Positions 1 through 64,000 of a DNA stretch of 64,000 bases are shown one piece after another. The first letter of the stretch is position 1; every line of letters starts with the position of its first letter. Made by a program: the position numbers and the translations under genes. The notes beneath the pieces were generated by a model, which made no database searches, was not told the DNA's origin, and saw only the letters and a list, made by a program, of their open reading frames with translations. This stretch comes from Reichenbachiella agarivorans (lineage in GTDB: Bacteria; Bacteroidota; Bacteroidia; Cytophagales; Cyclobacteriaceae): positions 1,469,001 to 1,533,000 of the forward strand of contig NZ_CP106679.1 in NCBI RefSeq assembly GCF_025502585.1, written 5' to 3'.

Positions 1-333
1 TGGCGTGCTGTACAGGATGGGGTAGAAAGATCCAATTGTGATTTGGAAAGTAACAATGGTCCAGTCAACTGTCCTACTACTGCGACATCTTCATGTATTG
101 AACTCAATTTGGAAGCCAACAATTTCTATGGACTCAATGTGGCCATTGGTAGCACGATAGATGGAGGTCAATCAGGCACCTATGAGCTAGAAAGTAACAA
201 AATCATTCTTTGTCCAATAGGTGGAGAGTGCTATGACGTACCCGTGGTAGATTCAGGGTTCGATGATTTGACTATCGAGTTGAATAACGAAACCACAGGT
301 TGCAGATTGAGAGTAGAAATGAAAAAACTCTAG
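1..333 (+). CDS. C-terminal part of an unknown, probably secreted protein
   Basis: The reading frame is open from the first base of the window and stops at 331-333, so the 5' end lies outside the window and the visible part is about 110 residues. It is rich in Asn, Ser, Thr and Gly, with several Cys residues (for example in NCP, SSC, LCP, GEC and GC) that could pair as disulfides. Alternating hydrophobic and polar residues suggest beta strands, and a G-T-Y-E-L-E-S-N-K pattern is faintly reminiscent of lipocalin-like lipoproteins of Bacteroidota. This resemblance is weak and no function is assigned. The gene converges on pheS with only 12 bases between the stops and no visible terminator. Confidence 0.6.
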   Translation, partial: WRAVQDGVERSNCDLESNNGPVNCPTTATSSCIELNLEANNFYGLNVAIGSTIDGGQSGTYELESNKIILCPIGGECYDVPVVDSGFDDLTIELNNETTGCRLRVEMKKL

Positions 334-345
334 GCTTCTTCTGTA

Positions 346-1371
346 CTAAAAAGTCCCCTTGAACTGATTCAAGAATCTCACGTCATTTTCTGAGAATAGA
401 CGCAAGTCATTGATTTGATATTTCAACATCGTGATACGCTCGATTCCCATCCCAAAGGCAAAGCCAGTGTATTCTTCTGGATCGATTCCACAATTAGCCA
501 AGACATTCGGGTCGACCATGCCTGATCCTCCGATCTCCACCCAATTGGTATGTTTACAGACATTGCATCCCTTGCCATGGCAGATGAAGCAGCTGATGTC
601 TATCTCGGCACTTGGTTCTGTGAATGGGAAATAGGAAGGTCTGAATCTAATTTTGGTTTCAGGGCCAAACAGCTCCTTCACAAAATGATACACCGTATCC
701 TTGAGGTCTTTGAATCCTACATTCTTATTGACATACAGTCCTTCCACTTGATGAAAAAAGCAATGTGCTCTCGCAGAAATTGCTTCGTTTCTAAACACAC
801 GACCAGGCATGATCGATCTGAATGGAGGCTTTTGACCTTCCATCAATCTAATCTGAACATTGGAGGTATGTGTTCTTAATACCTTGTCTGGATTTTTTTC
901 GATAAAAAATGTATCCTGCATCTCTCTTGCAGGATGATTTTCAGGGAAGTTGAGCGCCGTAAAGTTGTAAAAGTCTTCTTCTATCTCAGGACCTCTTTCT
1001 ACATTGAACCCCATTCGCTCGAAGATCTCGATGATCTTGTTGGTAGTGATAGTCAGTGGATGAATCGATCCTGTCTCTCCTGGCACGTTGGGCAAGGTCA
1101 TGTCCAACCCGATATCTGCCGTAGTAGACGACTGGTCGCTGAGCGCATCAGCCAAAGCTTGGAATTTCTCCTGCGCCAAGTCTTTCAACTCATTCAAAGC
1201 CTGCCCAAAAGCCTTCTTTTGTTCGTTGGGAACATTTTTGAAATCATTGAAAAGCTCAGTGACGACACTCTTCTTACTGATGAATTTCATTCTAAACTGT
1301 TCCAATTCTTCCGCAGCTTTCACTTCTGCCGCTTGGATCATCGCTTTGTATTCCTCTACTTTCTCAAACAT
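346..1371 (-). CDS. pheS: Phenylalanine-tRNA ligase alpha subunit
   Basis: Catalytic subunit of the alpha2-beta2 phenylalanyl-tRNA synthetase, which charges tRNA-Phe in the cytoplasm. The 341 residues match the usual PheS length. Residues 1-85 form the charged, helical N-terminal coiled coil that contacts tRNA. The class II catalytic core follows, with motif 2 in the FRNEAISARAHCFFHQVEG region (about 195-215), a Cys-rich CFICHGKGCNVC segment near 265-280, and motif 3 at about 303-316 (GFAFGMGIERITML). The start is the ATG at 1369-1371; a TAAATTCG box about 20 bases upstream resembles a Bacteroidota -7 element. The partner pheT is not in the window, which is common in this phylum. The gene is divergent from the dinB cassette. 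Confidence 0.97.
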   Translation of the reverse strand: MFEKVEEYKAMIQAAEVKAAEELEQFRMKFISKKSVVTELFNDFKNVPNEQKKAFGQALNELKDLAQEKFQALADALSDQSSTTADIGLDMTLPNVPGETGSIHPLTITTNKIIEIFERMGFNVERGPEIEEDFYNFTALNFPENHPAREMQDTFFIEKNPDKVLRTHTSNVQIRLMEGQKPPFRSIMPGRVFRNEAISARAHCFFHQVEGLYVNKNVGFKDLKDTVYHFVKELFGPETKIRFRPSYFPFTEPSAEIDISCFICHGKGCNVCKHTNWVEIGGSGMVDPNVLANCGIDPEEYTGFAFGMGIERITMLKYQINDLRLFSENDVRFLNQFKGTF

Positions 1372-1390
1372 ATCATTCGACTTGAATGTG

Positions 1391-1398
1391 CGAATTTA
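1391..1398 (-). promoter_or_regulatory. Possible -7 promoter element of pheS
   Basis: On the minus strand this reads TAAATTCG, one base away from the Bacteroidota -7 consensus TAnnTTTG, and lies 20 bases before the pheS start codon. No convincing -33 TTTG partner was found, so this is a tentative call. Confidence 0.35.
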
Positions 1399-1560
1399 CC
1401 ATGAGCGACTTTAAAAAGGAACTTTTGTGGTATAAACCTCAAAGGCTTCATTCGGATAGGAAAACCAAGAACTCCATCTCACTAGCTGATACTTTCCTCT
1501 AGTCGGATTTGTCTTCTCGTGACAAAATCAAAAGTTCATCATTTCTTACAACTATTTATT

Positions 1561-1574
1561 TTAGTATTTGCTAA
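1561..1574. promoter_or_regulatory. Candidate repressor operator of the dinB-dnaE cassette
   Basis: The sequence TTAGTATTTGCTAA is a 14-base palindrome with one mismatched pair (TTAGTA / TGCTAA). It sits 10 bases upstream of a TAnnTTTG -7 box and 36 bases before the dinB start, between the expected -33 and -7 positions, where a repressor would block transcription. DNA-damage polymerase cassettes are usually controlled by LexA or a LexA-like S24 repressor; assigning this site to such a repressor is inference, as no repressor gene is in the window. Confidence 0.4.
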
Positions 1575-1583
1575 ATATTATAG

Positions 1584-1591
1584 TATTTTTG
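1584..1591 (+). promoter_or_regulatory. Possible -7 promoter element of dinB-dnaE
   Basis: TATTTTTG matches the Bacteroidota -7 consensus TAnnTTTG exactly and lies 18 bases upstream of the chosen dinB start. The -33 element is not clear. The palindrome at 1561-1574 is immediately upstream. Confidence 0.4.
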
Positions 1592-1609
1592 TTCTCTCAA
1601 TTTACTTTT

Positions 1610-2827
1610 ATGGCATACCAAAAGTCCATCGTACACATGGATCTAGACACCTTTTTTGTCTCCTGTGAGCGGCTGCTAGATCGAAGGCTCAACAACAAAC
1701 CTGTGCTGATTGGCGGCACCTCTGACAGAGGGGTCGTAGCAGCTTGCAGCTATGAGGCTAGGACATGTGGAGTACACTCTGCCATGCCTATGAAGCTTGC
1801 TAGACAGCTCTGTCCAGAAGCCGTGATCATCAAAGGCAACGCCAGCACCTATAGTCAAAAATCCAAGGATGTCACAGATATCATCAAGGAGTCTGTCCCC
1901 GTATTTGAGAAATCATCCATCGATGAGTTCTATATAGATTTGACTGGCATGGATCAATTTTTTGGCTGTATGAAATTGGCATCCGAACTGCGTCAACGGA
2001 TCATCAAAGAAACCTGGCTGCCCATATCATTTGGTCTATCCGAAAACAAAACCGTATCTAAGATCGCTACTGGAGAAGCCAAACCCAACAACCAAATGAA
2101 AATAGACTATGGGATGGAAAAACCCTTTTTAGCACCGCTATCAATCAAGAAGATTCCGATGATCGGAGAAAAAACCTACCACTCTCTCCGTCAATTGGGC
2201 ATTCGCTATGTCAAGCACCTACAAGATATGCCTCTTGAACTGGTAGAAAGTGCCTTTGGGCAAAACGGAACTAAGATGTGGCAAAAGGCACAGGGAATTG
2301 ACAAGTCGCCTGTAATCCCCTATCAAGAACGGAAATCCATCTCCACAGAAAGGACTTTCGAAAAAGACACCACCGACATTCATAAGCTCAAAAACATTAT
2401 CCTCGCCATGGCCGAGAACCTAGCTTTTCAATTGCGAAAGGGACAAAAGCTGACTTCTTGTATCAGTGTCAAGGTTCGCTATTCGGATTTCAACACCTAT
2501 ACACTGCAGTGCAAAATTTCACATACTTCTGCCGATCACATCTTAATTCCCAAAGTGATAGAATTGTTTGACAAACTGTACAACAAGAGGTTGTTGGTAA
2601 GGTTGATTGGCGTCCGCTTTAGCCAATTGGCAGAGGGAAATTATCAAATCAACTTATTTGAGGACACAGAAGAAATGATTCGCCTCTACCAAGCATTGGA
2701 TGCGATTCGTGACAAGCATGGAGACAGAAAAGTCATGAGAGCAGCTGGAATCGATACCAAAACTATCAGCCGTTTCAATCCCTTCTCGGGCGAGCCACCA
2801 CCACTTTTGCCCAATCGCAGAAATTAA
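1610..2827 (+). CDS. dinB: Y-family translesion DNA polymerase (DinB/UmuC type)
   Basis: Predicted error-prone polymerase of about 405 residues that copies past damaged bases. The palm carries the expected metal ligands: Asp11 in MDLD, and Asp105-Glu106 in SIDEF. The steric-gate region FFVSCE follows the first motif. A helix-hairpin-helix part is seen near residues 180-200, then the little-finger domain, then a QINLF motif at 346-350 that fits a beta-clamp binding site. The frame is open further upstream, but the ATG at 1610 gives the usual N-terminus (MAYQKSIVHMDLD) and leaves room for the promoter. The next gene, dnaE, starts 23 bases downstream, so the two are probably cotranscribed. Because the catalytic acids are intact, this is an active-type polymerase and not an ImuB-like inactive one. 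Confidence 0.93.
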   Translation: MAYQKSIVHMDLDTFFVSCERLLDRRLNNKPVLIGGTSDRGVVAACSYEARTCGVHSAMPMKLARQLCPEAVIIKGNASTYSQKSKDVTDIIKESVPVFEKSSIDEFYIDLTGMDQFFGCMKLASELRQRIIKETWLPISFGLSENKTVSKIATGEAKPNNQMKIDYGMEKPFLAPLSIKKIPMIGEKTYHSLRQLGIRYVKHLQDMPLELVESAFGQNGTKMWQKAQGIDKSPVIPYQERKSISTERTFEKDTTDIHKLKNIILAMAENLAFQLRKGQKLTSCISVKVRYSDFNTYTLQCKISHTSADHILIPKVIELFDKLYNKRLLVRLIGVRFSQLAEGNYQINLFEDTEEMIRLYQALDAIRDKHGDRKVMRAAGIDTKTISRFNPFSGEPPPLLPNRRN

Positions 2828-2850
2828 TAATATGTATTGAGTATTTAAAA

Positions 2851-5832
2851 ATGTTCCTAAACACACATTCATTTTTCAGCTTTAGATATGGTGTGATGTC
2901 ACCAAGAGCCTTGCTGCAAGAAGCTCAGCGTCTAGGTATTGCTACAGTCACCCTGACTGACATTAACGGTACCTCTGGCTGCTTGCAATTTGTCAAACTG
3001 GCCGCAGAGTACGGCATTAGACCTTTGATTGGTGTAGATTTTAGGAATGGTATCCAGCAGCAATTTGTGTCCATTGCTAAAAACAATGAAGGGTTTCAAG
3101 AAATTAACTCTTACCTCTCTCATTTTCTCCATCAGAAAAAGGAAATTCCAGAAACAGCCCCTGACTTCCAAAACATCTTTGTCATTTATCCCTTTTACAC
3201 TCAAAAATCATACGTTCTAAAAGAAAACGAATACATTGGCATCTCGACGACTGACATTTTGAAAATCCCTTTTTCAAAATCAAAAGACCTGCAACACAAA
3301 ATGGTAATCATGCAGACTGCGTCCTTTCGTCATCAACTAGACTTCAACATCCACCGACTACTTCGAGCCATTGACAACAACATGCTGCTGAGTAAGCTCC
3401 CAAAAACAGAAGAAGGAGATTTGCATCATCAATTGTGTAAGGAAGGTGAATTACTCCAAACATTCAAAGACTATCCTTCCATCATTGACAACACCATTGA
3501 TCTCGTCAACCACTGCAACATCTCCTTTGAGTTTGGCAATGGTTATCCACACAAAAATATCCACGCATACAACCCTTCCACACAAGAAGACAGACAGCAC
3601 CTCAGGCGATTATGTCTAGAAGGAATGCCCTATCGTTACCAATACCCTAATATTAAAATTTACAGAAGACTTGCGCTTGAGCTGGACATCATTAAGAAGA
3701 AAGATTTCGTCTCATACTTTCTCGTCAATTGGGATATTCTCAAGTATGCTCGGAGCAAAGGATACTTTTATGTGGGGCGAGGCAGTGGTGCCAATAGCAT
3801 AGTCGCCTATCTACTCCGCATCACAGATGTAGATCCCATCGAATTGGATCTGTATTTTGAGCGTTTTATCAATCTATACAGAACTAACCCACCAGATTTT
3901 GACATTGATTTCTCTTGGAGAGACCGTAATGATATTACTCGATACATTTTTGAAAAATTTGGATATGAAAGAGTCTGTCTAGTTGCCACCTACCATACTT
4001 TCAAATTCAAGGCAGTCACACGTGAGCTGGGCAAAGTTTTCGGTTTGCCTACACATGAAATTGACAAAATCGCAGAGGGACATTACGACAGGAGTGAGCC
4101 TCTTACCAATCTGATTATAAAATATGCCACCAAAATGGATGAAATCCCGAGTCACCTCAGTGTACATGCCAGCGGGATCATCATCTCCGAAAAACCCATT
4201 CACTACTATACAGCCACTAGCTTGCCTCCCAAAGGTTTTCCAATTACACATTTTGACATGGTCGTAGCAGAAGATGCGGGCTTATACAAGTTTGATATAC
4301 TGAGTCAGCGTGGACTGGAAAAAATCAAAGATGCCCTCAGTATCATTCAAGAAAATCACCCAGAGGACGATAGCATTGATATCCACGATACCAAACGGTT
4401 TTTTGAGGACGAAAAAGTAAAAGACTTGCTACGAAATGGTAATGCCATCGGGTGCTTTTATGTAGAGTCTCCCGCGATGCGGATGCTTCTCAAAAAACTA
4501 AAAGCCGACAATTATCTGGGCCTAGTAGCTGCTAGCTCAATCATACGTCCTGGGGTCGCCAAGTCAGGGATGATGCGACAATATATTCTCAGGTTTCGCC
4601 TCCCAGAAAAAAGAGCTGAAGCTCACCCTACATTGCTTAGCCTCATGCCTGAGACGTATGGGGTGATGGTGTATCAGGAAGATGTAATCAAAGTTGCACA
4701 TTATTTTGCAGGTCTGAGTCTGGGAGAGGCAGACTTGCTACGTAGAGGAATGTCAGGCAAATTCCGCTCTCGTACAGAGTTCCAACAAGTAAAACAAAAG
4801 TTCTTTGTCAACTGTATACAAAAAGGACATGGTGAAGAATTGACTGCTGATGTATGGAGACAAGTGGAAAGTTTTGCAGGATACGCCTTTGCGAAAGGAC
4901 ACTCAGCATCCTATGCGATAGAAAGCTACCAAAGTCTTTATCTCAAGGCGCATTACCCACTGGAATACATGGTTGCTGTCATCAACAATGGTGGCGGCTT
5001 TTATAGCCGTCAACTCTACATCCACGAGGCTAGAATGCAGGGGGCTAATATAGAAGCTCCTTGCATCAATCGTTCTCAGATCTTCACAACTATCAGTGGC
5101 ACACATATCTATTTGGGTTTCCACATCATCCATGAATTAGACCATCATTCTACCGAATTAATTTTACAAAAGAGAAAGACCCTGGCACGGTTCAACAGTC
5201 TGGAACAATTTATCAACGAAGTAGCTCTTGGAATTGAGCAAGTCAAAATATTGATTCGACTAGGCGTCTTTCGAGACATAGAGATCAACAAGAAAAAATT
5301 GCTTTGGAAGGCTCATTTTCTACTCAACAAACAACAAAAACCTGTTTACTCCCTTCCAGTTTTTCCTCCGTCCAACAAACCCATTCAGCTCCCTTCGTTA
5401 GATTATGATCAACGAGAAGACTCCTTTGACGAATTAGAAATACTTCACTTCACCCTAAAAAGCCCCTTTGAATTGATCAAAGCCAGGCCCGTTGATCCAA
5501 TAATATATGCGGAAGAAATCGAAACTTACAAGGACAAGATTGTCACTATGCTTGGCTATCTCGTTACTGTCAAAAGGACTTCTACGAATAAAGGTGATCG
5601 CATGCATTTCGGGACTTTCCTAGATGAGAAAGGGCGTTTTATAGACACCGTGCATTTTCCTTCTGTAGCCAGAACCTACCCATTTAGAGGCCACGGACTC
5701 TATGAACTCACCGGAAAAGTGGTAGAAGAATTTGGATTCTACACTTTAGAGATCACACAAATGATCCGCAGCAATTATATCAATATGGAAGATGTAAAAG
5801 AAGAGGATGAAATACTCACTTTGCATGAGTAG
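2851..5832 (+). CDS. dnaE: DNA polymerase III alpha-subunit homologue, error-prone DnaE type
   Basis: C-family replicative-type polymerase of 993 residues, shorter than the roughly 1,160 of housekeeping DnaE and close to DnaE2/ImuC proteins. The N-terminal PHP domain begins at once (NTHSFFSFRYG) and lacks part of the usual metal-binding set (Asn-Thr-His instead of His-x-His). The palm has GRGSGANS near 310 and PDFDIDF at 348-354, giving catalytic Asp351 and Asp353; the third is Asp482 in KFDIL. Later come YQEDVIKVAHYFAG and YAFAKGHSASYA, then a C-terminal OB fold near 900-960. It lies 23 bases behind dinB, which points to a joint role in damage-induced translesion synthesis. Its stop is 7 bases from the end of the convergent glycosylphosphotransferase, with no terminator between. 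A housekeeping dnaE would be expected elsewhere in the genome. Confidence 0.9.
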   Translation: MFLNTHSFFSFRYGVMSPRALLQEAQRLGIATVTLTDINGTSGCLQFVKLAAEYGIRPLIGVDFRNGIQQQFVSIAKNNEGFQEINSYLSHFLHQKKEIPETAPDFQNIFVIYPFYTQKSYVLKENEYIGISTTDILKIPFSKSKDLQHKMVIMQTASFRHQLDFNIHRLLRAIDNNMLLSKLPKTEEGDLHHQLCKEGELLQTFKDYPSIIDNTIDLVNHCNISFEFGNGYPHKNIHAYNPSTQEDRQHLRRLCLEGMPYRYQYPNIKIYRRLALELDIIKKKDFVSYFLVNWDILKYARSKGYFYVGRGSGANSIVAYLLRITDVDPIELDLYFERFINLYRTNPPDFDIDFSWRDRNDITRYIFEKFGYERVCLVATYHTFKFKAVTRELGKVFGLPTHEIDKIAEGHYDRSEPLTNLIIKYATKMDEIPSHLSVHASGIIISEKPIHYYTATSLPPKGFPITHFDMVVAEDAGLYKFDILSQRGLEKIKDALSIIQENHPEDDSIDIHDTKRFFEDEKVKDLLRNGNAIGCFYVESPAMRMLLKKLKADNYLGLVAASSIIRPGVAKSGMMRQYILRFRLPEKRAEAHPTLLSLMPETYGVMVYQEDVIKVAHYFAGLSLGEADLLRRGMSGKFRSRTEFQQVKQKFFVNCIQKGHGEELTADVWRQVESFAGYAFAKGHSASYAIESYQSLYLKAHYPLEYMVAVINNGGGFYSRQLYIHEARMQGANIEAPCINRSQIFTTISGTHIYLGFHIIHELDHHSTELILQKRKTLARFNSLEQFINEVALGIEQVKILIRLGVFRDIEINKKKLLWKAHFLLNKQQKPVYSLPVFPPSNKPIQLPSLDYDQREDSFDELEILHFTLKSPFELIKARPVDPIIYAEEIETYKDKIVTMLGYLVTVKRTSTNKGDRMHFGTFLDEKGRFIDTVHFPSVARTYPFRGHGLYELTGKVVEEFGFYTLEITQMIRSNYINMEDVKEEDEILTLHE

Positions 5833-5839
5833 GCTAGAT

Positions 5840-7219
5840 TTAATATGCCTTGTCCGTCTCGAAAATAATAGAATAAACTGTCAAAACGATGATTTTCACA
5901 TCAAACCAAAGACTCCAGTTTTTGACATAAAATCTATCCAATTTGACACGGCCATACATCTCGCTAAACCTAGCTGTCTCACCTCTGTAACCTTTGGCTT
6001 GTGCCAAGCCAGTCACTCCTGGCTTCACCGCATGGCGCTGGATGAAACGATCTATCTTTGGAGAAAACTCTTCATTCAATTTGATTGGGTGTGGTCTTGG
6101 ACCCACCACAGACATATTGCCAAGAAACACATTGATGAACTGCGGAAGCTCGTCCAGACTTGTTTTCCGGAGAATTCCACCAATTCTGGTGATACGTGCA
6201 TCATTCTTTGTAGCTTGCTTCAGATCCGAATCTTTGTTCACCACCATCGTTCTAAACTTCCAACAAGGAAAATACTTGTTGCCTCTACCATGGCGATTCT
6301 GAATAAAGAACACAGGCCCTGAAGACTCCCATTTGATCAGCAAACCAATAATAGGTACCAACCAAGAGAGTAGAAAAATCATCACTAGCGAAGAGAAGAC
6401 AATATCAAATAGTCTTTTTAAGACTCTATTGTACATCCTATCCAATGGGATATGCCCTACATCTAACACAGGGATGTTACCATATCGTTGAATCTGAAGA
6501 TCTCTGTTGGATACTTTGCTAAAATCAGAAAGCAGTTTGATCTTTATCAAATTATTTTCAGCAAAATCTACCAACCGTTTGACATCCTCATCATACAGTT
6601 TGGGAAGGCAGCAAAAAATCACATCAATATTGTTTGACACTGAAAACTCTTCTATGTCTTCTACAGCGCCCGTCACAGACGGATGGTCTGACTTGTGATC
6701 AAAGAAGCCTTTGAACACATACCCAATCTCAGGATGCTCTAAAAAATGACGCTTCAAACTCCTACCTATTGGACCATAACCAATAATTGCTACGTTGCGT
6801 ACGTTGTATCCCTTCTTTCTGTAAAATCTAAGAATGTTGATAAAACCAACTCTCCAACCAATAACAAATACAGAAAAGATTAGATATGTATAAAATAGAT
6901 GTTCTCTGGAATAGAAGTAGGCTCTTGTTGAAGCCCACATGGCAAAGACTACCGCCAAATTAATGGTAAGAGCTAAGAGAATCTGAGAAATATAATCTAC
7001 AATACTCTTCTCACGGTCAACTTTGTCTAGCTTGGTTACAATAAAGATAACAACCCAAGCAACATTGAGAAATGCAAATAAAAAGGGATAACGATCACCT
7101 TGAAACCAAAAGGTGTCAAAGCGAACATAATTAGCCACTACAAACCCAATGTTCAAAAACATCAAGTCTATGAAAAGGAATATGGCTGGAAAAAACTTAG
7201 AGAACCTTTTCGATTGCAT
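5840..7219 (-). CDS. Polyprenyl glycosylphosphotransferase (WcaJ-type initiating enzyme)
   Basis: Starts polysaccharide repeat-unit synthesis by moving a sugar phosphate from a UDP-sugar to undecaprenyl phosphate at the inner membrane. The 459 residues show the WcaJ plan: four N-terminal membrane segments (about 10-125), a nucleotide-binding-like central domain ([13 protein letters not shown] near 145, not catalytic in this family), one re-entrant membrane segment near 275-295, and the cytoplasmic transferase core. That core has [22 protein letters not shown], the conserved [15 protein letters not shown] and VVGPRPH. The substrate (glucose, galactose or another sugar) cannot be read from the sequence. 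It is the distal gene of the minus-strand polysaccharide array; a gap of 44 bases separates it from the next glycosyltransferase. Confidence 0.93.
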
Positions 7220-7263
7220 GTCTAAACAAGCTAGCTAGATTGCGAAGATAGGGAAATCTTTCG

Positions 7264-8394
7264 TCATACATCATTAACCCACGAAATAATAGAATTTGAA
7301 AAAGAATCGATAGAAAATTTAGAAGCATTGAGAACTAACACTTCCTCCTCAAAATGCTTCTCGTTATTTATAAAGTGCATAATAGCCTCAGTAAGACTTT
7401 TGGTATTTTGCTCATCAAAGAAAACAGCAGTTGCATTCCTATTCATTTCTTGCTGATTCAATGGGATCATGGTTTCTGTGACTCCACCTCTTCCATATGC
7501 GATCACTGGAGTACCTGAGGCATTTGCTTCTAATGGAGTAATACCAAAATCTTCTTCTTGAGGAAAAATAAGTGCTTTAGCTCTAGCATATTCTTCTAGC
7601 AGCTCCTCCTTCGAAAGATTATGCTTAAAAATAATGTTCTTATTCGCTCTTGCCATCAGCTCCGCTTTTAAAGTCCCATTGCCAATAATTACCAAAGGAA
7701 GATTCAAAGCATTAAATGTATCTATCACTAAATCTACCCTTTTGTAATACTCAAAGCGACTAACTACTAAGTAGTTATCGCTTTTAGCCCCTTTTTCAAT
7801 AGGTATAAAGTTCTCCAAATTGACAGGTGGATTTACCACGGGTGCGTTAGTCAATCCATATATCTCTTCAATCCGTTTCTGAACTACTTTAGAATTGACT
7901 ATTGTCAAATCACTTTTTCTAGAATATTTATAATCAATTGATCTCAATCTAGAAATCACGATATTGTACAATAGCTTTTTTATAAAAGATGCCTCCTTTA
8001 CTTCTGGATAAGATTCTGGATACCAAACCAACCTGAAAGGATTATGGCAGTAGTTAATAATCTTGGTTCCCTCTTCAATATTGGCATATTTAGAAGCATA
8101 TGTTGAAGACAAAATAACCTTATCATAGCCTCTAACTTTCAATAAACGCATCGCCCAAAAACCAAATGGATAAAAAAGCAATTTCATCCACTTTTCTGTC
8201 TTCACCATTTTTTGAAAAACAGAAGTCCGAATATCTGCAAGTTTAAATTCTGGATAGGTCAATTCTGGTTGATAACACAATGTATATATAGGTGCATCGG
8301 GAAAAGTCTTGTGCAACGCTAAAGCAACTTGCTCAGCTCCACCTCTCCGCATGAGATCATCGTGAACTATCGCGATTTTACTTACATCAATCAT
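7264..8394 (-). CDS. Glycosyltransferase family 4, WbaZ-like
   Basis: Predicted cytoplasmic retaining glycosyltransferase with the GT-B fold, 376 residues. The N-terminal half has IAIVHDDLMRRGGAEQVA, the usual acceptor-side loop. The C-terminal half has the NYLVVSRFEYYKRVDLVI segment and the E-x7-E type motif in EEDFGITPLEANASGTPVIAYG, which holds the nucleotide-sugar. This pattern resembles WbaZ mannosyltransferases, but the sugar cannot be fixed from sequence. The start overlaps the stop of the upstream acyltransferase by four bases, so the two are translationally coupled. The gene probably adds one sugar to the lipid-linked repeat unit begun by the 5840-7219 enzyme. Confidence 0.9.
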   Translation of the reverse strand: MIDVSKIAIVHDDLMRRGGAEQVALALHKTFPDAPIYTLCYQPELTYPEFKLADIRTSVFQKMVKTEKWMKLLFYPFGFWAMRLLKVRGYDKVILSSTYASKYANIEEGTKIINYCHNPFRLVWYPESYPEVKEASFIKKLLYNIVISRLRSIDYKYSRKSDLTIVNSKVVQKRIEEIYGLTNAPVVNPPVNLENFIPIEKGAKSDNYLVVSRFEYYKRVDLVIDTFNALNLPLVIIGNGTLKAELMARANKNIIFKHNLSKEELLEEYARAKALIFPQEEDFGITPLEANASGTPVIAYGRGGVTETMIPLNQQEMNRNATAVFFDEQNTKSLTEAIMHFINNEKHFEEEVLVLNASKFSIDSFSNSIISWVNDV

Positions 8395-9419
8395 CTGCTC
8401 AATGTATTTACTACTGCTTTTCCTATTTTTATAAACGTCCTTTCAACCAACTCATATAGAACATGTGAAACAAAAATTGTTAGAATGATTGAAACAAAAA
8501 TCTCAATAAGAATAGATTTAAAATTCATGCCTTCCACAAGTTCCCATATAATCGGATGAAACAAATAGAGAGAATAACTTATTCGTCCTAAATAAACAAA
8601 AAAAGCACCCCCTATTTTGACTCTATCTGACAAAACACAAAATGATAACACACCCAATGAATAAGTTAAAAAATACTTGACTGGGTTTTCGTTGTATCCA
8701 AAATCTAAACTATAACCAAAGTGACAAGTAAGAATAAGTGCCGGCACGAAAAACACAATATACTTTCGCACATATTTTTTTGCCAAAATACTTCTATCCA
8801 AAACATGTCGTTTCCAAATCGTTCCAAACAACATAATCGAAATTGCTAAGGGAGCTGCAATCGGAAGTTTCATTTCAAGCCAATACCTCAAAAAAGCAAA
8901 CACAAGAGAAATCATCATAAAAAAAACTGCCGCATAAAATTGATTTCTCTCTTCTTTAAGACATTTAAAATAGAATCCAAAAGCTATCAAAAAATAAAAA
9001 ATAAGCTCTATCTGCAAAGTCCAATATAAGCCTATAACGTTTTCAATTCCTATGAACTGCTGAAACATAGAAAGGTTAACTAAAATCACACTTATCTCTT
9101 TATGAAAAATCACTCCTCCAATCAATACTGAAATCCAGTAAACTGGGTACAGTCTAAAAAATCTACCTATTGAGAAAATTTTTATATCTAATAATGTATC
9201 CCCCTTAATACTATATGGTATAAGCATCCCACTCAACATGAAAAACATTATGACTCCCCACTTACCTAAATCAAAATAGTCGTCTAATAGCAGGTAATAA
9301 TAGTGACCAAATAGACTAGATTCCACTTCAGATCTTACATTTAAAGTATAGTGAAAAAGCACAACTGATAATGCTGCTATCCCTCTTATTGCATCTAAAT
9401 AGTTATATCTATCCTTCAT
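8391..9419 (-). CDS. Membrane acyltransferase family 3 (OafA/YrhL type)
   Basis: Multi-pass inner-membrane protein of 342 residues that probably transfers an acetyl or other acyl group to a sugar of the polysaccharide. It opens with YLDAIRGIAALSVVLFHY, the typical family start with the conserved Arg and His, and continues with about ten hydrophobic segments. FMLSGMLIPYS near residue 60 matches the usual FFVLSG region, and RISYSLYLFHPIIWE near 290 matches the late SYSLYLLH motif. It has no extra SGNH domain. It overlaps both neighbours (by 4 and 11 bases), placing it firmly in the glycosyltransferase operon. The base composition is AT-rich like the rest of this block. Confidence 0.92.
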   Translation of the reverse strand: MKDRYNYLDAIRGIAALSVVLFHYTLNVRSEVESSLFGHYYYLLLDDYFDLGKWGVIMFFMLSGMLIPYSIKGDTLLDIKIFSIGRFFRLYPVYWISVLIGGVIFHKEISVILVNLSMFQQFIGIENVIGLYWTLQIELIFYFLIAFGFYFKCLKEERNQFYAAVFFMMISLVFAFLRYWLEMKLPIAAPLAISIMLFGTIWKRHVLDRSILAKKYVRKYIVFFVPALILTCHFGYSLDFGYNENPVKYFLTYSLGVLSFCVLSDRVKIGGAFFVYLGRISYSLYLFHPIIWELVEGMNFKSILIEIFVSIILTIFVSHVLYELVERTFIKIGKAVVNTLSR

Positions 9420-10473
9420 TTATCCTGTATTGAGTATGTAAATGAGAGACTAACGAAAGAGCTGATTTTTGCCAACTATATTTTTTCAAAACTCTGTTAT
9501 AGCTTTCTACCTGGTTACTAGGATTACTCATCACTTTATCAAAAAGAAATGTTATTTGTGGTATATCCAAGGGATCAACATAACAGCAAGCGTCCTCAAA
9601 TATTTCTTTAAAAACAGCAATATTTGAAACAACACAGGGGATTTTAAAAGTCATCGCTTCCAATGGAGGAATTCCAAAACCTTCATAAAGTGATAAATAG
9701 AAAAAAGCAGATGCGTTTTTATAAAGGTTAATCAATTCAGTGTCTGAAACATACCCAGATAATACTATAGCATCATTCTCCTTGATCAACTCAGATATTT
9801 TTTGATCTTTGAACACATTGTTTGTTGATCCAACAATAACCAGTTTTGTGTTTTTGTTTTTCCTGCTATTAAATGCTTTAATTAGTGACAAAAGATTTTT
9901 TCTTGGATCTAAAGACCCGACTGTCAAAATATAATTTTCAGCAATTAGTCCCTTTTCTAATTTATGCTCCAATTCAAAATTGGTTGATACGGCGTTGGAA
10001 ACAATAAATATTTTATCAGAAGGTGCTTTCAAGAATTTAATAATCTCTCTTTTTGAAAAATCACTAACTGTTCCTATTTTTTTAGAGGTTCTAGCAATTA
10101 TTGGAATCATAAATCTATAAGCCAACACAAACTTCCAGCTAAACCAAGAAGCATTAGCAAAAACAGCCATATCATGAATGATTGATACTTTATTGCGGTA
10201 GAATATTGGTGCTAGATTACACAAATTTAATAGTAAAGGACCCTCATGCCTTTTCAAATATATAGGCAAGTCTATTTGTTCCCAGATGTATCCGGTGTTA
10301 GTACCGACCACCTCACATTTGAAGAAATCGAATAACTCTGAATGAATTATGTTTTTAGGAGAAACTAACTTGACCTCTACATTGATTTTAACAAGCTCCT
10401 TACAAATTTCTATGGCAAACCTCTGTACACCTGAAATTTTTTGGGTTAAAAATCGTGCGTTTATAACTATCAT
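9409..10473 (-). CDS. Glycosyltransferase family 4
   Basis: GT-B glycosyltransferase of 354 residues, probably cytoplasmic. The N-terminus (INARFLTQKISGVQRFAIEI) matches the start of mannosyl- and rhamnosyl-transferases of this family. The second domain has the YILTVGSLDPRKNL segment near 190 and the E-x7-E motif in EGFGIPPLEAM near 275, followed by PCVVSN. Sugar donor and linkage are unknown. It overlaps the acyltransferase gene downstream by 11 bases and the Wzy gene upstream by 4, so it is part of one transcription unit. The gene is AT-rich. Confidence 0.92.
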   Translation of the reverse strand: MIVINARFLTQKISGVQRFAIEICKELVKINVEVKLVSPKNIIHSELFDFFKCEVVGTNTGYIWEQIDLPIYLKRHEGPLLLNLCNLAPIFYRNKVSIIHDMAVFANASWFSWKFVLAYRFMIPIIARTSKKIGTVSDFSKREIIKFLKAPSDKIFIVSNAVSTNFELEHKLEKGLIAENYILTVGSLDPRKNLLSLIKAFNSRKNKNTKLVIVGSTNNVFKDQKISELIKENDAIVLSGYVSDTELINLYKNASAFFYLSLYEGFGIPPLEAMTFKIPCVVSNIAVFKEIFEDACCYVDPLDIPQITFLFDKVMSNPSNQVESYNRVLKKYSWQKSALSLVSHLHTQYRINEG

Positions 10474-11753
10474 GTTTTGATAATTTTTGAGGAATCTGTG
10501 GTTTCTGAGTTAAATGGATAAGCCAGACCTAAAAAAAACCAAAGACTCAGATATGAAAACTCTGGTACTGATATCATTGAGACTATTAAAATTATAAGTA
10601 ATGCCCTTTTCAGACCCAACTCTTCCAAGGATTTTCCTTTCATTCGAATTATTGGCACACTAAACAATAAAACAAACATAATCAGCCCCAAAAAACCAGT
10701 ATTAACCAGTAAGGTAGATGTCATATCAGTTGTCCTTATTGTACCAAATCCTATTCCAAAACATTTACTAAAGAATGGTAGCTCATACCAGTAATTAATA
10801 GCATTTACAACTGAACTGAATCTGACGACACCAGAAACATGTTTCAATGTAATCTTATCGAAAACAAACCAATATAAAGTACCTAATACTTCCCAAGCTT
10901 TGTATCCCACATAAATAATGGCAACCAGAAAGAACATATATATTGCAATCTTCCTTATTGAAATTGTTCGCTTAAACTGGAATGAAAAATTTGAAATAAA
11001 AAATATTAAAAAGCCTAGAATGGAAGAAGTAGATGTCGATAACACCAAACAAGCTAAAGTTAAGTACATCATAAATGACTGTTTAGTCTTGGTGTAAAAA
11101 GCCCAAAAAGGAAGTAGAGTAAACGCAAACATTGATGGCTCTCCTGTGAGACTTTTCATTCTCAACACACTAACTCCCGAAAATGAAAGGGTCTGAAAAA
11201 AGGAACCAATAGAATCCTCATCTGAACCAAATAATCTATTAGAAAGAAAATCACCATTTTTGTGAAACAAAAAATAAAATACCCATTCATACATACCATA
11301 AAAGCATAATAATGCAATGCCTACATTTACATATTTGAAATATCGATCTTCCCAATAATACCTGATAAAGAGAAATAAAAAGAAACCTGGCAATAAATAA
11401 ATACTTTGCGTCAAATGACTAGTTTCTAAGAATAGATTACTAGCGTTTGAATTAATTAGTGCTAGATTTCTAGGTGGTGCAACATCAAAAAGAATTACCC
11501 CTATTTGGCCAACTAAATAATAACTAAAAAATAAAAGAAATATCTTGGTAAAAGTTAAAAAATATTGTAGCCTATAAAACGAACTTAATGCAAATGGGAA
11601 GGATATAAACGAAAGTATATATGCCGGAGTTGTACCTTTTACTGAGGGGAATATTACAACACTAGAAATAAACAAAAAAGGAAACCAAATCCTTACTAGA
11701 TTATATAACCTCTTTGAAGAACCTGGATGAAAATTTGATGTAAAATTACTCAT
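10470..11753 (-). CDS. O-antigen/exopolysaccharide polymerase, Wzy-like
   Basis: Integral membrane protein of 427 residues with about eleven or twelve hydrophobic stretches spread over its length and a larger hydrophilic loop around 150-200, which is the layout of Wzy and WaaL-type polymerases. These proteins share little sequence, so the call rests on topology and on context: it sits between glycosyltransferase genes in a locus that also has Wzx and Wzz-like genes and no other polymerase candidate. A role in joining repeat units at the outer face of the inner membrane is inferred. A WaaL-like ligase is the main alternative. It overlaps the next gene by four bases; 80 bases separate it from the upstream glycosyltransferase. 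Confidence 0.75.
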   Translation of the reverse strand: MSNFTSNFHPGSSKRLYNLVRIWFPFLFISSVVIFPSVKGTTPAYILSFISFPFALSSFYRLQYFLTFTKIFLLFFSYYLVGQIGVILFDVAPPRNLALINSNASNLFLETSHLTQSIYLLPGFFLFLFIRYYWEDRYFKYVNVGIALLCFYGMYEWVFYFLFHKNGDFLSNRLFGSDEDSIGSFFQTLSFSGVSVLRMKSLTGEPSMFAFTLLPFWAFYTKTKQSFMMYLTLACLVLSTSTSSILGFLIFFISNFSFQFKRTISIRKIAIYMFFLVAIIYVGYKAWEVLGTLYWFVFDKITLKHVSGVVRFSSVVNAINYWYELPFFSKCFGIGFGTIRTTDMTSTLLVNTGFLGLIMFVLLFSVPIIRMKGKSLEELGLKRALLIILIVSMISVPEFSYLSLWFFLGLAYPFNSETTDSSKIIKT

Positions 11754-11833
11754 AAAACGGCTCCCTTTAATTCACTTTATGGATCATAAGAAATTTTTAA
11801 AATGGTATAGCCGAAAACTAGTGATGACTGTTA

Positions 11834-12973
11834 TCAACAATTATTAAAAACTCGAGCAAAAACCATATGCATTTGCTTATAAGAAAATTGATTTTCAAAG
11901 CAAGCGCGTGCATTCTGAGCAACTTGTACTGCATGCTCCTCATTTGCTAGTAATATATCGATATATTCCCTCAACTGTGAAATATTATATGCGCTATAAA
12001 CATACCCCGTCACACCTTGTTCTATCATGTCAAATGCCGCCCCAACACAATCAGACGTAATTACAGGCGTATTCATCTGAAATGCCTCATTGACTGTTAG
12101 ACCCCAAGGTTCCATATTATTATCAATAGGAATACTTGGTAAAACAAAGATATCAGCCATTTCGAAAAAACTACACCTATTTATGGGCATGACCTTACCT
12201 GCAAACTTAATATTTTCACTACTAGACGCTAATGCCTTACACTTTTCTATATATCTCAAATCTCCACCTCCTGCAACTACCAAAAAAGCGTTATTGACCA
12301 CTGTGTTTAGAAAAGCTTCAATTAATATTGATAAGCCTTTTCTCTCAATTATTCTTCCTAAGTATAATATTACTTTAGCATTATTTGGTATTGACAAAGA
12401 TTCCTTCAATTGTTGAACATCTATTCCACCATCCTCAGTTATTTCGCTCACATTTGGAGACATATATAACACGCTTTTATTTACTCCCAAGTTCAGTAAA
12501 TGTTGAAAGGGCCTAGAACCGATAGCAATTATATGATTGATTTTCTGAAGAACTAAGCCAACGACTGCCTCCTTTATTTTTCTATAAACCTTCTTTACCA
12601 ATGGAGTAAGTTCATTGTATTTCTCACTAAACCATTCTAGTGAGAAATAGACCTTCTTGAAATTGAAGAAAAATGATAATATCACAATAACTATATTGAA
12701 ACCAATTATTCTAAAATTATCCATAGCTGGAAGTACAACAATATCGTACTTTCCATTTCTCAACTGTTTAACTAAAGACAAATAAGAAAAAGAGCCAGAA
12801 ATAACGTTCAGCCTCTCATAATCATCATGTTCAGAAGAATCGATCTCATAAATACCTTCTACTTCACTCTTATTTAATAAGTAATAATCAATCTCGAAAT
12901 CCTTCGCTAAAGTCATGAACAATGGCACTCTGAACCATGGAAGTGCAACTTGAATAAACAATATCTTAGACAT
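11834..12973 (-). CDS. Glycosyltransferase family 4
   Basis: GT-B glycosyltransferase of 379 residues. The first domain starts KILFIQVALPWFRVPLF, typical of enzymes of capsule and O-antigen loci. The second domain holds ILYLGRIIERKGLSILIEAF near 205-225 and the E-x7-E motif in EPWGLTVNEAFQM near 290, then the conserved PVITSDCVGAA segment. A hydrophobic patch near 85-100 may attach it to the inner membrane. Donor sugar unknown. It overlaps the upstream glycosyltransferase by eight bases. The 80 bases between it and Wzy hold no clear signal. Confidence 0.92.
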   Translation of the reverse strand: MSKILFIQVALPWFRVPLFMTLAKDFEIDYYLLNKSEVEGIYEIDSSEHDDYERLNVISGSFSYLSLVKQLRNGKYDIVVLPAMDNFRIIGFNIVIVILSFFFNFKKVYFSLEWFSEKYNELTPLVKKVYRKIKEAVVGLVLQKINHIIAIGSRPFQHLLNLGVNKSVLYMSPNVSEITEDGGIDVQQLKESLSIPNNAKVILYLGRIIERKGLSILIEAFLNTVVNNAFLVVAGGGDLRYIEKCKALASSSENIKFAGKVMPINRCSFFEMADIFVLPSIPIDNNMEPWGLTVNEAFQMNTPVITSDCVGAAFDMIEQGVTGYVYSAYNISQLREYIDILLANEEHAVQVAQNARACFENQFSYKQMHMVFARVFNNC

Positions 12974-14087
12974 GTAGTAGGTAATTATAATCTTCTACCA
13001 TTTTTTCTCCATAAAATCTACTGGGGAGCTTCTTTTCAAGTATATCCCCATCTACATACTCCACTCTATTATTCGTAATCTCAAGTAATATACTGATCAA
13101 TTCTTGCTTATTTTCAAAAAGAAACCCGTTAACCTTATCCTCTATTATTTCTGTACTGCCACCCACTTTGGATGCAATTAATATCTTATTATGCATTAGC
13201 CCTTCTATGAGAGTAGTTCCTAAAGGCTCTGATAATTCTTTAGAAGTTGCATTGATCACAACATCAATATTATTATAAAAATCAAACATCGTATCAATAA
13301 ACCCTAAATACTCTACCTTTTCTCCTGCGTCCTCGAGTCTTGACAAAAACTCTTCTTTAAACTCCTCTTCAACCAATCCAGCAATTTTTAACTTTATTGA
13401 CTTATCATGAAGTTCTTTCATGACGTCTAATAACAGTAGATGACCTTTTTCCTTTGAAATTTTACCTGCAATCCCTAGAATCAAATCATTAGTTTCATCA
13501 CGTTTGATTAGTTTAGGAACCTCCATATAGTCAGATAGAAAAAAACCGTTATATAAGACAGTCACTTTAGATTGAAACCATTTTATTTGATTTTTTGTAG
13601 CCTGTGAGGGAACTATAATTATATTAAAAAAAGAACCAAAAATGAAATCAAGAAGGGGCCTGACTTTTTTAGGTATACCAATATAGGAGATGTCATGATT
13701 GTGGCGAACCCTAATCAAATTTCGTTTAAATAACGAAAAATACACAACTGAAAATAGGCAATAAAAAGAAACCTTATTGTTATTACAATGAATTGCTATT
13801 ATCTCCTTTTGGCTTTGCACTAGTCTAATAACTTCTATACTCAAGCATATAGAGTTTCTAATGCCCATGAATAGTCTCCTAAACCCTTTAACTCTCATAA
13901 ACTTAAAAGAGTCTAAATATTTGGTCTGAAAAAATTCGACTTTATTAGCCTTAGCTCTATCGATAACTTTACCTCTACCCGAAAGGATAATTGGAGCAAC
14001 CTTTTCGTTATTTTCTAATAGGTTAAAGAGAACTATTTCTGCCCCACTGTAATAATCCGATGACATTACGTACAAAACCTTGTGCAT
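12966..14087 (-). CDS. Glycosyltransferase family 4
   Basis: GT-B glycosyltransferase of 373 residues. It begins KVLYVMSSDYYSGAEIVLFNLL, with the Gly-Ala-Glu loop common in this family. The C-terminal domain has LILGIAGKISKEKGHLLLLDV near 205-225 and the E-x7-E motif in EPLGTTLIEGLM near 290, followed by ASKVGGSTEII and NGFLFE. The donor and acceptor are unknown. It overlaps the downstream glycosyltransferase by eight bases and follows a family 2 enzyme by ten bases. The low GC content and many A/T runs match the rest of the 7.3-17.3 kb block. Confidence 0.92.
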   Translation of the reverse strand: MHKVLYVMSSDYYSGAEIVLFNLLENNEKVAPIILSGRGKVIDRAKANKVEFFQTKYLDSFKFMRVKGFRRLFMGIRNSICLSIEVIRLVQSQKEIIAIHCNNNKVSFYCLFSVVYFSLFKRNLIRVRHNHDISYIGIPKKVRPLLDFIFGSFFNIIIVPSQATKNQIKWFQSKVTVLYNGFFLSDYMEVPKLIKRDETNDLILGIAGKISKEKGHLLLLDVMKELHDKSIKLKIAGLVEEEFKEEFLSRLEDAGEKVEYLGFIDTMFDFYNNIDVVINATSKELSEPLGTTLIEGLMHNKILIASKVGGSTEIIEDKVNGFLFENKQELISILLEITNNRVEYVDGDILEKKLPSRFYGEKMVEDYNYLLHV

Positions 14088-14097
14088 GTCTGATCAA

Positions 14098-14946
14098 TTA
14101 TATTTTATGAAAATAGACAAAATAGACAAACAATGATTTTATGGACTCTTTGTATACAAACCTTCTCTTTGCCCTTTCTTTTACCAACACACTATTGGTA
14201 GCAGAATCCTCCTTGTGATACACTTTTAACTCGTGATCATAAATCATTTTTAAATTATGAGTAGCACATCTATGGTACAAGATGTCCTCTTCTACAAACA
14301 TAAATGTCCTTTCAAAGAAGACGCTTTCAAATCGTTTAAAGTAAGATTCATGAAAAATTAATGCTGCACCATGCAATTTTTTACCCCCCGTTTTACTTTC
14401 ATCAACTGCTCCTGCCCTTCTACTGTTTAGCAAAATACTTATATACTTATCCAAAAATAAAATATTCGATAGATATAGAAATATGTTTATCAGTCCCACT
14501 TTTAATATCTTTTTCCTAGAGTTTATTACCCCACCAACTGGACTCTGATGTTTTTCGTCAACTAAGGATATAATGTCGGGTCCAAGAATATTAAATTTTG
14601 TCGTCCTATATGTTTCTATTAGGAGATGAAAGAAATTATTTTGATTAATAACAATATCATTATTAGTCACTATTAAAAAATTAGGATTGAAATGATCCAA
14701 AGCATACTTGCATCCTAAATTATTACCTCTAGCAAAGCCCAAATTTGCGTTTGAAATTATAACATGAACTCTTTCACTCTGGTATCTCTCTTTCAGAGAT
14801 AGCCCAGTTTTATTAGGAGAACAATTATCGACTACTACAATATTCCATTCAAGACCTGTGCTGTCAATTGAATGTAAAGAGTCTATACATTCAATTGTAT
14901 CATCTATGGTTTGATAATGAAGGATTATAAACGTGATTTTTATCAT
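14098..14946 (-). CDS. Glycosyltransferase family 2, rhamnosyltransferase-like
   Basis: Inverting GT-A glycosyltransferase of about 282 residues. The start ATG at 14944-14946 gives MIKITFIILHY; a TTG six bases upstream is possible but less likely. Motifs are FIILHYQTIDDTIECIDSL at the N-terminus, VVVDNCSPN near 38 (nucleotide-binding Asp), NLGFARGNNLG near 72 and VTNNDIVI near 95 in place of a DxD motif. GGKKLHGAALIFHESYF and FMFVEEDILYHR near 190-225 fit the acceptor half. This WbbL-like pattern is often found in rhamnosyltransferases, which is of interest because a decayed rhamnose gene lies at 17350-17760, but the donor is not proven. Confidence 0.9.
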   Translation of the reverse strand: MIKITFIILHYQTIDDTIECIDSLHSIDSTGLEWNIVVVDNCSPNKTGLSLKERYQSERVHVIISNANLGFARGNNLGCKYALDHFNPNFLIVTNNDIVINQNNFFHLLIETYRTTKFNILGPDIISLVDEKHQSPVGGVINSRKKILKVGLINIFLYLSNILFLDKYISILLNSRRAGAVDESKTGGKKLHGAALIFHESYFKRFESVFFERTFMFVEEDILYHRCATHNLKMIYDHELKVYHKEDSATNSVLVKERAKRRFVYKESIKSLFVYFVYFHKI

Positions 14947-14965
14947 ATTCAAAACTAAGCCTGCT

Positions 14966-15898
14966 TCAACTAGAAAAATGCAAATATAATTTTCTCAGCA
15001 CCTTCAATAGGTTTGGAGGCATTCTTGAAATCAAGCACGTTAAGTTATAATTAACTTGACCGTATTTCTTTAATAATTCTCCATACATTTTGATTTTCTC
15101 ATAGTCTAGAAAGCCATTAATCCTTAAAAAAACCAAATAACCTATAGAAAAGAGATTACTATTTATAGTATGACTTTTTATTGCTTCATTCTTAACCGTC
15201 AATGCGTAATCTTCAGGTAATCCTAAAACTACATTACTCCAGTCTTTTAAAAAAACATCCATAACATCTTGTGACCAGTAGCTAGATTTCTTTTTACTGT
15301 TAACCTCTACCACTCTTTCCCCAAACCAGAACAACTTGTAATTATTCTTTATAAAATCTCTAAATATAATGGATATTTGAGGGAAATTTTTACACGATTT
15401 CAAATCAATCATATCAATGTTTTCCAAAGAATTTTTAGAATATATGGTAGATCCTGAAAAAGTCAAATGCCATCCAAGATTCTTTAATAGTAGATTGCCA
15501 TCCTGGTAAATTGAAGAGTCTAAATGTAAATTTCTTGATAAGGTATTTACTGAGACAAAATCATAATTATTCTGAATAATGGATACCACCTGACTTAGAT
15601 ATCCTTTCCGTATTTTTACAGCGTCACCTAAAAACCACACATAATCCTCTTGTGCCAGTTTTAATGTGCGTATATAATTTTTATCATGACCTAGCGAAGG
15701 ATCATTCTTAAAATAGAAAATGTTTTTATACAGTTTTCTCAAATCAGAAATTGCTATCAAAGTAGCGTCATTCTGACTATCATCAGATATATATATTGGT
15801 ATATTATTATCTTTTACCTCATCAAGTATTGCTTCAATATTCTCTTTCAAAATTGAGGCTCTATCACATGTAGGAATTACCAAAGCTATTTTTTTCAT
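14966..15898 (-). CDS. Glycosyltransferase family 2
   Basis: GT-A type glycosyltransferase of about 310 residues. The chosen ATG at 15896-15898 gives MKKIALVIPTCDRASILKEN, the standard beginning of the fold; in-frame ATG 15910 and an earlier codon at 15943 are alternatives that only add a short unconserved leader. IYISDDSQND near 38 is the nucleotide-binding loop, and YVWFLGDAVKIRKGYL near 90 takes the place of the metal-binding DxD segment (Gly-Asp-Ala here). The C-terminal half is not recognised beyond being basic and helical. The donor is unknown. About 140 bases separate it from the wzx gene upstream, with no distinct signal seen there. Confidence 0.85.
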   Translation of the reverse strand: MKKIALVIPTCDRASILKENIEAILDEVKDNNIPIYISDDSQNDATLIAISDLRKLYKNIFYFKNDPSLGHDKNYIRTLKLAQEDYVWFLGDAVKIRKGYLSQVVSIIQNNYDFVSVNTLSRNLHLDSSIYQDGNLLLKNLGWHLTFSGSTIYSKNSLENIDMIDLKSCKNFPQISIIFRDFIKNNYKLFWFGERVVEVNSKKKSSYWSQDVMDVFLKDWSNVVLGLPEDYALTVKNEAIKSHTINSNLFSIGYLVFLRINGFLDYEKIKMYGELLKKYGQVNYNLTCLISRMPPNLLKVLRKLYLHFSS

Positions 15899-16041
15899 TT
15901 CTCTACTCATTCTATAAGTTTTTATAAAAAATGACCCCTCCATTTAAGCCATTAAACTCGATGTTTGCTTAAATTGTAGTTTTAGTAATTGGTAAAAACT
16001 ACAATCTATTGTGCCTTCTTTCACCTGCCATACTTTTACAA

Positions 16042-17340
16042 TTAAAACACCTTTAATTCATTGTTATTGGTGTATAAAAAGATTCGCAATGTAATGTAGA
16101 TTTCTGTAATCAAAACAGCAAATGAAGCTCCTATATGATTATACAATAATATTAAGACTGTTGACATAATCAAGTTAATCACCCCAGCAGACATAATTAT
16201 TCTACTATACTCCTTCTTTTTGTTAAAAACAATCATTGTTAGCGTGCCTAGCATAGTATCTAGAGTAACTAAAAAAGGTACAATAGCCAGAATACGAACT
16301 ACTTCAATAGACTTTGTTCCTTCCAATCCAAAAATAATCACTACAATCTCCTTAGAAAAAACGAAAACAATAGCCGAAAGAAGAAGCATGAGAAAACCCA
16401 AAGAAACAGTCAATTTCTTTAAGAATTTCAAGGTTGCTGCCTTTGATTGTTGCGCCTTCCTAGTCACAAAAGGAAACAAAGATTGTGAAATTGGTCCATT
16501 TAAACTTTTCATTGCTCCAATAAGTTTAAATCCAATTGCATAATAACCGACTATTTCATTAGTGGTAAGTATTCCTAAAATCATAACAACTGTTATCGTA
16601 TAGATACTTACTGATACGTTAGTTATGAAAATATGCCATGCATCTTTTAACTGAAATATTATTAAATCCTTAGAAGGCAAACGAAGTGGAAAATCTAACC
16701 ACTTTAAAGAAATGACCAATGCAATGATTCCACTCAATGCAGATCCCATCCCTGTAAATAATGGTACAAATAGATAATCATTGCTATTTCTTACAAAAAC
16801 AAAAATTAGTATCGTAAATAGACCCTTCGATAAAAGATTAAGCAAAGCTATTACCTTCATACTTTCCATACCTTGAAACAACCAAGTTGGAAATATAACT
16901 TGACCTATTACTATCAAGAATGTAAGGAAATATACTTCCTTCTCTACTTGAAATTTTGAAAAAAGGCTTACCATGGCTACCAAGACAACAAAACACAGTA
17001 AAGTCAAAATGAATTTAGTTGTGATAATTGCACTAAAAATTTCCGATATTTTTCTTTTGTTATCTCTGTTAATTGTAATATCTCTTGTTGCAGTTAAATT
17101 AAAACCATAATCAATAACAATTTGAAAATAAGCAATTGTTGCCACAGCAAATGAAATTAATCCAAACCTATCAACTCCAAGTACTCTAACTAAGTATGGA
17201 ATAGTGATGAGAGGCAATATATAATTTGCCCCTTGTAGTACACTTAGAGATAAAAAATTACTAACAAGCCTTTTATTATCCCTCGAACCAAATATTTTCC
17301 CAATAGTTGGAACTGATAAAAAAAAATTCAATCTAGACAT
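16042..17340 (-). CDS. wzx: Polysaccharide flippase, Wzx/RfbX type
   Basis: Inner-membrane protein of 432 residues with about twelve to fourteen membrane segments, predicted to move lipid-linked repeat units to the periplasmic side. The N-terminal region NFLSLSVLQGANYILPLITIP followed by YLVRVLGVDRFGLISFA is the hallmark of the RfbX/Wzx polysaccharide-synthesis family. ATRDITINRDNK near 85 and FPTWLFQGMESMKVIA near 155 also match that family. It is the only flippase in the locus. Directly upstream lies a decayed rfbD gene whose surviving frame stops at the wzx start, which suggests that wzx arrived in, or was fused to, a rearranged region. The gene is strongly AT-rich. Confidence 0.93.
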   Translation of the reverse strand: MSRLNFFLSVPTIGKIFGSRDNKRLVSNFLSLSVLQGANYILPLITIPYLVRVLGVDRFGLISFAVATIAYFQIVIDYGFNLTATRDITINRDNKRKISEIFSAIITTKFILTLLCFVVLVAMVSLFSKFQVEKEVYFLTFLIVIGQVIFPTWLFQGMESMKVIALLNLLSKGLFTILIFVFVRNSNDYLFVPLFTGMGSALSGIIALVISLKWLDFPLRLPSKDLIIFQLKDAWHIFITNVSVSIYTITVVMILGILTTNEIVGYYAIGFKLIGAMKSLNGPISQSLFPFVTRKAQQSKAATLKFLKKLTVSLGFLMLLLSAIVFVFSKEIVVIIFGLEGTKSIEVVRILAIVPFLVTLDTMLGTLTMIVFNKKKEYSRIIMSAGVINLIMSTVLILLYNHIGASFAVLITEIYITLRIFLYTNNNELKVF

Positions 17341-17349
17341 TTTTTGTTT

Positions 17350-17760
17350 AGTTCATTTTTCAGCTTTGGGGGCACTCTCATCTTATATTTTGGATAAGCA
17401 CCTAAAGGATTACACCTTCACCTTCAGAAATTGGTAGATTTCTTGATCCATCAAAAACAAAATCGGTAGACATATGAATTAGAGTAATGCCATTTTAATT
17501 ACAGGCATGCACTATGTTTTCAATACATGATACATTGATTTTTTCTAAATCTAGTTCCTCTTTAGCTTTGTCTACTGCGGTATATACAGCACAATTAATG
17601 CAAATCAAATGAGTTGGAATTAAACATCCTTAGATATTATAATATCGTGTATTTCAATATCTACAAACGTAAACTTTAGGCCAATCAAAGTTGAAAGCAA
17701 ATGAAATTCTTGTCCTACCTGCCCAACAGAATCAGTATAAAACTGAATTCTAAATACTTA
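17350..17760 (-). pseudogene. rfbD: Decayed 5' part of rfbD (dTDP-4-dehydrorhamnose reductase)
   Basis: No open frame of gene length exists here, but minus-strand translation in shifting frames recovers an RfbD N-terminus. One frame (about 17755-17635) gives GQVGQEFHLL and FTFVDIEIHDI. A second frame (about 17620-17415) gives CINCAVYTAVDKAKEEL, then IENIVHACN, an in-frame TAA at 17495-17497, then NGITLIHMSTDFVFDGS. A third frame gives PLGAYPKYK. These match, in order, the RfbD NAD(P)-binding loop, the AAYTAVD block, the STDYVFDG block and the PxGxYGxxK catalytic block. So there are at least two frameshifts (near 17630 and 17412) and one nonsense mutation. Only about the first 130 of some 290 codons remain; the 3' end is replaced by wzx. 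The family match is read by eye. Confidence 0.85.
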
Positions 17761-18026
17761 AGTAAACGTATTTATTAAGCTTATATTGGAAAGTACCAAT
17801 TGATACTAAACACTTTTAAATCAATATTGAGTAGACTCACAAGTAGTAGAATTAGACAGAATCACTCAATACTCTAACAAACTTTGCTTGAATGCAATCT
17901 CTTTTTGAAAATGCAGACTTTTTAAAACACCAAACAAGGATTTAGATTGATTTCATTATACAAAAAGTGATGATATTCCAATCAAATCATTAAGCTTTCT
18001 ACTATTATAACTTTCATACTATCAAA
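17761..18026. other. AT-rich non-coding stretch between wzz and the rfbD remnant
   Basis: These 266 bases hold no open frame of note and no recognisable gene remnant. The sequence is AT-rich. A short imperfect palindrome TTGGAAAGTACCAA lies at about 17785-17798. The stretch may carry the promoter for the minus-strand genes from wzx onward, but no convincing TTTG/TAnnTTTG pair was found. Confidence 0.5.
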
Positions 18027-19127
18027 TTAAAATGATCTCCCCCTTTTTCCAACTAAAATAAATTTGCAAAACAAGATGATTGTTCCAATCATACATCCCA
18101 TGACCATGAGAACAATTAAAATGACTGCTCTTTTGGGCTTGCTCTTATCTCCAGGTATCCTTACTGGTTCCAATACTGTAAACACCGGTGTTTCTTCCTT
18201 CAGCTTTATTTTGGCTTGCTCCACTTGTGATGATAGACCTTTGTAAACTTCATAGGCCAAATTAAACTCATACTCTAATTTTTTGAGCTCAATTTGTGCA
18301 GTAGCTGAATTCACATTTCTATTCCTATCTGTAGATCGTGCCAATTGGTATTGCACTGACTCATATTTTCTTTTTGATTCATCGTGTGCCTCCAAAATGA
18401 ATTCAAGATTTTTTAGCGATTTTCCCGTCTTATACTCAACAACCGCTCCCGTGACCATCAGTTCAATTTTCTTCGCAATTTGTGCAGCTGCATATGGATC
18501 AGGCATTTCAACCATAACTTCAACTATCCCCGTCTCACTATCAATCTCCAAGATTATACGTTCTTTGAAACTTTCAATAAGTCTCCAATCTTCCTTAGAA
18601 ATACGATAAAAAGACAAATCATCTTTGGTACTAATTATATCTTCAGGTTTATTACTAAATATTAACCCAGGCAATCCAATAGTATACTTCAAGATGTAGC
18701 CCATCACAGAGGGCTTTACTATGTTCTTAAAATAGTTGAATGAAGTTGCATGAATATCTTGTCTTTCAAAATAAATCGTATCATTCATTACCTCCAATAT
18801 AAAAGGTAAACTATTGACAATCTCGGGATAAAGCTGTGGGGTCATTACGCCCGACGAGCCTCCCATACTGCTCAAATCTACTCCTGCCAAGCCCGCCAAG
18901 CCTGCTAAACCTCCCAAGCTGGGCATCTGTGCTTCTTGGCTTTCTGGCAGCAATTTACATGTAGCCTCATACTCTACGGGACTCGTAAAAGCAATAATCA
19001 GCCCTATAATGATAAATACGCTTGTAACCTTGGCGATGAACAGTCTACCTGCCCAAATACTTCGAGTTAATTCTATAAGATCGATTTCATCTTCACTACT
19101 CCTTCTTTTTTCTTGTTCTTCTACCAT
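18027..19127 (-). CDS. wzz: Chain-length determinant / polysaccharide co-polymerase (Wzz-GumC type)
   Basis: Inner-membrane protein of 366 residues that sets polysaccharide chain length and links polymerase to the export channel. It has the Wzz plan: a short acidic N-terminus (DEIDLIELTRSIWAGR), a first membrane segment near 30-50, a long periplasmic part with helices (about 230-310), and a second membrane segment near 335-357 preceded by the typical Pro-rich EPVRIPGDKSKPKR. A Gly-Ala-Leu repeat (GLAGLAGLAG) near residue 75 is a usual feature of Bacteroidota versions. There is no C-terminal tyrosine-kinase domain. The gene ends one base before the export gene at 19129 starts its stop codon, so the two are cotranscribed. 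Confidence 0.93.
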   Translation of the reverse strand: MVEEQEKRRSSEDEIDLIELTRSIWAGRLFIAKVTSVFIIIGLIIAFTSPVEYEATCKLLPESQEAQMPSLGGLAGLAGLAGVDLSSMGGSSGVMTPQLYPEIVNSLPFILEVMNDTIYFERQDIHATSFNYFKNIVKPSVMGYILKYTIGLPGLIFSNKPEDIISTKDDLSFYRISKEDWRLIESFKERIILEIDSETGIVEVMVEMPDPYAAAQIAKKIELMVTGAVVEYKTGKSLKNLEFILEAHDESKRKYESVQYQLARSTDRNRNVNSATAQIELKKLEYEFNLAYEVYKGLSSQVEQAKIKLKEETPVFTVLEPVRIPGDKSKPKRAVILIVLMVMGCMIGTIILFCKFILVGKRGRSF

Positions 19128-19128
19128 A

Positions 19129-21660
19129 TCAATTGGATGTAATTTGGCTAATTACTAGTGCAATAGTGGCTATACCCGAAGCGATCCCAACCCAAGCTTG
19201 CGGGCTCATAGGCTGACGCTCTGGTTTTTGAGGAACAACAATCTCTGCCCCTGGCTCTATTCTTGGATAATCTCGAATCCACAAGAAGCTGTGGGTTTGT
19301 GCAGCAGAGCCATTGGCATAGATCACATATGACTTAGACTTTTTAGCTCTTTGATCGAATCCACCGGCACTTGAAACATAGTGTTTAAGTTTGGATCCCT
19401 TGTTGTGTTGTATATTGCTTGGGTAAAGGACCTCTCCTCTGACACGAACTGTTTGAAAGACCCTAGGGATACTCAAAATATCTCCCTTTTTTAAGATCAA
19501 ATCATATTTTGATCCTGGGTTTTCTAATATCTTTTCTAGATCGATTCCTATAGATTCCTGTTGACGGAAAATCTCAAGACTATCACTGAATGAAAAGCCT
19601 TCCTTTCTAAACCTATAAGTCAAATCTTTGCGACGTATCTCTGAGGCATCATCATCAGTATGCACATCTGCGATAACCTTTCCTTCTGCATCTTTAGCAT
19701 CCATTTTTTTTGGTGCTTTGTAATATTCGGTTCTCCTGATCAAAGTTGCCCCTTTGGGATAAGAATAATTAGTCAACCCACCTGCTCGACTCAATAGTGA
19801 CGAAATCCGCTCATCCTTTCTTTTCATTGAATACTTACCTGGAAACTTTGCCTCTCCCTCCACTTCTACAATTTCTTGATCTTGAAAGAAGGGACTTTTG
19901 CGTATCACAATGAGATCAAAAGGCTCCAATTTAAAAGAAGAAGCCTCTTGAGATAAATTTAAATTCTTGCTGATAGGGAAGTTGAAAATTTCTGCGGATA
20001 GGTTGGTATCCCTTGTACTATCAGGATGAATCCGTCGTGCTACCTCTACAAATGAGCGGGCAGCTGATTCTTTAAAACCACCAGATAGGTATATCACATC
20101 TTCCACTGTCATGTTATCAACGTGCTCAAAAATTCCTGGATTTATTACTTCTCCTTCAATGGTCAGGGTATAAGACTCTCTCAGTGAGTAGATAGATTGG
20201 AATTTAACAATATCATTGTTTTGCAATACGATACTCTCTTCTCCACTTAAAACTTTCTTGGGATCAAAGGACAAATTGGATAGAGAGAAATTCTCATTTC
20301 TCCTTATAATAACTCCACGCTCCATAAATGTATCTCCACGCAATCCATCTGCAAGGTTGAGCAACTGGAGCAATGTCAACCCATCGGTCAATTCATACTC
20401 TCCAGGGTTAAGTACTGATCCTTCTATTGTAACTCTTCTTTTAAACTCATCTGAAATTTTCGGAACAAAAATTTCATCTCCATTCTTCATTGTGAATGTC
20501 CCACGACTCTCTTTTGCAATAGACTTGACGGTTTTATAATTCCCTTCTGTACGAATTACATTCATTGTACCATCGTAGGCGTTCTTAGATAATCCTCCTG
20601 CATAATAGAGCAAGTCTTCAAACGATTCCCCATCTATCAGCTCGTAGGCTGCTGCTCGTTTTACTTCCCCTTGAAGCCTCACTCGATTGATATATGGCTT
20701 CACAATAATTACGTCTTGATCCTTGAGGGTAATATTTTCTCCTAACCCCTTAATAAAAAAGGCATATGCATCAAACGAAGAAAGCAACTCCCTATCACGA
20801 TAAATTTCTATCTGACGAAGAGATCCGTTAATTGTTGGCCCTCCAGCGCTATAAAGCGCATTAAAGACAGTACCAAATGAGCTCATAGTAAAGGTTCCCG
20901 GCTTATGCACCTGACCTATCACATGTACGCTGATGGTACGGATCTGCCCTAGCGAAACATCGGCAAAGGAACTCCTACCTATGGTACTGTATATTTTCTT
21001 GAGTCTAGCAATTACTTTTGACTTGGCTTCATCCATTTTTAGTCCGCTGACAAGTATTGGGCCAATACCAGGAACTCTAATTGAGCCCTCTGGCGAGATC
21101 GTCAATTGATAATTCTGCTCCGAAGCACCCCAAATATCTATATACAATTCGTCACCCGGGGCTAGCGTATAGTTGGCAGGCGTGGGCACATTCAGATTGG
21201 GTTCAAAAGTCAGCTCTGATTCACGAAAAAATTTCAAACCAAAAACCTCCAGCCCATCTTCGTGTATTTTCAAAGAATCTTCTATCTCCTTTTCAAGCAT
21301 TTGTTCGAAAGGAAGCATTAATTCATCTACTACTGCTTCATCTATTGGATTTACTCTTAGCCTAGTACCACTCATAGCGGGACTAGTTGACTCTGTGGCT
21401 TGTGCTTGTAGTATTTTTCCACGCAGTTTTGTAATGTCTGACTCAGACATGCCGCGCATTTTAGCCATTTGCACCAGTTGCTCCTCAGACATACCGCTGG
21501 ATTCCAGTCTCTTGACCAGTACGGCCATCTGTTCTGGCGTGAGCTCGTCGATATCAAGGTTCTGCAAATTCTGAAGATCTGATATATTCTGTGCCTGAGT
21601 ACTTACCTCGTACCCAATAGAGAGAGCAAAGAATAGAATAATTATAGAAATACGCCTCAT
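19129..21660 (-). CDS. Outer-membrane polysaccharide export protein with six SLBB domains (Wza-like)
   Basis: Large periplasmic/outer-membrane export protein of about 843 residues. The ATG at 21658-21660 gives a signal peptide (MRRISIIILFFALSIG ending near TQAQ); a GTG 18 bases upstream is the alternative. A helical region with SGMSEEQL repeats follows, then the polysaccharide-export domain (APGDELYIDIWGASEQ near 160; ISPEGSIRVPGIGPI). Six SLBB units come next, each opening with a phrase such as VHVIGQVHKPG, VRLQGEVKRAA, VTIEGSVLNPG, LTIEGEVINPG, VEVEGEAKFPG and VRVRGEVLYPS. A hydrophobic segment near the C-terminus (WVGIASGIATIALVIS) may be a membrane anchor. E. coli Wza has fewer SLBB units and is about 380 residues; the long form is usual in Bacteroidota. 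Confidence 0.93.
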   Translation of the reverse strand: MRRISIIILFFALSIGYEVSTQAQNISDLQNLQNLDIDELTPEQMAVLVKRLESSGMSEEQLVQMAKMRGMSESDITKLRGKILQAQATESTSPAMSGTRLRVNPIDEAVVDELMLPFEQMLEKEIEDSLKIHEDGLEVFGLKFFRESELTFEPNLNVPTPANYTLAPGDELYIDIWGASEQNYQLTISPEGSIRVPGIGPILVSGLKMDEAKSKVIARLKKIYSTIGRSSFADVSLGQIRTISVHVIGQVHKPGTFTMSSFGTVFNALYSAGGPTINGSLRQIEIYRDRELLSSFDAYAFFIKGLGENITLKDQDVIIVKPYINRVRLQGEVKRAAAYELIDGESFEDLLYYAGGLSKNAYDGTMNVIRTEGNYKTVKSIAKESRGTFTMKNGDEIFVPKISDEFKRRVTIEGSVLNPGEYELTDGLTLLQLLNLADGLRGDTFMERGVIIRRNENFSLSNLSFDPKKVLSGEESIVLQNNDIVKFQSIYSLRESYTLTIEGEVINPGIFEHVDNMTVEDVIYLSGGFKESAARSFVEVARRIHPDSTRDTNLSAEIFNFPISKNLNLSQEASSFKLEPFDLIVIRKSPFFQDQEIVEVEGEAKFPGKYSMKRKDERISSLLSRAGGLTNYSYPKGATLIRRTEYYKAPKKMDAKDAEGKVIADVHTDDDASEIRRKDLTYRFRKEGFSFSDSLEIFRQQESIGIDLEKILENPGSKYDLILKKGDILSIPRVFQTVRVRGEVLYPSNIQHNKGSKLKHYVSSAGGFDQRAKKSKSYVIYANGSAAQTHSFLWIRDYPRIEPGAEIVVPQKPERQPMSPQAWVGIASGIATIALVISQITSN

Positions 21661-21694
21661 ATTGTCTTTTAAATTCACCGCAAGTTAGAACATA

Positions 21695-22468
21695 TTAATT
21701 TTTCAATTCACAAGACACGAAAAAATGTGGATTTAGCAAATTCTCTTTGTTGTAGACTACTGGTTTATTGGTTCCTTGAATTGTAACTGAACCGCCTGCT
21801 GCTTCTACTATTGCCTGGGCTGCTGCCGTATCCCACTCCATAGTAGGGGCAAAACGTGGATACAAATCAGCTGTCCCTTCTGCTACAGCCAGTAACTTCA
21901 ACGAACTCCCCATACTGACAATTTCTGGTGAATTGAGACCATCCATGAAGCGCTGCGTTTCATCGGACAAATGTGAACGAGAAGCAACAACTCTCAAGCC
22001 AGAATCCGCCATGCTGATTTTATTTATTTTGAGTTCATTGATTTTTCCATTTGCTTCTTTGAAAGCACCTTCTCCCTGAATGGAAAAATACAACTCATCT
22101 CGGACTGGCACTTGTACCACGCCAAGTATTGACTTGCCACCATGTATCAGAGCAATGTTGATTGTAAACTCGCCGTTTCGTTTGATAAACTCCTTGGTGC
22201 CGTCCAAAGGATCAATCATCCAAAAGTATTCCCATTCTTTGCGTTCGCTAAACTCAATTTTGGCTCCTTCTTCACTCAAAATCGGAATCTGTGTTTTTTC
22301 CAACTCTGCCACAATCGCCAAATGTGATGCCTTATCAGCCAGAGTCAATGGAGAATCATCAGCCTTCGCTTCAATTGAAAAGTCTCCACTTTGGTATATC
22401 TCTAAAACAGAAACTGCAGCCTTTGTAGCTGCAGTCTTTGCTATTTCTAATAGTTGTTTTAATTCCAT
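21695..22468 (-). CDS. cysQ: 3'(2'),5'-bisphosphate nucleotidase
   Basis: Inositol-monophosphatase-fold enzyme of 257 residues that removes the 3'-phosphate of PAP, the by-product of PAPS use, in the cytoplasm. Seen motifs are ADDSPLTLADKASH near 36-50, EEGAKIEF near 64, WMIDPLDGTKEFI near 82-96 (the Asp-Pro-Leu-Asp-Gly-Thr metal site) and EWDTAAAQAIVEAAGGS near 205-222. It ends the group cysC-cysD-cysN-cysQ on the minus strand, 10 bases after cysN. Recycling of PAP makes sense next to PAPS-forming genes and supports a sulfation or sulfate-reduction role for the set. Confidence 0.95.
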   Translation of the reverse strand: MELKQLLEIAKTAATKAAVSVLEIYQSGDFSIEAKADDSPLTLADKASHLAIVAELEKTQIPILSEEGAKIEFSERKEWEYFWMIDPLDGTKEFIKRNGEFTINIALIHGGKSILGVVQVPVRDELYFSIQGEGAFKEANGKINELKINKISMADSGLRVVASRSHLSDETQRFMDGLNSPEIVSMGSSLKLLAVAEGTADLYPRFAPTMEWDTAAAQAIVEAAGGSVTIQGTNKPVVYNKENLLNPHFFVSCELKN

Positions 22469-22477
22469 CTGTCTTGA

Positions 22478-23794
22478 TTAAACAATCATTCCAGCAGCTA
22501 CTGTTTCGTTGGTTCCTTCGTCTACCAAGATTAAGCTACCTGTATTTCTATTCTTTTTATATGAGTCCGCCAAAATTGGTTTAGTCGTTCTCAACATCAC
22601 TTTACAGATGTCGTTCATTTTCACATCCTTGTCTTCTTCATTTCGATGCAGAGTGCTGATATCCAATTTGTAGCGAATCTCTTTGATCATCGTCTTTGCC
22701 TCAGAAGTTGTGTGACGCAAAATATACTTTCCCTTTGGTTTTGGACCCGTAGCGTTCAGCCAACATAGCATCGCCTCGATGTCTTGCGTAGGCTCGGGCA
22801 TATTGTTGGTCCTGACGATCATGTCTCCTCGTCCGACGTCTATATTGTCCTCCAATTGAATCGCTACAGACATAGGTGCAAATGCCTCCGCAACTTCACC
22901 GTCAAATGTATCAATGGATTTGATTTTGGAACTAAAGCCCGATGGCAACACGGTTACTTCATCTCCTGGCTTGAATACACCACTTGCGATACGACCAGCA
23001 TACCCTCTGTAGTCATGGTACTTGTCATTTTTTGGACGGATCACAGTTTGTACAGGGAATCGACAGTCTATGTGATTATGATCACTACCGATGTGTACAT
23101 TTTCCAACGTGTACAACAAGGTAGATCCTTCGTACCAATCCATGTTTTCACTTCTGTTGACGACATTGTCTCCATTGAGAGCAGAGATTGGAATAAAACG
23201 AACATCTTTGACATCCAGCTTGGATGCAAATGCCTCATAATCTTCTTTGATTTTGGCAAATGCCTCTTCTTTGAAATCTACCAAATCCATCTTGTTGACA
23301 CATACGATGACGTGAGGGATTTGCAACAAAGAAGCAATGATCGAATGTCTTCTTGTCTGCTCAATCACTCCATGTCTGGCATCTATCAAAATCAAAGCAC
23401 AGTTGGCGGTCGAAGCACCCGTCACCATGTTTCTGGTGTACTGGATATGACCTGGAGTATCTGCGATGATGAATTTTCTCTTGGGTGTGGCAAAATATCT
23501 ATAGGCTACATCGATCGTGATACCTTGTTCTCTCTCGTCCTTCAATCCATCTGTCAAAAGTGCCAGGTCCGTGTGTTCTAGTCCCTTTCTCTCACTTGAT
23601 TTGGCAACTTGTTCGAGTTGGTCTTCGAATATTGATTTTGAATCATACAATAGTCTACCAATCAATGTACTCTTCCCATCATCTACACTACCTGCAGTGG
23701 TAAATCTCAAAAGCTCCATGTTGAGATAGCCCTTGTTATCGTGTGTTTCTATGATATTATCTTGCTGTGACATAACTTCTTTGCTGTGAGCCAT
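22478..23794 (-). CDS. cysN: Sulfate adenylyltransferase subunit 1 (GTPase)
   Basis: GTP-driven subunit of ATP sulfurylase, which makes adenylyl sulfate from sulfate and ATP with CysD. The 438 residues carry an EF-Tu-like GTPase domain: GSVDDGKST (G1, near 36), EREQGITIDVAYRYF (G2), DTPGH near 112 (G3) and NKMD near 167 (G4). Two beta-barrel domains follow. There is no fused CysC kinase domain; a separate cysC is at 24942. The start ATG at 23792-23794 gives a short leader before the conserved LLRFTTAGSVDDGKST; a second ATG 21 bases later is also possible. An 82-base gap separates it from cysD. Confidence 0.97.
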   Translation of the reverse strand: MAHSKEVMSQQDNIIETHDNKGYLNMELLRFTTAGSVDDGKSTLIGRLLYDSKSIFEDQLEQVAKSSERKGLEHTDLALLTDGLKDEREQGITIDVAYRYFATPKRKFIIADTPGHIQYTRNMVTGASTANCALILIDARHGVIEQTRRHSIIASLLQIPHVIVCVNKMDLVDFKEEAFAKIKEDYEAFASKLDVKDVRFIPISALNGDNVVNRSENMDWYEGSTLLYTLENVHIGSDHNHIDCRFPVQTVIRPKNDKYHDYRGYAGRIASGVFKPGDEVTVLPSGFSSKIKSIDTFDGEVAEAFAPMSVAIQLEDNIDVGRGDMIVRTNNMPEPTQDIEAMLCWLNATGPKPKGKYILRHTTSEAKTMIKEIRYKLDISTLHRNEEDKDVKMNDICKVMLRTTKPILADSYKKNRNTGSLILVDEGTNETVAAGMIV

Positions 23795-23876
23795 TTGGGA
23801 TGACCCAATGACTTAATTTACTGATTTTTTTATTCCAGCTTTAGGCGAAAATGTACCGAAAGCCAATGGTAAAATA

Positions 23877-24782
23877 TTAAAAATACCCTTGCTTCTTTCT
23901 GTCCTCCATTGAGGTTTCAGAGCGCTTGTCATCCTCACGATTGCCTCGTTCGGTTTGTCTAGCTGAAGCTACCTCGTCAACAATTTTAGCCAAGGTATCA
24001 GCACTAGACTCATCTCCACCTGTGATGGTAATGTCTCCCAATGTTCTAAACCTGATTTGCTTGGTGACGATTTCTTCGTCATCAGCTATTTGGATAAACT
24101 CCGATACTGGCAACCAAGTATTGCTTCGTCTGATCACTTTTCTCTCATGTGCAAAATACAAAGAAGGAATCGCGATATTTTCTGACAATATATATTGCCA
24201 CACGTCCATTTCTGTCCAATTGCTCAATGGAAATACTCTGAAATGCTCTCCCTGATGCTGTCTGCCATTGAAGATATTCCATAACTCTGGTCTCTGGTTT
24301 TTCGGATCCCACTGACCAAACTCATCTCTGTGAGAGAAGAACCTCTCTTTTGCTCTTGCCTTTTCTTCGTCTCTTCTGGCACCACCGATGCAAGCATCAA
24401 ATTGATGCTCCTCGATTGTTCCTAGTAGGGTGACTGTTTGATTAGCATTCCTATTGGCACTTTTTCCTTTTTCTTCGATCGCTTCGCCATCATCAATTGA
24501 CTTTTGCACAGATCCCACGATCAGTTTAGCGCCTAGCTCTGCCACTAGTTCGTCTCTAAACTTCATCGTCTCAGGGAAATTGTGCCCTGTATCAATATGA
24601 ACCAATGGAAACGGTATTTTAGATGGAAAAAAGGCTTTTCTAGCCAAGTGAGTGACCACAATGGAATCTTTTCCTCCTGAAAACAAAATTGCAGGGTTTT
24701 CAAACTGTGCGAATACTTCGCGCAAAATGAAAATCGCCTCTGCTTCTAATTCTTTAATATGTGTGAGATTGTAATTTGACAT
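23877..24782 (-). CDS. cysD: Sulfate adenylyltransferase subunit 2
   Basis: Catalytic subunit of ATP sulfurylase in the PP-loop ATP pyrophosphatase family, 301 residues, the standard length. The PP-loop is LFSGGKDSIVV near 33-43. Other family blocks are VHIDTGHNFPETMKFRD near 62-78, CIGGARRDEEKARAKERFFSHRDEFGQWDPKNQRPELW near 132-168 (cited by its ends only as motif positions) and FPLSNWTEMDVWQYI near 183. It works with CysN and passes adenylyl sulfate to CysC. It is followed by cysN and preceded by cysC, all on the minus strand. Confidence 0.97.
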   Translation of the reverse strand: MSNYNLTHIKELEAEAIFILREVFAQFENPAILFSGGKDSIVVTHLARKAFFPSKIPFPLVHIDTGHNFPETMKFRDELVAELGAKLIVGSVQKSIDDGEAIEEKGKSANRNANQTVTLLGTIEEHQFDACIGGARRDEEKARAKERFFSHRDEFGQWDPKNQRPELWNIFNGRQHQGEHFRVFPLSNWTEMDVWQYILSENIAIPSLYFAHERKVIRRSNTWLPVSEFIQIADDEEIVTKQIRFRTLGDITITGGDESSADTLAKIVDEVASARQTERGNREDDKRSETSMEDRKKQGYF

Positions 24783-24941
24783 TTTGTATCGTCAAGTGTT
24801 TATTCAAAAATCGTTTCTAGTCAAAAGACCGAAGTCTGAAGACACAAATTCTACTTAATATTATTTCTAAATGCCATCATATTCATTAAATCAAATGAAA
24901 TATTAAACATTACCCTTTTAGGAAACTCATTCGTCTTCCAA

Positions 24942-25544
24942 CTACATTCTTCCTACTTCAATCTTGGTTTTCACTAGATCATATATTCTTTGAACTCCCT
25001 CCTCAATACTCAATTGGTGAGAAGGGATGTTTAAATCTGCGTTTTTTGGTTCTTCAAAAGGTGAATCAATTCCTGTAAAGTTCTTGATTTCTCCTCTTCT
25101 TGCCTTGGCATAAAGCCCCTTGACATCTCTCTTTTCGCATTCTTCCAACGGACAATTCACGAAAATTTCGGTGTAATTTTCCACACCTATCAAGGCTTTT
25201 ATCTTGTTTCGTTCGTCCTCGAAGGGCGTGATAAAAGCTGTCAACACGACAATTCCAGCATCCACAAACAACTTGGACACTTCTGCAATGCGCCGGATGT
25301 TTTCCTTTCTACTATCATCAGAGAAATCCAAATCCTTGTTCAATCCTGATCTGATATTATCTCCATCTAGTATGTAAGTATTGATCCCCTCTGCAAACAG
25401 TTTTTCCTCTAGGGCACTAGCCAATGTGGATTTGCCAGATCCAGACAGGCCTACAAACCAAATCAATTGGGGCTTGTACCCCAGTTTTTTGATTCGATCC
25501 TGCTGTGTGATCGCGTGACTATGAGGAATAATATTTTCAGTCAT
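24942..25544 (-). CDS. cysC: Adenylyl-sulfate kinase
   Basis: Phosphorylates adenylyl sulfate to PAPS, the universal sulfate donor. The 200 residues match the family. The P-loop is GLSGSGKSTLA near 32-42, LDGDNIRSGLNKDLDFS near 59-75 binds substrate, and FVNCPLEECEKRDVKGLYAKAR near 127-148 contains the usual lid residues. It is the first gene of the minus-strand sulfate activation set, with a 273-base upstream region holding repeated motifs. A stand-alone CysC next to a polysaccharide locus usually means PAPS is made for sulfating a sugar, but no cysH or sulfotransferase is in this window, so both assimilation and sulfation remain open. Confidence 0.96.
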   Translation of the reverse strand: MTENIIPHSHAITQQDRIKKLGYKPQLIWFVGLSGSGKSTLASALEEKLFAEGINTYILDGDNIRSGLNKDLDFSDDSRKENIRRIAEVSKLFVDAGIVVLTAFITPFEDERNKIKALIGVENYTEIFVNCPLEECEKRDVKGLYAKARRGEIKNFTGIDSPFEEPKNADLNIPSHQLSIEEGVQRIYDLVKTKIEVGRM

Positions 25545-25665
25545 GATAAGAAACCGTGTTTTTATATAGTGTCAGCATTCAAAACTGAGAAACTCTCCTC
25601 AAAAAGATGTTTGGAATATCTAACCCTACCAATGTTTATTGTATGCTATTACTGAATAAATCTGA

Positions 25666-25749
25666 ATGATAAGTATCACTCATGCATAGAGACAACAACA
25701 AGTCGTTGATTCATGATACTTATAAAGACATTTTTCATTCATGATACTT
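25666..25749. repeat. Three copies of an ATGATACTT-type motif upstream of cysC
   Basis: ATTCATGATACTT occurs twice in direct orientation, at 25709-25721 and 25737-25749, with starts 28 bases apart. An inverted relative, AATGATAAGTATCA, lies at about 25666-25679. All are in the 273-base region between the hexosamine dehydrogenase gene and cysC, upstream of the sulfate activation genes. Multiple spaced copies in a promoter region suggest operator sites; the bound protein is unknown. The match is by eye and short motifs can recur by chance in AT-rich DNA. Confidence 0.45.
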
Positions 25750-25817
25750 TTGTTTGCAGGGTTAAGTGCGGCGTAAAACTAGTAAGATTATTCAAAATGA
25801 AGAAATCGACTTGGTTT

Positions 25818-27065
25818 CTAAAGCGACCCTGAGACAAGTTCCTTGGGAAGAATCCCCTTTACATCATAAATAATGCTGCTTGCTGCTTGTGATTTCCAGT
25901 CAATTTTGTTGAATGCTGTATGGGCCACTGCCATGATCTGGGCACTGTACTTACCTCCTAGTCCTTCTATCAATTCAATACCATATTCCTCTTTGACTTC
26001 CTCTTTGTCTGCCAATGGATCATACACATCTACTACGATGTTGTACTCATTGAGTTCTTTGATGATGTCGATGACACGGGTGTTTCTGACATCAGGGCAG
26101 TTTTCTTTGAACGTAATACCGTATACCAAAACCCTAGCACCGACTAGTTCTACTTTGCGCTTGGTCATCAATTTGATCACAGACTGAGCTACATACTTGC
26201 CCATGTTGCTATTGATCCTACGTCCTGCCAAAATCACTTCTGGCAAATACCCAACGCTCTCTGCCTTGTGTGTCAAGTAATATGGATCTACGCCAATACA
26301 ATGCCCTCCCACCAAGCCAGGTTTGAAAGGAAGAAAATTCCACTTAGTTCCTGCCGCTTCTAATACCTCGTGTGTATCAATGTTTAATCTATTGAATATC
26401 AAAGAAAGCTCATTCACAAATGCGATGTTGATGTCACGCTGTGCATTTTCTATCACTTTGGCCGCCTCTGCTACCTTGATAGATGAGGCTTTATGTGTCC
26501 CCGCAGTGATGAAAGAAGCATAAAAATCATTGATTTGATCAGCAATGGCTTCTGTACTACCACTTGTTACTTTCAATATTTCCTTGACACCACGGTCTTT
26601 GTCTCCTGGATTGATTCTTTCTGGGGAGTAGCCCAAAAAGAAATTTTCGTTGAATTTTAACCCAGATTGCTTTTCCAAAATTGGTACACAAATTTCTTCC
26701 GTACAACCAGGAAACACAGTTGACTCATACACAGCTATGTCTCCCTCTTTGAGGTATTTTCCTACCAGTGTAGATGCCTTTTCTATAAGTGAAAGGTCAG
26801 GATTATTGTTTTCATCAATCGGAGTGGGCACCGTGACAATATAGAAATTGACGGAGGCCAGATCGTCTGGATTGGACGAAAAACTAACTTGAGAAGATGA
26901 AAGCAATTCTGCGGTCACTTCACCCGTCCTATCATGCCCCTTCTTCAATTCATCAATGCGTTTGATATTGATATCAAAACCTACCACTGGATATTTTTCA
27001 GCAGCTGCCACTGCGAGTGGCAATCCTACATATCCTAGACCAATAATCCCAACCTTCAAGCTCAT
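25818..27065 (-). CDS. UDP-N-acetylhexosamine 6-dehydrogenase (TviB/WbpO type)
   Basis: Oxidises C6 of a UDP-N-acetylhexosamine, most likely UDP-GalNAc or UDP-GlcNAc, to the uronic acid. The ATG at 27063-27065 gives [20 protein letters not shown] with a Rossmann NAD loop at the start; a GTG six bases upstream is less likely. The phrase [11 protein letters not shown] near residue 43 is characteristic of the TviB/VipA branch and separates it from UDP-glucose dehydrogenases. The catalytic Cys lies in [15 protein letters not shown] near 258-272, and the C-terminal UDP-binding domain has [15 protein letters not shown] near 325. It follows the UDP-xylose synthase gene by two bases, so the nucleotide-sugar genes form one unit. 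Confidence 0.9.
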
Positions 27066-27067
27066 GC

Positions 27068-28009
27068 TCACTTAACTTTATCTTTAAAATACTCCAATGT
27101 AGGCTTTAAACCTTCACTTCTCGAAAATTTGGGAGACCATCCCAGCACCTCTTTGGCCTTCGTAATGTTAGGCTGACGTTGTTTTGGATCATCTGTAGGG
27201 AGAGGCTTATAGATTATCTTAGATTTACTTCCCGTCAATTTTAGAATCTCCTCCGCAAATTGATTGATCGTGATTTCATCTGGGTTACCAATGTTGACTG
27301 GATCTGCACAATCGCTCAACAATAGACGATATATCCCTTCTACCAAATCATCGACATAGCAAAACGATCTCGTTTGAGACCCATCGCCAAAGGCCGTTAG
27401 ATCTTCCCCTCTCAATGCTTGACCAATGAATGCTGGCAGCACACGTCCATCATCCAATCGCATCCTTGGGCCGTAGGTATTAAATATTCTAACAATACGA
27501 GTTTCTACTCCATGAAAAGTATGGTAAGCCATCGTCATTGCTTCTTGAAATCTTTTGGCTTCATCATATACACCTCTAGGCCCAACAGGATTGACGTTAC
27601 CCCAATAGTCCTCAGTCTGAGGGTGTACCAGAGGATCCCCATATACTTCAGAGGTGGAAGCGATTAGCATCCTTGCGCCTTTGGCCTTGGCTAAGCCCAA
27701 AAGGTTGTGTGTTCCCAAAGAACCTACCTTCAGGGTCTGAATAGGCATCTTCAAATAATCTATTGGACTAGCTGGTGATGCAAAATGCATGATGTAATCC
27801 AAATCTCCAGGTACATGAACAAATTTCGATACATCATGATTGTAATACTCGAAATCTTCTCTGTGAAACAGGTGCTGAATATTTTCCAAAGAACCTGTTA
27901 TCAAATTGTCCATGGCAATTACATGACATCCTTCCTTCAAAAATCTATCACAAAGGTGTGATCCAAGGAAACCTGCTCCTCCCGTAATGAGTACTCTTTT
28001 CTTAGCCAT
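27068..28009 (-). CDS. UDP-glucuronate decarboxylase (UDP-xylose synthase)
   Basis: Extended short-chain dehydrogenase of about 313 residues that makes UDP-xylose from UDP-glucuronate. The ATG at 28007-28009 gives [20 protein letters not shown] with the NAD loop at the right place; an upstream extension of the frame runs inside rfbC and is not conserved. [11 protein letters not shown] near 35 matches UXS proteins, and the catalytic pair lies in [12 protein letters not shown] near 143-155 (Tyr and Lys). [12 protein letters not shown] near 188 and [18 protein letters not shown] near 208-225 are also typical. It overlaps rfbC by eight bases. UDP-glucuronate would have to come from a UDP-glucose dehydrogenase, which is not in the window. 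Confidence 0.92.
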
Positions 28010-28565
28010 TGTATTGAAAATTAAAAGTTCTGTTAGTAAGTAGTTCGTATTTTGTATCCTTGTCAGATAGGACAATATCTTTCTCTTCCATTTCCCATTG
28101 GATTCCGAGGCTTGGGTCATTGTACATCACACCACCTTCATGCTCTGGGGAATAGTAATCATCGATAGCATAAAAAATCTCTGCTGTCTCTGACAATACC
28201 AAAAAACCATGTCCGAAACCCTTGGGTACAAACAATTGATTTTTACTCTGCTCTGTAAGAATTTCTGAATGATGCATTCCAAAAGTAGGGGATCCAACTC
28301 TCAAGTCTACTATGACATCTTGAATAGTACCTTGAGTAACCCCAACCAGCTTGGCTTGGCTTGTGGGATTTTCTTGATAATGTAAACCACGCAAAACTCC
28401 TTTAGTGGATTTGGAACTATTGAATTGGATCGGTGTAAATTTGATACCTGTTTCCTGCTCAAACTTCTTGGCACTAAACCATTCAAAAAAATAGCCTCTA
28501 TTATCTCGAAATAGCTTGGGCTGAACGGAATATGCTCCTATCAGTTTTGTTTCTTTTATTTCCAT
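28002..28565 (-). CDS. rfbC: dTDP-4-dehydrorhamnose 3,5-epimerase
   Basis: Cupin-fold epimerase of 187 residues, the third enzyme of dTDP-L-rhamnose synthesis. Motifs are [17 protein letters not shown] near 19-35, LRGLHYQ near 58-64 (catalytic His) and the [10 protein letters not shown] segment near 87-96, then [15 protein letters not shown] near 112-126. All active-site blocks look intact. It overlaps the UDP-xylose synthase gene and follows rfbA by one base. The other rhamnose enzymes RfbB (4,6-dehydratase) and an intact RfbD are missing from this window, so either they are elsewhere or this enzyme now serves another dTDP-6-deoxysugar. Confidence 0.95.
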
Positions 28566-28566
28566 T

Positions 28567-29430
28567 CTATCTTTTCAGCAAATTCATCAAATACTCTCCA
28601 TAACCACTTTTGATCAAAGGAATTGCCAGATTCTCTAGCTGATTGGCATCAATAAATCCCATTTTATAAGCAACCTCCTCGATGCATCCAATCTTCAATC
28701 CTTGTCTCTCTTCGATGACTTGTACAAAAGAACCCGCCTGCATGAGGGATGCAAAAGTACCCGTATCTAACCAAGCAGTCCCTCTATCTAGTATCTCTAC
28801 GCTCAGCTGATTCTTTTTCAAATATTCATTGTTGACGGTCGTGATTTCCAACTCACCACGAGGGCTAGGCTTGATCGATTGGCTGATTTCAACTACTTGA
28901 TTGTCATAAAAATAAAGCCCTGGCACTGCGTAATGTGATTTTGGTTTTTCTGGTTTTTCAACAATTGATATCGCCTTCTTATTTTGATCAAACTCAACTA
29001 CGCCATAGCGCTCAGGATCGTTGACATGGTAGGCAAAAACAAGTCCTCCAGTGATGTCACTAGCTGCTTGTAATTTTTTAGATAAACCCGAAGCATAAAA
29101 AATATTGTCTCCCAAGACCAGCGCAACTTTATCATTTCCGATAAAGTCCTTGCCAATAATAAATGCTTGTGCCAAACCTTCGGGTTTCTCTTGAACTGCA
29201 TATTCAAAATTACATCCTAGATTCTTGCCATCTCCCAATAAATCCCGAAACAAAGGAAGATCTCTTGGGGTAGATATGATAAGAATTTCTCTAATCCCAG
29301 CCAACATCAAAGTTGACAATGGATAATAAATCATGGGTTTGTCATAAACAGGTAGTATCTGTTTACTCACTGCGTAAGTCAACGGATGCAATCTGGTTCC
29401 AGATCCTCCGGCTAGTATAATTCCTTTCAT
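28567..29430 (-). CDS. rfbA: Glucose-1-phosphate thymidylyltransferase
   Basis: Makes dTDP-glucose from dTTP and glucose-1-phosphate, the first step to dTDP-rhamnose and other dTDP-sugars. The ATG at 29428-29430 gives [18 protein letters not shown], the signature nucleotide-binding loop; an upstream extension of the frame overlaps the epimerase gene and is not conserved. The length of 287 residues is normal. Other blocks are [20 protein letters not shown] near 22-41, LGDNIFY near 108, [19 protein letters not shown] near 160-178 and [10 protein letters not shown] near 218-227. It sits between the UDP-glucuronate epimerase gene (10 bases) and rfbC (1 base). Confidence 0.97.
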
Positions 29431-29440
29431 GTATTTTTGG

Positions 29441-30448
29441 TTAGATTTTGTAATATTCTCTGTACCAGTCAATGAATGCATTGATCCCTTTTTCTATTGA
29501 AGTAGATGGTCTATAATCTATTTCATCCACTAAATCTTGCAAATGAGGTTTTGATTCTGAAATATCACCTGGCTGCATTGGCAAATAATTCATAATTGCC
29601 TTTTTATTGAGCCGGTTTTCGATAAGACCTATGTAATATACTAAATCTACAACCTGGTCATTTCCAACGTTAAACACTCTATAAGGAGCAAAACTGGAGG
29701 AAGGGTTCATATTAATACCATCCCAATTGTCATTGTTTCTTGGTATCTTATTGATTAATCTAAAAACACTTTCGCAAACATCATCTACAAAAGTAAATGA
29801 TCGTTTCATTTTACCATGATTATAAACATCCATTGGTTTTTCTTCTAAAATCGCCTTGGTAAATTTAAACAATGCCATGTCTGGACGACCATATGGTCCA
29901 TAAACAGAAAAAAACCTTAGCCCAGTGACTGGTAATCCAAATAATGCAGAATAAGAATGCGCTATTAACTCATTTGACTTTTTGGATGCTGCATATAGTG
30001 ATATCGGGTGATCTGTCGAATCAGTGGTTTTGAATGGAATGGACTTATTCGCTCCATATACTGATGCAGAAGACGCATACATAAAGTGCCTAATTTTATA
30101 CTGCTTGCTAAGCTCTATTAACTTAACAAAACCAGAAATATTAGAAGAAACATAATCATCAGGGCACTCAATAGAGTGTCGAACACCTGCTTGTGCTGCA
30201 AGATTGACTACTACATCAATTTTACAACTTTTGAAAACATCTCCGAGAGCTAATTCATTCAGGTCTACCTTATAAAATGTAAAAGATGACAGATCCTGAA
30301 GTATTTTAATTCTAGCTTTTTTGAGATCTACATCATAATATTCATTGAGATTATCTATTCCGATTACTTTATACCCTTCATCACACAGCTTTTTGCTGAG
30401 GTGAAAACCAATAAAACCAGCAGCACCAGTTACTAATACAGTCTCCAT
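29441..30448 (-). CDS. UDP-glucuronate 4-epimerase-like protein
   Basis: Extended short-chain dehydrogenase of 335 residues, predicted to turn UDP-glucuronate into UDP-galacturonate. [20 protein letters not shown] at the N-terminus is the NAD site, and [17 protein letters not shown] near 30-46 is the phrase that marks the LpsL/Cap1J branch. YASSASVYG near 122-130 provides the catalytic Ser/Thr region and [11 protein letters not shown] near 150-160 the Tyr-x3-Lys pair. The C-terminal part [15 protein letters not shown] and QPGDISES is also as expected. It is the first gene of the minus-strand polysaccharide array, and 116 bases separate it from the divergent ccm operon. Confidence 0.9.
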
Positions 30449-30547
30449 TTATTTCGATTTGACTAAATAAATACAATGCTAAGGGGATTGACCCGCAATC
30501 CAAAGCTTTAACATTATCAAAGTGAAAAGTTATAGTAAAACTTGCTC

Positions 30548-30555
30548 TAAATTTG
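30548..30555 (+). promoter_or_regulatory. Possible -7 promoter element of the ccm operon
   Basis: TAAATTTG matches the Bacteroidota -7 consensus TAnnTTTG and ends nine bases before the ccmB ATG, which would give a very short leader. No good -33 TTTG was found at the expected distance. Confidence 0.35.
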
Positions 30556-30564
30556 CAATCTGTT

Positions 30565-31230
30565 ATGTTCAAAGAGATAAAAGCCTTGCTGTGGAAAGAT
30601 ATGATTCTAGAATGGAGGCACAAATATGCCCTCAACGGCATTCTGCTTTATGTTTTTTCTACCATCTTTATTTGTTACCTATCCTTCGAGGTACTCCATG
30701 CTAGAGTTGATCAGTTCAGCTGGAATGCGCTCTACTGGATCATCATTCTGTTCACCTCCATCAGCACGGTCGCCAAGAGTTTCATACAAGAAAAGGAAGG
30801 TCGGCAACTCTACTACTTCAACCTAGTCCGCCCACAAAGCATCATCCTCTCCAAGATCATCTACAACTCTGGCTTGCTCGTGCTACTTGCTATTATGGCC
30901 TTCGGTGTATTTAGCCTCGTGCTCGGCAATCGTGTCCAAGATCCTGGTTTCTTTGTACTCATCATATTAGCGGGTACGGTTGGGTTCGCTACGACACTCT
31001 CGCTGATGTCTGGGATCGCCTCCAAGGCCGACAACAACGGCATGCTCATGGCCATTCTTTCCTTCCCTGTCATCATACCTATCCTGTTGATGATCATCAA
31101 GCTTTCGCGAAATGCAATAGATGGGATTGCACGCTCCGAAAGTCTCGATGAGTTACTAACTTTGCTCGCAATTGATATAATCGTAGGGACACTGGCCTAT
31201 CTGCTGTTTCCCTACCTATGGAGAAGCTAA
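30565..31230 (+). CDS. ccmB: Heme exporter membrane subunit CcmB
   Basis: Inner-membrane component of the CcmABC(D) complex for cytochrome c maturation, 221 residues with six membrane segments. It begins MFKEIKALLWKDMILEWRHKYAL, the usual cytoplasmic start with the conserved Glu-Trp-Arg; FIQEKEGRQLYY near 80 is a family block. The ATG at 30565 is preferred over an in-frame TTG twelve bases earlier. The ATPase subunit CcmA is not next to it and must be encoded elsewhere if the complex is complete. The stop is one base from ccmC. It opens a five-gene operon ccmB-C-D-E-F whose DNA looks clearly more GC-rich than the polysaccharide block. Confidence 0.92.
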   Translation: MFKEIKALLWKDMILEWRHKYALNGILLYVFSTIFICYLSFEVLHARVDQFSWNALYWIIILFTSISTVAKSFIQEKEGRQLYYFNLVRPQSIILSKIIYNSGLLVLLAIMAFGVFSLVLGNRVQDPGFFVLIILAGTVGFATTLSLMSGIASKADNNGMLMAILSFPVIIPILLMIIKLSRNAIDGIARSESLDELLTLLAIDIIVGTLAYLLFPYLWRS

Positions 31231-31231
31231 T

Positions 31232-31900
31232 ATGTTTTCAATTAAAAAATCTTGGTGGAAAATCTTGGGCGTCCTACTCACAGCCTATGCACTCTTGGGC
31301 GGGCTACTGATGGAGGTTCCCCGTCTCGCCATCCTCAACGAGACCATTCGAAACCTGTACTACCACGTCACCATGTGGTTTGGTATGATCATCCTGCTGA
31401 CAGGGTCGCTGATCTACTCACTCAAATACCTGTCGAGCAAAAATGAGCACTTCGACATCCGGGCCGAAGCGTATGCCAAAGCAGGTTGTCTATTCGGTGT
31501 GCTCGGTATCGTGACTGGCATGGTATGGGCTCGATACACCTGGGGAGAGTTCTGGAGTGGAGACCCAAAGCAAAACGCTTCTGCGATTGCACTGCTGATC
31601 TACTTTGCCTACTTCATCCTCCGCAGTTCTTTCGAGGACGCCCAACAGCGCAGCAGAATCTCTGCGGTCTACAACATCTTCGCGTACTTCGCGATGATCC
31701 CGCTGCTGTTCATCCTACCGCGCCTGACCGACTCCATGCATCCAGGCAACGGTGGCAACCCAGGCTTCAACTATTTTGACCTAGACGGAAAACTAAGAAT
31801 GATATTTTACCCAGCCATCGTCGGCTGGACACTCATGGGCGTATGGTTTGCCTCGATCAAGATTCGTATCCAAGACATTCGCCTCACACAAGACCTTTGA
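31232..31900 (+). CDS. ccmC: Heme-handling protein CcmC
   Basis: Inner-membrane protein of 222 residues and six membrane segments that presents heme to CcmE. The tryptophan-rich periplasmic loop is present as WARYTWGEFWSGDPKQN near 94-110, equivalent to the WWD motif. His residues flank it: one in LYYHVTMWFG near 42-51 and one in DSMHPGNGGNP near 168-178, matching the two axial ligands of the family. It lies one base behind ccmB and seven before ccmD. Confidence 0.93.
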   Translation: MFSIKKSWWKILGVLLTAYALLGGLLMEVPRLAILNETIRNLYYHVTMWFGMIILLTGSLIYSLKYLSSKNEHFDIRAEAYAKAGCLFGVLGIVTGMVWARYTWGEFWSGDPKQNASAIALLIYFAYFILRSSFEDAQQRSRISAVYNIFAYFAMIPLLFILPRLTDSMHPGNGGNPGFNYFDLDGKLRMIFYPAIVGWTLMGVWFASIKIRIQDIRLTQDL

Positions 31901-31907
31901 TGATCAC

Positions 31908-32162
31908 ATGAAAAAATTACTTTTTGTACTCCTCCTCACACTGAGCCTGCAGGCTGCAGCCCAAGATGAAAAATACCAAGTCACCGAAGGCGACTACACC
32001 AATGAGCGTGTTGAAATGGCAGATGCCATGCGACAAAGCGGCAAGATTTACGTAGTAGTTGCGGTAGTAATGACCATCTTTGCAGCCATGGTGATTTACC
32101 TCGTCCGTCTGGACAAAAAGGTAGGAAAACTGGAAAAGGAATTGACAGCAAAGCAGGATTGA
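31908..32162 (+). CDS. ccmD: CcmD-like small membrane protein
   Basis: Protein of 84 residues with an N-terminal signal-like segment (MKKLLFVLLLTLSLQAAAQ) and a second membrane segment IYVVVAVVMTIFAAMVIYLV near 45-65 followed by RLDKKVGKLEKEL. The second part matches CcmD, which holds heme-loaded CcmE against CcmABC, and the Leu-Asp-Lys-Lys stretch after the membrane helix is typical of Bacteroidota members. The N-terminal secretion signal makes it longer than the 50-70 residues of proteobacterial CcmD. The ATG at 31908 is chosen because the longer open frame runs back into ccmC. The gene lies one base before ccmE. Confidence 0.8.
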   Translation: MKKLLFVLLLTLSLQAAAQDEKYQVTEGDYTNERVEMADAMRQSGKIYVVVAVVMTIFAAMVIYLVRLDKKVGKLEKELTAKQD

Positions 32163-32163
32163 T

Positions 32164-32577
32164 ATGAAGAAGTCTCATATTTTTGGAATCGTAGTGATCG
32201 CAGCGGCCATTATGGTGATCATCTCTACCGCTGGAGATGCCAGCATTTATGTAGGGTTTGCAGAAGCCAAAGAAATGGCGCACGAGGGTGACAGCAAAAA
32301 AATACACGTAGTGGGTCAACTCAAAAAAGATGCGCAAGGAGAGATCGTCGGTATCCAAGATTCTCCCAACAAACTGGCCTTCTCTTTTATCCTCGTGGAC
32401 AACAACAACGAAGAGCAACGCGTGTATTTCAATGAACCCATGCCAGCGGACTTTCTACGTTCTGAACAAGTGGTTGTTGTGGGCAACTTCCAAAACGACC
32501 ATTTTCTCGCATCCAAAATATTGATGAAGTGCCCTTCCAAATACCAGGAAGAAACCATCGAAGTGAACGACGTTTAA
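32164..32577 (+). CDS. ccmE: Periplasmic heme chaperone CcmE, CxxxY variant
   Basis: Membrane-anchored chaperone of 137 residues with one N-terminal membrane segment (FGIVVIAAAIMVIIS) and an OB-fold domain (KIHVVGQLKKDAQGEIVGI near 45-63, VVVVGNF near 102). In E. coli CcmE binds heme covalently through His130 within a His-x3-Tyr site. Here that site reads KCPSKY, with Cys123 and Tyr127, so the His is replaced by Cys. This CxxxY form is known from archaea and some bacteria that use a variant System I. The gene lies one base after ccmD and nine before ccmF. The Cys is embedded in an otherwise good family match, so decay is unlikely. Confidence 0.92.
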   Translation: MKKSHIFGIVVIAAAIMVIISTAGDASIYVGFAEAKEMAHEGDSKKIHVVGQLKKDAQGEIVGIQDSPNKLAFSFILVDNNNEEQRVYFNEPMPADFLRSEQVVVVGNFQNDHFLASKILMKCPSKYQEETIEVNDV

Positions 32578-32586
32578 TTTTCCCCT

Positions 32587-35112
32587 ATGCATTATTTCAT
32601 TGGCTCTCTGGGTCACTTTTTGATCATCGCTGCATTCGTCAGTGCTTTGGTGTCTGCCTACGGCTATTTTCGTTCTGTACAATCTACTGAGATTACAGAC
32701 AAAGACTCTTGGATGCGTTTCGCCCGGATAGCTTTTTGGGTACATGGCGGCTCGGCTATTGGGGTCGTCGCGACGCTCTTCACGATCATCAATAGGGGTT
32801 ACTTTGAGTACCACTATGCTTACAGCCACAGTTCGACTGTCCTACCAGTCTACTACCAAATCTCCGCCTTTTGGGAAGGGCAGGAGGGGTCTTTCCTTCT
32901 TTGGATCTTCTGGAATGTCATCCTAGGGTTCGTCCTCATCCGTACCAACAAATTTTGGGAAGCCCCCGTAATGGCCATCTTCGCTATCGTACAGGGATTT
33001 TTGCTATCGATGATCCTCGGTGTGGTTCTTTTCAATCTCAAAATCGGCAGTTCTCCATTCATCCTCCTACGTGACGCGATGGATGCACCGATATTCAAAA
33101 CCAGCCCGGATTTCATCCCCGAAGACGGCTCTGGACTAAACCCGCTACTCCAAAACTACTGGATGGTCATTCATCCACCGACCTTGTTCTTGGGTTTTGC
33201 GACAACCCTGATTCCCTTTGCGTACTGTATCGCTGGGTTATGGTTGGGCAAATTCAAAGAATGGATCAGACCCGCCTTGCCTTGGTCGCTATTCTCAGCA
33301 GTCGTCCTAGGCGTGGGAATCTTGATGGGCGGCTACTGGGCTTACGAAACGCTCAACTTCGGCGGCTACTGGAACTGGGATCCTGTAGAAAATGCAGTCT
33401 ACGTACCTTGGCTCGTTCTCATCGCAGCGATCCACACCATGATCGCCTTCAAGAAAAGTACCACTGCACTCAAATCAGCCATCATCCTTGCGGTATCGGC
33501 TTTCTTGCTGATCGTCTATTCTACATTCTTAACCCGAAGCGGCATCTTGGGTGATTCGTCTGTTCACTCCTTTACAGACTTGGGGCTCTCCGGTCAATTG
33601 CTCATTTATCTTCTGGCCTTTGTCCTTGGAACACTCTTTTTGATCATCAGATCATGGAAAAAACTCGAAAGCGATGAGCAGGAAGTATCTACCTACTCCC
33701 GAGAGTTTTGGATATTCATGGGTGCAACTGTGCTCTGTCTGATGGGCTTTCAGGTAATTATTCCTACGTCCATCCCAGTTTGGAATGCGATCCTCGAACT
33801 CGTCGGTGTTGACTCCAACATGGCCCCACCCGTGGATCAAGTAGGGTATTACACGCAGTATCAGCTTTGGGGTGGCGTATTGATCGCACTACTGTCAGGT
33901 ACGGGGCAGTTTTTTTGGTGGAACAAAATGGACAAAACCAAACTCAAGGATGCACTACTGCTACCTGTTGTGCTTACATTGGCCATCACTGCAGCGGTCA
34001 TCATCCTTTTCAAAGTCCAGAACATCAACTACATCCTCGTACTGACAGCAGGAACTTACTCCATCATCGCCAATGCCAAGATTTTATTGGATCGATGGAA
34101 AACCAATATCAATTTGTCAGGTGGTGCCATCAGTCACATCGGTATCGCCATGATGCTCTTAGGAGTATTGTTCTCCTCAGGCTACTCCAAGATCGTATCT
34201 CTCAATCAAACAGGACTGGTATGGAGCAAAGAATTTCCTGACGAAGTGAATCAAAAGAATTTGCTACTGTTCCAGAACGAAGACCGCCAGATGGGGGAAT
34301 ATTCGCTCAATTACAAAGGCACACGCAAACGTGTCGAAGGATTCCCTGGGTATGTCAACATCCATGACCTAAGGCAAGTAAGCGAAACAGAAGCTGTTGC
34401 ACTTTCGAATCTGAAAACTAAGGGTAATGTGGTCTATAGCCGAGGAGATACCATGACTTTAATTACCCCAGAAACAAGCTATTTCGAAATCGAATACACC
34501 AAAGGTTCAAGTAAATTTAGTCTCTACCCGACTGTACAAATCAACGAAAAGATGAACATGACGGTCTTTTCTCCTGACATCAAACGCAAATTGGGCTTTG
34601 ATCTTTACACACATGTGCGAACCTTCCCAGACCCAGATCAAGAAACTGAATGGAGTGAGGTAGAAGAAATAATTACTCAGCTCAACGAGCCTTTCTTCGT
34701 CAACGACTTTGTGGCCACACTCGAAAAGGTACAGAGGGTAAATGACGTAGAAGGCCTCAAGTTGAATGAAAGTGATGTTGCCATCAAAGCGACCATCAAG
34801 GTCAAAGGAGCTGAACAAGATTTCATGGCAGAGCCCTACTACATCATCCAAAACAACCAGGCGGGTCTCAAGTCAGCCATTGTACACGACCTAGGTGTCA
34901 AATTGACCCTCATGGCTATCGATCCAAAAAACAATGCCTTTAGCATCGGAACGAGTCGAACCCAAAAAGATTGGGTGATATTGGAGGCAGTTGAAAAACC
35001 TTTGATCAATGTATTATGGATAGGTACATTGATCATGGTCATAGGTTTCGTAATCGCCATCTTCAGGAGATATACGGAATTCACCAAAATGAAAAGTAAA
35101 GGGCTCGAATAA
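32587..35112 (+). CDS. ccmF: Heme lyase component CcmF
   Basis: Large inner-membrane protein of 841 residues with about fifteen membrane segments that attaches heme to apocytochrome c. The WWD domain is present as GGYWNWDPVENA near 257-268, with further blocks VYYQISAFWEGQEGSFLLW near 84-102 and MVIHPPTLFLG near 193-203 (His ligand). A periplasmic domain of roughly 250 residues (about 535-800) precedes the last membrane segment near 808-828; it is larger than in E. coli, which is usual for Bacteroidota. It ends the ccm operon; no ccmG or ccmH gene follows. It converges on the serine dehydratase gene, with 31 bases between and no terminator seen. Confidence 0.95.
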   Translation: MHYFIGSLGHFLIIAAFVSALVSAYGYFRSVQSTEITDKDSWMRFARIAFWVHGGSAIGVVATLFTIINRGYFEYHYAYSHSSTVLPVYYQISAFWEGQEGSFLLWIFWNVILGFVLIRTNKFWEAPVMAIFAIVQGFLLSMILGVVLFNLKIGSSPFILLRDAMDAPIFKTSPDFIPEDGSGLNPLLQNYWMVIHPPTLFLGFATTLIPFAYCIAGLWLGKFKEWIRPALPWSLFSAVVLGVGILMGGYWAYETLNFGGYWNWDPVENAVYVPWLVLIAAIHTMIAFKKSTTALKSAIILAVSAFLLIVYSTFLTRSGILGDSSVHSFTDLGLSGQLLIYLLAFVLGTLFLIIRSWKKLESDEQEVSTYSREFWIFMGATVLCLMGFQVIIPTSIPVWNAILELVGVDSNMAPPVDQVGYYTQYQLWGGVLIALLSGTGQFFWWNKMDKTKLKDALLLPVVLTLAITAAVIILFKVQNINYILVLTAGTYSIIANAKILLDRWKTNINLSGGAISHIGIAMMLLGVLFSSGYSKIVSLNQTGLVWSKEFPDEVNQKNLLLFQNEDRQMGEYSLNYKGTRKRVEGFPGYVNIHDLRQVSETEAVALSNLKTKGNVVYSRGDTMTLITPETSYFEIEYTKGSSKFSLYPTVQINEKMNMTVFSPDIKRKLGFDLYTHVRTFPDPDQETEWSEVEEIITQLNEPFFVNDFVATLEKVQRVNDVEGLKLNESDVAIKATIKVKGAEQDFMAEPYYIIQNNQAGLKSAIVHDLGVKLTLMAIDPKNNAFSIGTSRTQKDWVILEAVEKPLINVLWIGTLIMVIGFVIAIFRRYTEFTKMKSKGLE

Positions 35113-35143
35113 AGCTAGAAGCTTATCGTTTACTCAACCTACC

Positions 35144-36058
35144 TTAATTGTCTTCGGTAGATTCGGATTGATCCATGATTTCTATATCCTGAATTAGAAT
35201 TCGCTTGGCTAAGGCCTGTCCTGTTTTAGTAGCGGCTAGCCCACCGAGGGCAGTTTCTTTGTAGCGGGCTTCCATACTTTCGCCTACCTCTCCCATCGCT
35301 TCGGCACATTCGTCTACTGGGATTACACTGCTGACGTGTGAGAGGGCTATTTGTGCTGATGAGTTTGCGATGGCTGCAGCGCTGGCATTTCTCACGACAC
35401 AGGGAATCTCTACCAGCCCTGCTACTGGATCGCACACCAGACCTAGCATACATTGGAGGGTGATAGCTACTGCATTGAATATTTGATCTATGGAGCCACC
35501 TAGACAGTAGACAATACCTGCTGAAGCCATCGCTGCAGCACTACCTGTTTCGGCCTGGCAGCCACCTACTGCACCAGCGAGAGAGGCTTTTTGTTCCAAA
35601 ATCAATGCGACACCTGCACCTAGCAAAAGTGCCTCGTAAATCTTTTGATCCTCTAGCTGATGGATAGATTGGAGAGTAGTGAATACGCCTGGCAAGATGC
35701 CCGAAGCACCAGCTGTCGGTGCGGCTACTACTCTGCCCATGCAAGAGTTAACTTCCTTCGCTCCTAGGGCACTAGCTATCAATTGTTTGAATTCGGGTGA
35801 GAGGACAGTGATGTCTGAGTTGGCAACTTTCTTGGCACCATTGTCTATCATGCCTGAGCGAGACTTCATGTCCTCGGTGAGTCCTGTATGGACGGCATCT
35901 TTCATCACTTGGTAGGCTTGGCTCAGACCAGACCATATATCGGATTCGGAAGCTCCTTTTTGCGTGATCTCATATTCCAATACTGCCTGATACAGTGGGA
36001 TTTGATGAGTTTGGCTATAGGTCTTCCATCCTTCGAAACTATCGAATAGAAAACACAT
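35144..36058 (-). CDS. sdaAA: L-serine ammonia-lyase, iron-sulfur type, alpha subunit
   Basis: Converts L-serine to pyruvate and ammonia with a [4Fe-4S] cluster. The 304 residues match the separate alpha subunit of Gram-positive type enzymes. Cluster ligands are likely the Cys in GGCQAETGSAAAMA near 165 and those in LVCDPVAGLVEIPC near 207-220; the Cys in EVNSCMGRVVAAPTAGASG near 105 is also visible. The C-terminus LGGLAATKTGQ is conserved. The beta subunit, needed in two-chain enzymes, is not adjacent and not in the window. The gene stands alone between ccmF and the beta-barrel gene. Confidence 0.93.
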   Translation of the reverse strand: MCFLFDSFEGWKTYSQTHQIPLYQAVLEYEITQKGASESDIWSGLSQAYQVMKDAVHTGLTEDMKSRSGMIDNGAKKVANSDITVLSPEFKQLIASALGAKEVNSCMGRVVAAPTAGASGILPGVFTTLQSIHQLEDQKIYEALLLGAGVALILEQKASLAGAVGGCQAETGSAAAMASAGIVYCLGGSIDQIFNAVAITLQCMLGLVCDPVAGLVEIPCVVRNASAAAIANSSAQIALSHVSSVIPVDECAEAMGEVGESMEARYKETALGGLAATKTGQALAKRILIQDIEIMDQSESTEDN

Positions 36059-36251
36059 CTTTTTGGGGTTTGTTGTAGTGTAAAGGTAATGAGGATTAAT
36101 TGGATTCCCAGTTTGGGATAAAGTAGTCTGAGCAAGTACATTTAAACGATCTTGAACGTTTGCAAAGCTAAGTCTACCAAAATGGGGTCTATTAGACTAC
36201 CAATTTTAGATGCATTTGCCCTGATATTCAAAATTGAACTCAGATTACATT

Positions 36252-36285
36252 CATTCTAAAGAACTCCCAAGGCTTCTTTAGAATG
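36252..36285. other. Perfect 12-base inverted repeat (stem-loop)
   Basis: CATTCTAAAGAA (36252-36263) pairs with TTCTTTAGAATG (36274-36285) across a 10-base loop. It lies 12 bases after the stop of the beta-barrel gene on the minus strand. There is no T-run on either side, so it is not a standard terminator; it may stabilise the 3' end of the mRNA. Confidence 0.55.
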
Positions 36286-36297
36286 ATTTGTGCATTA

Positions 36298-36951
36298 TTA
36301 AAATTTGATACCCAGTTTCAAATGAAGCATATGCATGCGGATAGAGAGATCAGCAGACAAATCATTGTTTTGATCATTGACTACATTGACCAGGCCATGA
36401 TCATAGAAAACACCTCCATAAAGAAGGGAGTTGATCCCAGCTCCGTACTCGACACCTACTCCACCTGTGAATGAAACGTCAAAGAATCTAAATTTGTCGA
36501 TCAAGACATTATCCTTGTCAAGGGGTTCGCTGTAGAGCAAAATCTCCCCCATGAAACCTAACTGGAAGAATAGCTTCATATCAGGTTGGATCTCATTGGT
36601 GTAGAGTTTGAGAGTTACTGGGATTTGAAGATATTGGATTTTGTATTGTTCTGTTTGGTTGAAGATTGAAGTCCGTATTTCATCAAAATTTGAAGCCTTG
36701 ACAGAGAGTTTTTTAGGAGCAAATATTAACCCCGTCACAAAGGAATAATTAGGAGCAAGAGGAAACTCAAACTCTAGGCCGAATTTGGCTCTAAGAGCAG
36801 TTCCATCCTTAGACACCTGCGTATCATCATTTGGGTCATATTTCACATCCGTAAAGGAAAAACCTGGAGAGACAGTGAGGCCTATTCTAGGTTGAGCATA
36901 ACTCACTAGAGATAAAAAAAGCAGGAGTAATGGTAGGAGGGTCTTTTTCAT
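36298..36951 (-). CDS. Small outer-membrane beta-barrel protein, PorT-family-like
   Basis: Predicted outer-membrane protein of 217 residues. The ATG at 36949-36951 gives a clear signal peptide (MKKTLLPLLLLFLSLVSYAQ); the frame extends 16 codons further upstream without similarity to a leader. The mature part alternates polar and hydrophobic residues in about eight strands (for example RIGLTVSPGFSFTDVKY and YSFVTGLIFAPKKLSVKA) and ends in Phe (LKLGIKF), as outer-membrane barrels do. It resembles the PorT/outer-membrane beta-barrel family common in Bacteroidota, whose members have varied or unknown roles. It is divergent from gldB. Confidence 0.8.
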   Translation of the reverse strand: MKKTLLPLLLLFLSLVSYAQPRIGLTVSPGFSFTDVKYDPNDDTQVSKDGTALRAKFGLEFEFPLAPNYSFVTGLIFAPKKLSVKASNFDEIRTSIFNQTEQYKIQYLQIPVTLKLYTNEIQPDMKLFFQLGFMGEILLYSEPLDKDNVLIDKFRFFDVSFTGGVGVEYGAGINSLLYGGVFYDHGLVNVVNDQNNDLSADLSIRMHMLHLKLGIKF

Positions 36952-37029
36952 GAGTATAAAATAAATACTTTTGTTGTCAGATGGATTCTTGAACTCCATC
37001 GTGTAATTACAAATCTAAAGCTCATCCCA

Positions 37030-38061
37030 TTGAAGATAGAAAATTATTCTCGATTTATTCAAAAAACTGTTTTACTGATTGTTGTGCTAGTGAGTTTCGC
37101 GGCTTGCGAGCAGAATAATTGTGACAATCTGAGCCAATATGAAAGCATAGAGGTGGACATTGAAGTAGATCACCTTGAGCGATCTTTGCGATCCTTGCAA
37201 AGTTGGCAGGAGACAGTTGCTTTTTTCGAAGCACACAGAGAGGTGGCCGATTATTTCCTAGATGCCAATCAATATCCGAATGATACGATTCTCGCCAAGC
37301 GTCTGTTCCGATTGATGCAAGATCCAAATATTGATTCTCTGTTTATGGAAGTGGAGGAGTATTTCAAAGATTTTGATTCCAAGAATGTAGCTGAGCTTCA
37401 ATCTGCATACCGATTCATCAAATACCAATACCCAGAAACAAAAATTCCAAAAGTACAGACCATCATCACTGGACAGTACAATGACTTGTATGTTTCTGAT
37501 TCTCTTATTGTGATTGGATTGGATTTCTTCATGGGGGATCATGCAAAATATCCACCCAATGACGTGCCTGCATATATAGTCAAGCGATACATGCGGGAAA
37601 GTGTGGCACCTATTGTATTGAGTTTTATTTCCAATGAGTTTAATCACATTGATAGTTCGCACGGAACTTTGCTGGCAGACATGGTTAATATAGGCAAATC
37701 GTATTATTTTGTTTCTTCTGCTTTGCCTTGCAAGCCTGATTCACTGATCATGGGCTATACTTCAGATGAGATGCGTCTCGTCAAAGGAAACCAAGAAATC
37801 ATCTGGGCCAACCTGATAGAGAATGAGCTGCTCTATGAGACCAATCATTCTATTAAGAATAAATTTGTAGGGGAGAGTCCCAATATCTACGAAATCAGTG
37901 AAAAATGCCCTGGTAGAGTAGGTGGATGGGTTGGTTGGCAAATCGTAAAGAAATACATGGATAACAATCCAGAAGTCAGTTTGCAAGATTTGATGAAGGA
38001 AACCGATGCTCACAAGATTTTTCAGCTATCTGGGTACAAACCCAAAAATGTAGTTAACTAG
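37030..38061 (+). CDS. gldB: Gliding motility lipoprotein GldB
   Basis: Lipoprotein of 343 residues needed for gliding and linked to the type IX secretion/gliding apparatus in Bacteroidota. It starts at TTG 37030 (no ATG is available before the signal sequence) and has a lipoprotein signal FIQKTVLLIVVLVSFAAC with Cys26 as the likely lipidated residue. Family blocks seen are VIGLDFFMGDHAKYPP near 155-170, the MVNIGKSYYF segment near 219, IMGYTSDEM near 240, NEQ-like NQEIIWANLIENELLY near 255-270 and PGRVGGWVGWQIVKKYM near 295-312. The gldC gene that often follows gldB is absent. Its 3' end overlaps the convergent glycosyltransferase by eight bases. Confidence 0.9.
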   Translation: MKIENYSRFIQKTVLLIVVLVSFAACEQNNCDNLSQYESIEVDIEVDHLERSLRSLQSWQETVAFFEAHREVADYFLDANQYPNDTILAKRLFRLMQDPNIDSLFMEVEEYFKDFDSKNVAELQSAYRFIKYQYPETKIPKVQTIITGQYNDLYVSDSLIVIGLDFFMGDHAKYPPNDVPAYIVKRYMRESVAPIVLSFISNEFNHIDSSHGTLLADMVNIGKSYYFVSSALPCKPDSLIMGYTSDEMRLVKGNQEIIWANLIENELLYETNHSIKNKFVGESPNIYEISEKCPGRVGGWVGWQIVKKYMDNNPEVSLQDLMKETDAHKIFQLSGYKPKNVVN

Positions 38062-39208
38062 TCTGCTGATCGAGGAAGTCTAGGAGCTTCTTACTTTGAA
38101 TTTTTAGATCAAACCTCGTTTCGGCGAGGCGTCTGGCATTTTGCTGGTATTCGTTTAAAAGAAGTGCTTTGTCTAAAAACGGCTGGATATTTTCTACCAA
38201 GCTTTGACTTTGGTTGTGAATGAAGTGAAAGCCACACTTTTCTGTAGTGATGAGTTCTCCAATCCAACCCTCAAAATTGGTGATGATCAATTTGCCAGCA
38301 GCCAACGCATCATAGAGCTTGTTGGGACTACCTGTAAACAGGCTGTCATAGTTGGCAAATGAAATGAACATGGCATCTGCTTGATTGAGTACTTTGGCCA
38401 CTCCATTTTTGTCTTCAAAATCCCTGATCTCAACATTGCTTAACCCAAGATCAGTTACTTGTCCCTCTATCTTTGGCTTGTCTGCCCCTGCGCCTATCAA
38501 GATGAATCTGATCGGGAGATGTTGAATCTCTGATGCAATCTGGATGATTCTGGAGAGATCATTGGCCAATCCAAACGTACCTGTATAGCAGATTACAAAT
38601 TCCTTTGAATCTGGCTCAGAAATACTGGGTTGGAAAAACTCACAATCACTGATGTTGTAGATTGTTTCGGCAGGCACAGTGGGGGCTACTTGAGTAATGT
38701 ACTTGGTGATGGGAGGTGACATACCGATGTTGCCAATAGAATTTTGATAGAACAATTTCTCTAGCCAAAAGGTGAATTTTTTGAGTAGGCGTGCATTAAT
38801 AAATTTCATTTCGACAGGGACAAGTGGCCACAAGTCCCCTACTTCGAAAAAATACGGTCGTTTGTAAAAATATTTGTTGAATAGACCAATCAAACCTGTC
38901 GTCAATGGAGTAGTCATGACATAGCAGTAATCTATTTTGTCTACTTTGGTAGATTCGATGCATGCCAGTATCGAATATTGCAAAAAAGAGGTTACCCTAC
39001 GCCAAAATTTATAGGTGTTGTCATATGAAACATGCAGGTAGACAGTTTCAATACCATTAATATTCTTAGTTATCTTTTGGCCATTGTGAGCTGTGATCAT
39101 GGTGACCTGATGCCCCTTTTTCACCATTTCTAGTGCTAAAAGATAGGATCTAATGCTGCCACCATCTGATGGTGTTTTAAAATGTTGGTGAAAATAGAGT
39201 ATCTTCAA
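38054..39208 (-). CDS. Glycosyltransferase family 4, orphan
   Basis: GT-B glycosyltransferase of 384 residues outside the main polysaccharide locus. It begins KILYFHQHFKTPSDGGSIRSYL, as in WbuB-like enzymes that add an N-acetylated sugar, and continues with GHQVTMITAH near 34. The second domain has FVICYTGTFGLANDLSRIIQ near 205-224, VLNQADAMFISF near 275 and SPNKLYDALAAGKLIITN near 295-312, where an Lys-Leu/Glu-type nucleotide site is expected. The substrate is unknown. It converges on gldB with an eight-base overlap; upstream are about 270 bases ending in the terminator of the next gene. Confidence 0.9.
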   Translation of the reverse strand: MKILYFHQHFKTPSDGGSIRSYLLALEMVKKGHQVTMITAHNGQKITKNINGIETVYLHVSYDNTYKFWRRVTSFLQYSILACIESTKVDKIDYCYVMTTPLTTGLIGLFNKYFYKRPYFFEVGDLWPLVPVEMKFINARLLKKFTFWLEKLFYQNSIGNIGMSPPITKYITQVAPTVPAETIYNISDCEFFQPSISEPDSKEFVICYTGTFGLANDLSRIIQIASEIQHLPIRFILIGAGADKPKIEGQVTDLGLSNVEIRDFEDKNGVAKVLNQADAMFISFANYDSLFTGSPNKLYDALAAGKLIITNFEGWIGELITTEKCGFHFIHNQSQSLVENIQPFLDKALLLNEYQQNARRLAETRFDLKIQSKKLLDFLDQQTS

Positions 39209-39425
39209 AGTGTCGGCATTTCACATTTAAAATTGATAGTTCGAATTTAGTGCCATACGACTAATCCTACCAATAAAATATATAATCTATCATGTCTCTC
39301 ATAATGCTTGGCTTAAAAATGAGTTGAATGGTAATGGTCTGTTCATAGTAGGTTTTCAAATTTGCCAAGGCTAAATGCGAAGAGGCCAATTGTTTTCGAG
39401 GGAATTGAATTCTTCAGAATGAGGC

Positions 39426-39456
39426 ATAAAAAAGCCCTGACGAGATGTCAAGGCTT
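39426..39456 (-). terminator. Intrinsic terminator of the zinc-ribbon membrane protein gene
   Basis: On the minus strand AAGCCTTGAC and GTCAGGGCTT pair (one G-T wobble) around a 5-base loop, and a TTTTTT run follows. It lies about 25 bases beyond the stop at 39481. Confidence 0.8.
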
Positions 39457-39480
39457 CAATATCTTATAGACGTATTCTTC

Positions 39481-40218
39481 TTATGAAGCAACCTCTTGGG
39501 TTTCTTTCAATTTAGCAATGCTAAATGATTTCTTCTCTTTGTGTCCACAATATCCACAAGTGAAATATTTGATCAATTCTCCTTCGTCTACAGTAGTAGG
39601 TGATTGTACGATTTCTTCCTTGTTTACTTTCAATGTTTGATAATTACATTCAGAGCATTTCAAAGCATGTAATCTACCGTTGTATTTTTCGATCTTGGTA
39701 TATCCTGACTCTTCGTCAATCCATACGTCATAATCCACAGAAAAAGCGTCCTCTTCAGCCTGCATCCCTTCATCTAGGTAAACATCTTCTTCCTCTTCAC
39801 TCAATAATTTCATTTTTCTACCATCAGGAGAAATTCTAGGCGTAAACCTGAGTACTTTCAATCTCTTTTCAATGTAGAATGGGTAGTAAAACTTCAAGAT
39901 GTTTTGAACGATTACACCTGCTATAATTGCAAACATGGTACTCACAAAAAGTCTCACTAAAAACCACAACATTCCTGATTCAGAAACGAGCGTATTTGCA
40001 TAGACCGCCCCAGCAATAATAACTAGTAGAGCACTGTACCAAAGCAAATTGATTTCATACATGTTGATGTAATCATATCTTGACTTAAAATCCTTGGTAA
40101 TCAGCAATTTGAAATAATGACTGGCAAGGATTAGCAAGCCTACCCCGGCAATCGCATATGAAACGTAGTGACCATACATATTCCAAGTTTCCAGTAGGCT
40201 TTGATCGATTTTATTCAT
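39481..40218 (-). CDS. Unknown membrane protein with C-terminal zinc ribbon
   Basis: Protein of 245 residues not assigned to a named family. Three hydrophobic segments occupy about 18-38, 52-72 and 82-108; then comes a hydrophilic domain with an acidic stretch (EEEEDVYLDEGMQAEED near 138-154). The C-terminus has CSEC near 193 and CGYC near 223, a Cys4 pattern that should bind zinc and resembles rubredoxin-type ribbons. The cytoplasmic ribbon could contact protein or nucleic acid, but nothing shows which. It is a single-gene unit with its own terminator (39426-39456) and an upstream gap to the rho terminator. Confidence 0.75.
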   Translation of the reverse strand: MNKIDQSLLETWNMYGHYVSYAIAGVGLLILASHYFKLLITKDFKSRYDYINMYEINLLWYSALLVIIAGAVYANTLVSESGMLWFLVRLFVSTMFAIIAGVIVQNILKFYYPFYIEKRLKVLRFTPRISPDGRKMKLLSEEEEDVYLDEGMQAEEDAFSVDYDVWIDEESGYTKIEKYNGRLHALKCSECNYQTLKVNKEEIVQSPTTVDEGELIKYFTCGYCGHKEKKSFSIAKLKETQEVAS

Positions 40219-40414
40219 TGCGTTAAGCTTTAATTAGTGGTATTAGTTGTTAAGGTTTCTTATTTGATAAACTGTCCAATCACGGAAATTATCCAAATAT
40301 ATATAAAATGAGTAATTCTCTTACTCACGCATTGTTAAAATTACGTAAAAAAACTTTAGCCCTTATCCTTCCTATCTCTCTTTAAGTGTACAGAAATTTG
40401 GATTTAAAGTCAAA

Positions 40415-40448
40415 GAAAGAAAAAAACCACTCTGAAAAAGAGTGGTTT
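40415..40448 (-). terminator. Intrinsic terminator of rho
   Basis: AAACCACTCT (40424-40433) pairs perfectly with AGAGTGGTTT (40439-40448) around a 5-base loop. Read on the minus strand the stem is followed by a TTTTTTCTTTCTTT tract. It starts 10 bases after the rho stop codon. Confidence 0.88.
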
Positions 40449-40457
40449 GTATTTTTT

Positions 40458-42167
40458 TTAACCGTTCATTGAGATTAAAAACTCCTCATTGTTTCTGGTT
40501 CCTTTCATCTTGCCTAGTAAGAATTCCATGGCTTCTGCTGAGTTCATATCGTCCATGAATTTCCTTAAGATCCATACTTTGGACAATTCGTCTTTGTCCA
40601 TCAACAGATCTTCTCTTCTTGTCCCTGATGCTGGGATGTCGATTGCTGGATACACTCTCTTGTTAGATAGTTTACGATCCAGTTGAAGTTCCATGTTACC
40701 CGTTCCTTTGAATTCTTCGAAGATTACTTCGTCCATTTTCGAACCTGTTTCTATCAATGCAGTAGCTAGAATAGTCAAAGAACCACCGTTTTCTACATTT
40801 CTTGCAGCACCAAAGAATCTCTTTGGTTTGTGCAGGGCATTGGCATCCACACCACCCGAAAGGATCTTGCCACTAGAAGGTACTACCGTATTGTGTGCAC
40901 GAGCGAGTCTTGTAATTGAGTCCAACAGGATCACTACGTCATGACCGCATTCAACCATTCTCTTGGCTTTTTCCAACACTATATTGGCAACTTTCACATG
41001 TCTCTCTGCTTGTTCGTCAAACGTAGAAGCAATCACTTCTGCCTTTACACTACGAGCCATGTCTGTTACTTCCTCTGGTCGTTCATCGATCAACAAGATC
41101 ATTAGGTAGACTTCAGGGTGATTTTGTGCGATAGCGTTTGCTACATTTTTCAACAAGACTGTTTTACCTGTCTTTGGTTGTGCTACGATCATGCCTCTTT
41201 GTCCCTTACCAATCGGTGAGAACAAATCCATGATTCTAGTAGAGTAGTCTGTAGCCTTATAGCTCAAGTTCAATTTTTCCTCTGGGAACAAAGGAGTCAA
41301 GTACTCAAATGGCACTCTGTCTCTGATTTCTTCTGTCGTCTTACCGTTGACAGTTGTCACTTTCAATAGTGCAAAATATTTTTCACCGTCTTTTGGAGGT
41401 CTAATTTGGCCAATCACCGAGTCACCAGTTTTCAATCCAAACAACTTGATTTGCGATGGAGAAACATAAATATCGTCTGGACTAGCCAAATAGTTGTAAT
41501 CTCCTGATCTCAAGAAACCATATCCATCTTGCATGATTTCTAGTACACCACCGTTTTCGATCACACCATCAAAATCCTTGACACTGTTGTTGTACTCGGC
41601 TTTTTTAGAATTTTTCTCAGGGCGTTTTTCTCTGTCCTGACGTTCTCTATTTTCTTGGCGTTCTGCCTTTTCAACATCACTAGAGTCAGCCTCACTCTTG
41701 GGCTGTCCTTGTTCGCTTGGTTGCTTCTGTTCTTTTGGCTCCCTTTGCTCTCTTGGTTCTCTTTGTGGTTTTGCTTCTCTTGGCTCTCTTCTTGGTTGTG
41801 CTTCAGCTTTAGGCTTTTCAGCTGAGGCTTTGGCTCCAGACCCATCTATATCCAAATCAAAAGATTTCAATACATCGTCAGCACTTTTATCTGCTGGGGA
41901 TTTTTCTTCTCTTCTTTCTGGTCTAGGTTCTGATTTGGGTTTTCTTTCTGTATCAGCTGGTTTTTCGGCAATAACTGTCTCTGCTTTGGATTGAGACTCT
42001 TTGGCTTTGATTTGTTTGGCAGGCTCTGGATTGACCGCTTGTTCGTCCAGTATTTTGTAGATAAGCTCTTTTTTTGCGGCTCTTTTAAAATTTTTGACTC
42101 CCAGACCCTCAGCTATTTCCTTTAGCTCAGACAGTAGTCTGTCATTCAATTCTTCGATGTTGTACAT
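40458..42167 (-). CDS. rho: Transcription termination factor Rho with long charged insertion
   Basis: Hexameric RNA helicase that ends transcription. At 569 residues it is about 150 longer than E. coli Rho (419). Residues 1-45 form the N-terminal Rho helix bundle ([26 protein letters not shown]). Residues about 50-190 are a low-complexity insertion of Lys, Glu, Pro, Arg and Gln (for example [19 protein letters not shown]), presumably disordered. The RNA-binding cold-shock fold follows ([21 protein letters not shown] near 206-226), then the ATPase core with [17 protein letters not shown] near 325-341 (Walker A), [12 protein letters not shown] near 355 and the Q-loop/R-loop region [22 protein letters not shown]. 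It is monocistronic with an intrinsic terminator. Confidence 0.96.
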
Positions 42168-42187
42168 AATTGTTATTAATGATCTGT

Positions 42188-42204
42188 GCTTAATTCGATT
42201 AAGC
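42188..42204. promoter_or_regulatory. Short stem-loop in the rho leader
   Basis: GCTTAAT and ATTAAGC pair around a TCG loop, about 20 bases upstream of the rho start codon. Rho genes are often autoregulated in their leaders, so this could matter for rho translation or leader termination. The stem is only seven AT-rich pairs. Confidence 0.3.
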
Positions 42205-42405
42205 CTAATATTCTGTGATGTGTATTATATTGTAAATACGGTATTGAAAGTCTATCTATAGTACTGCTCGAGAAGCAGAAAAGAATAGTCCATGTTCGAT
42301 GGTGGCGCAAGTATATGCCAACTACATATTATTAACAAATATATAAATAATTATTTCTTCCTGCTATAAACCCCGATTTATTAGCCTGATAATGCCTTGA
42401 TGATA

Positions 42406-42413
42406 TAAATTTG
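42406..42413 (+). promoter_or_regulatory. Possible -7 promoter element of serS
   Basis: TAAATTTG fits the Bacteroidota consensus TAnnTTTG and lies 24 bases before the serS ATG, a normal distance. The -33 element is unclear. Confidence 0.45.
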
Positions 42414-42437
42414 CCCACTTGAATTTAAGCGTCAGAT

Positions 42438-43712
42438 ATGTTATTGGTATCAGAAATAATAGACAACAAAGATCAATTTGTTGCAGGGTTAGAAAAAAGA
42501 GGAATTGAGAATGCTTTGTTGCTCCTAGATGAGGTCATTGCTCTTGACAACAAGAGAAAAGCCACTCAAACAGAGCAGGATGAGGCTTTGGCAGAGGCCA
42601 ATCAGCTAGCCAAGTCAATCGGCTCTCTCATGAAGGAGGGTAAAAAACAAGAAGCAGACCAGGCAAAACAAAAATCTTCCGAGCTTAAAATCAAGACCAA
42701 GGATTTGGGTCAAGTGTTGGAAAGTACCAAGATAGAACTGGAAAATAAACTCTATCAAATCCCAAATATACCTAATGAAGACGTCCCCACAGGTAAGTCA
42801 GAAGAAGACAATGAAGTCATATTTGCTGTAGATAGTCTCCCTGAGTTGACCGAAAATGCTTTGGCACATTGGGATTTGATCAAAAAATATGACATCATAG
42901 ATTTTGACTTGGGCGTGAAAATCACAGGGGCTGGATTCCCAGTGTACAAGGGCAAAGGTGCTCGACTACAACGGTCTTTGGTCAATTTTTTCTTAGACGA
43001 GGCTGAGAAAGCTGGATACTATGAAATACAACCCCCAATTGTAGTCAACGAAGCTTCTGGATATGGTACAGGTCAGTTGCCTGACAAAGAAGGTCAGATG
43101 TACCACCTCACTGATACGGATATGTATCTGATTCCAACTGCTGAAGTACCGTTGACCAACTTGTACAGAGATGTGATTTTGGATGAAAAGGAATTGCCTA
43201 TCAAAAATGTAGGTTTTACACCGTGTTTTAGACGTGAAGCAGGGTCATGGGGTGCACATGTGAGAGGGCTCAACCGCCTTCATCAGTTTGATAAGGTAGA
43301 GATAGTACAAATACAGCATCCAGACAAGTCATTTGAGACATTGGATCAAATGGTCAAACATGTAGAAAGTTTGCTCAAGAAATTGGAGTTGCCTTATCGG
43401 ATTCTCAAATTGTGCGCTGGTGATCTAGGTTTCACTTCATGCATCACTTATGACTTTGAAGTGTATTCTGCAGGTCAAAAACGTTGGTTAGAGGTCAGTT
43501 CGGTAAGTAATTTCAAAACTTACCAAGCCAACAGACTGAAATTGCGTTACAAGGATGAGAACAACAAAAAGCATTTGTTGCATACTCTAAACGGCAGTGC
43601 TTTGGCTCTCCCAAGAATCATGGCCGCCATTCTAGAAAATGGTCAAACAGAAAATGGAATACAGATTCCAGCAGTGCTAAGACCCTATACACAATTCGAT
43701 ACGATTGATTGA
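42438..43712 (+). CDS. serS: Serine-tRNA ligase
   Basis: Class II synthetase of 424 residues that charges tRNA-Ser (and tRNA-Sec if present). Residues 1-105 form the long antiparallel coiled coil that grips the tRNA extra arm. The catalytic core has IVNEASGYGTGQLPDKEGQMY near 197-217, motif 2 in FTPCFRREAGSWGAHVRGLNR near 255-275, and motif 3 in LHTLNGSALALPRIMAAILEN near 380-400. All look intact. The stop TGA overlaps the start ATG of the acetyltransferase gene, so the two are translationally coupled. Confidence 0.98.
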   Translation: MLLVSEIIDNKDQFVAGLEKRGIENALLLLDEVIALDNKRKATQTEQDEALAEANQLAKSIGSLMKEGKKQEADQAKQKSSELKIKTKDLGQVLESTKIELENKLYQIPNIPNEDVPTGKSEEDNEVIFAVDSLPELTENALAHWDLIKKYDIIDFDLGVKITGAGFPVYKGKGARLQRSLVNFFLDEAEKAGYYEIQPPIVVNEASGYGTGQLPDKEGQMYHLTDTDMYLIPTAEVPLTNLYRDVILDEKELPIKNVGFTPCFRREAGSWGAHVRGLNRLHQFDKVEIVQIQHPDKSFETLDQMVKHVESLLKKLELPYRILKLCAGDLGFTSCITYDFEVYSAGQKRWLEVSSVSNFKTYQANRLKLRYKDENNKKHLLHTLNGSALALPRIMAAILENGQTENGIQIPAVLRPYTQFDTID

Positions 43713-44176
43713 TGAGTGACGACTACCATATCCGCAAAGGAGTAGAAGCAGACTTGCCTACAGTATTGGAGCTGATCAAAGAATTGGCCATATATGAGCG
43801 GGCTTTGCATGAAGTCAGCAATACCATCGAGATGATGAAGAGGGATGGATTTGGAGAGGAACCGGTCTTTGGCTTTTTGGTGGCAGTGTCTAGTGAGACG
43901 GGTCGGATTGTGGGTTTGTCGCTGTACTACTATAGATACTCCACCTGGAAAGGTAAGAGACTCTATCTCGAAGACCTCATTGTCACCGAATCAGAGCGTG
44001 GCAAAGGGGTTGGCAAATTACTCATGGATCATACCATCGAGTTTGGCAAAAGCCAAAACTGTACAGGCATGATGTGGCAGGCATTGGATTGGAATGAGCC
44101 TGCTCTCAATTTCTACAAACTATATGGGGCAACTTTTGACAGTGAGTGGGTCAATTGCCATCTGGATTTTGCTTAA
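43712..44176 (+). CDS. GNAT-family N-acetyltransferase, SSAT/thialysine type
   Basis: Acetyl-CoA dependent N-acetyltransferase of 154 residues. YHIRKGVEADLPTVLELIKELA at the start, the phrase DGFGEEPVFGFLVA near 48-61, and LEDLIVTESERGKGVGKLLM near 88-107 (acetyl-CoA pyrophosphate loop RGKGVG) match the spermidine/spermine acetyltransferase-like branch, as does WQALDWNEPALNFYKLYGA near 124-142. The substrate may be a polyamine or a small amine such as thialysine; sequence alone does not decide. ATG 43712 overlaps the serS stop. It converges on the DUF4286 gene with a four-base overlap. Confidence 0.9.
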   Translation: MSDDYHIRKGVEADLPTVLELIKELAIYERALHEVSNTIEMMKRDGFGEEPVFGFLVAVSSETGRIVGLSLYYYRYSTWKGKRLYLEDLIVTESERGKGVGKLLMDHTIEFGKSQNCTGMMWQALDWNEPALNFYKLYGATFDSEWVNCHLDFA

Positions 44177-44475
44177 AGTACCTGCTTTAGCAGTGTTCTA
44201 AAAGACATTACCTTATCTCCATACCTAGAAATCACATCCATTTGCAGTTTAGCTCCGTATGTGTCTTGGTAGGTTTGAATATCCTTAGCCGACTTGGCAA
44301 AATATTGAAAAGCGTAGGTCGTTCCTTGTGGTTCTTCACTCAAAAGTTGAAATATTTTACACTCAATAAAGTAGCCAGTATTCATTACGTCTTTGACATG
44401 AGTCTCTTTCATCCACTGAAGCCATTCTGACTCGATCTCCTTTTCTACATTCATTGTCACATTATAAAGAACCAT
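44173..44475 (-). CDS. DUF4286 family small protein
   Basis: Cytoplasmic protein of 100 residues. MVLYNVTMNVEKEIESEWLQWM at the start and TYAFQYFAKSAKDIQTYQDTY in the middle match the Bacteroidota DUF4286 family, which looks like a ferredoxin-fold dimeric alpha/beta-barrel domain. Its function is not known. It is a single gene that overlaps the 3' end of the acetyltransferase gene by four bases and is divergent from the NUMOD4/HNH gene. Confidence 0.85.
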   Translation of the reverse strand: MVLYNVTMNVEKEIESEWLQWMKETHVKDVMNTGYFIECKIFQLLSEEPQGTTYAFQYFAKSAKDIQTYQDTYGAKLQMDVISRYGDKVMSFRTLLKQVL

Positions 44476-44629
44476 ATTATTATCAACTATTACGGGTGCA
44501 AAAATTCATTTATCTATATAATCATCAAAGTAATAGATTTATTTCGGGCATTCATCGAAGATTTTAAAATAGTCACAATACAAAGATTACATTTACTCCT
44601 CTTGTGTGGAGTAACAGATAGCGTTTATC

Positions 44630-45130
44630 ATGGGATATCAAAGAATAGAAAGAATAAGTGAGGTTTGGAAAACCATTGAAGGATTTTCCAATTATGAGGT
44701 ATCAAACCAAGGTGCAATCAGAAGAAAGGCAAGAAAGACATGGCATAGCGGTTCAAAAAAGGATATTTTTCTCAAAGAACGTGTCATGAGACAGCGATGG
44801 AACAAAAGCTGCAAATGCTTTTTCCTTGATTTGCTCAACGATGAAGGCAACAGAAAGACAGTCTATCCACACAAAGAAGTAGCCAATGCATTTTGCATCA
44901 ATGTGCTCCCAGAAATACACACCATGATTGTTCATCTGGATAACAATCCCAAAAACAATGATTCTACGAATTTAGAGTGGGTTTCACCTTCTGAGCACAT
45001 GTCGTTCCAGTTTGAAGTGGGCAACAAAGACAATTTCAAGGTTTGGAAAACGAGAAAGAAAAGATATAAAAACGGATTCAAAGATCAACCTCAAACTTCT
45101 TTCAAACAAGAAGTTCGAAAAATGGCATAA
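44630..45130 (+). CDS. NUMOD4/HNH-type endonuclease-like protein
   Basis: Protein of 166 residues. EVWKTIEGFSNYEVSNQGAIRR near 11-32 is a textbook NUMOD4 DNA-binding motif, found in phage and homing HNH nucleases. The HNH part is TMIVHLDNNPKNNDSTNLEW near 97-116 followed by VSPSEH, with the metal-binding His in VHLD and the two Asn of the NN-x-NLEW segment in place. The C-terminal tail is basic (KVWKTRKKRYKNGFKD). Such genes are usually mobile or prophage-derived; here it stands alone between a DUF4286 gene and a TPR-CHAT gene, with no intron, intein or phage gene nearby. Whether it is active or domesticated is open. Confidence 0.88.
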   Translation: MGYQRIERISEVWKTIEGFSNYEVSNQGAIRRKARKTWHSGSKKDIFLKERVMRQRWNKSCKCFFLDLLNDEGNRKTVYPHKEVANAFCINVLPEIHTMIVHLDNNPKNNDSTNLEWVSPSEHMSFQFEVGNKDNFKVWKTRKKRYKNGFKDQPQTSFKQEVRKMA

Positions 45131-45182
45131 ACCAGGCTTACTTAACTTGCCAACCTGCCTTTTACTTTAACCTACCTATTCC

Positions 45183-48100
45183 TTATTTTCCGATCAGGAC
45201 AAAAGGAGACCAATAGTATGGATGAGCAAATTGACCACCTTGGTTGATTAAGCTCATCTTTGCTTGTTTTAGGGCATATGCATAACTCAAACTGCTGTTC
45301 AAGTCATTAGGTATAGGCTTGTCTAAGAAGTTGCTGTAAAATTCAATCATCAATTGTTTGGTAGATTCATCAGACACTTTCCAGAGAGATACTGTGATAT
45401 TCTTGGCACCTGCATATATCAAAGCTCTCGAAAGCCCGATAATTCCTTCACCACTTTTGATTTGTCCCAACCCTGTTTCACATGCAGAGAGTGTCACTAG
45501 CTCGGCATTCAAATCTATGTTGTACACCTCTCCAGAGAACAAAATGCCATCCTCTGCTTTGGTCAAAGAGTCTCTCGTCATAAAGATTCCTGAAAACTCT
45601 GGCTCTTCCTGATTCACAAAACCATGTGACGCGATATGTACATAGTTGTAAAGATCCATCGTGCCTGCTTTGGCAATTTCTTCCTTAGCGTTATAATGGA
45701 GGTAGCTATCTGCTTTTTTCCCATTGTCAGCAAACATTTTTGAAAGCGTCTTGGACTCTTCTTCAGTGCCTGGCAGAGAGGGGATTTCACTTTCAGATAT
45801 AGCAATTCCTTTTCTCAAGTTGATCGCCATATCAGACTCCTCGTAGGATTTTTGTTTTGCATCTCTCAAGGCATCCAGTGCATTTTTGAAATCCACTGGA
45901 GCGATAATCATTCCATCCTTTTCTGCTTTGGGTCTGACCGTCTTTTCGTTCCTAAAAGTCTTGTAAAGCAAATTGGCAGAGAAGGTATATGATAAATTGT
46001 AATCTCTCACCAAATAGGGCAGTGAGCCATAATCAGGAATCTCTGAATCTACATCTCGGGTCAGCAGTGCTTCAAATGGAATAGTCGACATCAATCCATC
46101 TTGCACAATGATCAAATTCTTGATGTGCTTGGGGATTTCCATCGGGAACAACTGCTCGTACATCATTCGGGCATATTTGGTATATACCCTGTCACTCTTA
46201 TACAAAATACCCTTTCTCAGCGCCTTTAGATTTTTGTCATAATCACGCTTTTTGTAGGTTTTAGTAATCCTAAAATTATTCTTCTCTATTTGTGTGACAT
46301 AGATGCTGTCAGAGGCCAAGTAATAAGAGAGCATCATGGTAGAATCGTTCAAAAATGATTGGACCTGATCCAAACTCGTAATTTGGATGTCGTACTTCAA
46401 ATCATAATATTTTGGATAATCGGTTTCGAACTGATAAATCAAGTCTTCATATTCTCGATTCGCTGCAAAGAGCTCTCTTTGGTAAAATTCTACCATTGTA
46501 CTGTCAGGATTGGCGGCCAACTCTTGCGTGTAATTGTTGATCAAATCTTTTAACTCCTTCTCTTGGTACAGGAGCGTCTCAGGAATCCCACCATATGATT
46601 TTGCATTGGATTCAGCCAAAGAAGAAAATAAGATTGCTCCTTTGTCCTTTTCGGTAAAGAAGAAAAATCTATCCTGATACTCCTTAAGTTTTTTGGGATA
46701 GGATACATCTGTACCCAACAATTTCACGTTTTGTTCATTGAGCAATCGCGTCAATGAATAAGAAGCATTGATAGATGATTCATAAATTTTGCTAGACAGG
46801 TCGCTCAGCTCTATCTGGTCTCTGCGGTCAGTATATGATTGTCTGATCTGATCGACCAAACTATCACTCAAGATGAAGCTGTGTAGAGAAATATCCAAGC
46901 CTTTTACATTTTCACTCCTTCTAAAACCTTCTTCCAATAACTCTCCCTTGTAGCTCAAGTAATAAAGCAAATCCTTGTTGTCAAAGAAGTTGACCAAAAT
47001 TGGATTGACGAAAACATTTTGGTTGTCAAAATCAATGATACTTGAATTGATTGCACTTTGAATAAACTCCAATGCAGATACTATATCTCCCCGCTCACCA
47101 TACACCCGAGCTAGGTTGTGATAGGCATTGGCGACATTGGGGTGTTCTGAGCCATGGATCGCAATATCTATGTCCAATGCCTTTTTGAAATAACGAATGG
47201 CAAGGTCAAAATCACCAAAGAAATAATAAATACTGCCTAGGTTGTTGTTGGCAGCTGATGAGTTGACGTGATTCTCTCCTACTAGCTTAAAATTGATGTC
47301 CAATACTTGGTTGTAGTATTTCAATGCCTCAGGGAATTTTTCCTGATACATATACGTGTTGCCGAGACCTAAAAAGCTCTGGACGCTATTTTGATGTTCT
47401 AACCCAATTGTTTGAGAAAATAGATCCAAAGCTTTCTGGTAATATTGTTCTGCTTGGATGTAGTCACCTTGGTTTTTGTACACATCAGCAAAGCCTAGAT
47501 AGATAGATCCATACTTTGGGTTTTTTTCGTGGAGAAATTTCTTGTATATCACAAGCGCCTGTCGGTAATACTGCAGCGCCAATTCATATACCCCACTATT
47601 GGAATAAATATCAGCAATACCTACATAGGTAGTGGCGACATCTGGGTGATTCTCTCCAAAGACCTTCTTATTTATTCTGAGGGCATGTTCGTAATATTCG
47701 GTAGCTAGGTTGTAAGACCCCTTGTTGCGGTAGAGGTTTCCCAAGCTCAAGTAGGAGTTGGCTACATAGGGATGGTTTTCACCCAAAATAGCCAAATTGG
47801 TCTCTAGTGCAGTTTGAAAATGCTTGAAAGCTTCTTCATACTGGTTTTTTCCAAAATATACATTGCCAATACCCAAACTAGTAGGTGCTGAGAAAAGAAC
47901 GTCTTCGTGAAATTCGTGATTAGCAATAGATAATGCTTTTTCATATTCCTTGAGCGCCAGTTCATGTTGGCCTGTGAGGTAGTGAATGTTCCCAATGTTG
48001 TTGAGTGCATTTGCTTTTTCAATGTCCCATTCACCGAGGTGTAGATCAGCTAGGTCATAAGCTTCTTGAGCCAACTTCATAGCTCGGTCTAGGTCAAAGG

Positions 48101-48341
48101 TTCCACAAAAATTCTCGGCAATCTTGTTGTCCGAAGCAATAATACCTCTCCAATACTTATCCTTTACATAAATCTCTCTGGCCTTCTCAAAATGATAAAT
48201 GGAACTATCGTGCTTGTTGAATAACAAAAAGGTATCGCCTTTATGAAAGTGGTCATCACCTAGCGCCTTTTGGGAATAAGCAGAATTATAAATACAGATT
48301 GATAATAAGAAGGCTTGTATTACAACAATTCTAATCTTCAC
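45183..48341 (-). CDS. Secreted TPR-CHAT protein (caspase-like peptidase family)
   Basis: Protein of 1,052 residues with a signal peptide (MKIRIVVIQAFLLSICIYNSAYSQ), so predicted to act outside the cytoplasm. Residues about 30-440 hold roughly ten 42-residue TPR units of the kinesin-light-chain type (for example LALKEYEKALSIA and HPNVANAYHNLARVYGERG). A helical linker follows (about 450-700). The C-terminal CHAT domain (about 760-1052) has His906 in HIASHGF and Cys954 in LSACETGLG, the catalytic dyad of the caspase-like fold, and ends with WSPFVLIGK as most CHAT proteins do. Known CHAT proteins cleave partners in defence or cell-death systems; the target here is unknown. It is divergent from an Ig-like repeat protein gene. 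Confidence 0.93.
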   Translation of the reverse strand: MKIRIVVIQAFLLSICIYNSAYSQKALGDDHFHKGDTFLLFNKHDSSIYHFEKAREIYVKDKYWRGIIASDNKIAENFCGTFDLDRAMKLAQEAYDLADLHLGEWDIEKANALNNIGNIHYLTGQHELALKEYEKALSIANHEFHEDVLFSAPTSLGIGNVYFGKNQYEEAFKHFQTALETNLAILGENHPYVANSYLSLGNLYRNKGSYNLATEYYEHALRINKKVFGENHPDVATTYVGIADIYSNSGVYELALQYYRQALVIYKKFLHEKNPKYGSIYLGFADVYKNQGDYIQAEQYYQKALDLFSQTIGLEHQNSVQSFLGLGNTYMYQEKFPEALKYYNQVLDINFKLVGENHVNSSAANNNLGSIYYFFGDFDLAIRYFKKALDIDIAIHGSEHPNVANAYHNLARVYGERGDIVSALEFIQSAINSSIIDFDNQNVFVNPILVNFFDNKDLLYYLSYKGELLEEGFRRSENVKGLDISLHSFILSDSLVDQIRQSYTDRRDQIELSDLSSKIYESSINASYSLTRLLNEQNVKLLGTDVSYPKKLKEYQDRFFFFTEKDKGAILFSSLAESNAKSYGGIPETLLYQEKELKDLINNYTQELAANPDSTMVEFYQRELFAANREYEDLIYQFETDYPKYYDLKYDIQITSLDQVQSFLNDSTMMLSYYLASDSIYVTQIEKNNFRITKTYKKRDYDKNLKALRKGILYKSDRVYTKYARMMYEQLFPMEIPKHIKNLIIVQDGLMSTIPFEALLTRDVDSEIPDYGSLPYLVRDYNLSYTFSANLLYKTFRNEKTVRPKAEKDGMIIAPVDFKNALDALRDAKQKSYEESDMAINLRKGIAISESEIPSLPGTEEESKTLSKMFADNGKKADSYLHYNAKEEIAKAGTMDLYNYVHIASHGFVNQEEPEFSGIFMTRDSLTKAEDGILFSGEVYNIDLNAELVTLSACETGLGQIKSGEGIIGLSRALIYAGAKNITVSLWKVSDESTKQLMIEFYSNFLDKPIPNDLNSSLSYAYALKQAKMSLINQGGQFAHPYYWSPFVLIGK

Positions 48342-48461
48342 TTTTTTATTTTATTTAAAAGACCTAAGGAAGTCTATTTTATTGCTTTTTTTTTGATATT
48401 GCAGATGCAATGTATTTAAATGACTCTGCAATCAATAGGTAAAAATAATTTATTATTAGTT

Positions 48462-50195
48462 ATGAGAAAGGTTTTTACAATTCTTCTATTGTGTCCCTTG
48501 TACCTTTTCGCTCAAGAAAAACCAGCGGTAGACGCCAACTATTATGTTGGAGAAGATGGTAAACTATATTGGCATGGAAAAAAACCTGTTTATATCTTCA
48601 TAGCTGACAATCCAGAAGGTGCTAATGCGCATAAACTGGAGAGTCAAATACATCCACAATTTACTAATCCTTTATACCTTGATACTGAGGGGATTAATTA
48701 CTTTAGAACCAATTGGGCAGCAGATTCATCGCTCAAGCAAATGGTACCAAAAGTGGAAGTTTTATTTGAAGTATATAGAGACAGCAACCCTCCCGTCACT
48801 TCGGTTTCTTACACAGGGGCTCAAAAATTCAAAGGTGCTGATGGTGTCCAGTACTATGGGAAAAACCTAAGTTTGAGCGCTGTAGCCAGTGACAAACACT
48901 CTGGGGTGCAAAAGACATTTTATTCTATTGACAATGCTCCTTTTGCTGTTTATTCTGATTCTATCCCACTGAACACAGATAAAAAATTTGATGTAAAAGT
49001 CTACTCTGCAGACAATACTGGCAATGTAGAAGCCATCCAAATGTTCGATTTTGTGGTGGATATGAAAAGCCCTGTCTCTGAGTATTCGGTTCACAATGAT
49101 CGAAGTGGGATGATTTTTTCTCCGAGAACCTACTTGAAAATAAAATCTACTGATTTGGGATCTGGTATTTCTAAAGTGGTTTACCAAATAGACGACCAAG
49201 CAGAAAAGACATTTACAGATCAAATCAATCTATCCACACTGTCCGACGGCAATCACAAGATTAAATTCTATGCGTATGACAATGTGAAAAACAAAGAAGA
49301 AGAACAGATTATTGACTTCTATCTTGATAGTACAGTACCTACGGTAGAAGCGACCGTGGTTGGTGACCAATACCAGAATAGAGGTAGGGTTTTCATTTCG
49401 ACAAGAACAAAAGTAAAACTGGTAGCGGAAGACAACAAGGCAGGAGTAAAGACTATCAAATACTCTATCAACGGAGCTGAGCCAGAAACTTACTATGAAC
49501 CCTTCGAGTTAAACAAAGAACAGGGCCATCATGTGGTGACTTATTTCGCTACAGATAAGGTCAACAATACCTTGGAAGGAAAATTGGAGGAAGCCAATCT
49601 GAGCCGTTCTTCCCTAGATATAGACATGGTAGCACCAGAAATTTCTTATGATTTCAAAGGCCGTAAGCATGTGTCACGTGACACTACTTTTGTCACTAGT
49701 CAATCAGAGATTGCTCTTTCTGCCTTGGACAAAGACAGTGGAATCAAAGATTTAGGTTACAAAATCAATGGTGGCCAAGGTCAAACGTATTCAGGACCAA
49801 TCAAGCTTGAAGAAGAAGGTTTCTACACCATCGATTTTTATGGCACGGATCAAGTCAACAACCGAAACACAAAGTCATTCTTCTTTGTAGTTGACAATAC
49901 GGGCCCTGCTATTGAGCATATTTTGAGTATGGAACCAATTGGTACGATCTCTTTAGAAGAAAAATCAGGAGTGCCTATCAAGGTTTATTCTCAAGGGGTA
50001 AAATTATTCCTTGGTGCTACTGACAAGACCATCGATACAGACAAGGTATTCTATACTCTGGATAACCAAGCTGAAATTGAGTACATTAAGCCAATTACGA
50101 TTCAGAAGAAAGGATTGGTTACTTATCAGGTAAGAGCCACGGATAAGCTTGGCAATGAGACTAGATCTGAAAAATTCGAAATATTTATCAAGTAA
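48462..50195 (+). CDS. Secreted protein with OmpL47/Ig-like repeats
   Basis: Exported protein of 577 residues; the ATG at 48462 gives the signal peptide MRKVFTILLLCPLYLFAQ, while the longer frame adds 14 unrelated residues. The N-terminal 90 residues are unique (YYVGEDGKLYWHGKKPVYIFIAD). About five repeats of some 95 residues follow, each with a phrase like SGVQKTFYSIDN, SGISKVVYQIDDQ, AGVKTIKYSINGA or SGIKDLGYKINGG and a later HKIKFYAYDNVKN or YTIDFYGTDQVNN. This is the OmpL47-type beta-sandwich pattern found in surface proteins that bind sugars or host matrix. There is no T9SS sorting domain. It may be a partner or substrate of the divergent CHAT protein. Confidence 0.85.
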   Translation: MRKVFTILLLCPLYLFAQEKPAVDANYYVGEDGKLYWHGKKPVYIFIADNPEGANAHKLESQIHPQFTNPLYLDTEGINYFRTNWAADSSLKQMVPKVEVLFEVYRDSNPPVTSVSYTGAQKFKGADGVQYYGKNLSLSAVASDKHSGVQKTFYSIDNAPFAVYSDSIPLNTDKKFDVKVYSADNTGNVEAIQMFDFVVDMKSPVSEYSVHNDRSGMIFSPRTYLKIKSTDLGSGISKVVYQIDDQAEKTFTDQINLSTLSDGNHKIKFYAYDNVKNKEEEQIIDFYLDSTVPTVEATVVGDQYQNRGRVFISTRTKVKLVAEDNKAGVKTIKYSINGAEPETYYEPFELNKEQGHHVVTYFATDKVNNTLEGKLEEANLSRSSLDIDMVAPEISYDFKGRKHVSRDTTFVTSQSEIALSALDKDSGIKDLGYKINGGQGQTYSGPIKLEEEGFYTIDFYGTDQVNNRNTKSFFFVVDNTGPAIEHILSMEPIGTISLEEKSGVPIKVYSQGVKLFLGATDKTIDTDKVFYTLDNQAEIEYIKPITIQKKGLVTYQVRATDKLGNETRSEKFEIFIK

Positions 50196-50223
50196 GAATA
50201 GATTATAAATAGAAGATCTGAAG

Positions 50224-50263
50224 GAGTTCTAATCAATGATACGGTTAGAACTCTTTTCTTTTT
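50224..50263 (+). terminator. Intrinsic terminator of the Ig-like repeat protein gene
   Basis: GAGTTCTAA (50224-50232) pairs with TTAGAACTC (50245-50253) around a 12-base loop, followed by TTTTCTTTTT. It lies 28 bases after the stop codon and just touches the end of the convergent recG gene. Confidence 0.8.
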
Positions 50264-52355
50264 AAGATATGTTGCTCCACAACAAGTGACGCTTTTGGCT
50301 GAATAGTTGTTTTTTGATTAGGCTGTGTTCTGTGGAGGATAGCTCTGGGTCGGACGCTAGAATCTGTCTAGCAAGTTCTCTCGTCAGTTTAAGAATATGG
50401 CTATCTTGGGTGATGTCTGCTATCTTTAGATCCAATAGACCACTTTGTTGGGTACCTAACAAATCTCCTGGCCCTCTGATTTCTAGATCTTTCTCTGCGA
50501 TTTTAAAACCATCGGTGGTTTCAACCATGCATTTGATTCGCTCTCTGGCTTCTTTGGATAGTTTAGGTCCACTCATGAGGATACAGTACGATTGATCAGC
50601 CCCTCTGCCTACACGTCCTCTCAGTTGATGCAATTGAGATAACCCAAATCTCTCGGCATTTTCTATTACCATGACTGATGCGTTTGGTACATTGACACCT
50701 ACTTCGATGACTGTAGTAGCTACCATGATTTTGGTTTCGCATTTCAGAAATCGCTTCATTTCATATTCTTTGTCAGCGGCTTTCATTTTTCCATGAAGAA
50801 TACTGATAGCCTCATGAGGGAATGCACGTGAAATACTTTCGTACCCATCCATCAAATCTTTGTATGCCAGTGTTTCGGACTCTTCAATTAGAGGATAGAC
50901 TATATATACCTGTCGCCCTTCTTCTATTTGTCTTCTGATGAAACCAAATAGTTTGGATCTATTTGCATCCGTGAGCTGAGTTGTTTTGATAGGTTTTCTT
51001 CCTTGTGGGAGCTGATCGATGGTAGATATTTCTAAGTCACCGTACAAGGTCATCGCTAGTGTCCTAGGTATCGGAGTAGCTGTCATGACAAGGACATGGG
51101 GATAATGGTGTTGGGATTTTTGCCACAGTTTGGCACGCTGCGCCACACCAAATCGATGTTGTTCATCGATGACCACCAGTCCTAGGTTTTGGAATTCAAC
51201 ATTGTCTTCAATCAGAGCATGGGTACCGACTATGATGTCCAATTCGCCATTTTTGAGCGCGTCTAGGTTCTTTTTTTTCAAGCTCTTTTTGGTAGAACCT
51301 GTGATCAATGCCGTTTTCAACCCTAGTTTTTCACTGAATTCGGCCAATCCATGATAGTGCTGTGTCGCGAGGATTTCTGTGGGAGCCATGATGCTGGTTT
51401 GGTAGCCGTTGCTGATAGCAATCAGCATGCAAATGAATGCAGTAATGGTCTTGCCACTGCCTACATCTCCTTGCATCAATCGATTCATTTGATAGCCTGA
51501 TTGTAGATCGGTGTATATCTCCTTGACAACTCTTTTTTGTGCATCGGTGAGTTCAAACGGTTTATGTTTGGTATAAAACTCGTTGACAAGGTGGCTTTTT
51601 TTGAAGACAATTCCTCGATGCTTTTCTTGGCGCTCGACCTTTTCTTGGAAGATCTTGAGTTGTATAAAAAACAGCTCGTTGAATTTCAGACGGAGCAGGG
51701 CTTGCTGTAACTGATCTTGACTATGTGGGAAGTGTATCCAGCTAAGTGCCGACTGATAACCTATCAATCTGTTGTTTTGAAGAATATGGGAGTCTACAAT
51801 TTCATCTACTCTGTACGAAGGGTGCTGGAGCACGCTTTTCACCAACTTGCTCAGCGCTTTGCTATCTATGTATCGTCGTTTTAATTTTTCTGTGGTAGGA
51901 TATACAGGTAGGTAGTCATCGCCTTTTTGTTCGTTGCCTGGAGTGATGATTTCTATTTCTGGGTGACTGATAGAGAATTTCCCATTGAATAAAACAGGTT
52001 TGCCATAGACGACATAGGGCACACCGGCTTTCAATTTTTTGATCATCCAGTTGACTCCTTTGAACCACAGCAGTTCAATCTCGCCAGTCTGATCGGCAAA
52101 CTGTGCGCTCAATCTCTGTTTTTTGCTTTCTCCTTTGAGTCCTATGCCTACAATTACTCCTTTGATTTGAACATACCCATCGTTGTCTTCTAGGTCTTTT
52201 ATTTGAGAAAAGTGAGAACGGTTTTCGTAGCGAAAAGGAAAATAATTGAGGAGGTCTTCTACAGTAACAATTAATAATTCTTCCTCTAGCAATTTTGCTT
52301 TGACAGGACCTACCCCCTTCAAAAACTCAATTTTTGTTTGAAGAAAAGAAGCCAT
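50262..52355 (-). CDS. recG: ATP-dependent DNA helicase RecG
   Basis: Branch-migrating helicase for stalled forks and recombination intermediates, 697 residues. The N-terminal wedge/OB domain (about 1-240) includes LLNYFPFRYENRSHF near 34-48. The helicase core has MQGDVGSGKTITAF near 289-302 (Walker A), GTHALIEDNVEF near 375, VVIDEQHRFGVAQR near 393-406 (DEQH box), VLVMTATPIPRTLA near 415-428 and HQLRGRVGRGADQSYC near 583-598 (motif VI). The C-terminal wedge-hook with GPGDLLGTQQSGL near 635 is present. It starts a minus-strand line with gldD just upstream (3 bases), so it may be read through from mutY-ssb-gldE-gldD. Confidence 0.97.
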   Translation of the reverse strand: MASFLQTKIEFLKGVGPVKAKLLEEELLIVTVEDLLNYFPFRYENRSHFSQIKDLEDNDGYVQIKGVIVGIGLKGESKKQRLSAQFADQTGEIELLWFKGVNWMIKKLKAGVPYVVYGKPVLFNGKFSISHPEIEIITPGNEQKGDDYLPVYPTTEKLKRRYIDSKALSKLVKSVLQHPSYRVDEIVDSHILQNNRLIGYQSALSWIHFPHSQDQLQQALLRLKFNELFFIQLKIFQEKVERQEKHRGIVFKKSHLVNEFYTKHKPFELTDAQKRVVKEIYTDLQSGYQMNRLMQGDVGSGKTITAFICMLIAISNGYQTSIMAPTEILATQHYHGLAEFSEKLGLKTALITGSTKKSLKKKNLDALKNGELDIIVGTHALIEDNVEFQNLGLVVIDEQHRFGVAQRAKLWQKSQHHYPHVLVMTATPIPRTLAMTLYGDLEISTIDQLPQGRKPIKTTQLTDANRSKLFGFIRRQIEEGRQVYIVYPLIEESETLAYKDLMDGYESISRAFPHEAISILHGKMKAADKEYEMKRFLKCETKIMVATTVIEVGVNVPNASVMVIENAERFGLSQLHQLRGRVGRGADQSYCILMSGPKLSKEARERIKCMVETTDGFKIAEKDLEIRGPGDLLGTQQSGLLDLKIADITQDSHILKLTRELARQILASDPELSSTEHSLIKKQLFSQKRHLLWSNIS

Positions 52356-52358
52356 TGT

Positions 52359-52931
52359 TTAGTTATTCCATTCCAGCGTGTTGAGCATGTGTACCATGTC
52401 CATTTTGATGTGGTCAATGACAGGTCTCAAAGAATCGTTTTCTGTGGAGCTCTTAAAATACAATGCACATCTCAAAAAGTGCTCAGTAGAATCAGTGACA
52501 TGAAATTGAAATTGGCTAGGGACTTCACCACTGAGCTCCATGAGTGTGGCACTCATTCCGTTGGGGAGTTTGACGACACTTTCGTCAATTGAGTAGGCTT
52601 TTACCCCATGCTCTGAAGTCAGTTTGTAGGAATCTTTTAGGAGTTCTTCGAGTACAGCACGGTCTTGTTTTACGGGTTTGTAGGTTACCTGTATGTCGGC
52701 ATTGTAGGCAGGATAATGCAAGTCTATCCAATAACGCTCCGATATCCATGAACCATCTTTGACGATCTCGGCAGACGTTGGGTACTCGAATAGATAAGGA
52801 AAGCTGTCAGGCATGGCTCTGAATACGCTTGGGCTCATTTCGATTCTGTTGTACCCTTTGGGCTTGGGTACGTAATGTGATTCGCAGGAGACCAAAAGTA
52901 CTATTGCCAAAAAAAACAGTGTTATTCTCAT
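52359..52931 (-). CDS. gldD: Gliding motility lipoprotein GldD
   Basis: Lipoprotein of 190 residues needed for gliding. The signal MRITLFFLAIVLLVSC ends in the lipid-anchor Cys16. The block YVPKPKGYNRIEM near 20-32 is the family signature; WIDLHYPAYNADIQVTYKPV near 68-87 and VKLPNGMSATLMELSGEVPSQFQFHVTDST (about 115-145) are further conserved parts. The start codon overlaps the gldE stop by one base. The mutY-ssb-gldE-gldD order is a known Bacteroidota arrangement, so the call is supported by synteny as well as sequence. Confidence 0.93.
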   Translation of the reverse strand: MRITLFFLAIVLLVSCESHYVPKPKGYNRIEMSPSVFRAMPDSFPYLFEYPTSAEIVKDGSWISERYWIDLHYPAYNADIQVTYKPVKQDRAVLEELLKDSYKLTSEHGVKAYSIDESVVKLPNGMSATLMELSGEVPSQFQFHVTDSTEHFLRCALYFKSSTENDSLRPVIDHIKMDMVHMLNTLEWNN

Positions 52932-54250
52932 TATCTTTTGATTACTACCCTTACTTTTTTAATTCTTTTCTCGTTGACGGAGGTGATGACAAATGTGAAT
53001 CCATCAAAGACAATTTTCTCCCCAGCCAGTGGCAAGGCAGAATTGATTTCGAGCAATAAACCCCCGAGCGATTCGCTCTCACCTTTGACTGATTCAAATT
53101 TTTTGTGATCTACGTCTACGATTTTACAAAAATCCATGATGGACGTTTTTCCCTCAAATATGAAAGTATTTTGGTCTATTTTTTTGTACTCTGCCTCCGT
53201 TTCGTCATCGAATTCATCGTTGATTTCTCCTACGATTTCCTCTATGACATCTTCCATGGTGATCAATCCTGATGTCCCGCCATATTCATCTACCACGATG
53301 GCAATGTGGATCCTTCTTTCTTGAAAATCCTTGAACAAGGTATCAATTTTTTTGGTTTCAGGGACGAAAAAGCCTGGTCTTAGGAGTCCTTGCCATTCGA
53401 AAGTCTCGTCCTCACCAAGATGTGGGAGTAAATCTTTGATGTAAAGAATTCCCTCGATCTTGTCGATGGTTTCTTTGTAAATGGGAATCCTAGAGTACCC
53501 TGTCTTGTTGATTTGATTCATCAATTCATGAAAATCCGTTTCCATGTCCAAGGCTGTAATGTCCATTCTGGATTTCATGATTTGCTTTACTGAGAGCGTA
53601 CCAAAGTTCACAATACCCTTTAGGATGCCTTTTTCTTCTTCAGTGGTCTCTTTGTCGGTGGCTATCTCTAATGCGTGATTGAGCTCTGCGACGGAGACAT
53701 TGTACCCCTTTCTTTCGATCCTACTTTCAAAGATGTGGCTCACCTTGATGAGCATCCATGATAGTGGACTAAATAGTTTGTTGGACAATACTAACAACTT
53801 GGAAGTCTTTTGAGCGAATGACCAATTGTTTTGATTGGCATAGACTTTTGGAACAATTTCTCCCAAAAACACGATGAGGAATGTAATCACTACCGTCAAT
53901 ACTCCCAAAACGGTTTCGGTTGAATAGTACGAAGATGTCAACCGCAAAGTCACATAAGTCGATATCATCACTATCGAAATATTGATGAAATTGTTGAGGA
54001 TCAAGATCGTTGCTAATAGCTTGTTGGGATCAGCTAATAGATGAATGATTCGCTTGTTAGGAGGGGAATCATCTCCCTCGTTGATTACCTGATCGAGGGA
54101 CAATGAGAAGTAAGCAACTTCTGATCCTGAAACCAAGGCAGAGCCTATAAATAATAGGATTACCAATACCAGATTGGCGATCAAAAAATAGATTTCAGGA
54201 CCAGAAAGAAATGCTGCAAGTAAAAAATGTCCCGGGAGTGGGTCGTCCAT
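52931..54250 (-). CDS. gldE: Gliding motility protein GldE (CNNM/CorC-like)
   Basis: Membrane protein of 439 residues. A DUF21/CNNM transmembrane domain (about 15-195) has about four membrane segments and the SGSEVAYFSL phrase near 42-51. A cytoplasmic pair of CBS domains follows (about 205-330; KSRMDITALDMETDFHEL and GGTSGLITMEDVIEEIVGEI), and a CorC/HlyC-type C-terminal domain ends the protein. The family is related to metal-ion efflux proteins, while GldE itself is tied to gliding, where it supports GldD. Start ATG 54248-54250 lies 17 bases after ssb. It overlaps gldD by one base. Confidence 0.92.
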   Translation of the reverse strand: MDDPLPGHFLLAAFLSGPEIYFLIANLVLVILLFIGSALVSGSEVAYFSLSLDQVINEGDDSPPNKRIIHLLADPNKLLATILILNNFINISIVMISTYVTLRLTSSYYSTETVLGVLTVVITFLIVFLGEIVPKVYANQNNWSFAQKTSKLLVLSNKLFSPLSWMLIKVSHIFESRIERKGYNVSVAELNHALEIATDKETTEEEKGILKGIVNFGTLSVKQIMKSRMDITALDMETDFHELMNQINKTGYSRIPIYKETIDKIEGILYIKDLLPHLGEDETFEWQGLLRPGFFVPETKKIDTLFKDFQERRIHIAIVVDEYGGTSGLITMEDVIEEIVGEINDEFDDETEAEYKKIDQNTFIFEGKTSIMDFCKIVDVDHKKFESVKGESESLGGLLLEINSALPLAGEKIVFDGFTFVITSVNEKRIKKVRVVIKR

Positions 54251-54267
54251 TAGTTAATGATTAATTT

Positions 54268-54708
54268 TTAAAAAGGAAGATCGTCAATTTCATTTGAATC
54301 TTCAACTGTAGAATCTACGATTTCAGTTTTGGTGGGTTGGCTATTGGATGAATAATCACCTGATGCCGCGCCATCTGGTCGCCCACCTAGTAGGGTCATT
54401 TCTCGACCTACTACTTCGGTGATGTACTTGGTTACCCCGTCTTTGTCTTCATATGATCTAGACGTCAGTTTTCCCTCTATATAAACTTGATTCCCTTTCT
54501 TCAGGTACTTCTCAGCAATTTCTGCCAATGGAGACCAGAGTACTAGGTTGTGCCACTCAGTAGTAGTCACTCGTTCTCCTTGTTTGTTTTTATAGGTTTC
54601 GCTAGTAGCCATCGAAAAATTAGCTACGGCTCTTCCGTTTTCCAAATGTCTTACTTCTGGGTCTTTGCCCAAGTTTCCAACTAAGATTACTTTGTTTACT
54701 CCTGCCAT
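54268..54708 (-). CDS. ssb: Single-stranded DNA-binding protein
   Basis: OB-fold protein of 146 residues that coats single-stranded DNA in replication and repair. [22 protein letters not shown] at the start, [16 protein letters not shown] near 31-46, [24 protein letters not shown] near 49-72 and [16 protein letters not shown] near 76-91 are standard. A Gly/Ser/Thr-rich tail leads to the acidic tip EIDDLPF, the conserved binding site for repair partners. It lies 11 bases after mutY. Being in a gliding operon with mutY is the usual arrangement in the phylum. Confidence 0.97.
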
Positions 54709-54719
54709 TATTGTGTCGT

Positions 54720-55823
54720 TTAGGTTTGAAAATTATACATCTCAGAAAGCTCTTGATACAAAAACCTTTCGACGGGTTTTGGTACTGCAAGACTTTCTAG
54801 ATCACTAAGATGGACAGCTTCCAATTTATTATCCTGACAAATTAATTTAAAATCCTTGCTTTCTGTGACTTGAACGACATGAAAGTTAATGTGCAATTTT
54901 TGGTGAGTAAGAATGTGTTTATACTCTTCCGAGCTTGCGATTAACTCGACATGACCCCACTCACTGCTTTTAAGAATGTCAAAAATACTGCTTTTTCGAT
55001 CTTTATCAGATTCAAACAATAGAAAATCATACAAACCTTGCCAGATATCTTGACTTTTTCTCTTGTGAAGCGCCAAATGACCCTCATGAATGAATACGAG
55101 GTAATCGAAATAGCGGTTTTTTACTTTAATTTTTTTGCTTTTGACTGGGAGTAAGTTTTGTACTTTTTTGCTCCGTGCGACACAATGATTATTGAGAGGG
55201 CAGGTATTGCATTTTGGATTGGTTGGGAGACAGATCGTCGCGCCGAGTTCCATGATGGCTTGATTGAAGTCTCCTGCGTTTTGTGAAGGCACTATGGATA
55301 AGCCTAGTTCGAAAAACTCTTTGAAGGTGCTGCCAATAGAAATGTCAGAGTATATTTCAAATAGTCGTGAATAGACCCTGTAGGCATTCCCATCAATAGC
55401 AGGTACGGGCTCGTCATAGCATATGGATGCCAAAGCGCCTGCGGTGTACTTACCTATCCCGATCAACTGAATTAAATCAGTATAATTGTCAGGAAACTGA
55501 CCGTTCATCTCCTTTATGATTTGATTGGCACATTTGTGCATGTTGCGAGCTCTTGAATAATAGCCCAATCCTTGCCAAAGTTTGAGAATATCATCTATAG
55601 GTGCACCCGCAAAAGCGTCAATTGTGGGGTAGTGTTTTACAAACTTTAAATAATATGACAGGCCCTGTGCGACCCTTGTTTGTTGGAGGATTATTTCCGA
55701 CAACCAGATTTTATATGGGTCTTTGGTGGCTCTCCAAGGTAATTCTCTGTAATTCAGACCATACCATTTGAGGAGTTTTGAGACTAGTTTTTGGATGGAC
55801 GTAGCGTCAGTTTTAGTTTTCAA
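54720..55823 (-). CDS. mutY: Adenine DNA glycosylase
   Basis: Removes adenine mispaired with 8-oxoguanine. The 367 residues show an HhH-GPD domain with [11 protein letters not shown] near 42-52 (catalytic Glu), [12 protein letters not shown] near 123-134 (hairpin) and [16 protein letters not shown] near 142-157 (catalytic Asp). The iron-sulfur ligands fit Cys-x6-Cys-x2-Cys-x5-Cys in [17 protein letters not shown] near 200-216. The C-terminal Nudix-like domain (about 235-350) that recognises 8-oxoG is present. It heads the mutY-ssb-gldE-gldD line and is divergent from the HU gene. Confidence 0.96.
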
Positions 55824-55946
55824 TCCGGAATATTATTTCAATGTGTATGATTTTTTGTTTTTATTTGCGCTCTGATTTCGAAAAAAGGTCAGATGGCTAA
55901 ATTAGCCTTATTACAAGATTTCTACTACATATAAATTAGATTCAAC

Positions 55947-56237
55947 GTGACGAAAGCAGATGTGATCAACGAGATCGCCGAGAAAACAGGAATTGACAGA
56001 TTGGATGTCCAAGCTTCAGTAGAAGCATTTTTTAGCGTAGTGAAAAGTTCAATGGCAGATGGCGAAAATATATACGTCCGTGGTTTTGGAAGTTTCATCA
56101 ATAAAAAGAGAGCAAAGAAGATTGCTAGGAATATATCAAAGAACACCGCGATGGTGATTGATGAGCATTACATCCCTAGCTTCAAACCATCCAAGGTGTT
56201 TGTAGAGAAAATCAAAACAAGCAGCAAACTAGGATAA
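55947..56237 (+). CDS. HU/IHF-family DNA-binding protein
   Basis: Small DNA-bending protein of 96 residues that compacts the chromosome. TKADVINEIAEKTGIDRLDVQASVEAFF shows the N-terminal helices, and NIYVRGFGSFINKKRAKKIARN near 44-65 has the central Gly-Phe-Gly-Ser-Phe block followed by the DNA-binding arm. The tail IPSFKPSKVFVEKI is typical. The start is GTG at 55947, as no ATG fits. It is followed after one base by a TPR protein gene and stands divergent to mutY, the typical Bacteroidota neighbourhood. Confidence 0.95.
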   Translation: MTKADVINEIAEKTGIDRLDVQASVEAFFSVVKSSMADGENIYVRGFGSFINKKRAKKIARNISKNTAMVIDEHYIPSFKPSKVFVEKIKTSSKLG

Positions 56238-56238
56238 G

Positions 56239-57054
56239 ATGTCACTACACCGATGGTTGGTTTTGATAGGAGGATTGCTACTGGTTTTTCTGCTGTTTAG
56301 CCTGCCCAAAGTAGTAGTGGACAATGATGCCGTCGACACTGAGATAACCCAGTCGTCGACCTCCGAAATCGAAGAGACACATAGCTTTTCTTTCTCTCAA
56401 AAGGATCAAGATCGAAGAGACGCTCTTTTAAATTTGCTTGATTCCTCTTCTGTAAAGGAAAAAAGCACTATCTTTGCGGACTCTTTGGCTAGACTGTACC
56501 TATCGTACAACAAGCTAGACAGTGCTTCACACTTCGCAGATGTGATTTTGGCACTGGATAGTTCGATAAACGGGCAGAGACTGGCGGGAGAAATTTATTT
56601 CCAGCTATTTGGTATAGCGTTGAATCAGGCTGATTTAGCAAAGTATGCCAAGAAGGCTCAGGATTGTTTCCAAATAGTAATTGCGGAGCAAGAAGATCCT
56701 GACACCAAGGCGAAGTTGGCTATGACGAAAGTCATTTCTGACAACCCCATGGAAGGAATAGGCATGTTGAGGGAAATACTAGAAGAGTATCCCGATAATA
56801 TTACTGCTCTATACAGTCTTGGATTGCTGTCAATGCAATCTGGTCAATATGACAAAGCTGTAGAGAGATTTGAGAAATTGATGACTATTGATCCAGCTAA
56901 TCAACAAGCTGCGTTTCTATTGGCAACTAGCTATTTTGAAACCAATCAGCGTGAGAAAGCCAAACAGTGGTTTGAAAATATAAAAAGTACTGGTACTGAT
57001 CCAGCGATTATTTCTTCGACAGATCAGTACTTGAAAGAATTAAACGAATTGTAA
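56239..57054 (+). CDS. Membrane-anchored TPR protein
   Basis: Protein of 271 residues with one N-terminal membrane segment (WLVLIGGLLLVFLLFSLPKVVV near 6-27) and a periplasm- or cytoplasm-facing helical part. At least two or three clear TPR units lie near 170-260 (DNITALYSLGLLSMQSGQYDKAVERFEKL and NQQAAFLLATSYFETNQREKAKQWFE). The orientation suggests the TPR part is outside the cytoplasm, but this is not certain. It is conserved next to HU in Bacteroidota and its function is unknown. It lies one base after the HU gene and 20 bases before the small ribosomal-type gene. Confidence 0.85.
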   Translation: MSLHRWLVLIGGLLLVFLLFSLPKVVVDNDAVDTEITQSSTSEIEETHSFSFSQKDQDRRDALLNLLDSSSVKEKSTIFADSLARLYLSYNKLDSASHFADVILALDSSINGQRLAGEIYFQLFGIALNQADLAKYAKKAQDCFQIVIAEQEDPDTKAKLAMTKVISDNPMEGIGMLREILEEYPDNITALYSLGLLSMQSGQYDKAVERFEKLMTIDPANQQAAFLLATSYFETNQREKAKQWFENIKSTGTDPAIISSTDQYLKELNEL

Positions 57055-57074
57055 ATCATTAAAGATTTTTTGTT

Positions 57075-57164
57075 ATGCCGTGTGGTAAAAAAAGAAAAAG
57101 ACATAAGATCTCTACTCACAAAAGAAAGAAGAGACTAAGAAAGAACAGACACAAGAAGAAGTAA
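57075..57164 (+). CDS. 29-residue AURKAIP1/COX24-domain protein (ribosome-associated)
   Basis: ATG at 57075 to TAA at 57162-57164 encodes 29 residues, of which about 18 are Lys or Arg, with the motif KKRLRKNRHKKK at the C-terminus and MPCGKKRKRHK at the N-terminus. This is the pattern of the AURKAIP1/COX24 domain, related to mitochondrial ribosomal protein mS38 and to the tiny basic bacterial protein bS22. The exact match to a family start and the use of a proper ATG with no competing frame support it as real. A ribosomal role is inferred from the family. It lies between the TPR gene and the RNase E/G gene on the same strand. Confidence 0.85.
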   Translation: MPCGKKRKRHKISTHKRKKRLRKNRHKKK

Positions 57165-57220
57165 TTGTGCTTTCTTGGGTTATTTGAGTTAATCAAGTAT
57201 TCATATTAAACATTTAAGAA

Positions 57221-58771
57221 TTGAGTAACGAATTGATAATTAATTCAACTCAGACTGGATGTCGAATAGCCCTTTTAAAAGATAAAAAATTATCCGAGTT
57301 CCATCAAGATGATGATGGACACCAATTCAACGTAGGTGACATTTATTTAGGTCAAGTCAAAAAAGTTGTACCTGGACTAAATGCCGCCTTTGTTGATGTT
57401 GGTTATGAGAAAGATGCGTTTTTGCATTATCTGGATCTCGGACCCCAACTGCAGTCACTAAACAAATGTACCAAGTTGATTTTGGCCGGAAAAATGACCG
57501 GCAAGAATCTGAATGGTTTCAAGCGACTACCTGATATCAATAAGTTGGGGAAAATGAACCAGGTTTTGACAAAAAACCAACGTGTTCTAGTTCAGGTTGT
57601 AAAAGAACCTATTTCTACTAAAGGGCCAAGACTATCCAGTGAGTTGTCTATCGCTGGAAGATACATCGTACTCGTGCCATTTTCTGATTCCGTAAGTGTT
57701 TCAAAGAAGATTGCCGATGGAGGTGAAAGAAAAAGATTACTTCGTCTGATCAATTCGATCAAACCAGAGAATTTTGGAATTATTATCCGAACAGTTGCAC
57801 AAGGTAAAGATGTAGCTGAGTTGGATAAGGATTTGACCAACTTGATGGAAAAGTGGTCAAAGGGTATGCAAAGGTTGACGAAAGTCAAACCGAATGAAAA
57901 AGTAATTGGCGAAATGAATCGTGCCAATTCCATCCTGCGGGATGTACTCAATGAATCTTTTGACAGTATAGTTGTCGATGACAAAGCACTATACACTGAT
58001 GTCAGAGATTTTATCAGAGAGATCGCTCCTGAAAAGGAAAAAATCACGAAGCTATATAATGGTAAGGCCAAAATTTTTGAGGCTTACGGAATCGAAAAGC
58101 AACTCAAAGGGCTATTTGGTCAATCTGTAAGTATCGATGGTGGTGGTTATTTGATCATTGAGCATACTGAAGCCCTACACGTCGTAGATGTCAACAGTGG
58201 TAATAAATCTAACGCAGAGGATAATCAGGAAAGCACTGCATTGAAAGTGAACCTGGATGCTGCCAAGGAAATTGCCAGACAGCTGAGATTGAGAGACATG
58301 GGTGGAATCATCGTTGTAGACTTCATCGACATGAGAAAAGTAGAAAATAAAAAGCTACTCTTCCAAAGGATGAAGGATGAGATGAAAAGTGACCGATCAA
58401 AATTCACGGTGCTGCCTTTATCAAAATTTGGTTTGATGCAGATCACTAGACAGCGTGTAAGACCTGAGATGAACATCAAAACGAGAGAGGTTTGCCCTTC
58501 TTGTAATGGTTCTGGTAAGGTTACAGCGTCTATCTTGGTCACTGATCAGATCGAAAAAGATGTAGAGCACATCATGCTCAAGCAAAACGAAAAGAAGTTG
58601 ACCATATCGCTTCATCCGTATTTGTATGCTTATTACACCAAAGGCTTGATTTCAAGACAATGGAAGTGGTACTTCAAATACAAACGATGGATCAAATTGG
58701 TGGAAGACTCATCAATGGCTATTCTTGAATACAAATTCATCAACAGCCTAGGAGAAGAGATCGCACTTTAA
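57221..58771 (+). CDS. rng: Ribonuclease E/G family endoribonuclease
   Basis: Endonuclease of 516 residues for rRNA processing and mRNA decay. It starts at TTG 57221, giving MSNELIINSTQTGCRIALL. The S1 RNA-binding part is near 35-120 (GDIYLGQVKKVVPGLNAAFVDVG). The DNase I-like catalytic part has VVDVNSG near 321-327 (Asp323) and VDFIDM near 366-371 (Asp367, Asp370), matching the metal-binding acids of RNase E/G. The zinc-link is CPSCNGSGK near 424-432. There is no long C-terminal scaffold, so it is RNase G-sized. The stop codon lies in the loop of the terminator hairpin. Confidence 0.95.
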   Translation: MSNELIINSTQTGCRIALLKDKKLSEFHQDDDGHQFNVGDIYLGQVKKVVPGLNAAFVDVGYEKDAFLHYLDLGPQLQSLNKCTKLILAGKMTGKNLNGFKRLPDINKLGKMNQVLTKNQRVLVQVVKEPISTKGPRLSSELSIAGRYIVLVPFSDSVSVSKKIADGGERKRLLRLINSIKPENFGIIIRTVAQGKDVAELDKDLTNLMEKWSKGMQRLTKVKPNEKVIGEMNRANSILRDVLNESFDSIVVDDKALYTDVRDFIREIAPEKEKITKLYNGKAKIFEAYGIEKQLKGLFGQSVSIDGGGYLIIEHTEALHVVDVNSGNKSNAEDNQESTALKVNLDAAKEIARQLRLRDMGGIIVVDFIDMRKVENKKLLFQRMKDEMKSDRSKFTVLPLSKFGLMQITRQRVRPEMNIKTREVCPSCNGSGKVTASILVTDQIEKDVEHIMLKQNEKKLTISLHPYLYAYYTKGLISRQWKWYFKYKRWIKLVEDSSMAILEYKFINSLGEEIAL

Positions 58772-58788
58772 GTGCGATCTTTTTTTTC
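58758..58788 (+). terminator. Intrinsic terminator overlapping the rng stop codon
   Basis: AGATCGCACTT (58758-58768) pairs with AAGTGCGATCT (58770-58780), followed by a run of T. The TAA stop of rng (58769-58771) is in the small loop, so the last codons of the gene form one arm of the stem. Confidence 0.88.
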
Positions 58789-58832
58789 GGAATTTTTTTA
58801 ACGCTCTAGTACGAGTGGAGACAAGCGAAAGC

Positions 58833-60083
58833 TTATCTAAATCGCTTGAAGATTACTTTTAGTAGTTCTTTGACCTCATCTGAGTTCATGTCCCAAGCAT
58901 ATTTTTTGGCATATTGCTGTACCAATAGTTCAACTGATGCATCAAATGAATTGCTGGATTCTATTTGCTCCAAAGCAGCTTCATAATCCTTGTCATTTCC
59001 CTCAAAAAGATCATTGACAAACAGATATTTTTGGTTGATATTGATCGAACTTGCTATCTCAGATATAGGTTTGGACTCGTGTGTCGAAGCGATCGTGTCT
59101 TTGGTTTCGTTTTCCTCGTAGCGCTGATTGAGAGTCAGGATGTTTTCTGTGGTGAACCTCTCGTGCAAACTTCCCGATTTTTGTTCTATTGTTTCTTTCC
59201 TTTTGACCGAGACAGTTTCTTCTTGCTTCACAACGGGGGCTGCTTCTACTGTTTTTGGTTCGGGTTTTATTTCTATTTCTGGTGTTGGTTGTGATTCAGT
59301 TTTTTCTGGAGTGAATTCCTCAGTTAGATCTTCTGGTTCTTTGTAGGAAGCCACATCTTTTTTCTGATCTGGAGTGATTTCTTCAAGAGTAGGTAGCTCA
59401 TCTAAAGTATCAAAGAAACTAATAGCCGTCTCTTTTCTAGGTTGTTCGCTTGGCTTTGGTTCATCTTTTTCTACGATATCAAGTGGTGCCACTGATGAGA
59501 ATTGCTTCACCAACTCCTCGGCTTCAGCAGCTCCTGCTGCAAAATTTTTGACGGCATTCTTGACGACACTTTCGACCACTAGCAAATCAGTTGACATACC
59601 ATTTTCGATGCTGTGGACAATTCCATCATAGAGCTCTTTGTAGAGTTTGATGTATTTTCCATTGCCTTTTATCTCTTTGGTGAGTTCCTGTGCGTTGTGT
59701 TTTTTGACCTCTTTGAGTAAGTAATCACTCGGGTTGTACAGGTAATCCAATGTTTCGTCGACGGCTTTCTCAAAAAGTGTCTTGAAGTCTGCTTTTTGAA
59801 TAGCAATATTCTTGGAAAGTGTGTTAACCAATGTCTTCAAGGCAGCATTGACTTCTTCGTTTTTATAGTCAAAATAGGGACTTCTAAATTTTTTGGTCTC
59901 CTCCTGCCATTCTTCAAAGAGCACTTTCAATACAAAGAAATTGACTTGTTTGATAGGTGTAAGAGAGATGATCTGTTGACCGTTGATGTCCTCATTTTCA
60001 GCAAAAAAATCATCTAAGATAATCTGGCTGTAAGTGTTGACGTAGTTCTTTTTGGCTTGGGGATTTAATTTGCTACCGTGCAT
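58833..60083 (-). CDS. Unknown acidic cytoplasmic protein with helical ends
   Basis: Protein of 416 residues with no signal peptide or membrane segment. Residues 1-190 are helical and mostly charged (FFVLKVLFEEWQEETKKFRSPYFDYKN near 47-73). Residues about 200-330 are a low-complexity, Pro/Glu/Thr/Lys-rich linker (for example PTPEIEIKPEPKT). The C-terminal 90 residues form another helical domain (INQKYLFVNDLFEGNDKDYEAALEQI near 345-370, ending DEVKELLKVIFKRFR). It looks like a conserved Bacteroidota protein of unknown function, perhaps a scaffold. It is divergent from the ferredoxin gene, with 31 bases between the start codons. Confidence 0.75.
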   Translation of the reverse strand: MHGSKLNPQAKKNYVNTYSQIILDDFFAENEDINGQQIISLTPIKQVNFFVLKVLFEEWQEETKKFRSPYFDYKNEEVNAALKTLVNTLSKNIAIQKADFKTLFEKAVDETLDYLYNPSDYLLKEVKKHNAQELTKEIKGNGKYIKLYKELYDGIVHSIENGMSTDLLVVESVVKNAVKNFAAGAAEAEELVKQFSSVAPLDIVEKDEPKPSEQPRKETAISFFDTLDELPTLEEITPDQKKDVASYKEPEDLTEEFTPEKTESQPTPEIEIKPEPKTVEAAPVVKQEETVSVKRKETIEQKSGSLHERFTTENILTLNQRYEENETKDTIASTHESKPISEIASSININQKYLFVNDLFEGNDKDYEAALEQIESSNSFDASVELLVQQYAKKYAWDMNSDEVKELLKVIFKRFR

Positions 60084-60114
60084 AATAATTGCTTCTTTTG
60101 TAAAGTTAAAGAAT

Positions 60115-60438
60115 ATGCCGAAAATCGTTATACAAAACCTTCACAACAAGGGAATTTTCGAAAAAGACGACACAAAGACGCTTTTAGAAATGATCCACCT
60201 AAACCAAGTTGATTGGATGTTTGCATGTGGAGGAAAGGGTCGATGCACGACTTGCAGGGCGATTGTGATAGATGGTTTGAACAATTTTTCTCCTGAGACT
60301 GAGACAGAAATAAAATTTAAGAATGCAGATAGGCTCAAAAGTAATGAGCGCTTGGCTTGCCAATGCACCATCCATGGTGATGTGATTATCAAAGTGGCGG
60401 ATGAAAACAAGTTTATGCACCTCCATTATTCGGACTAA
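60115..60438 (+). CDS. [2Fe-2S] ferredoxin
   Basis: Electron carrier of 107 residues with the beta-grasp plant-type fold. The cluster ligands are Cys38, Cys44 and Cys47 in [10 protein letters not shown] and Cys82 in RLACQC, the usual C-x5-C-x2-C...C spacing; Cys84 is extra. ATG 60115 ([13 protein letters not shown]) is chosen because the longer open frame runs back through the divergent promoter region and adds no conserved residues. The electron partner is not shown by the neighbours. Five bases separate it from tdk. Confidence 0.93.
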
Positions 60439-60443
60439 AGCCA

Positions 60444-61049
60444 ATGTTTATAGAACCAGGGATTGATCAAAGCAGATTGCCACATGCCAAACCAATAGGT
60501 TGGATCGAAGTAGTCTGTGGGTCTATGTTTTCTGGTAAAACGGAGGAGCTCATCAGGCGACTGAATCGTGCACTTATCGCCAACCAAAGGGTAGAAATTT
60601 TTAAACCTGCCATCGATACACGATACCATGTTTTGGATGTTGTGTCGCACAATGCCAATTCTATTCGATCTACACCTGTTCAGTTTGCCAGTGACATCAT
60701 GTTGTTGGCTGGGAATAGTGACGTGGTGGGAATCGATGAAGCACAGTTTTTTGACACGGAGCTGATTGCTGTCTCACGCAAATTGGCTAATGCTGGAAAG
60801 CGTGTAATCATTGCTGGTTTAGATATGGATTTTAGAGGGGAACCTTTTGGTCCTATACCTGGATTGATGGGAATCGCTGAGTATGTAACCAAAGTCAGAG
60901 CCATCTGTATGAAATGCGGGAATCTGGCATCTTACTCATTTAGACTGTCTGATGCCAAGCAGAAGGTGATGCTAGGCGAACAGGAAGCCTATGAAGCACG
61001 TTGTAGAAAGTGCTTTTATGAAGATTTTGACCCCAAAAGAAATGCTTGA
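60444..61049 (+). CDS. tdk: Thymidine kinase
   Basis: Phosphorylates thymidine in the salvage pathway. The 201 residues are the normal length of type II enzymes. The P-loop is [15 protein letters not shown] near 26-40. IDTRYH near 58 and [11 protein letters not shown] near 94-104 supply the Mg2+ and catalytic acid (Asp98, Glu99). The lasso domain has [14 protein letters not shown] near 124-137, and the zinc site is formed by CMKCGN near 154 and RCRKC near 189. The last codons overlap the start of the porZ gene by eight bases, a sign of coupling. Confidence 0.97.
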
Positions 61050-63261
61050 TGTGAAAAAATTGGTGTTTGTATTAGTCATGTTGATTTCGCAGATGACTCA
61101 AGCCCAGGAATTGATTCCTATGGGTACTTGGCGTACACATTACAATTACCAGCAGAGCTACTTAGTTGAGGAAGTTGGAGACAAAATTTTTGCTTCTTAC
61201 ATTCATGGACTGCTGTATTTCGATTCCGAAGATCAAAGCTTGAACAAAGTGACAAAAATTGATGGGTTGAGTGGTGAGGTCATTACAGCTATGGCCTTTG
61301 ATGCCGAAAACAGTCGCTTGATTCTGGGATATAGGGATGGCAACATCGACTACATTGAGGGCCATGTGATCAGCAATGTCCGAACCTTGATAGAGAGCTC
61401 TGTGGTAGATGAAAAAACCATACGGGATATTTCCTTTTACAAGGGCAAAGCCAATTTGGCGACCGATTTTGGTCTCTTGGTGTTGGAGCCAGAGAGTGGG
61501 TTGATCCGAGACTCCTACCGCAACCTGGGGCCAGCTGGAGAAGTTTTGCTCGTGAATCAATCTGCGGTGTTGGACGATGCCATCTATTTGGCTACTCCAG
61601 ATGGTGTACTCAAGGGGCTTCTTAATTCTGGAGATAACCTTCAAGATTTTAACAATTGGGAGCGTTTTGAAGGGTCCTTGGTGGAGAATGAAAATGTCAT
61701 TTCGGTCACCATATCCAATGGACAGGTCTATGCTGCTACTCAATCCAAACTATTTGTATTGAAGGATCAATGGACAGAAATAGTCTTGACTGTGCCAGGA
61801 CTTGAAATTTCAAAAATCAGAGGGTTTGATCAACACTTGCTCGTTATATCCTTAGGATCCATTTATCAATTGGATACCGACGGTCACCTGCAAGTGTTAT
61901 CTACGGTAGGTGAAATGGCCAATGATGCACTTATGACACAAGAGGGAATCCTCTGGTCTGCTGATGGGATTCAGGGTCTATTGTCACATGAGAATGACAC
62001 ACCAGTTTCTTTTGTTCCACAAGGACCTGTGGCTAATGAATTTTATGCGCTTGATTTTATAGAAGATCAAATCATCGCCCTTCCTACTTTGGATCTAGAT
62101 GCCAATACACGGTTGAGTAACGGCAAGGGCTATTCTGTATTTAAAGGAGGACAGTGGCAGGAAGTGTTACCCAATGACATGGCTGGCATCACTAATATTG
62201 CTGCTGTGGCTAGCTTTTCCGATTCGGATTACAGCGCATCTTTTTCGTCAGGCTTTTACGACATGAGTAGCGCAGTGTTGTATGATGATACCAATAGCCC
62301 GCTGATGCGAGATGTTGATGGCAATGTTTTGGTTTCTGGTTTGGCTGTTGATTTCCAGCATGGTTTATGGATTGCCAATATCAGTTCCAATCCTTTGATT
62401 CATATGGATCAAAATGGCGATTTCGACACTTATAGTTTTGACGGATTACAAAGCATTGAGCCAGCTTCGCTGACCCGTGACAGCTATGGTCAGCTGTGGA
62501 TGCCTTTGGGACTCAGCGGAGGCAATGGTCTATTGATTTTTGATCCTAGTACCCTATCCGAACGCTATGTCAGTGCGAGCAACTCTGATATACCCTCCGA
62601 TCAGATCAATGATTTGACAGTCAGTATGGATCAAGAAATGTGGATTGCTACGACATCTGGCTTGGCTTACTTCCCATATATTTATGGTGTCACTTCCAAC
62701 TCTGCGGCAGATTTGATTTTGCCCACGATGAATGGCGAAGTTTTATTTGAAGACGAGGAAGTATATGCAGTTGCCATCGATGGTGGCAATAGAAAATGGG
62801 TCAGTAGCAGCACAGGAGTTTATTTGCTTTCTGCAACGCTATCAGAGATCATACTCCATTTCAATACAAGCAATAGTCCGATTCCTTCCAATAAGGTAAC
62901 TGACATTGCCATCAATCAGGGTACAGGGGAGGTTTTTTTTGGGACCGATCATGGCATGATCTCTTACCGATCAGATGCGATTTGGATGTCGTTAGATCAA
63001 ACTGTCGCTATCTATCCCAATCCAGTACTACCACACTATCAGGGGCAAGTGGGATTCAAAGGATTGCCCAACAATGCGCTGCTGAAGATTACAACCGTGT
63101 CTGGTAGCTTGGTCAGAGAGATACAAGGGTACGGCACTGCTGCTTCTTGGGATACCAGAGACTATACAGGGAGAGCTGTGGATACAGGGGTGTATTTGGT
63201 GTTTAGTGCTACCCAAAGTGGCCTGGATACTTACGTAGGCAAAATCGCAGTAATCAAGTAA
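61042..63261 (+). CDS. porZ: Type IX secretion protein PorZ, beta-propeller type
   Basis: Exported protein of about 739 residues. ATG 61042 gives a signal peptide ([19 protein letters not shown]); GTG 61051 would shorten it by three residues. [23 protein letters not shown] near 30 and [17 protein letters not shown] match the PorZ N-terminus; two beta-propeller domains with repeated phrases such as [18 protein letters not shown] and [12 protein letters not shown] follow. The last 85 residues form a T9SS C-terminal domain ([14 protein letters not shown] ... [13 protein letters not shown] ... YVGKIAVIK). In Porphyromonas PorZ is a surface part of the sortase/attachment complex. The gene overlaps tdk and recO, and linkage to recO is known for PorZ-type genes. 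Confidence 0.85.
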
Positions 63262-63953
63262 TGCTGCACAAAACCAAAGGCATCGTACTCAACTATATCA
63301 AGTACAAGGAGACCTCCATCATTGCGAGAATATATACAGCGGAGTTTGGTCTCCAATCCTATATCATCAATGGAGTCAGAAGTCAAAGATCCAAGAAAGG
63401 ATTGGCGCTCCTCCAGCCGCTTACACTTTTGGACATGGTCGTCTATCACAAGGGTAACAAAGTTGATCAACTGCAACGTATTTCCGAATACAAATCGGCA
63501 TACACTTTTAGCAGTATTCCGTTTGATGTCAAAAAGTCTTCCATGGCGTTGTTTGTCACAGAGTTGCTTTCCAAGGTGTTGAAAGAAGAAGACGAGCGCG
63601 GGGTTGTTTTCGAATTCCTTTGTCACTTTGTGATGGTTTTGGATCAAAAAAGAGAAGGATTCGAAAGTCTCCATGTGTATTTGATGGTGCATCTGACCCA
63701 TTTTATTGGTTTTGGTATCCACCAAAAAATAGATCTAGAGAATGACAATATTCTCCAACGAGTCAATACCAGTTTTGATGAGATATACGACACCCTTCTG
63801 CATCTAAACGCTTGTGATCTCAATGATCCCATCCTGCTCGACAACCGACTCAGGAAGGATTGTCTGAGCTACATGATCAATTATTACACCCATCATATTG
63901 AGGGATTCAACGAACTTCGCTCTCTGGCCATCTTGGGACAAATATTTAGATAG
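63261..63953 (+). CDS. recO: DNA repair protein RecO
   Basis: RecFOR pathway protein of 230 residues that loads RecA on SSB-coated [29 protein letters not shown] is the OB-fold start, SYIINGVRSQRSKKGLALLQPLTLLD near 32-57 is the conserved basic block, and the rest is the helical RecO_C domain (about 85-225) with a typical FVTELLSKVLKEEDE segment. Zinc-binding Cys of some RecO proteins are absent, as in other Bacteroidota members. The ATG shares its A with the porZ stop. After the stop at 63953 only 47 bases remain in the window. Confidence 0.95.
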   Translation: MLHKTKGIVLNYIKYKETSIIARIYTAEFGLQSYIINGVRSQRSKKGLALLQPLTLLDMVVYHKGNKVDQLQRISEYKSAYTFSSIPFDVKKSSMALFVTELLSKVLKEEDERGVVFEFLCHFVMVLDQKREGFESLHVYLMVHLTHFIGFGIHQKIDLENDNILQRVNTSFDEIYDTLLHLNACDLNDPILLDNRLRKDCLSYMINYYTHHIEGFNELRSLAILGQIFR

Positions 63954-64000
63954 TCTGTCACGACTTTGAGCCAGATATATTAATTTAACAGCCAAATAAA

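Follow-up and report, generated by a model that had tools for sequence, protein, structure and literature searches.

A conserved divergent gene pair in Reichenbachiella encodes a predicted exported TPR-CHAT protease and an OmpL47-type Ig-repeat protein

CHAT proteins are known from defence systems (PMC10028731, PMC10907252), and among them Csx29, the protease of the type III-E CRISPR Craspase, provides the closest comparison for the locus described here: activation is signaled through its TPR domain, and its CHAT domain is the part bound by the substrate, Csx30 (PMC10028731). In Leptospira, OmpL47 has been found by experiment to be surface-exposed (PMC2698987), and the SiaABC pathway has been described as a threonine-phosphorylation pathway (PMC7647112). 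A literature search of partial coverage yielded no paper describing CHAT proteins exported by Cytophagales or OmpL47 proteins from organisms other than Leptospira, nor any on the gene pair or the receptor association reported below.

The window analyzed here comprises 64,000 nucleotides of the Reichenbachiella agarivorans contig NZ_CP106679.1 (positions 1,469,001 to 1,533,000), and both open reading frames named in the initial annotation are present in it. The TPR-CHAT gene (45183..48341, minus strand) encodes 1052 amino acids from a GTG start, at the same place where most orthologs have ATG. Profile searches, in which the query lacked Met1 and residue positions are hence one lower, identified a CHAT domain (PF12770, 190.8 bits against a curated cutoff of 24, E 4.6e-56) and TPRs (TPR_12, E 2.2e-72). 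The CHAT domain spans residues about 722-1052 (45186..46178, minus strand). The TPR solenoid, at residues about 84-433 (47043..48092, minus strand), consists mostly of 42-residue kinesin-light-chain-like repeats, as delineated by Pfam TPR_12 and TPR_10 and by model helix pairs, and its PDB matches are kinesin light chain TPRs. The structure model, built from a four-row alignment (pLDDT 48.2), is too poor outside the TPRs for a reading of the CHAT fold; some nine TPR helix pairs can be counted in it, not far from the ten or so repeats estimated initially. By residue numbering and ortholog comparison, the annotated catalytic pair is intact, with His906 (codon 45624..45626, minus strand) lying within IASHG and Cys954 (codon 45480..45482, minus strand) within LSACETG, in what is a putative protease. 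No kinase or SpoIIE output domain was detected by profile search, and the orthologs present no internal transmembrane segment.

Residues 1-23 of the TPR-CHAT protein (48273..48341, minus strand; VKIRIVVIQAFLLSICIYNSAYSQ) resemble a Sec/SPase I signal, with a K/R-containing start, a hydrophobic core and a SAYS/Q ending. This region is hydrophobic in all orthologs, yet its identity ranges from 11 to 81%, as compared to 56-89% for the TPR part. The composition of the N-terminus and the conservation of its hydrophobicity suggest that the protein is exported, in agreement with the signal peptide assigned by the initial annotation.

The divergent neighbor is an OmpL47-repeat (Ig-like) protein gene (48420..50195, plus strand) of 591 amino acids, although translation probably starts at Met15 (48462; 577 amino acids), where several orthologs begin. 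From this start, a signal-peptide-like N-terminus (MRKVFTILLLCPLYLFA/Q; 48462..48512, plus strand) can be read, and a hydrophobic N-terminus is kept in relatives, which agrees with the export originally proposed for this protein as well. Its N-terminal domain (residues about 36-123; 48525..48788, plus strand) had been considered unique, but is common to the whole family across the Bacteroidetes (Bacteroidota). The remainder (48789..50192, plus strand) is made up of tandem Ig-like beta-sandwich repeats. The repeats had been correctly recognized as OmpL47-like: five stretches match the OmpL47-type domain NF047446 with 227.4 bits against a cutoff of 40. In the predicted structure (pLDDT 89.6), beta-sandwiches are lined up one after another, and its closest PDB entries in a fold search were fragments of GhpA, the grappling-hook protein of Aureispira, while a PDB sequence search yielded nothing relevant. 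An outer-membrane beta-barrel, as the NCBIfam name would have it, is not supported by this model. Models of the T9SS C-terminal domain matched neither protein. We assume a periplasmic location for the Ig-repeat protein, but it could be exposed on the surface, by analogy with Leptospira OmpL47.

The divergent intergenic region between the two genes (48342..48461) spans 78-120 bp, according to which start is taken. It contains the palindrome ATTGCA-GA-TGCAAT (ATTGCAGATGCAAT; 48398..48411), which is kept in the closest orthologs and for which only one exact copy exists in the genome. A single copy may arise by chance, and the weight of this palindrome as a candidate operator lies in its position and conservation.

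The initial annotation had made its proposal contingent on the two genes being neighbors in related genomes, and the TPR-CHAT and OmpL47-repeat genes lie head to head in all nine assessable genomes with a close homolog, spanning three genera. The pair is present in seven of the eight Reichenbachiella genomes, the one under study included and R. agariperforans, R. faecimaris and R. versicolor among them, where the left flank (serS, GNAT, HNH) is largely common within the genus and the right flank is variable. The same divergent pair occurs with different genes on both sides in two other genera of the family (G009 and G456). The only Reichenbachiella genome devoid of the pair (G005) lacks both genes and presents an empty site, where 44 bp separate the HNH gene from the gene of 435 amino acids that usually lies on the right. 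In the set of genomes searched, all nine intact OmpL47 homologs with at least about 45% identity are paired with this CHAT protein. A further homolog (G573, 44-45%) is truncated by the end of its contig on the very side expected to hold the CHAT gene, and the Flexithrix repeat gene (41%) has no adjoining CHAT gene, the best CHAT match elsewhere being only 35% identical. Joint presence and absence, conserved divergence in three gene surroundings and the empty site demonstrate that the two genes behave as one unit. Across most of the genus, the pair adjoins a free-standing NUMOD4-HNH gene (44630-45130), which is also present in G005.

Phylogenetic inference places the OmpL47 proteins of the pair in a single clade (support 99), suggesting that pairing with CHAT arose once. 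The nearest relatives of this clade, in Flexithrix and others, are orphans standing alone, and a direct swap from a receptor partner to CHAT is therefore unsupported.

The catalytic dyad and its surrounding motifs are kept in eight of the nine TPR-CHAT orthologs, one of them only 55% identical overall. In the exception (G004, L063:5962-9093), Cys954 is replaced by Ser and SHG by THV, and identity falls to 50% in the CHAT domain versus 79% in the TPRs and 68% in the Ig-repeat partner. The divergence of the CHAT domain alongside conserved TPRs and partner suggests that the relationship between the TPRs and the partner may outlast proteolysis.

Ig-repeat homologs sharing the N-terminal domain, at about 30-38% identity, were found across the Bacteroidetes, and many of them directly adjoin a gene for a protein composed of signal peptide, TPRs, coiled coil and transmembrane segment and ending in a SpoIIE/PP2C or histidine kinase domain, as established with Pfam on examples. 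At 79 named homolog loci, the neighbor was a TPR receptor with SpoIIE in 41, a TPR receptor with histidine kinase in 10, a TPR receptor only in 2, an output domain only in 5 and CHAT in 3, with none in the remaining 18, several of which lie at contig ends. Of the 75 non-CHAT loci in the phylum-wide sample, 49 have a TPR receptor gene as direct neighbor, and 48 of these receptor genes are co-directional with the OmpL47-type gene and within 300 bp of it. None of the 308 genes located at least three positions away matches. Rates are lower in the order-level sample (a receptor beside only 9/41 relatives versus 0/199 genes further away) and in the family sample (8/18 relatives), which overlap partly with the phylum-wide one. 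The association between this family and TPR receptors is hence strong, but not universal. Some of the OmpL47/SpoIIE receptor loci also carry SiaC genes, or STAS and anti-sigma-kinase (HATPase_c_2) genes (L157:7188-8013; L147:768-1534).

The common element of these loci appears to be an exported Ig-repeat protein encoded beside an exported TPR domain, with the TPRs of the CHAT protein and of the receptors matching only as generic TPRs, and with an output that varies among kinase, phosphatase and protease. We tentatively envisage, at clearly less than even odds, a modular scheme operating across the phylum, in which the exported OmpL47-type Ig-repeat protein would be a shared input for periplasmic TPR proteins with interchangeable outputs: a histidine kinase, a PP2C phosphatase or a caspase-like envelope protease, the last of these in the Reichenbachiella group.

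That an exported CHAT protein is exceptional was a premise behind the initial annotation, and a weak one, given that exported TPR-CHAT proteins are frequent in the sampled Cytophagales, a sample drawn by similarity to the TPR-CHAT protein of the window. The distinctive feature of this locus is the conserved pairing, and not TPR-CHAT export as such. Another conserved pair was observed in nine loci (L095:6543-10185 in the same genome, at about C1:3072500-3076200, L094, L219-L222 and L224-L226), where a gene for an exported protein of ~320 amino acids with the signature AQGCSDAGFCTMGAMKPDQ directly precedes one for an exported TPR-CHAT protein of ~900 amino acids, often with a 17 bp overlap; those of the ~320-residue proteins that were tested matched no Pfam family. 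Elsewhere, a TPR-CHAT gene overlaps a PorP/SprF gene (L087:6435-10474, E 1.5e-49), pointing to an outer-membrane link, and a TPR-SpoIIE receptor gene precedes a TPR-CHAT gene by 111 bp (L092:10040-15208). A putative second pairing of an OmpL47-type gene with CHAT (L177:443-4599, on the same contig as L249) was not counted, since the 776-residue TPR protein encoded after it has no CHAT profile match and is cut off by the contig end ahead of any CHAT domain.

Together, these observations lead us to propose, with a probability of roughly 0.45, that the two genes constitute an envelope module in which the Ig-repeat rod serves as input subunit for a responding TPR-CHAT protease. In the exported TPR-CHAT protein, the TPR solenoid would recognize the Ig-repeat rod, and either this binding or an alteration of the rod by an envelope signal would shift the TPR arm and thereby switch on the caspase-like CHAT protease, which would then make limited cuts in other envelope proteins. 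The genes, their domains, the dyad in eight of nine orthologs, the conservation of the unit and the link of the partner family with other exported TPR proteins are computed results, whereas both exports, binding between TPRs and Ig repeats, activation by the partner rather than its cleavage and the existence of other substrates are inferred. By analogy with Csx29, the Ig-repeat protein would act as an activator positioned at the TPR end. The model is limited by the many family members without an adjoining receptor and by the solitary condition of the nearest relatives of the CHAT clade. The extracytoplasmic sensing or processing unit suggested initially thus holds as regards the pairing, and its predicted location is consistent with both N-termini; as for whether the neighbor is partner or substrate, a choice that had been left undecided, the gene neighbors of its relatives favor a partner providing the input.

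The most serious competitor, which we nonetheless consider unlikely, is that the Ig-repeat protein is the substrate and that CHAT cuts between its repeats, thereby releasing or remodeling it, much as Csx29 clips Csx30. The strict pairing in nine genomes would fit such a role, as would the Craspase precedent of a substrate gene adjoining the protease gene (PMC10028731), but where a family relative does have a partner, this is in most cases a kinase or phosphatase receptor, which cannot cleave it, so that acting as a substrate would need to be a peculiarity of the CHAT group. Furthermore, the partner persists at 68% identity in G004 despite the loss of Cys954. That same loss, together with the TPRs being the most conserved part of the protein, would be expected if the TPR-CHAT protein were mainly a scaffold assembling or anchoring the Ig-repeat rod in the envelope, with proteolysis secondary or lost in places; we deem this quite improbable in view of the retention of dyad and motifs in the other eight orthologs, even at 55% overall identity.

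There is very little to recommend the notion that the genes are mere neighbors sharing a promoter region, with no joint function: many other members of the partner family do stand alone, but the joint presence and absence, the divergence conserved in three surroundings and the empty site of G005 argue against it. A slimmer chance still is given to an exported conflict or cell-death device, with a toxin-like protease and the partner as its guard, akin to those involving gasdermins or CRISPR caspases. The occurrence of CHAT proteins in defence systems inspires this reading, but PADLOC matched generic TPR models only and no defence-specific one, the neighbor is neither a pore-former nor Cas7-11, its family is associated with signaling receptors and almost the whole genus carries the pair.

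If the Ig-repeat protein is indeed an input subunit, this locus would provide a first testable partner for the exported TPR-CHAT proteins, which are common in the Cytophagales and have no described function in the papers found, and would assign to OmpL47-type repeat proteins outside Leptospira a role as input subunits of envelope signaling. The G004 ortholog, without the catalytic Cys, and the empty site of G005 offer natural comparisons for telling proteolysis and binding apart.

In relation to known systems, the TPR-CHAT protein shares with Csx29 the combination of TPR and CHAT domains and the His/Cys dyad, with regulation via the TPR arm as a proposed parallel. It differs in being apparently exported, whereas Csx29 is cytosolic, and in having an Ig-repeat protein as partner; the alignment of its SACETG motif with LGACETD of the solved Craspase CHAT protein belongs to a non-significant match (E 0.53). 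Neither Cas7-11 nor Csx30 is encoded beside the pair, which is surrounded by HNH, serS, recG and other genes here and by unrelated genes in G009 and G456. The Ig-repeat protein has the same repeat domain as Leptospira OmpL47, well above the NF047446 cutoff, but scores 196.7 bits against the Leptospira OmpL47 equivalog (NF047441), below its 250-bit whole-protein cutoff, and is predicted to form a string of beta-sandwiches rather than a barrel. SiaC-family genes near the SpoIIE receptors of some relatives (L157) recall the SiaABC pathway, although the pair itself comes without SiaC or phosphatase. The periplasmic-TPR receptors with SpoIIE/PP2C or histidine kinase domains have the same Ig-repeat partner family and an exported TPR domain encoded next door; their output lies across the membrane and their genes are co-directional, whereas the Reichenbachiella pair combines divergent genes with a predicted exported protease as its output.
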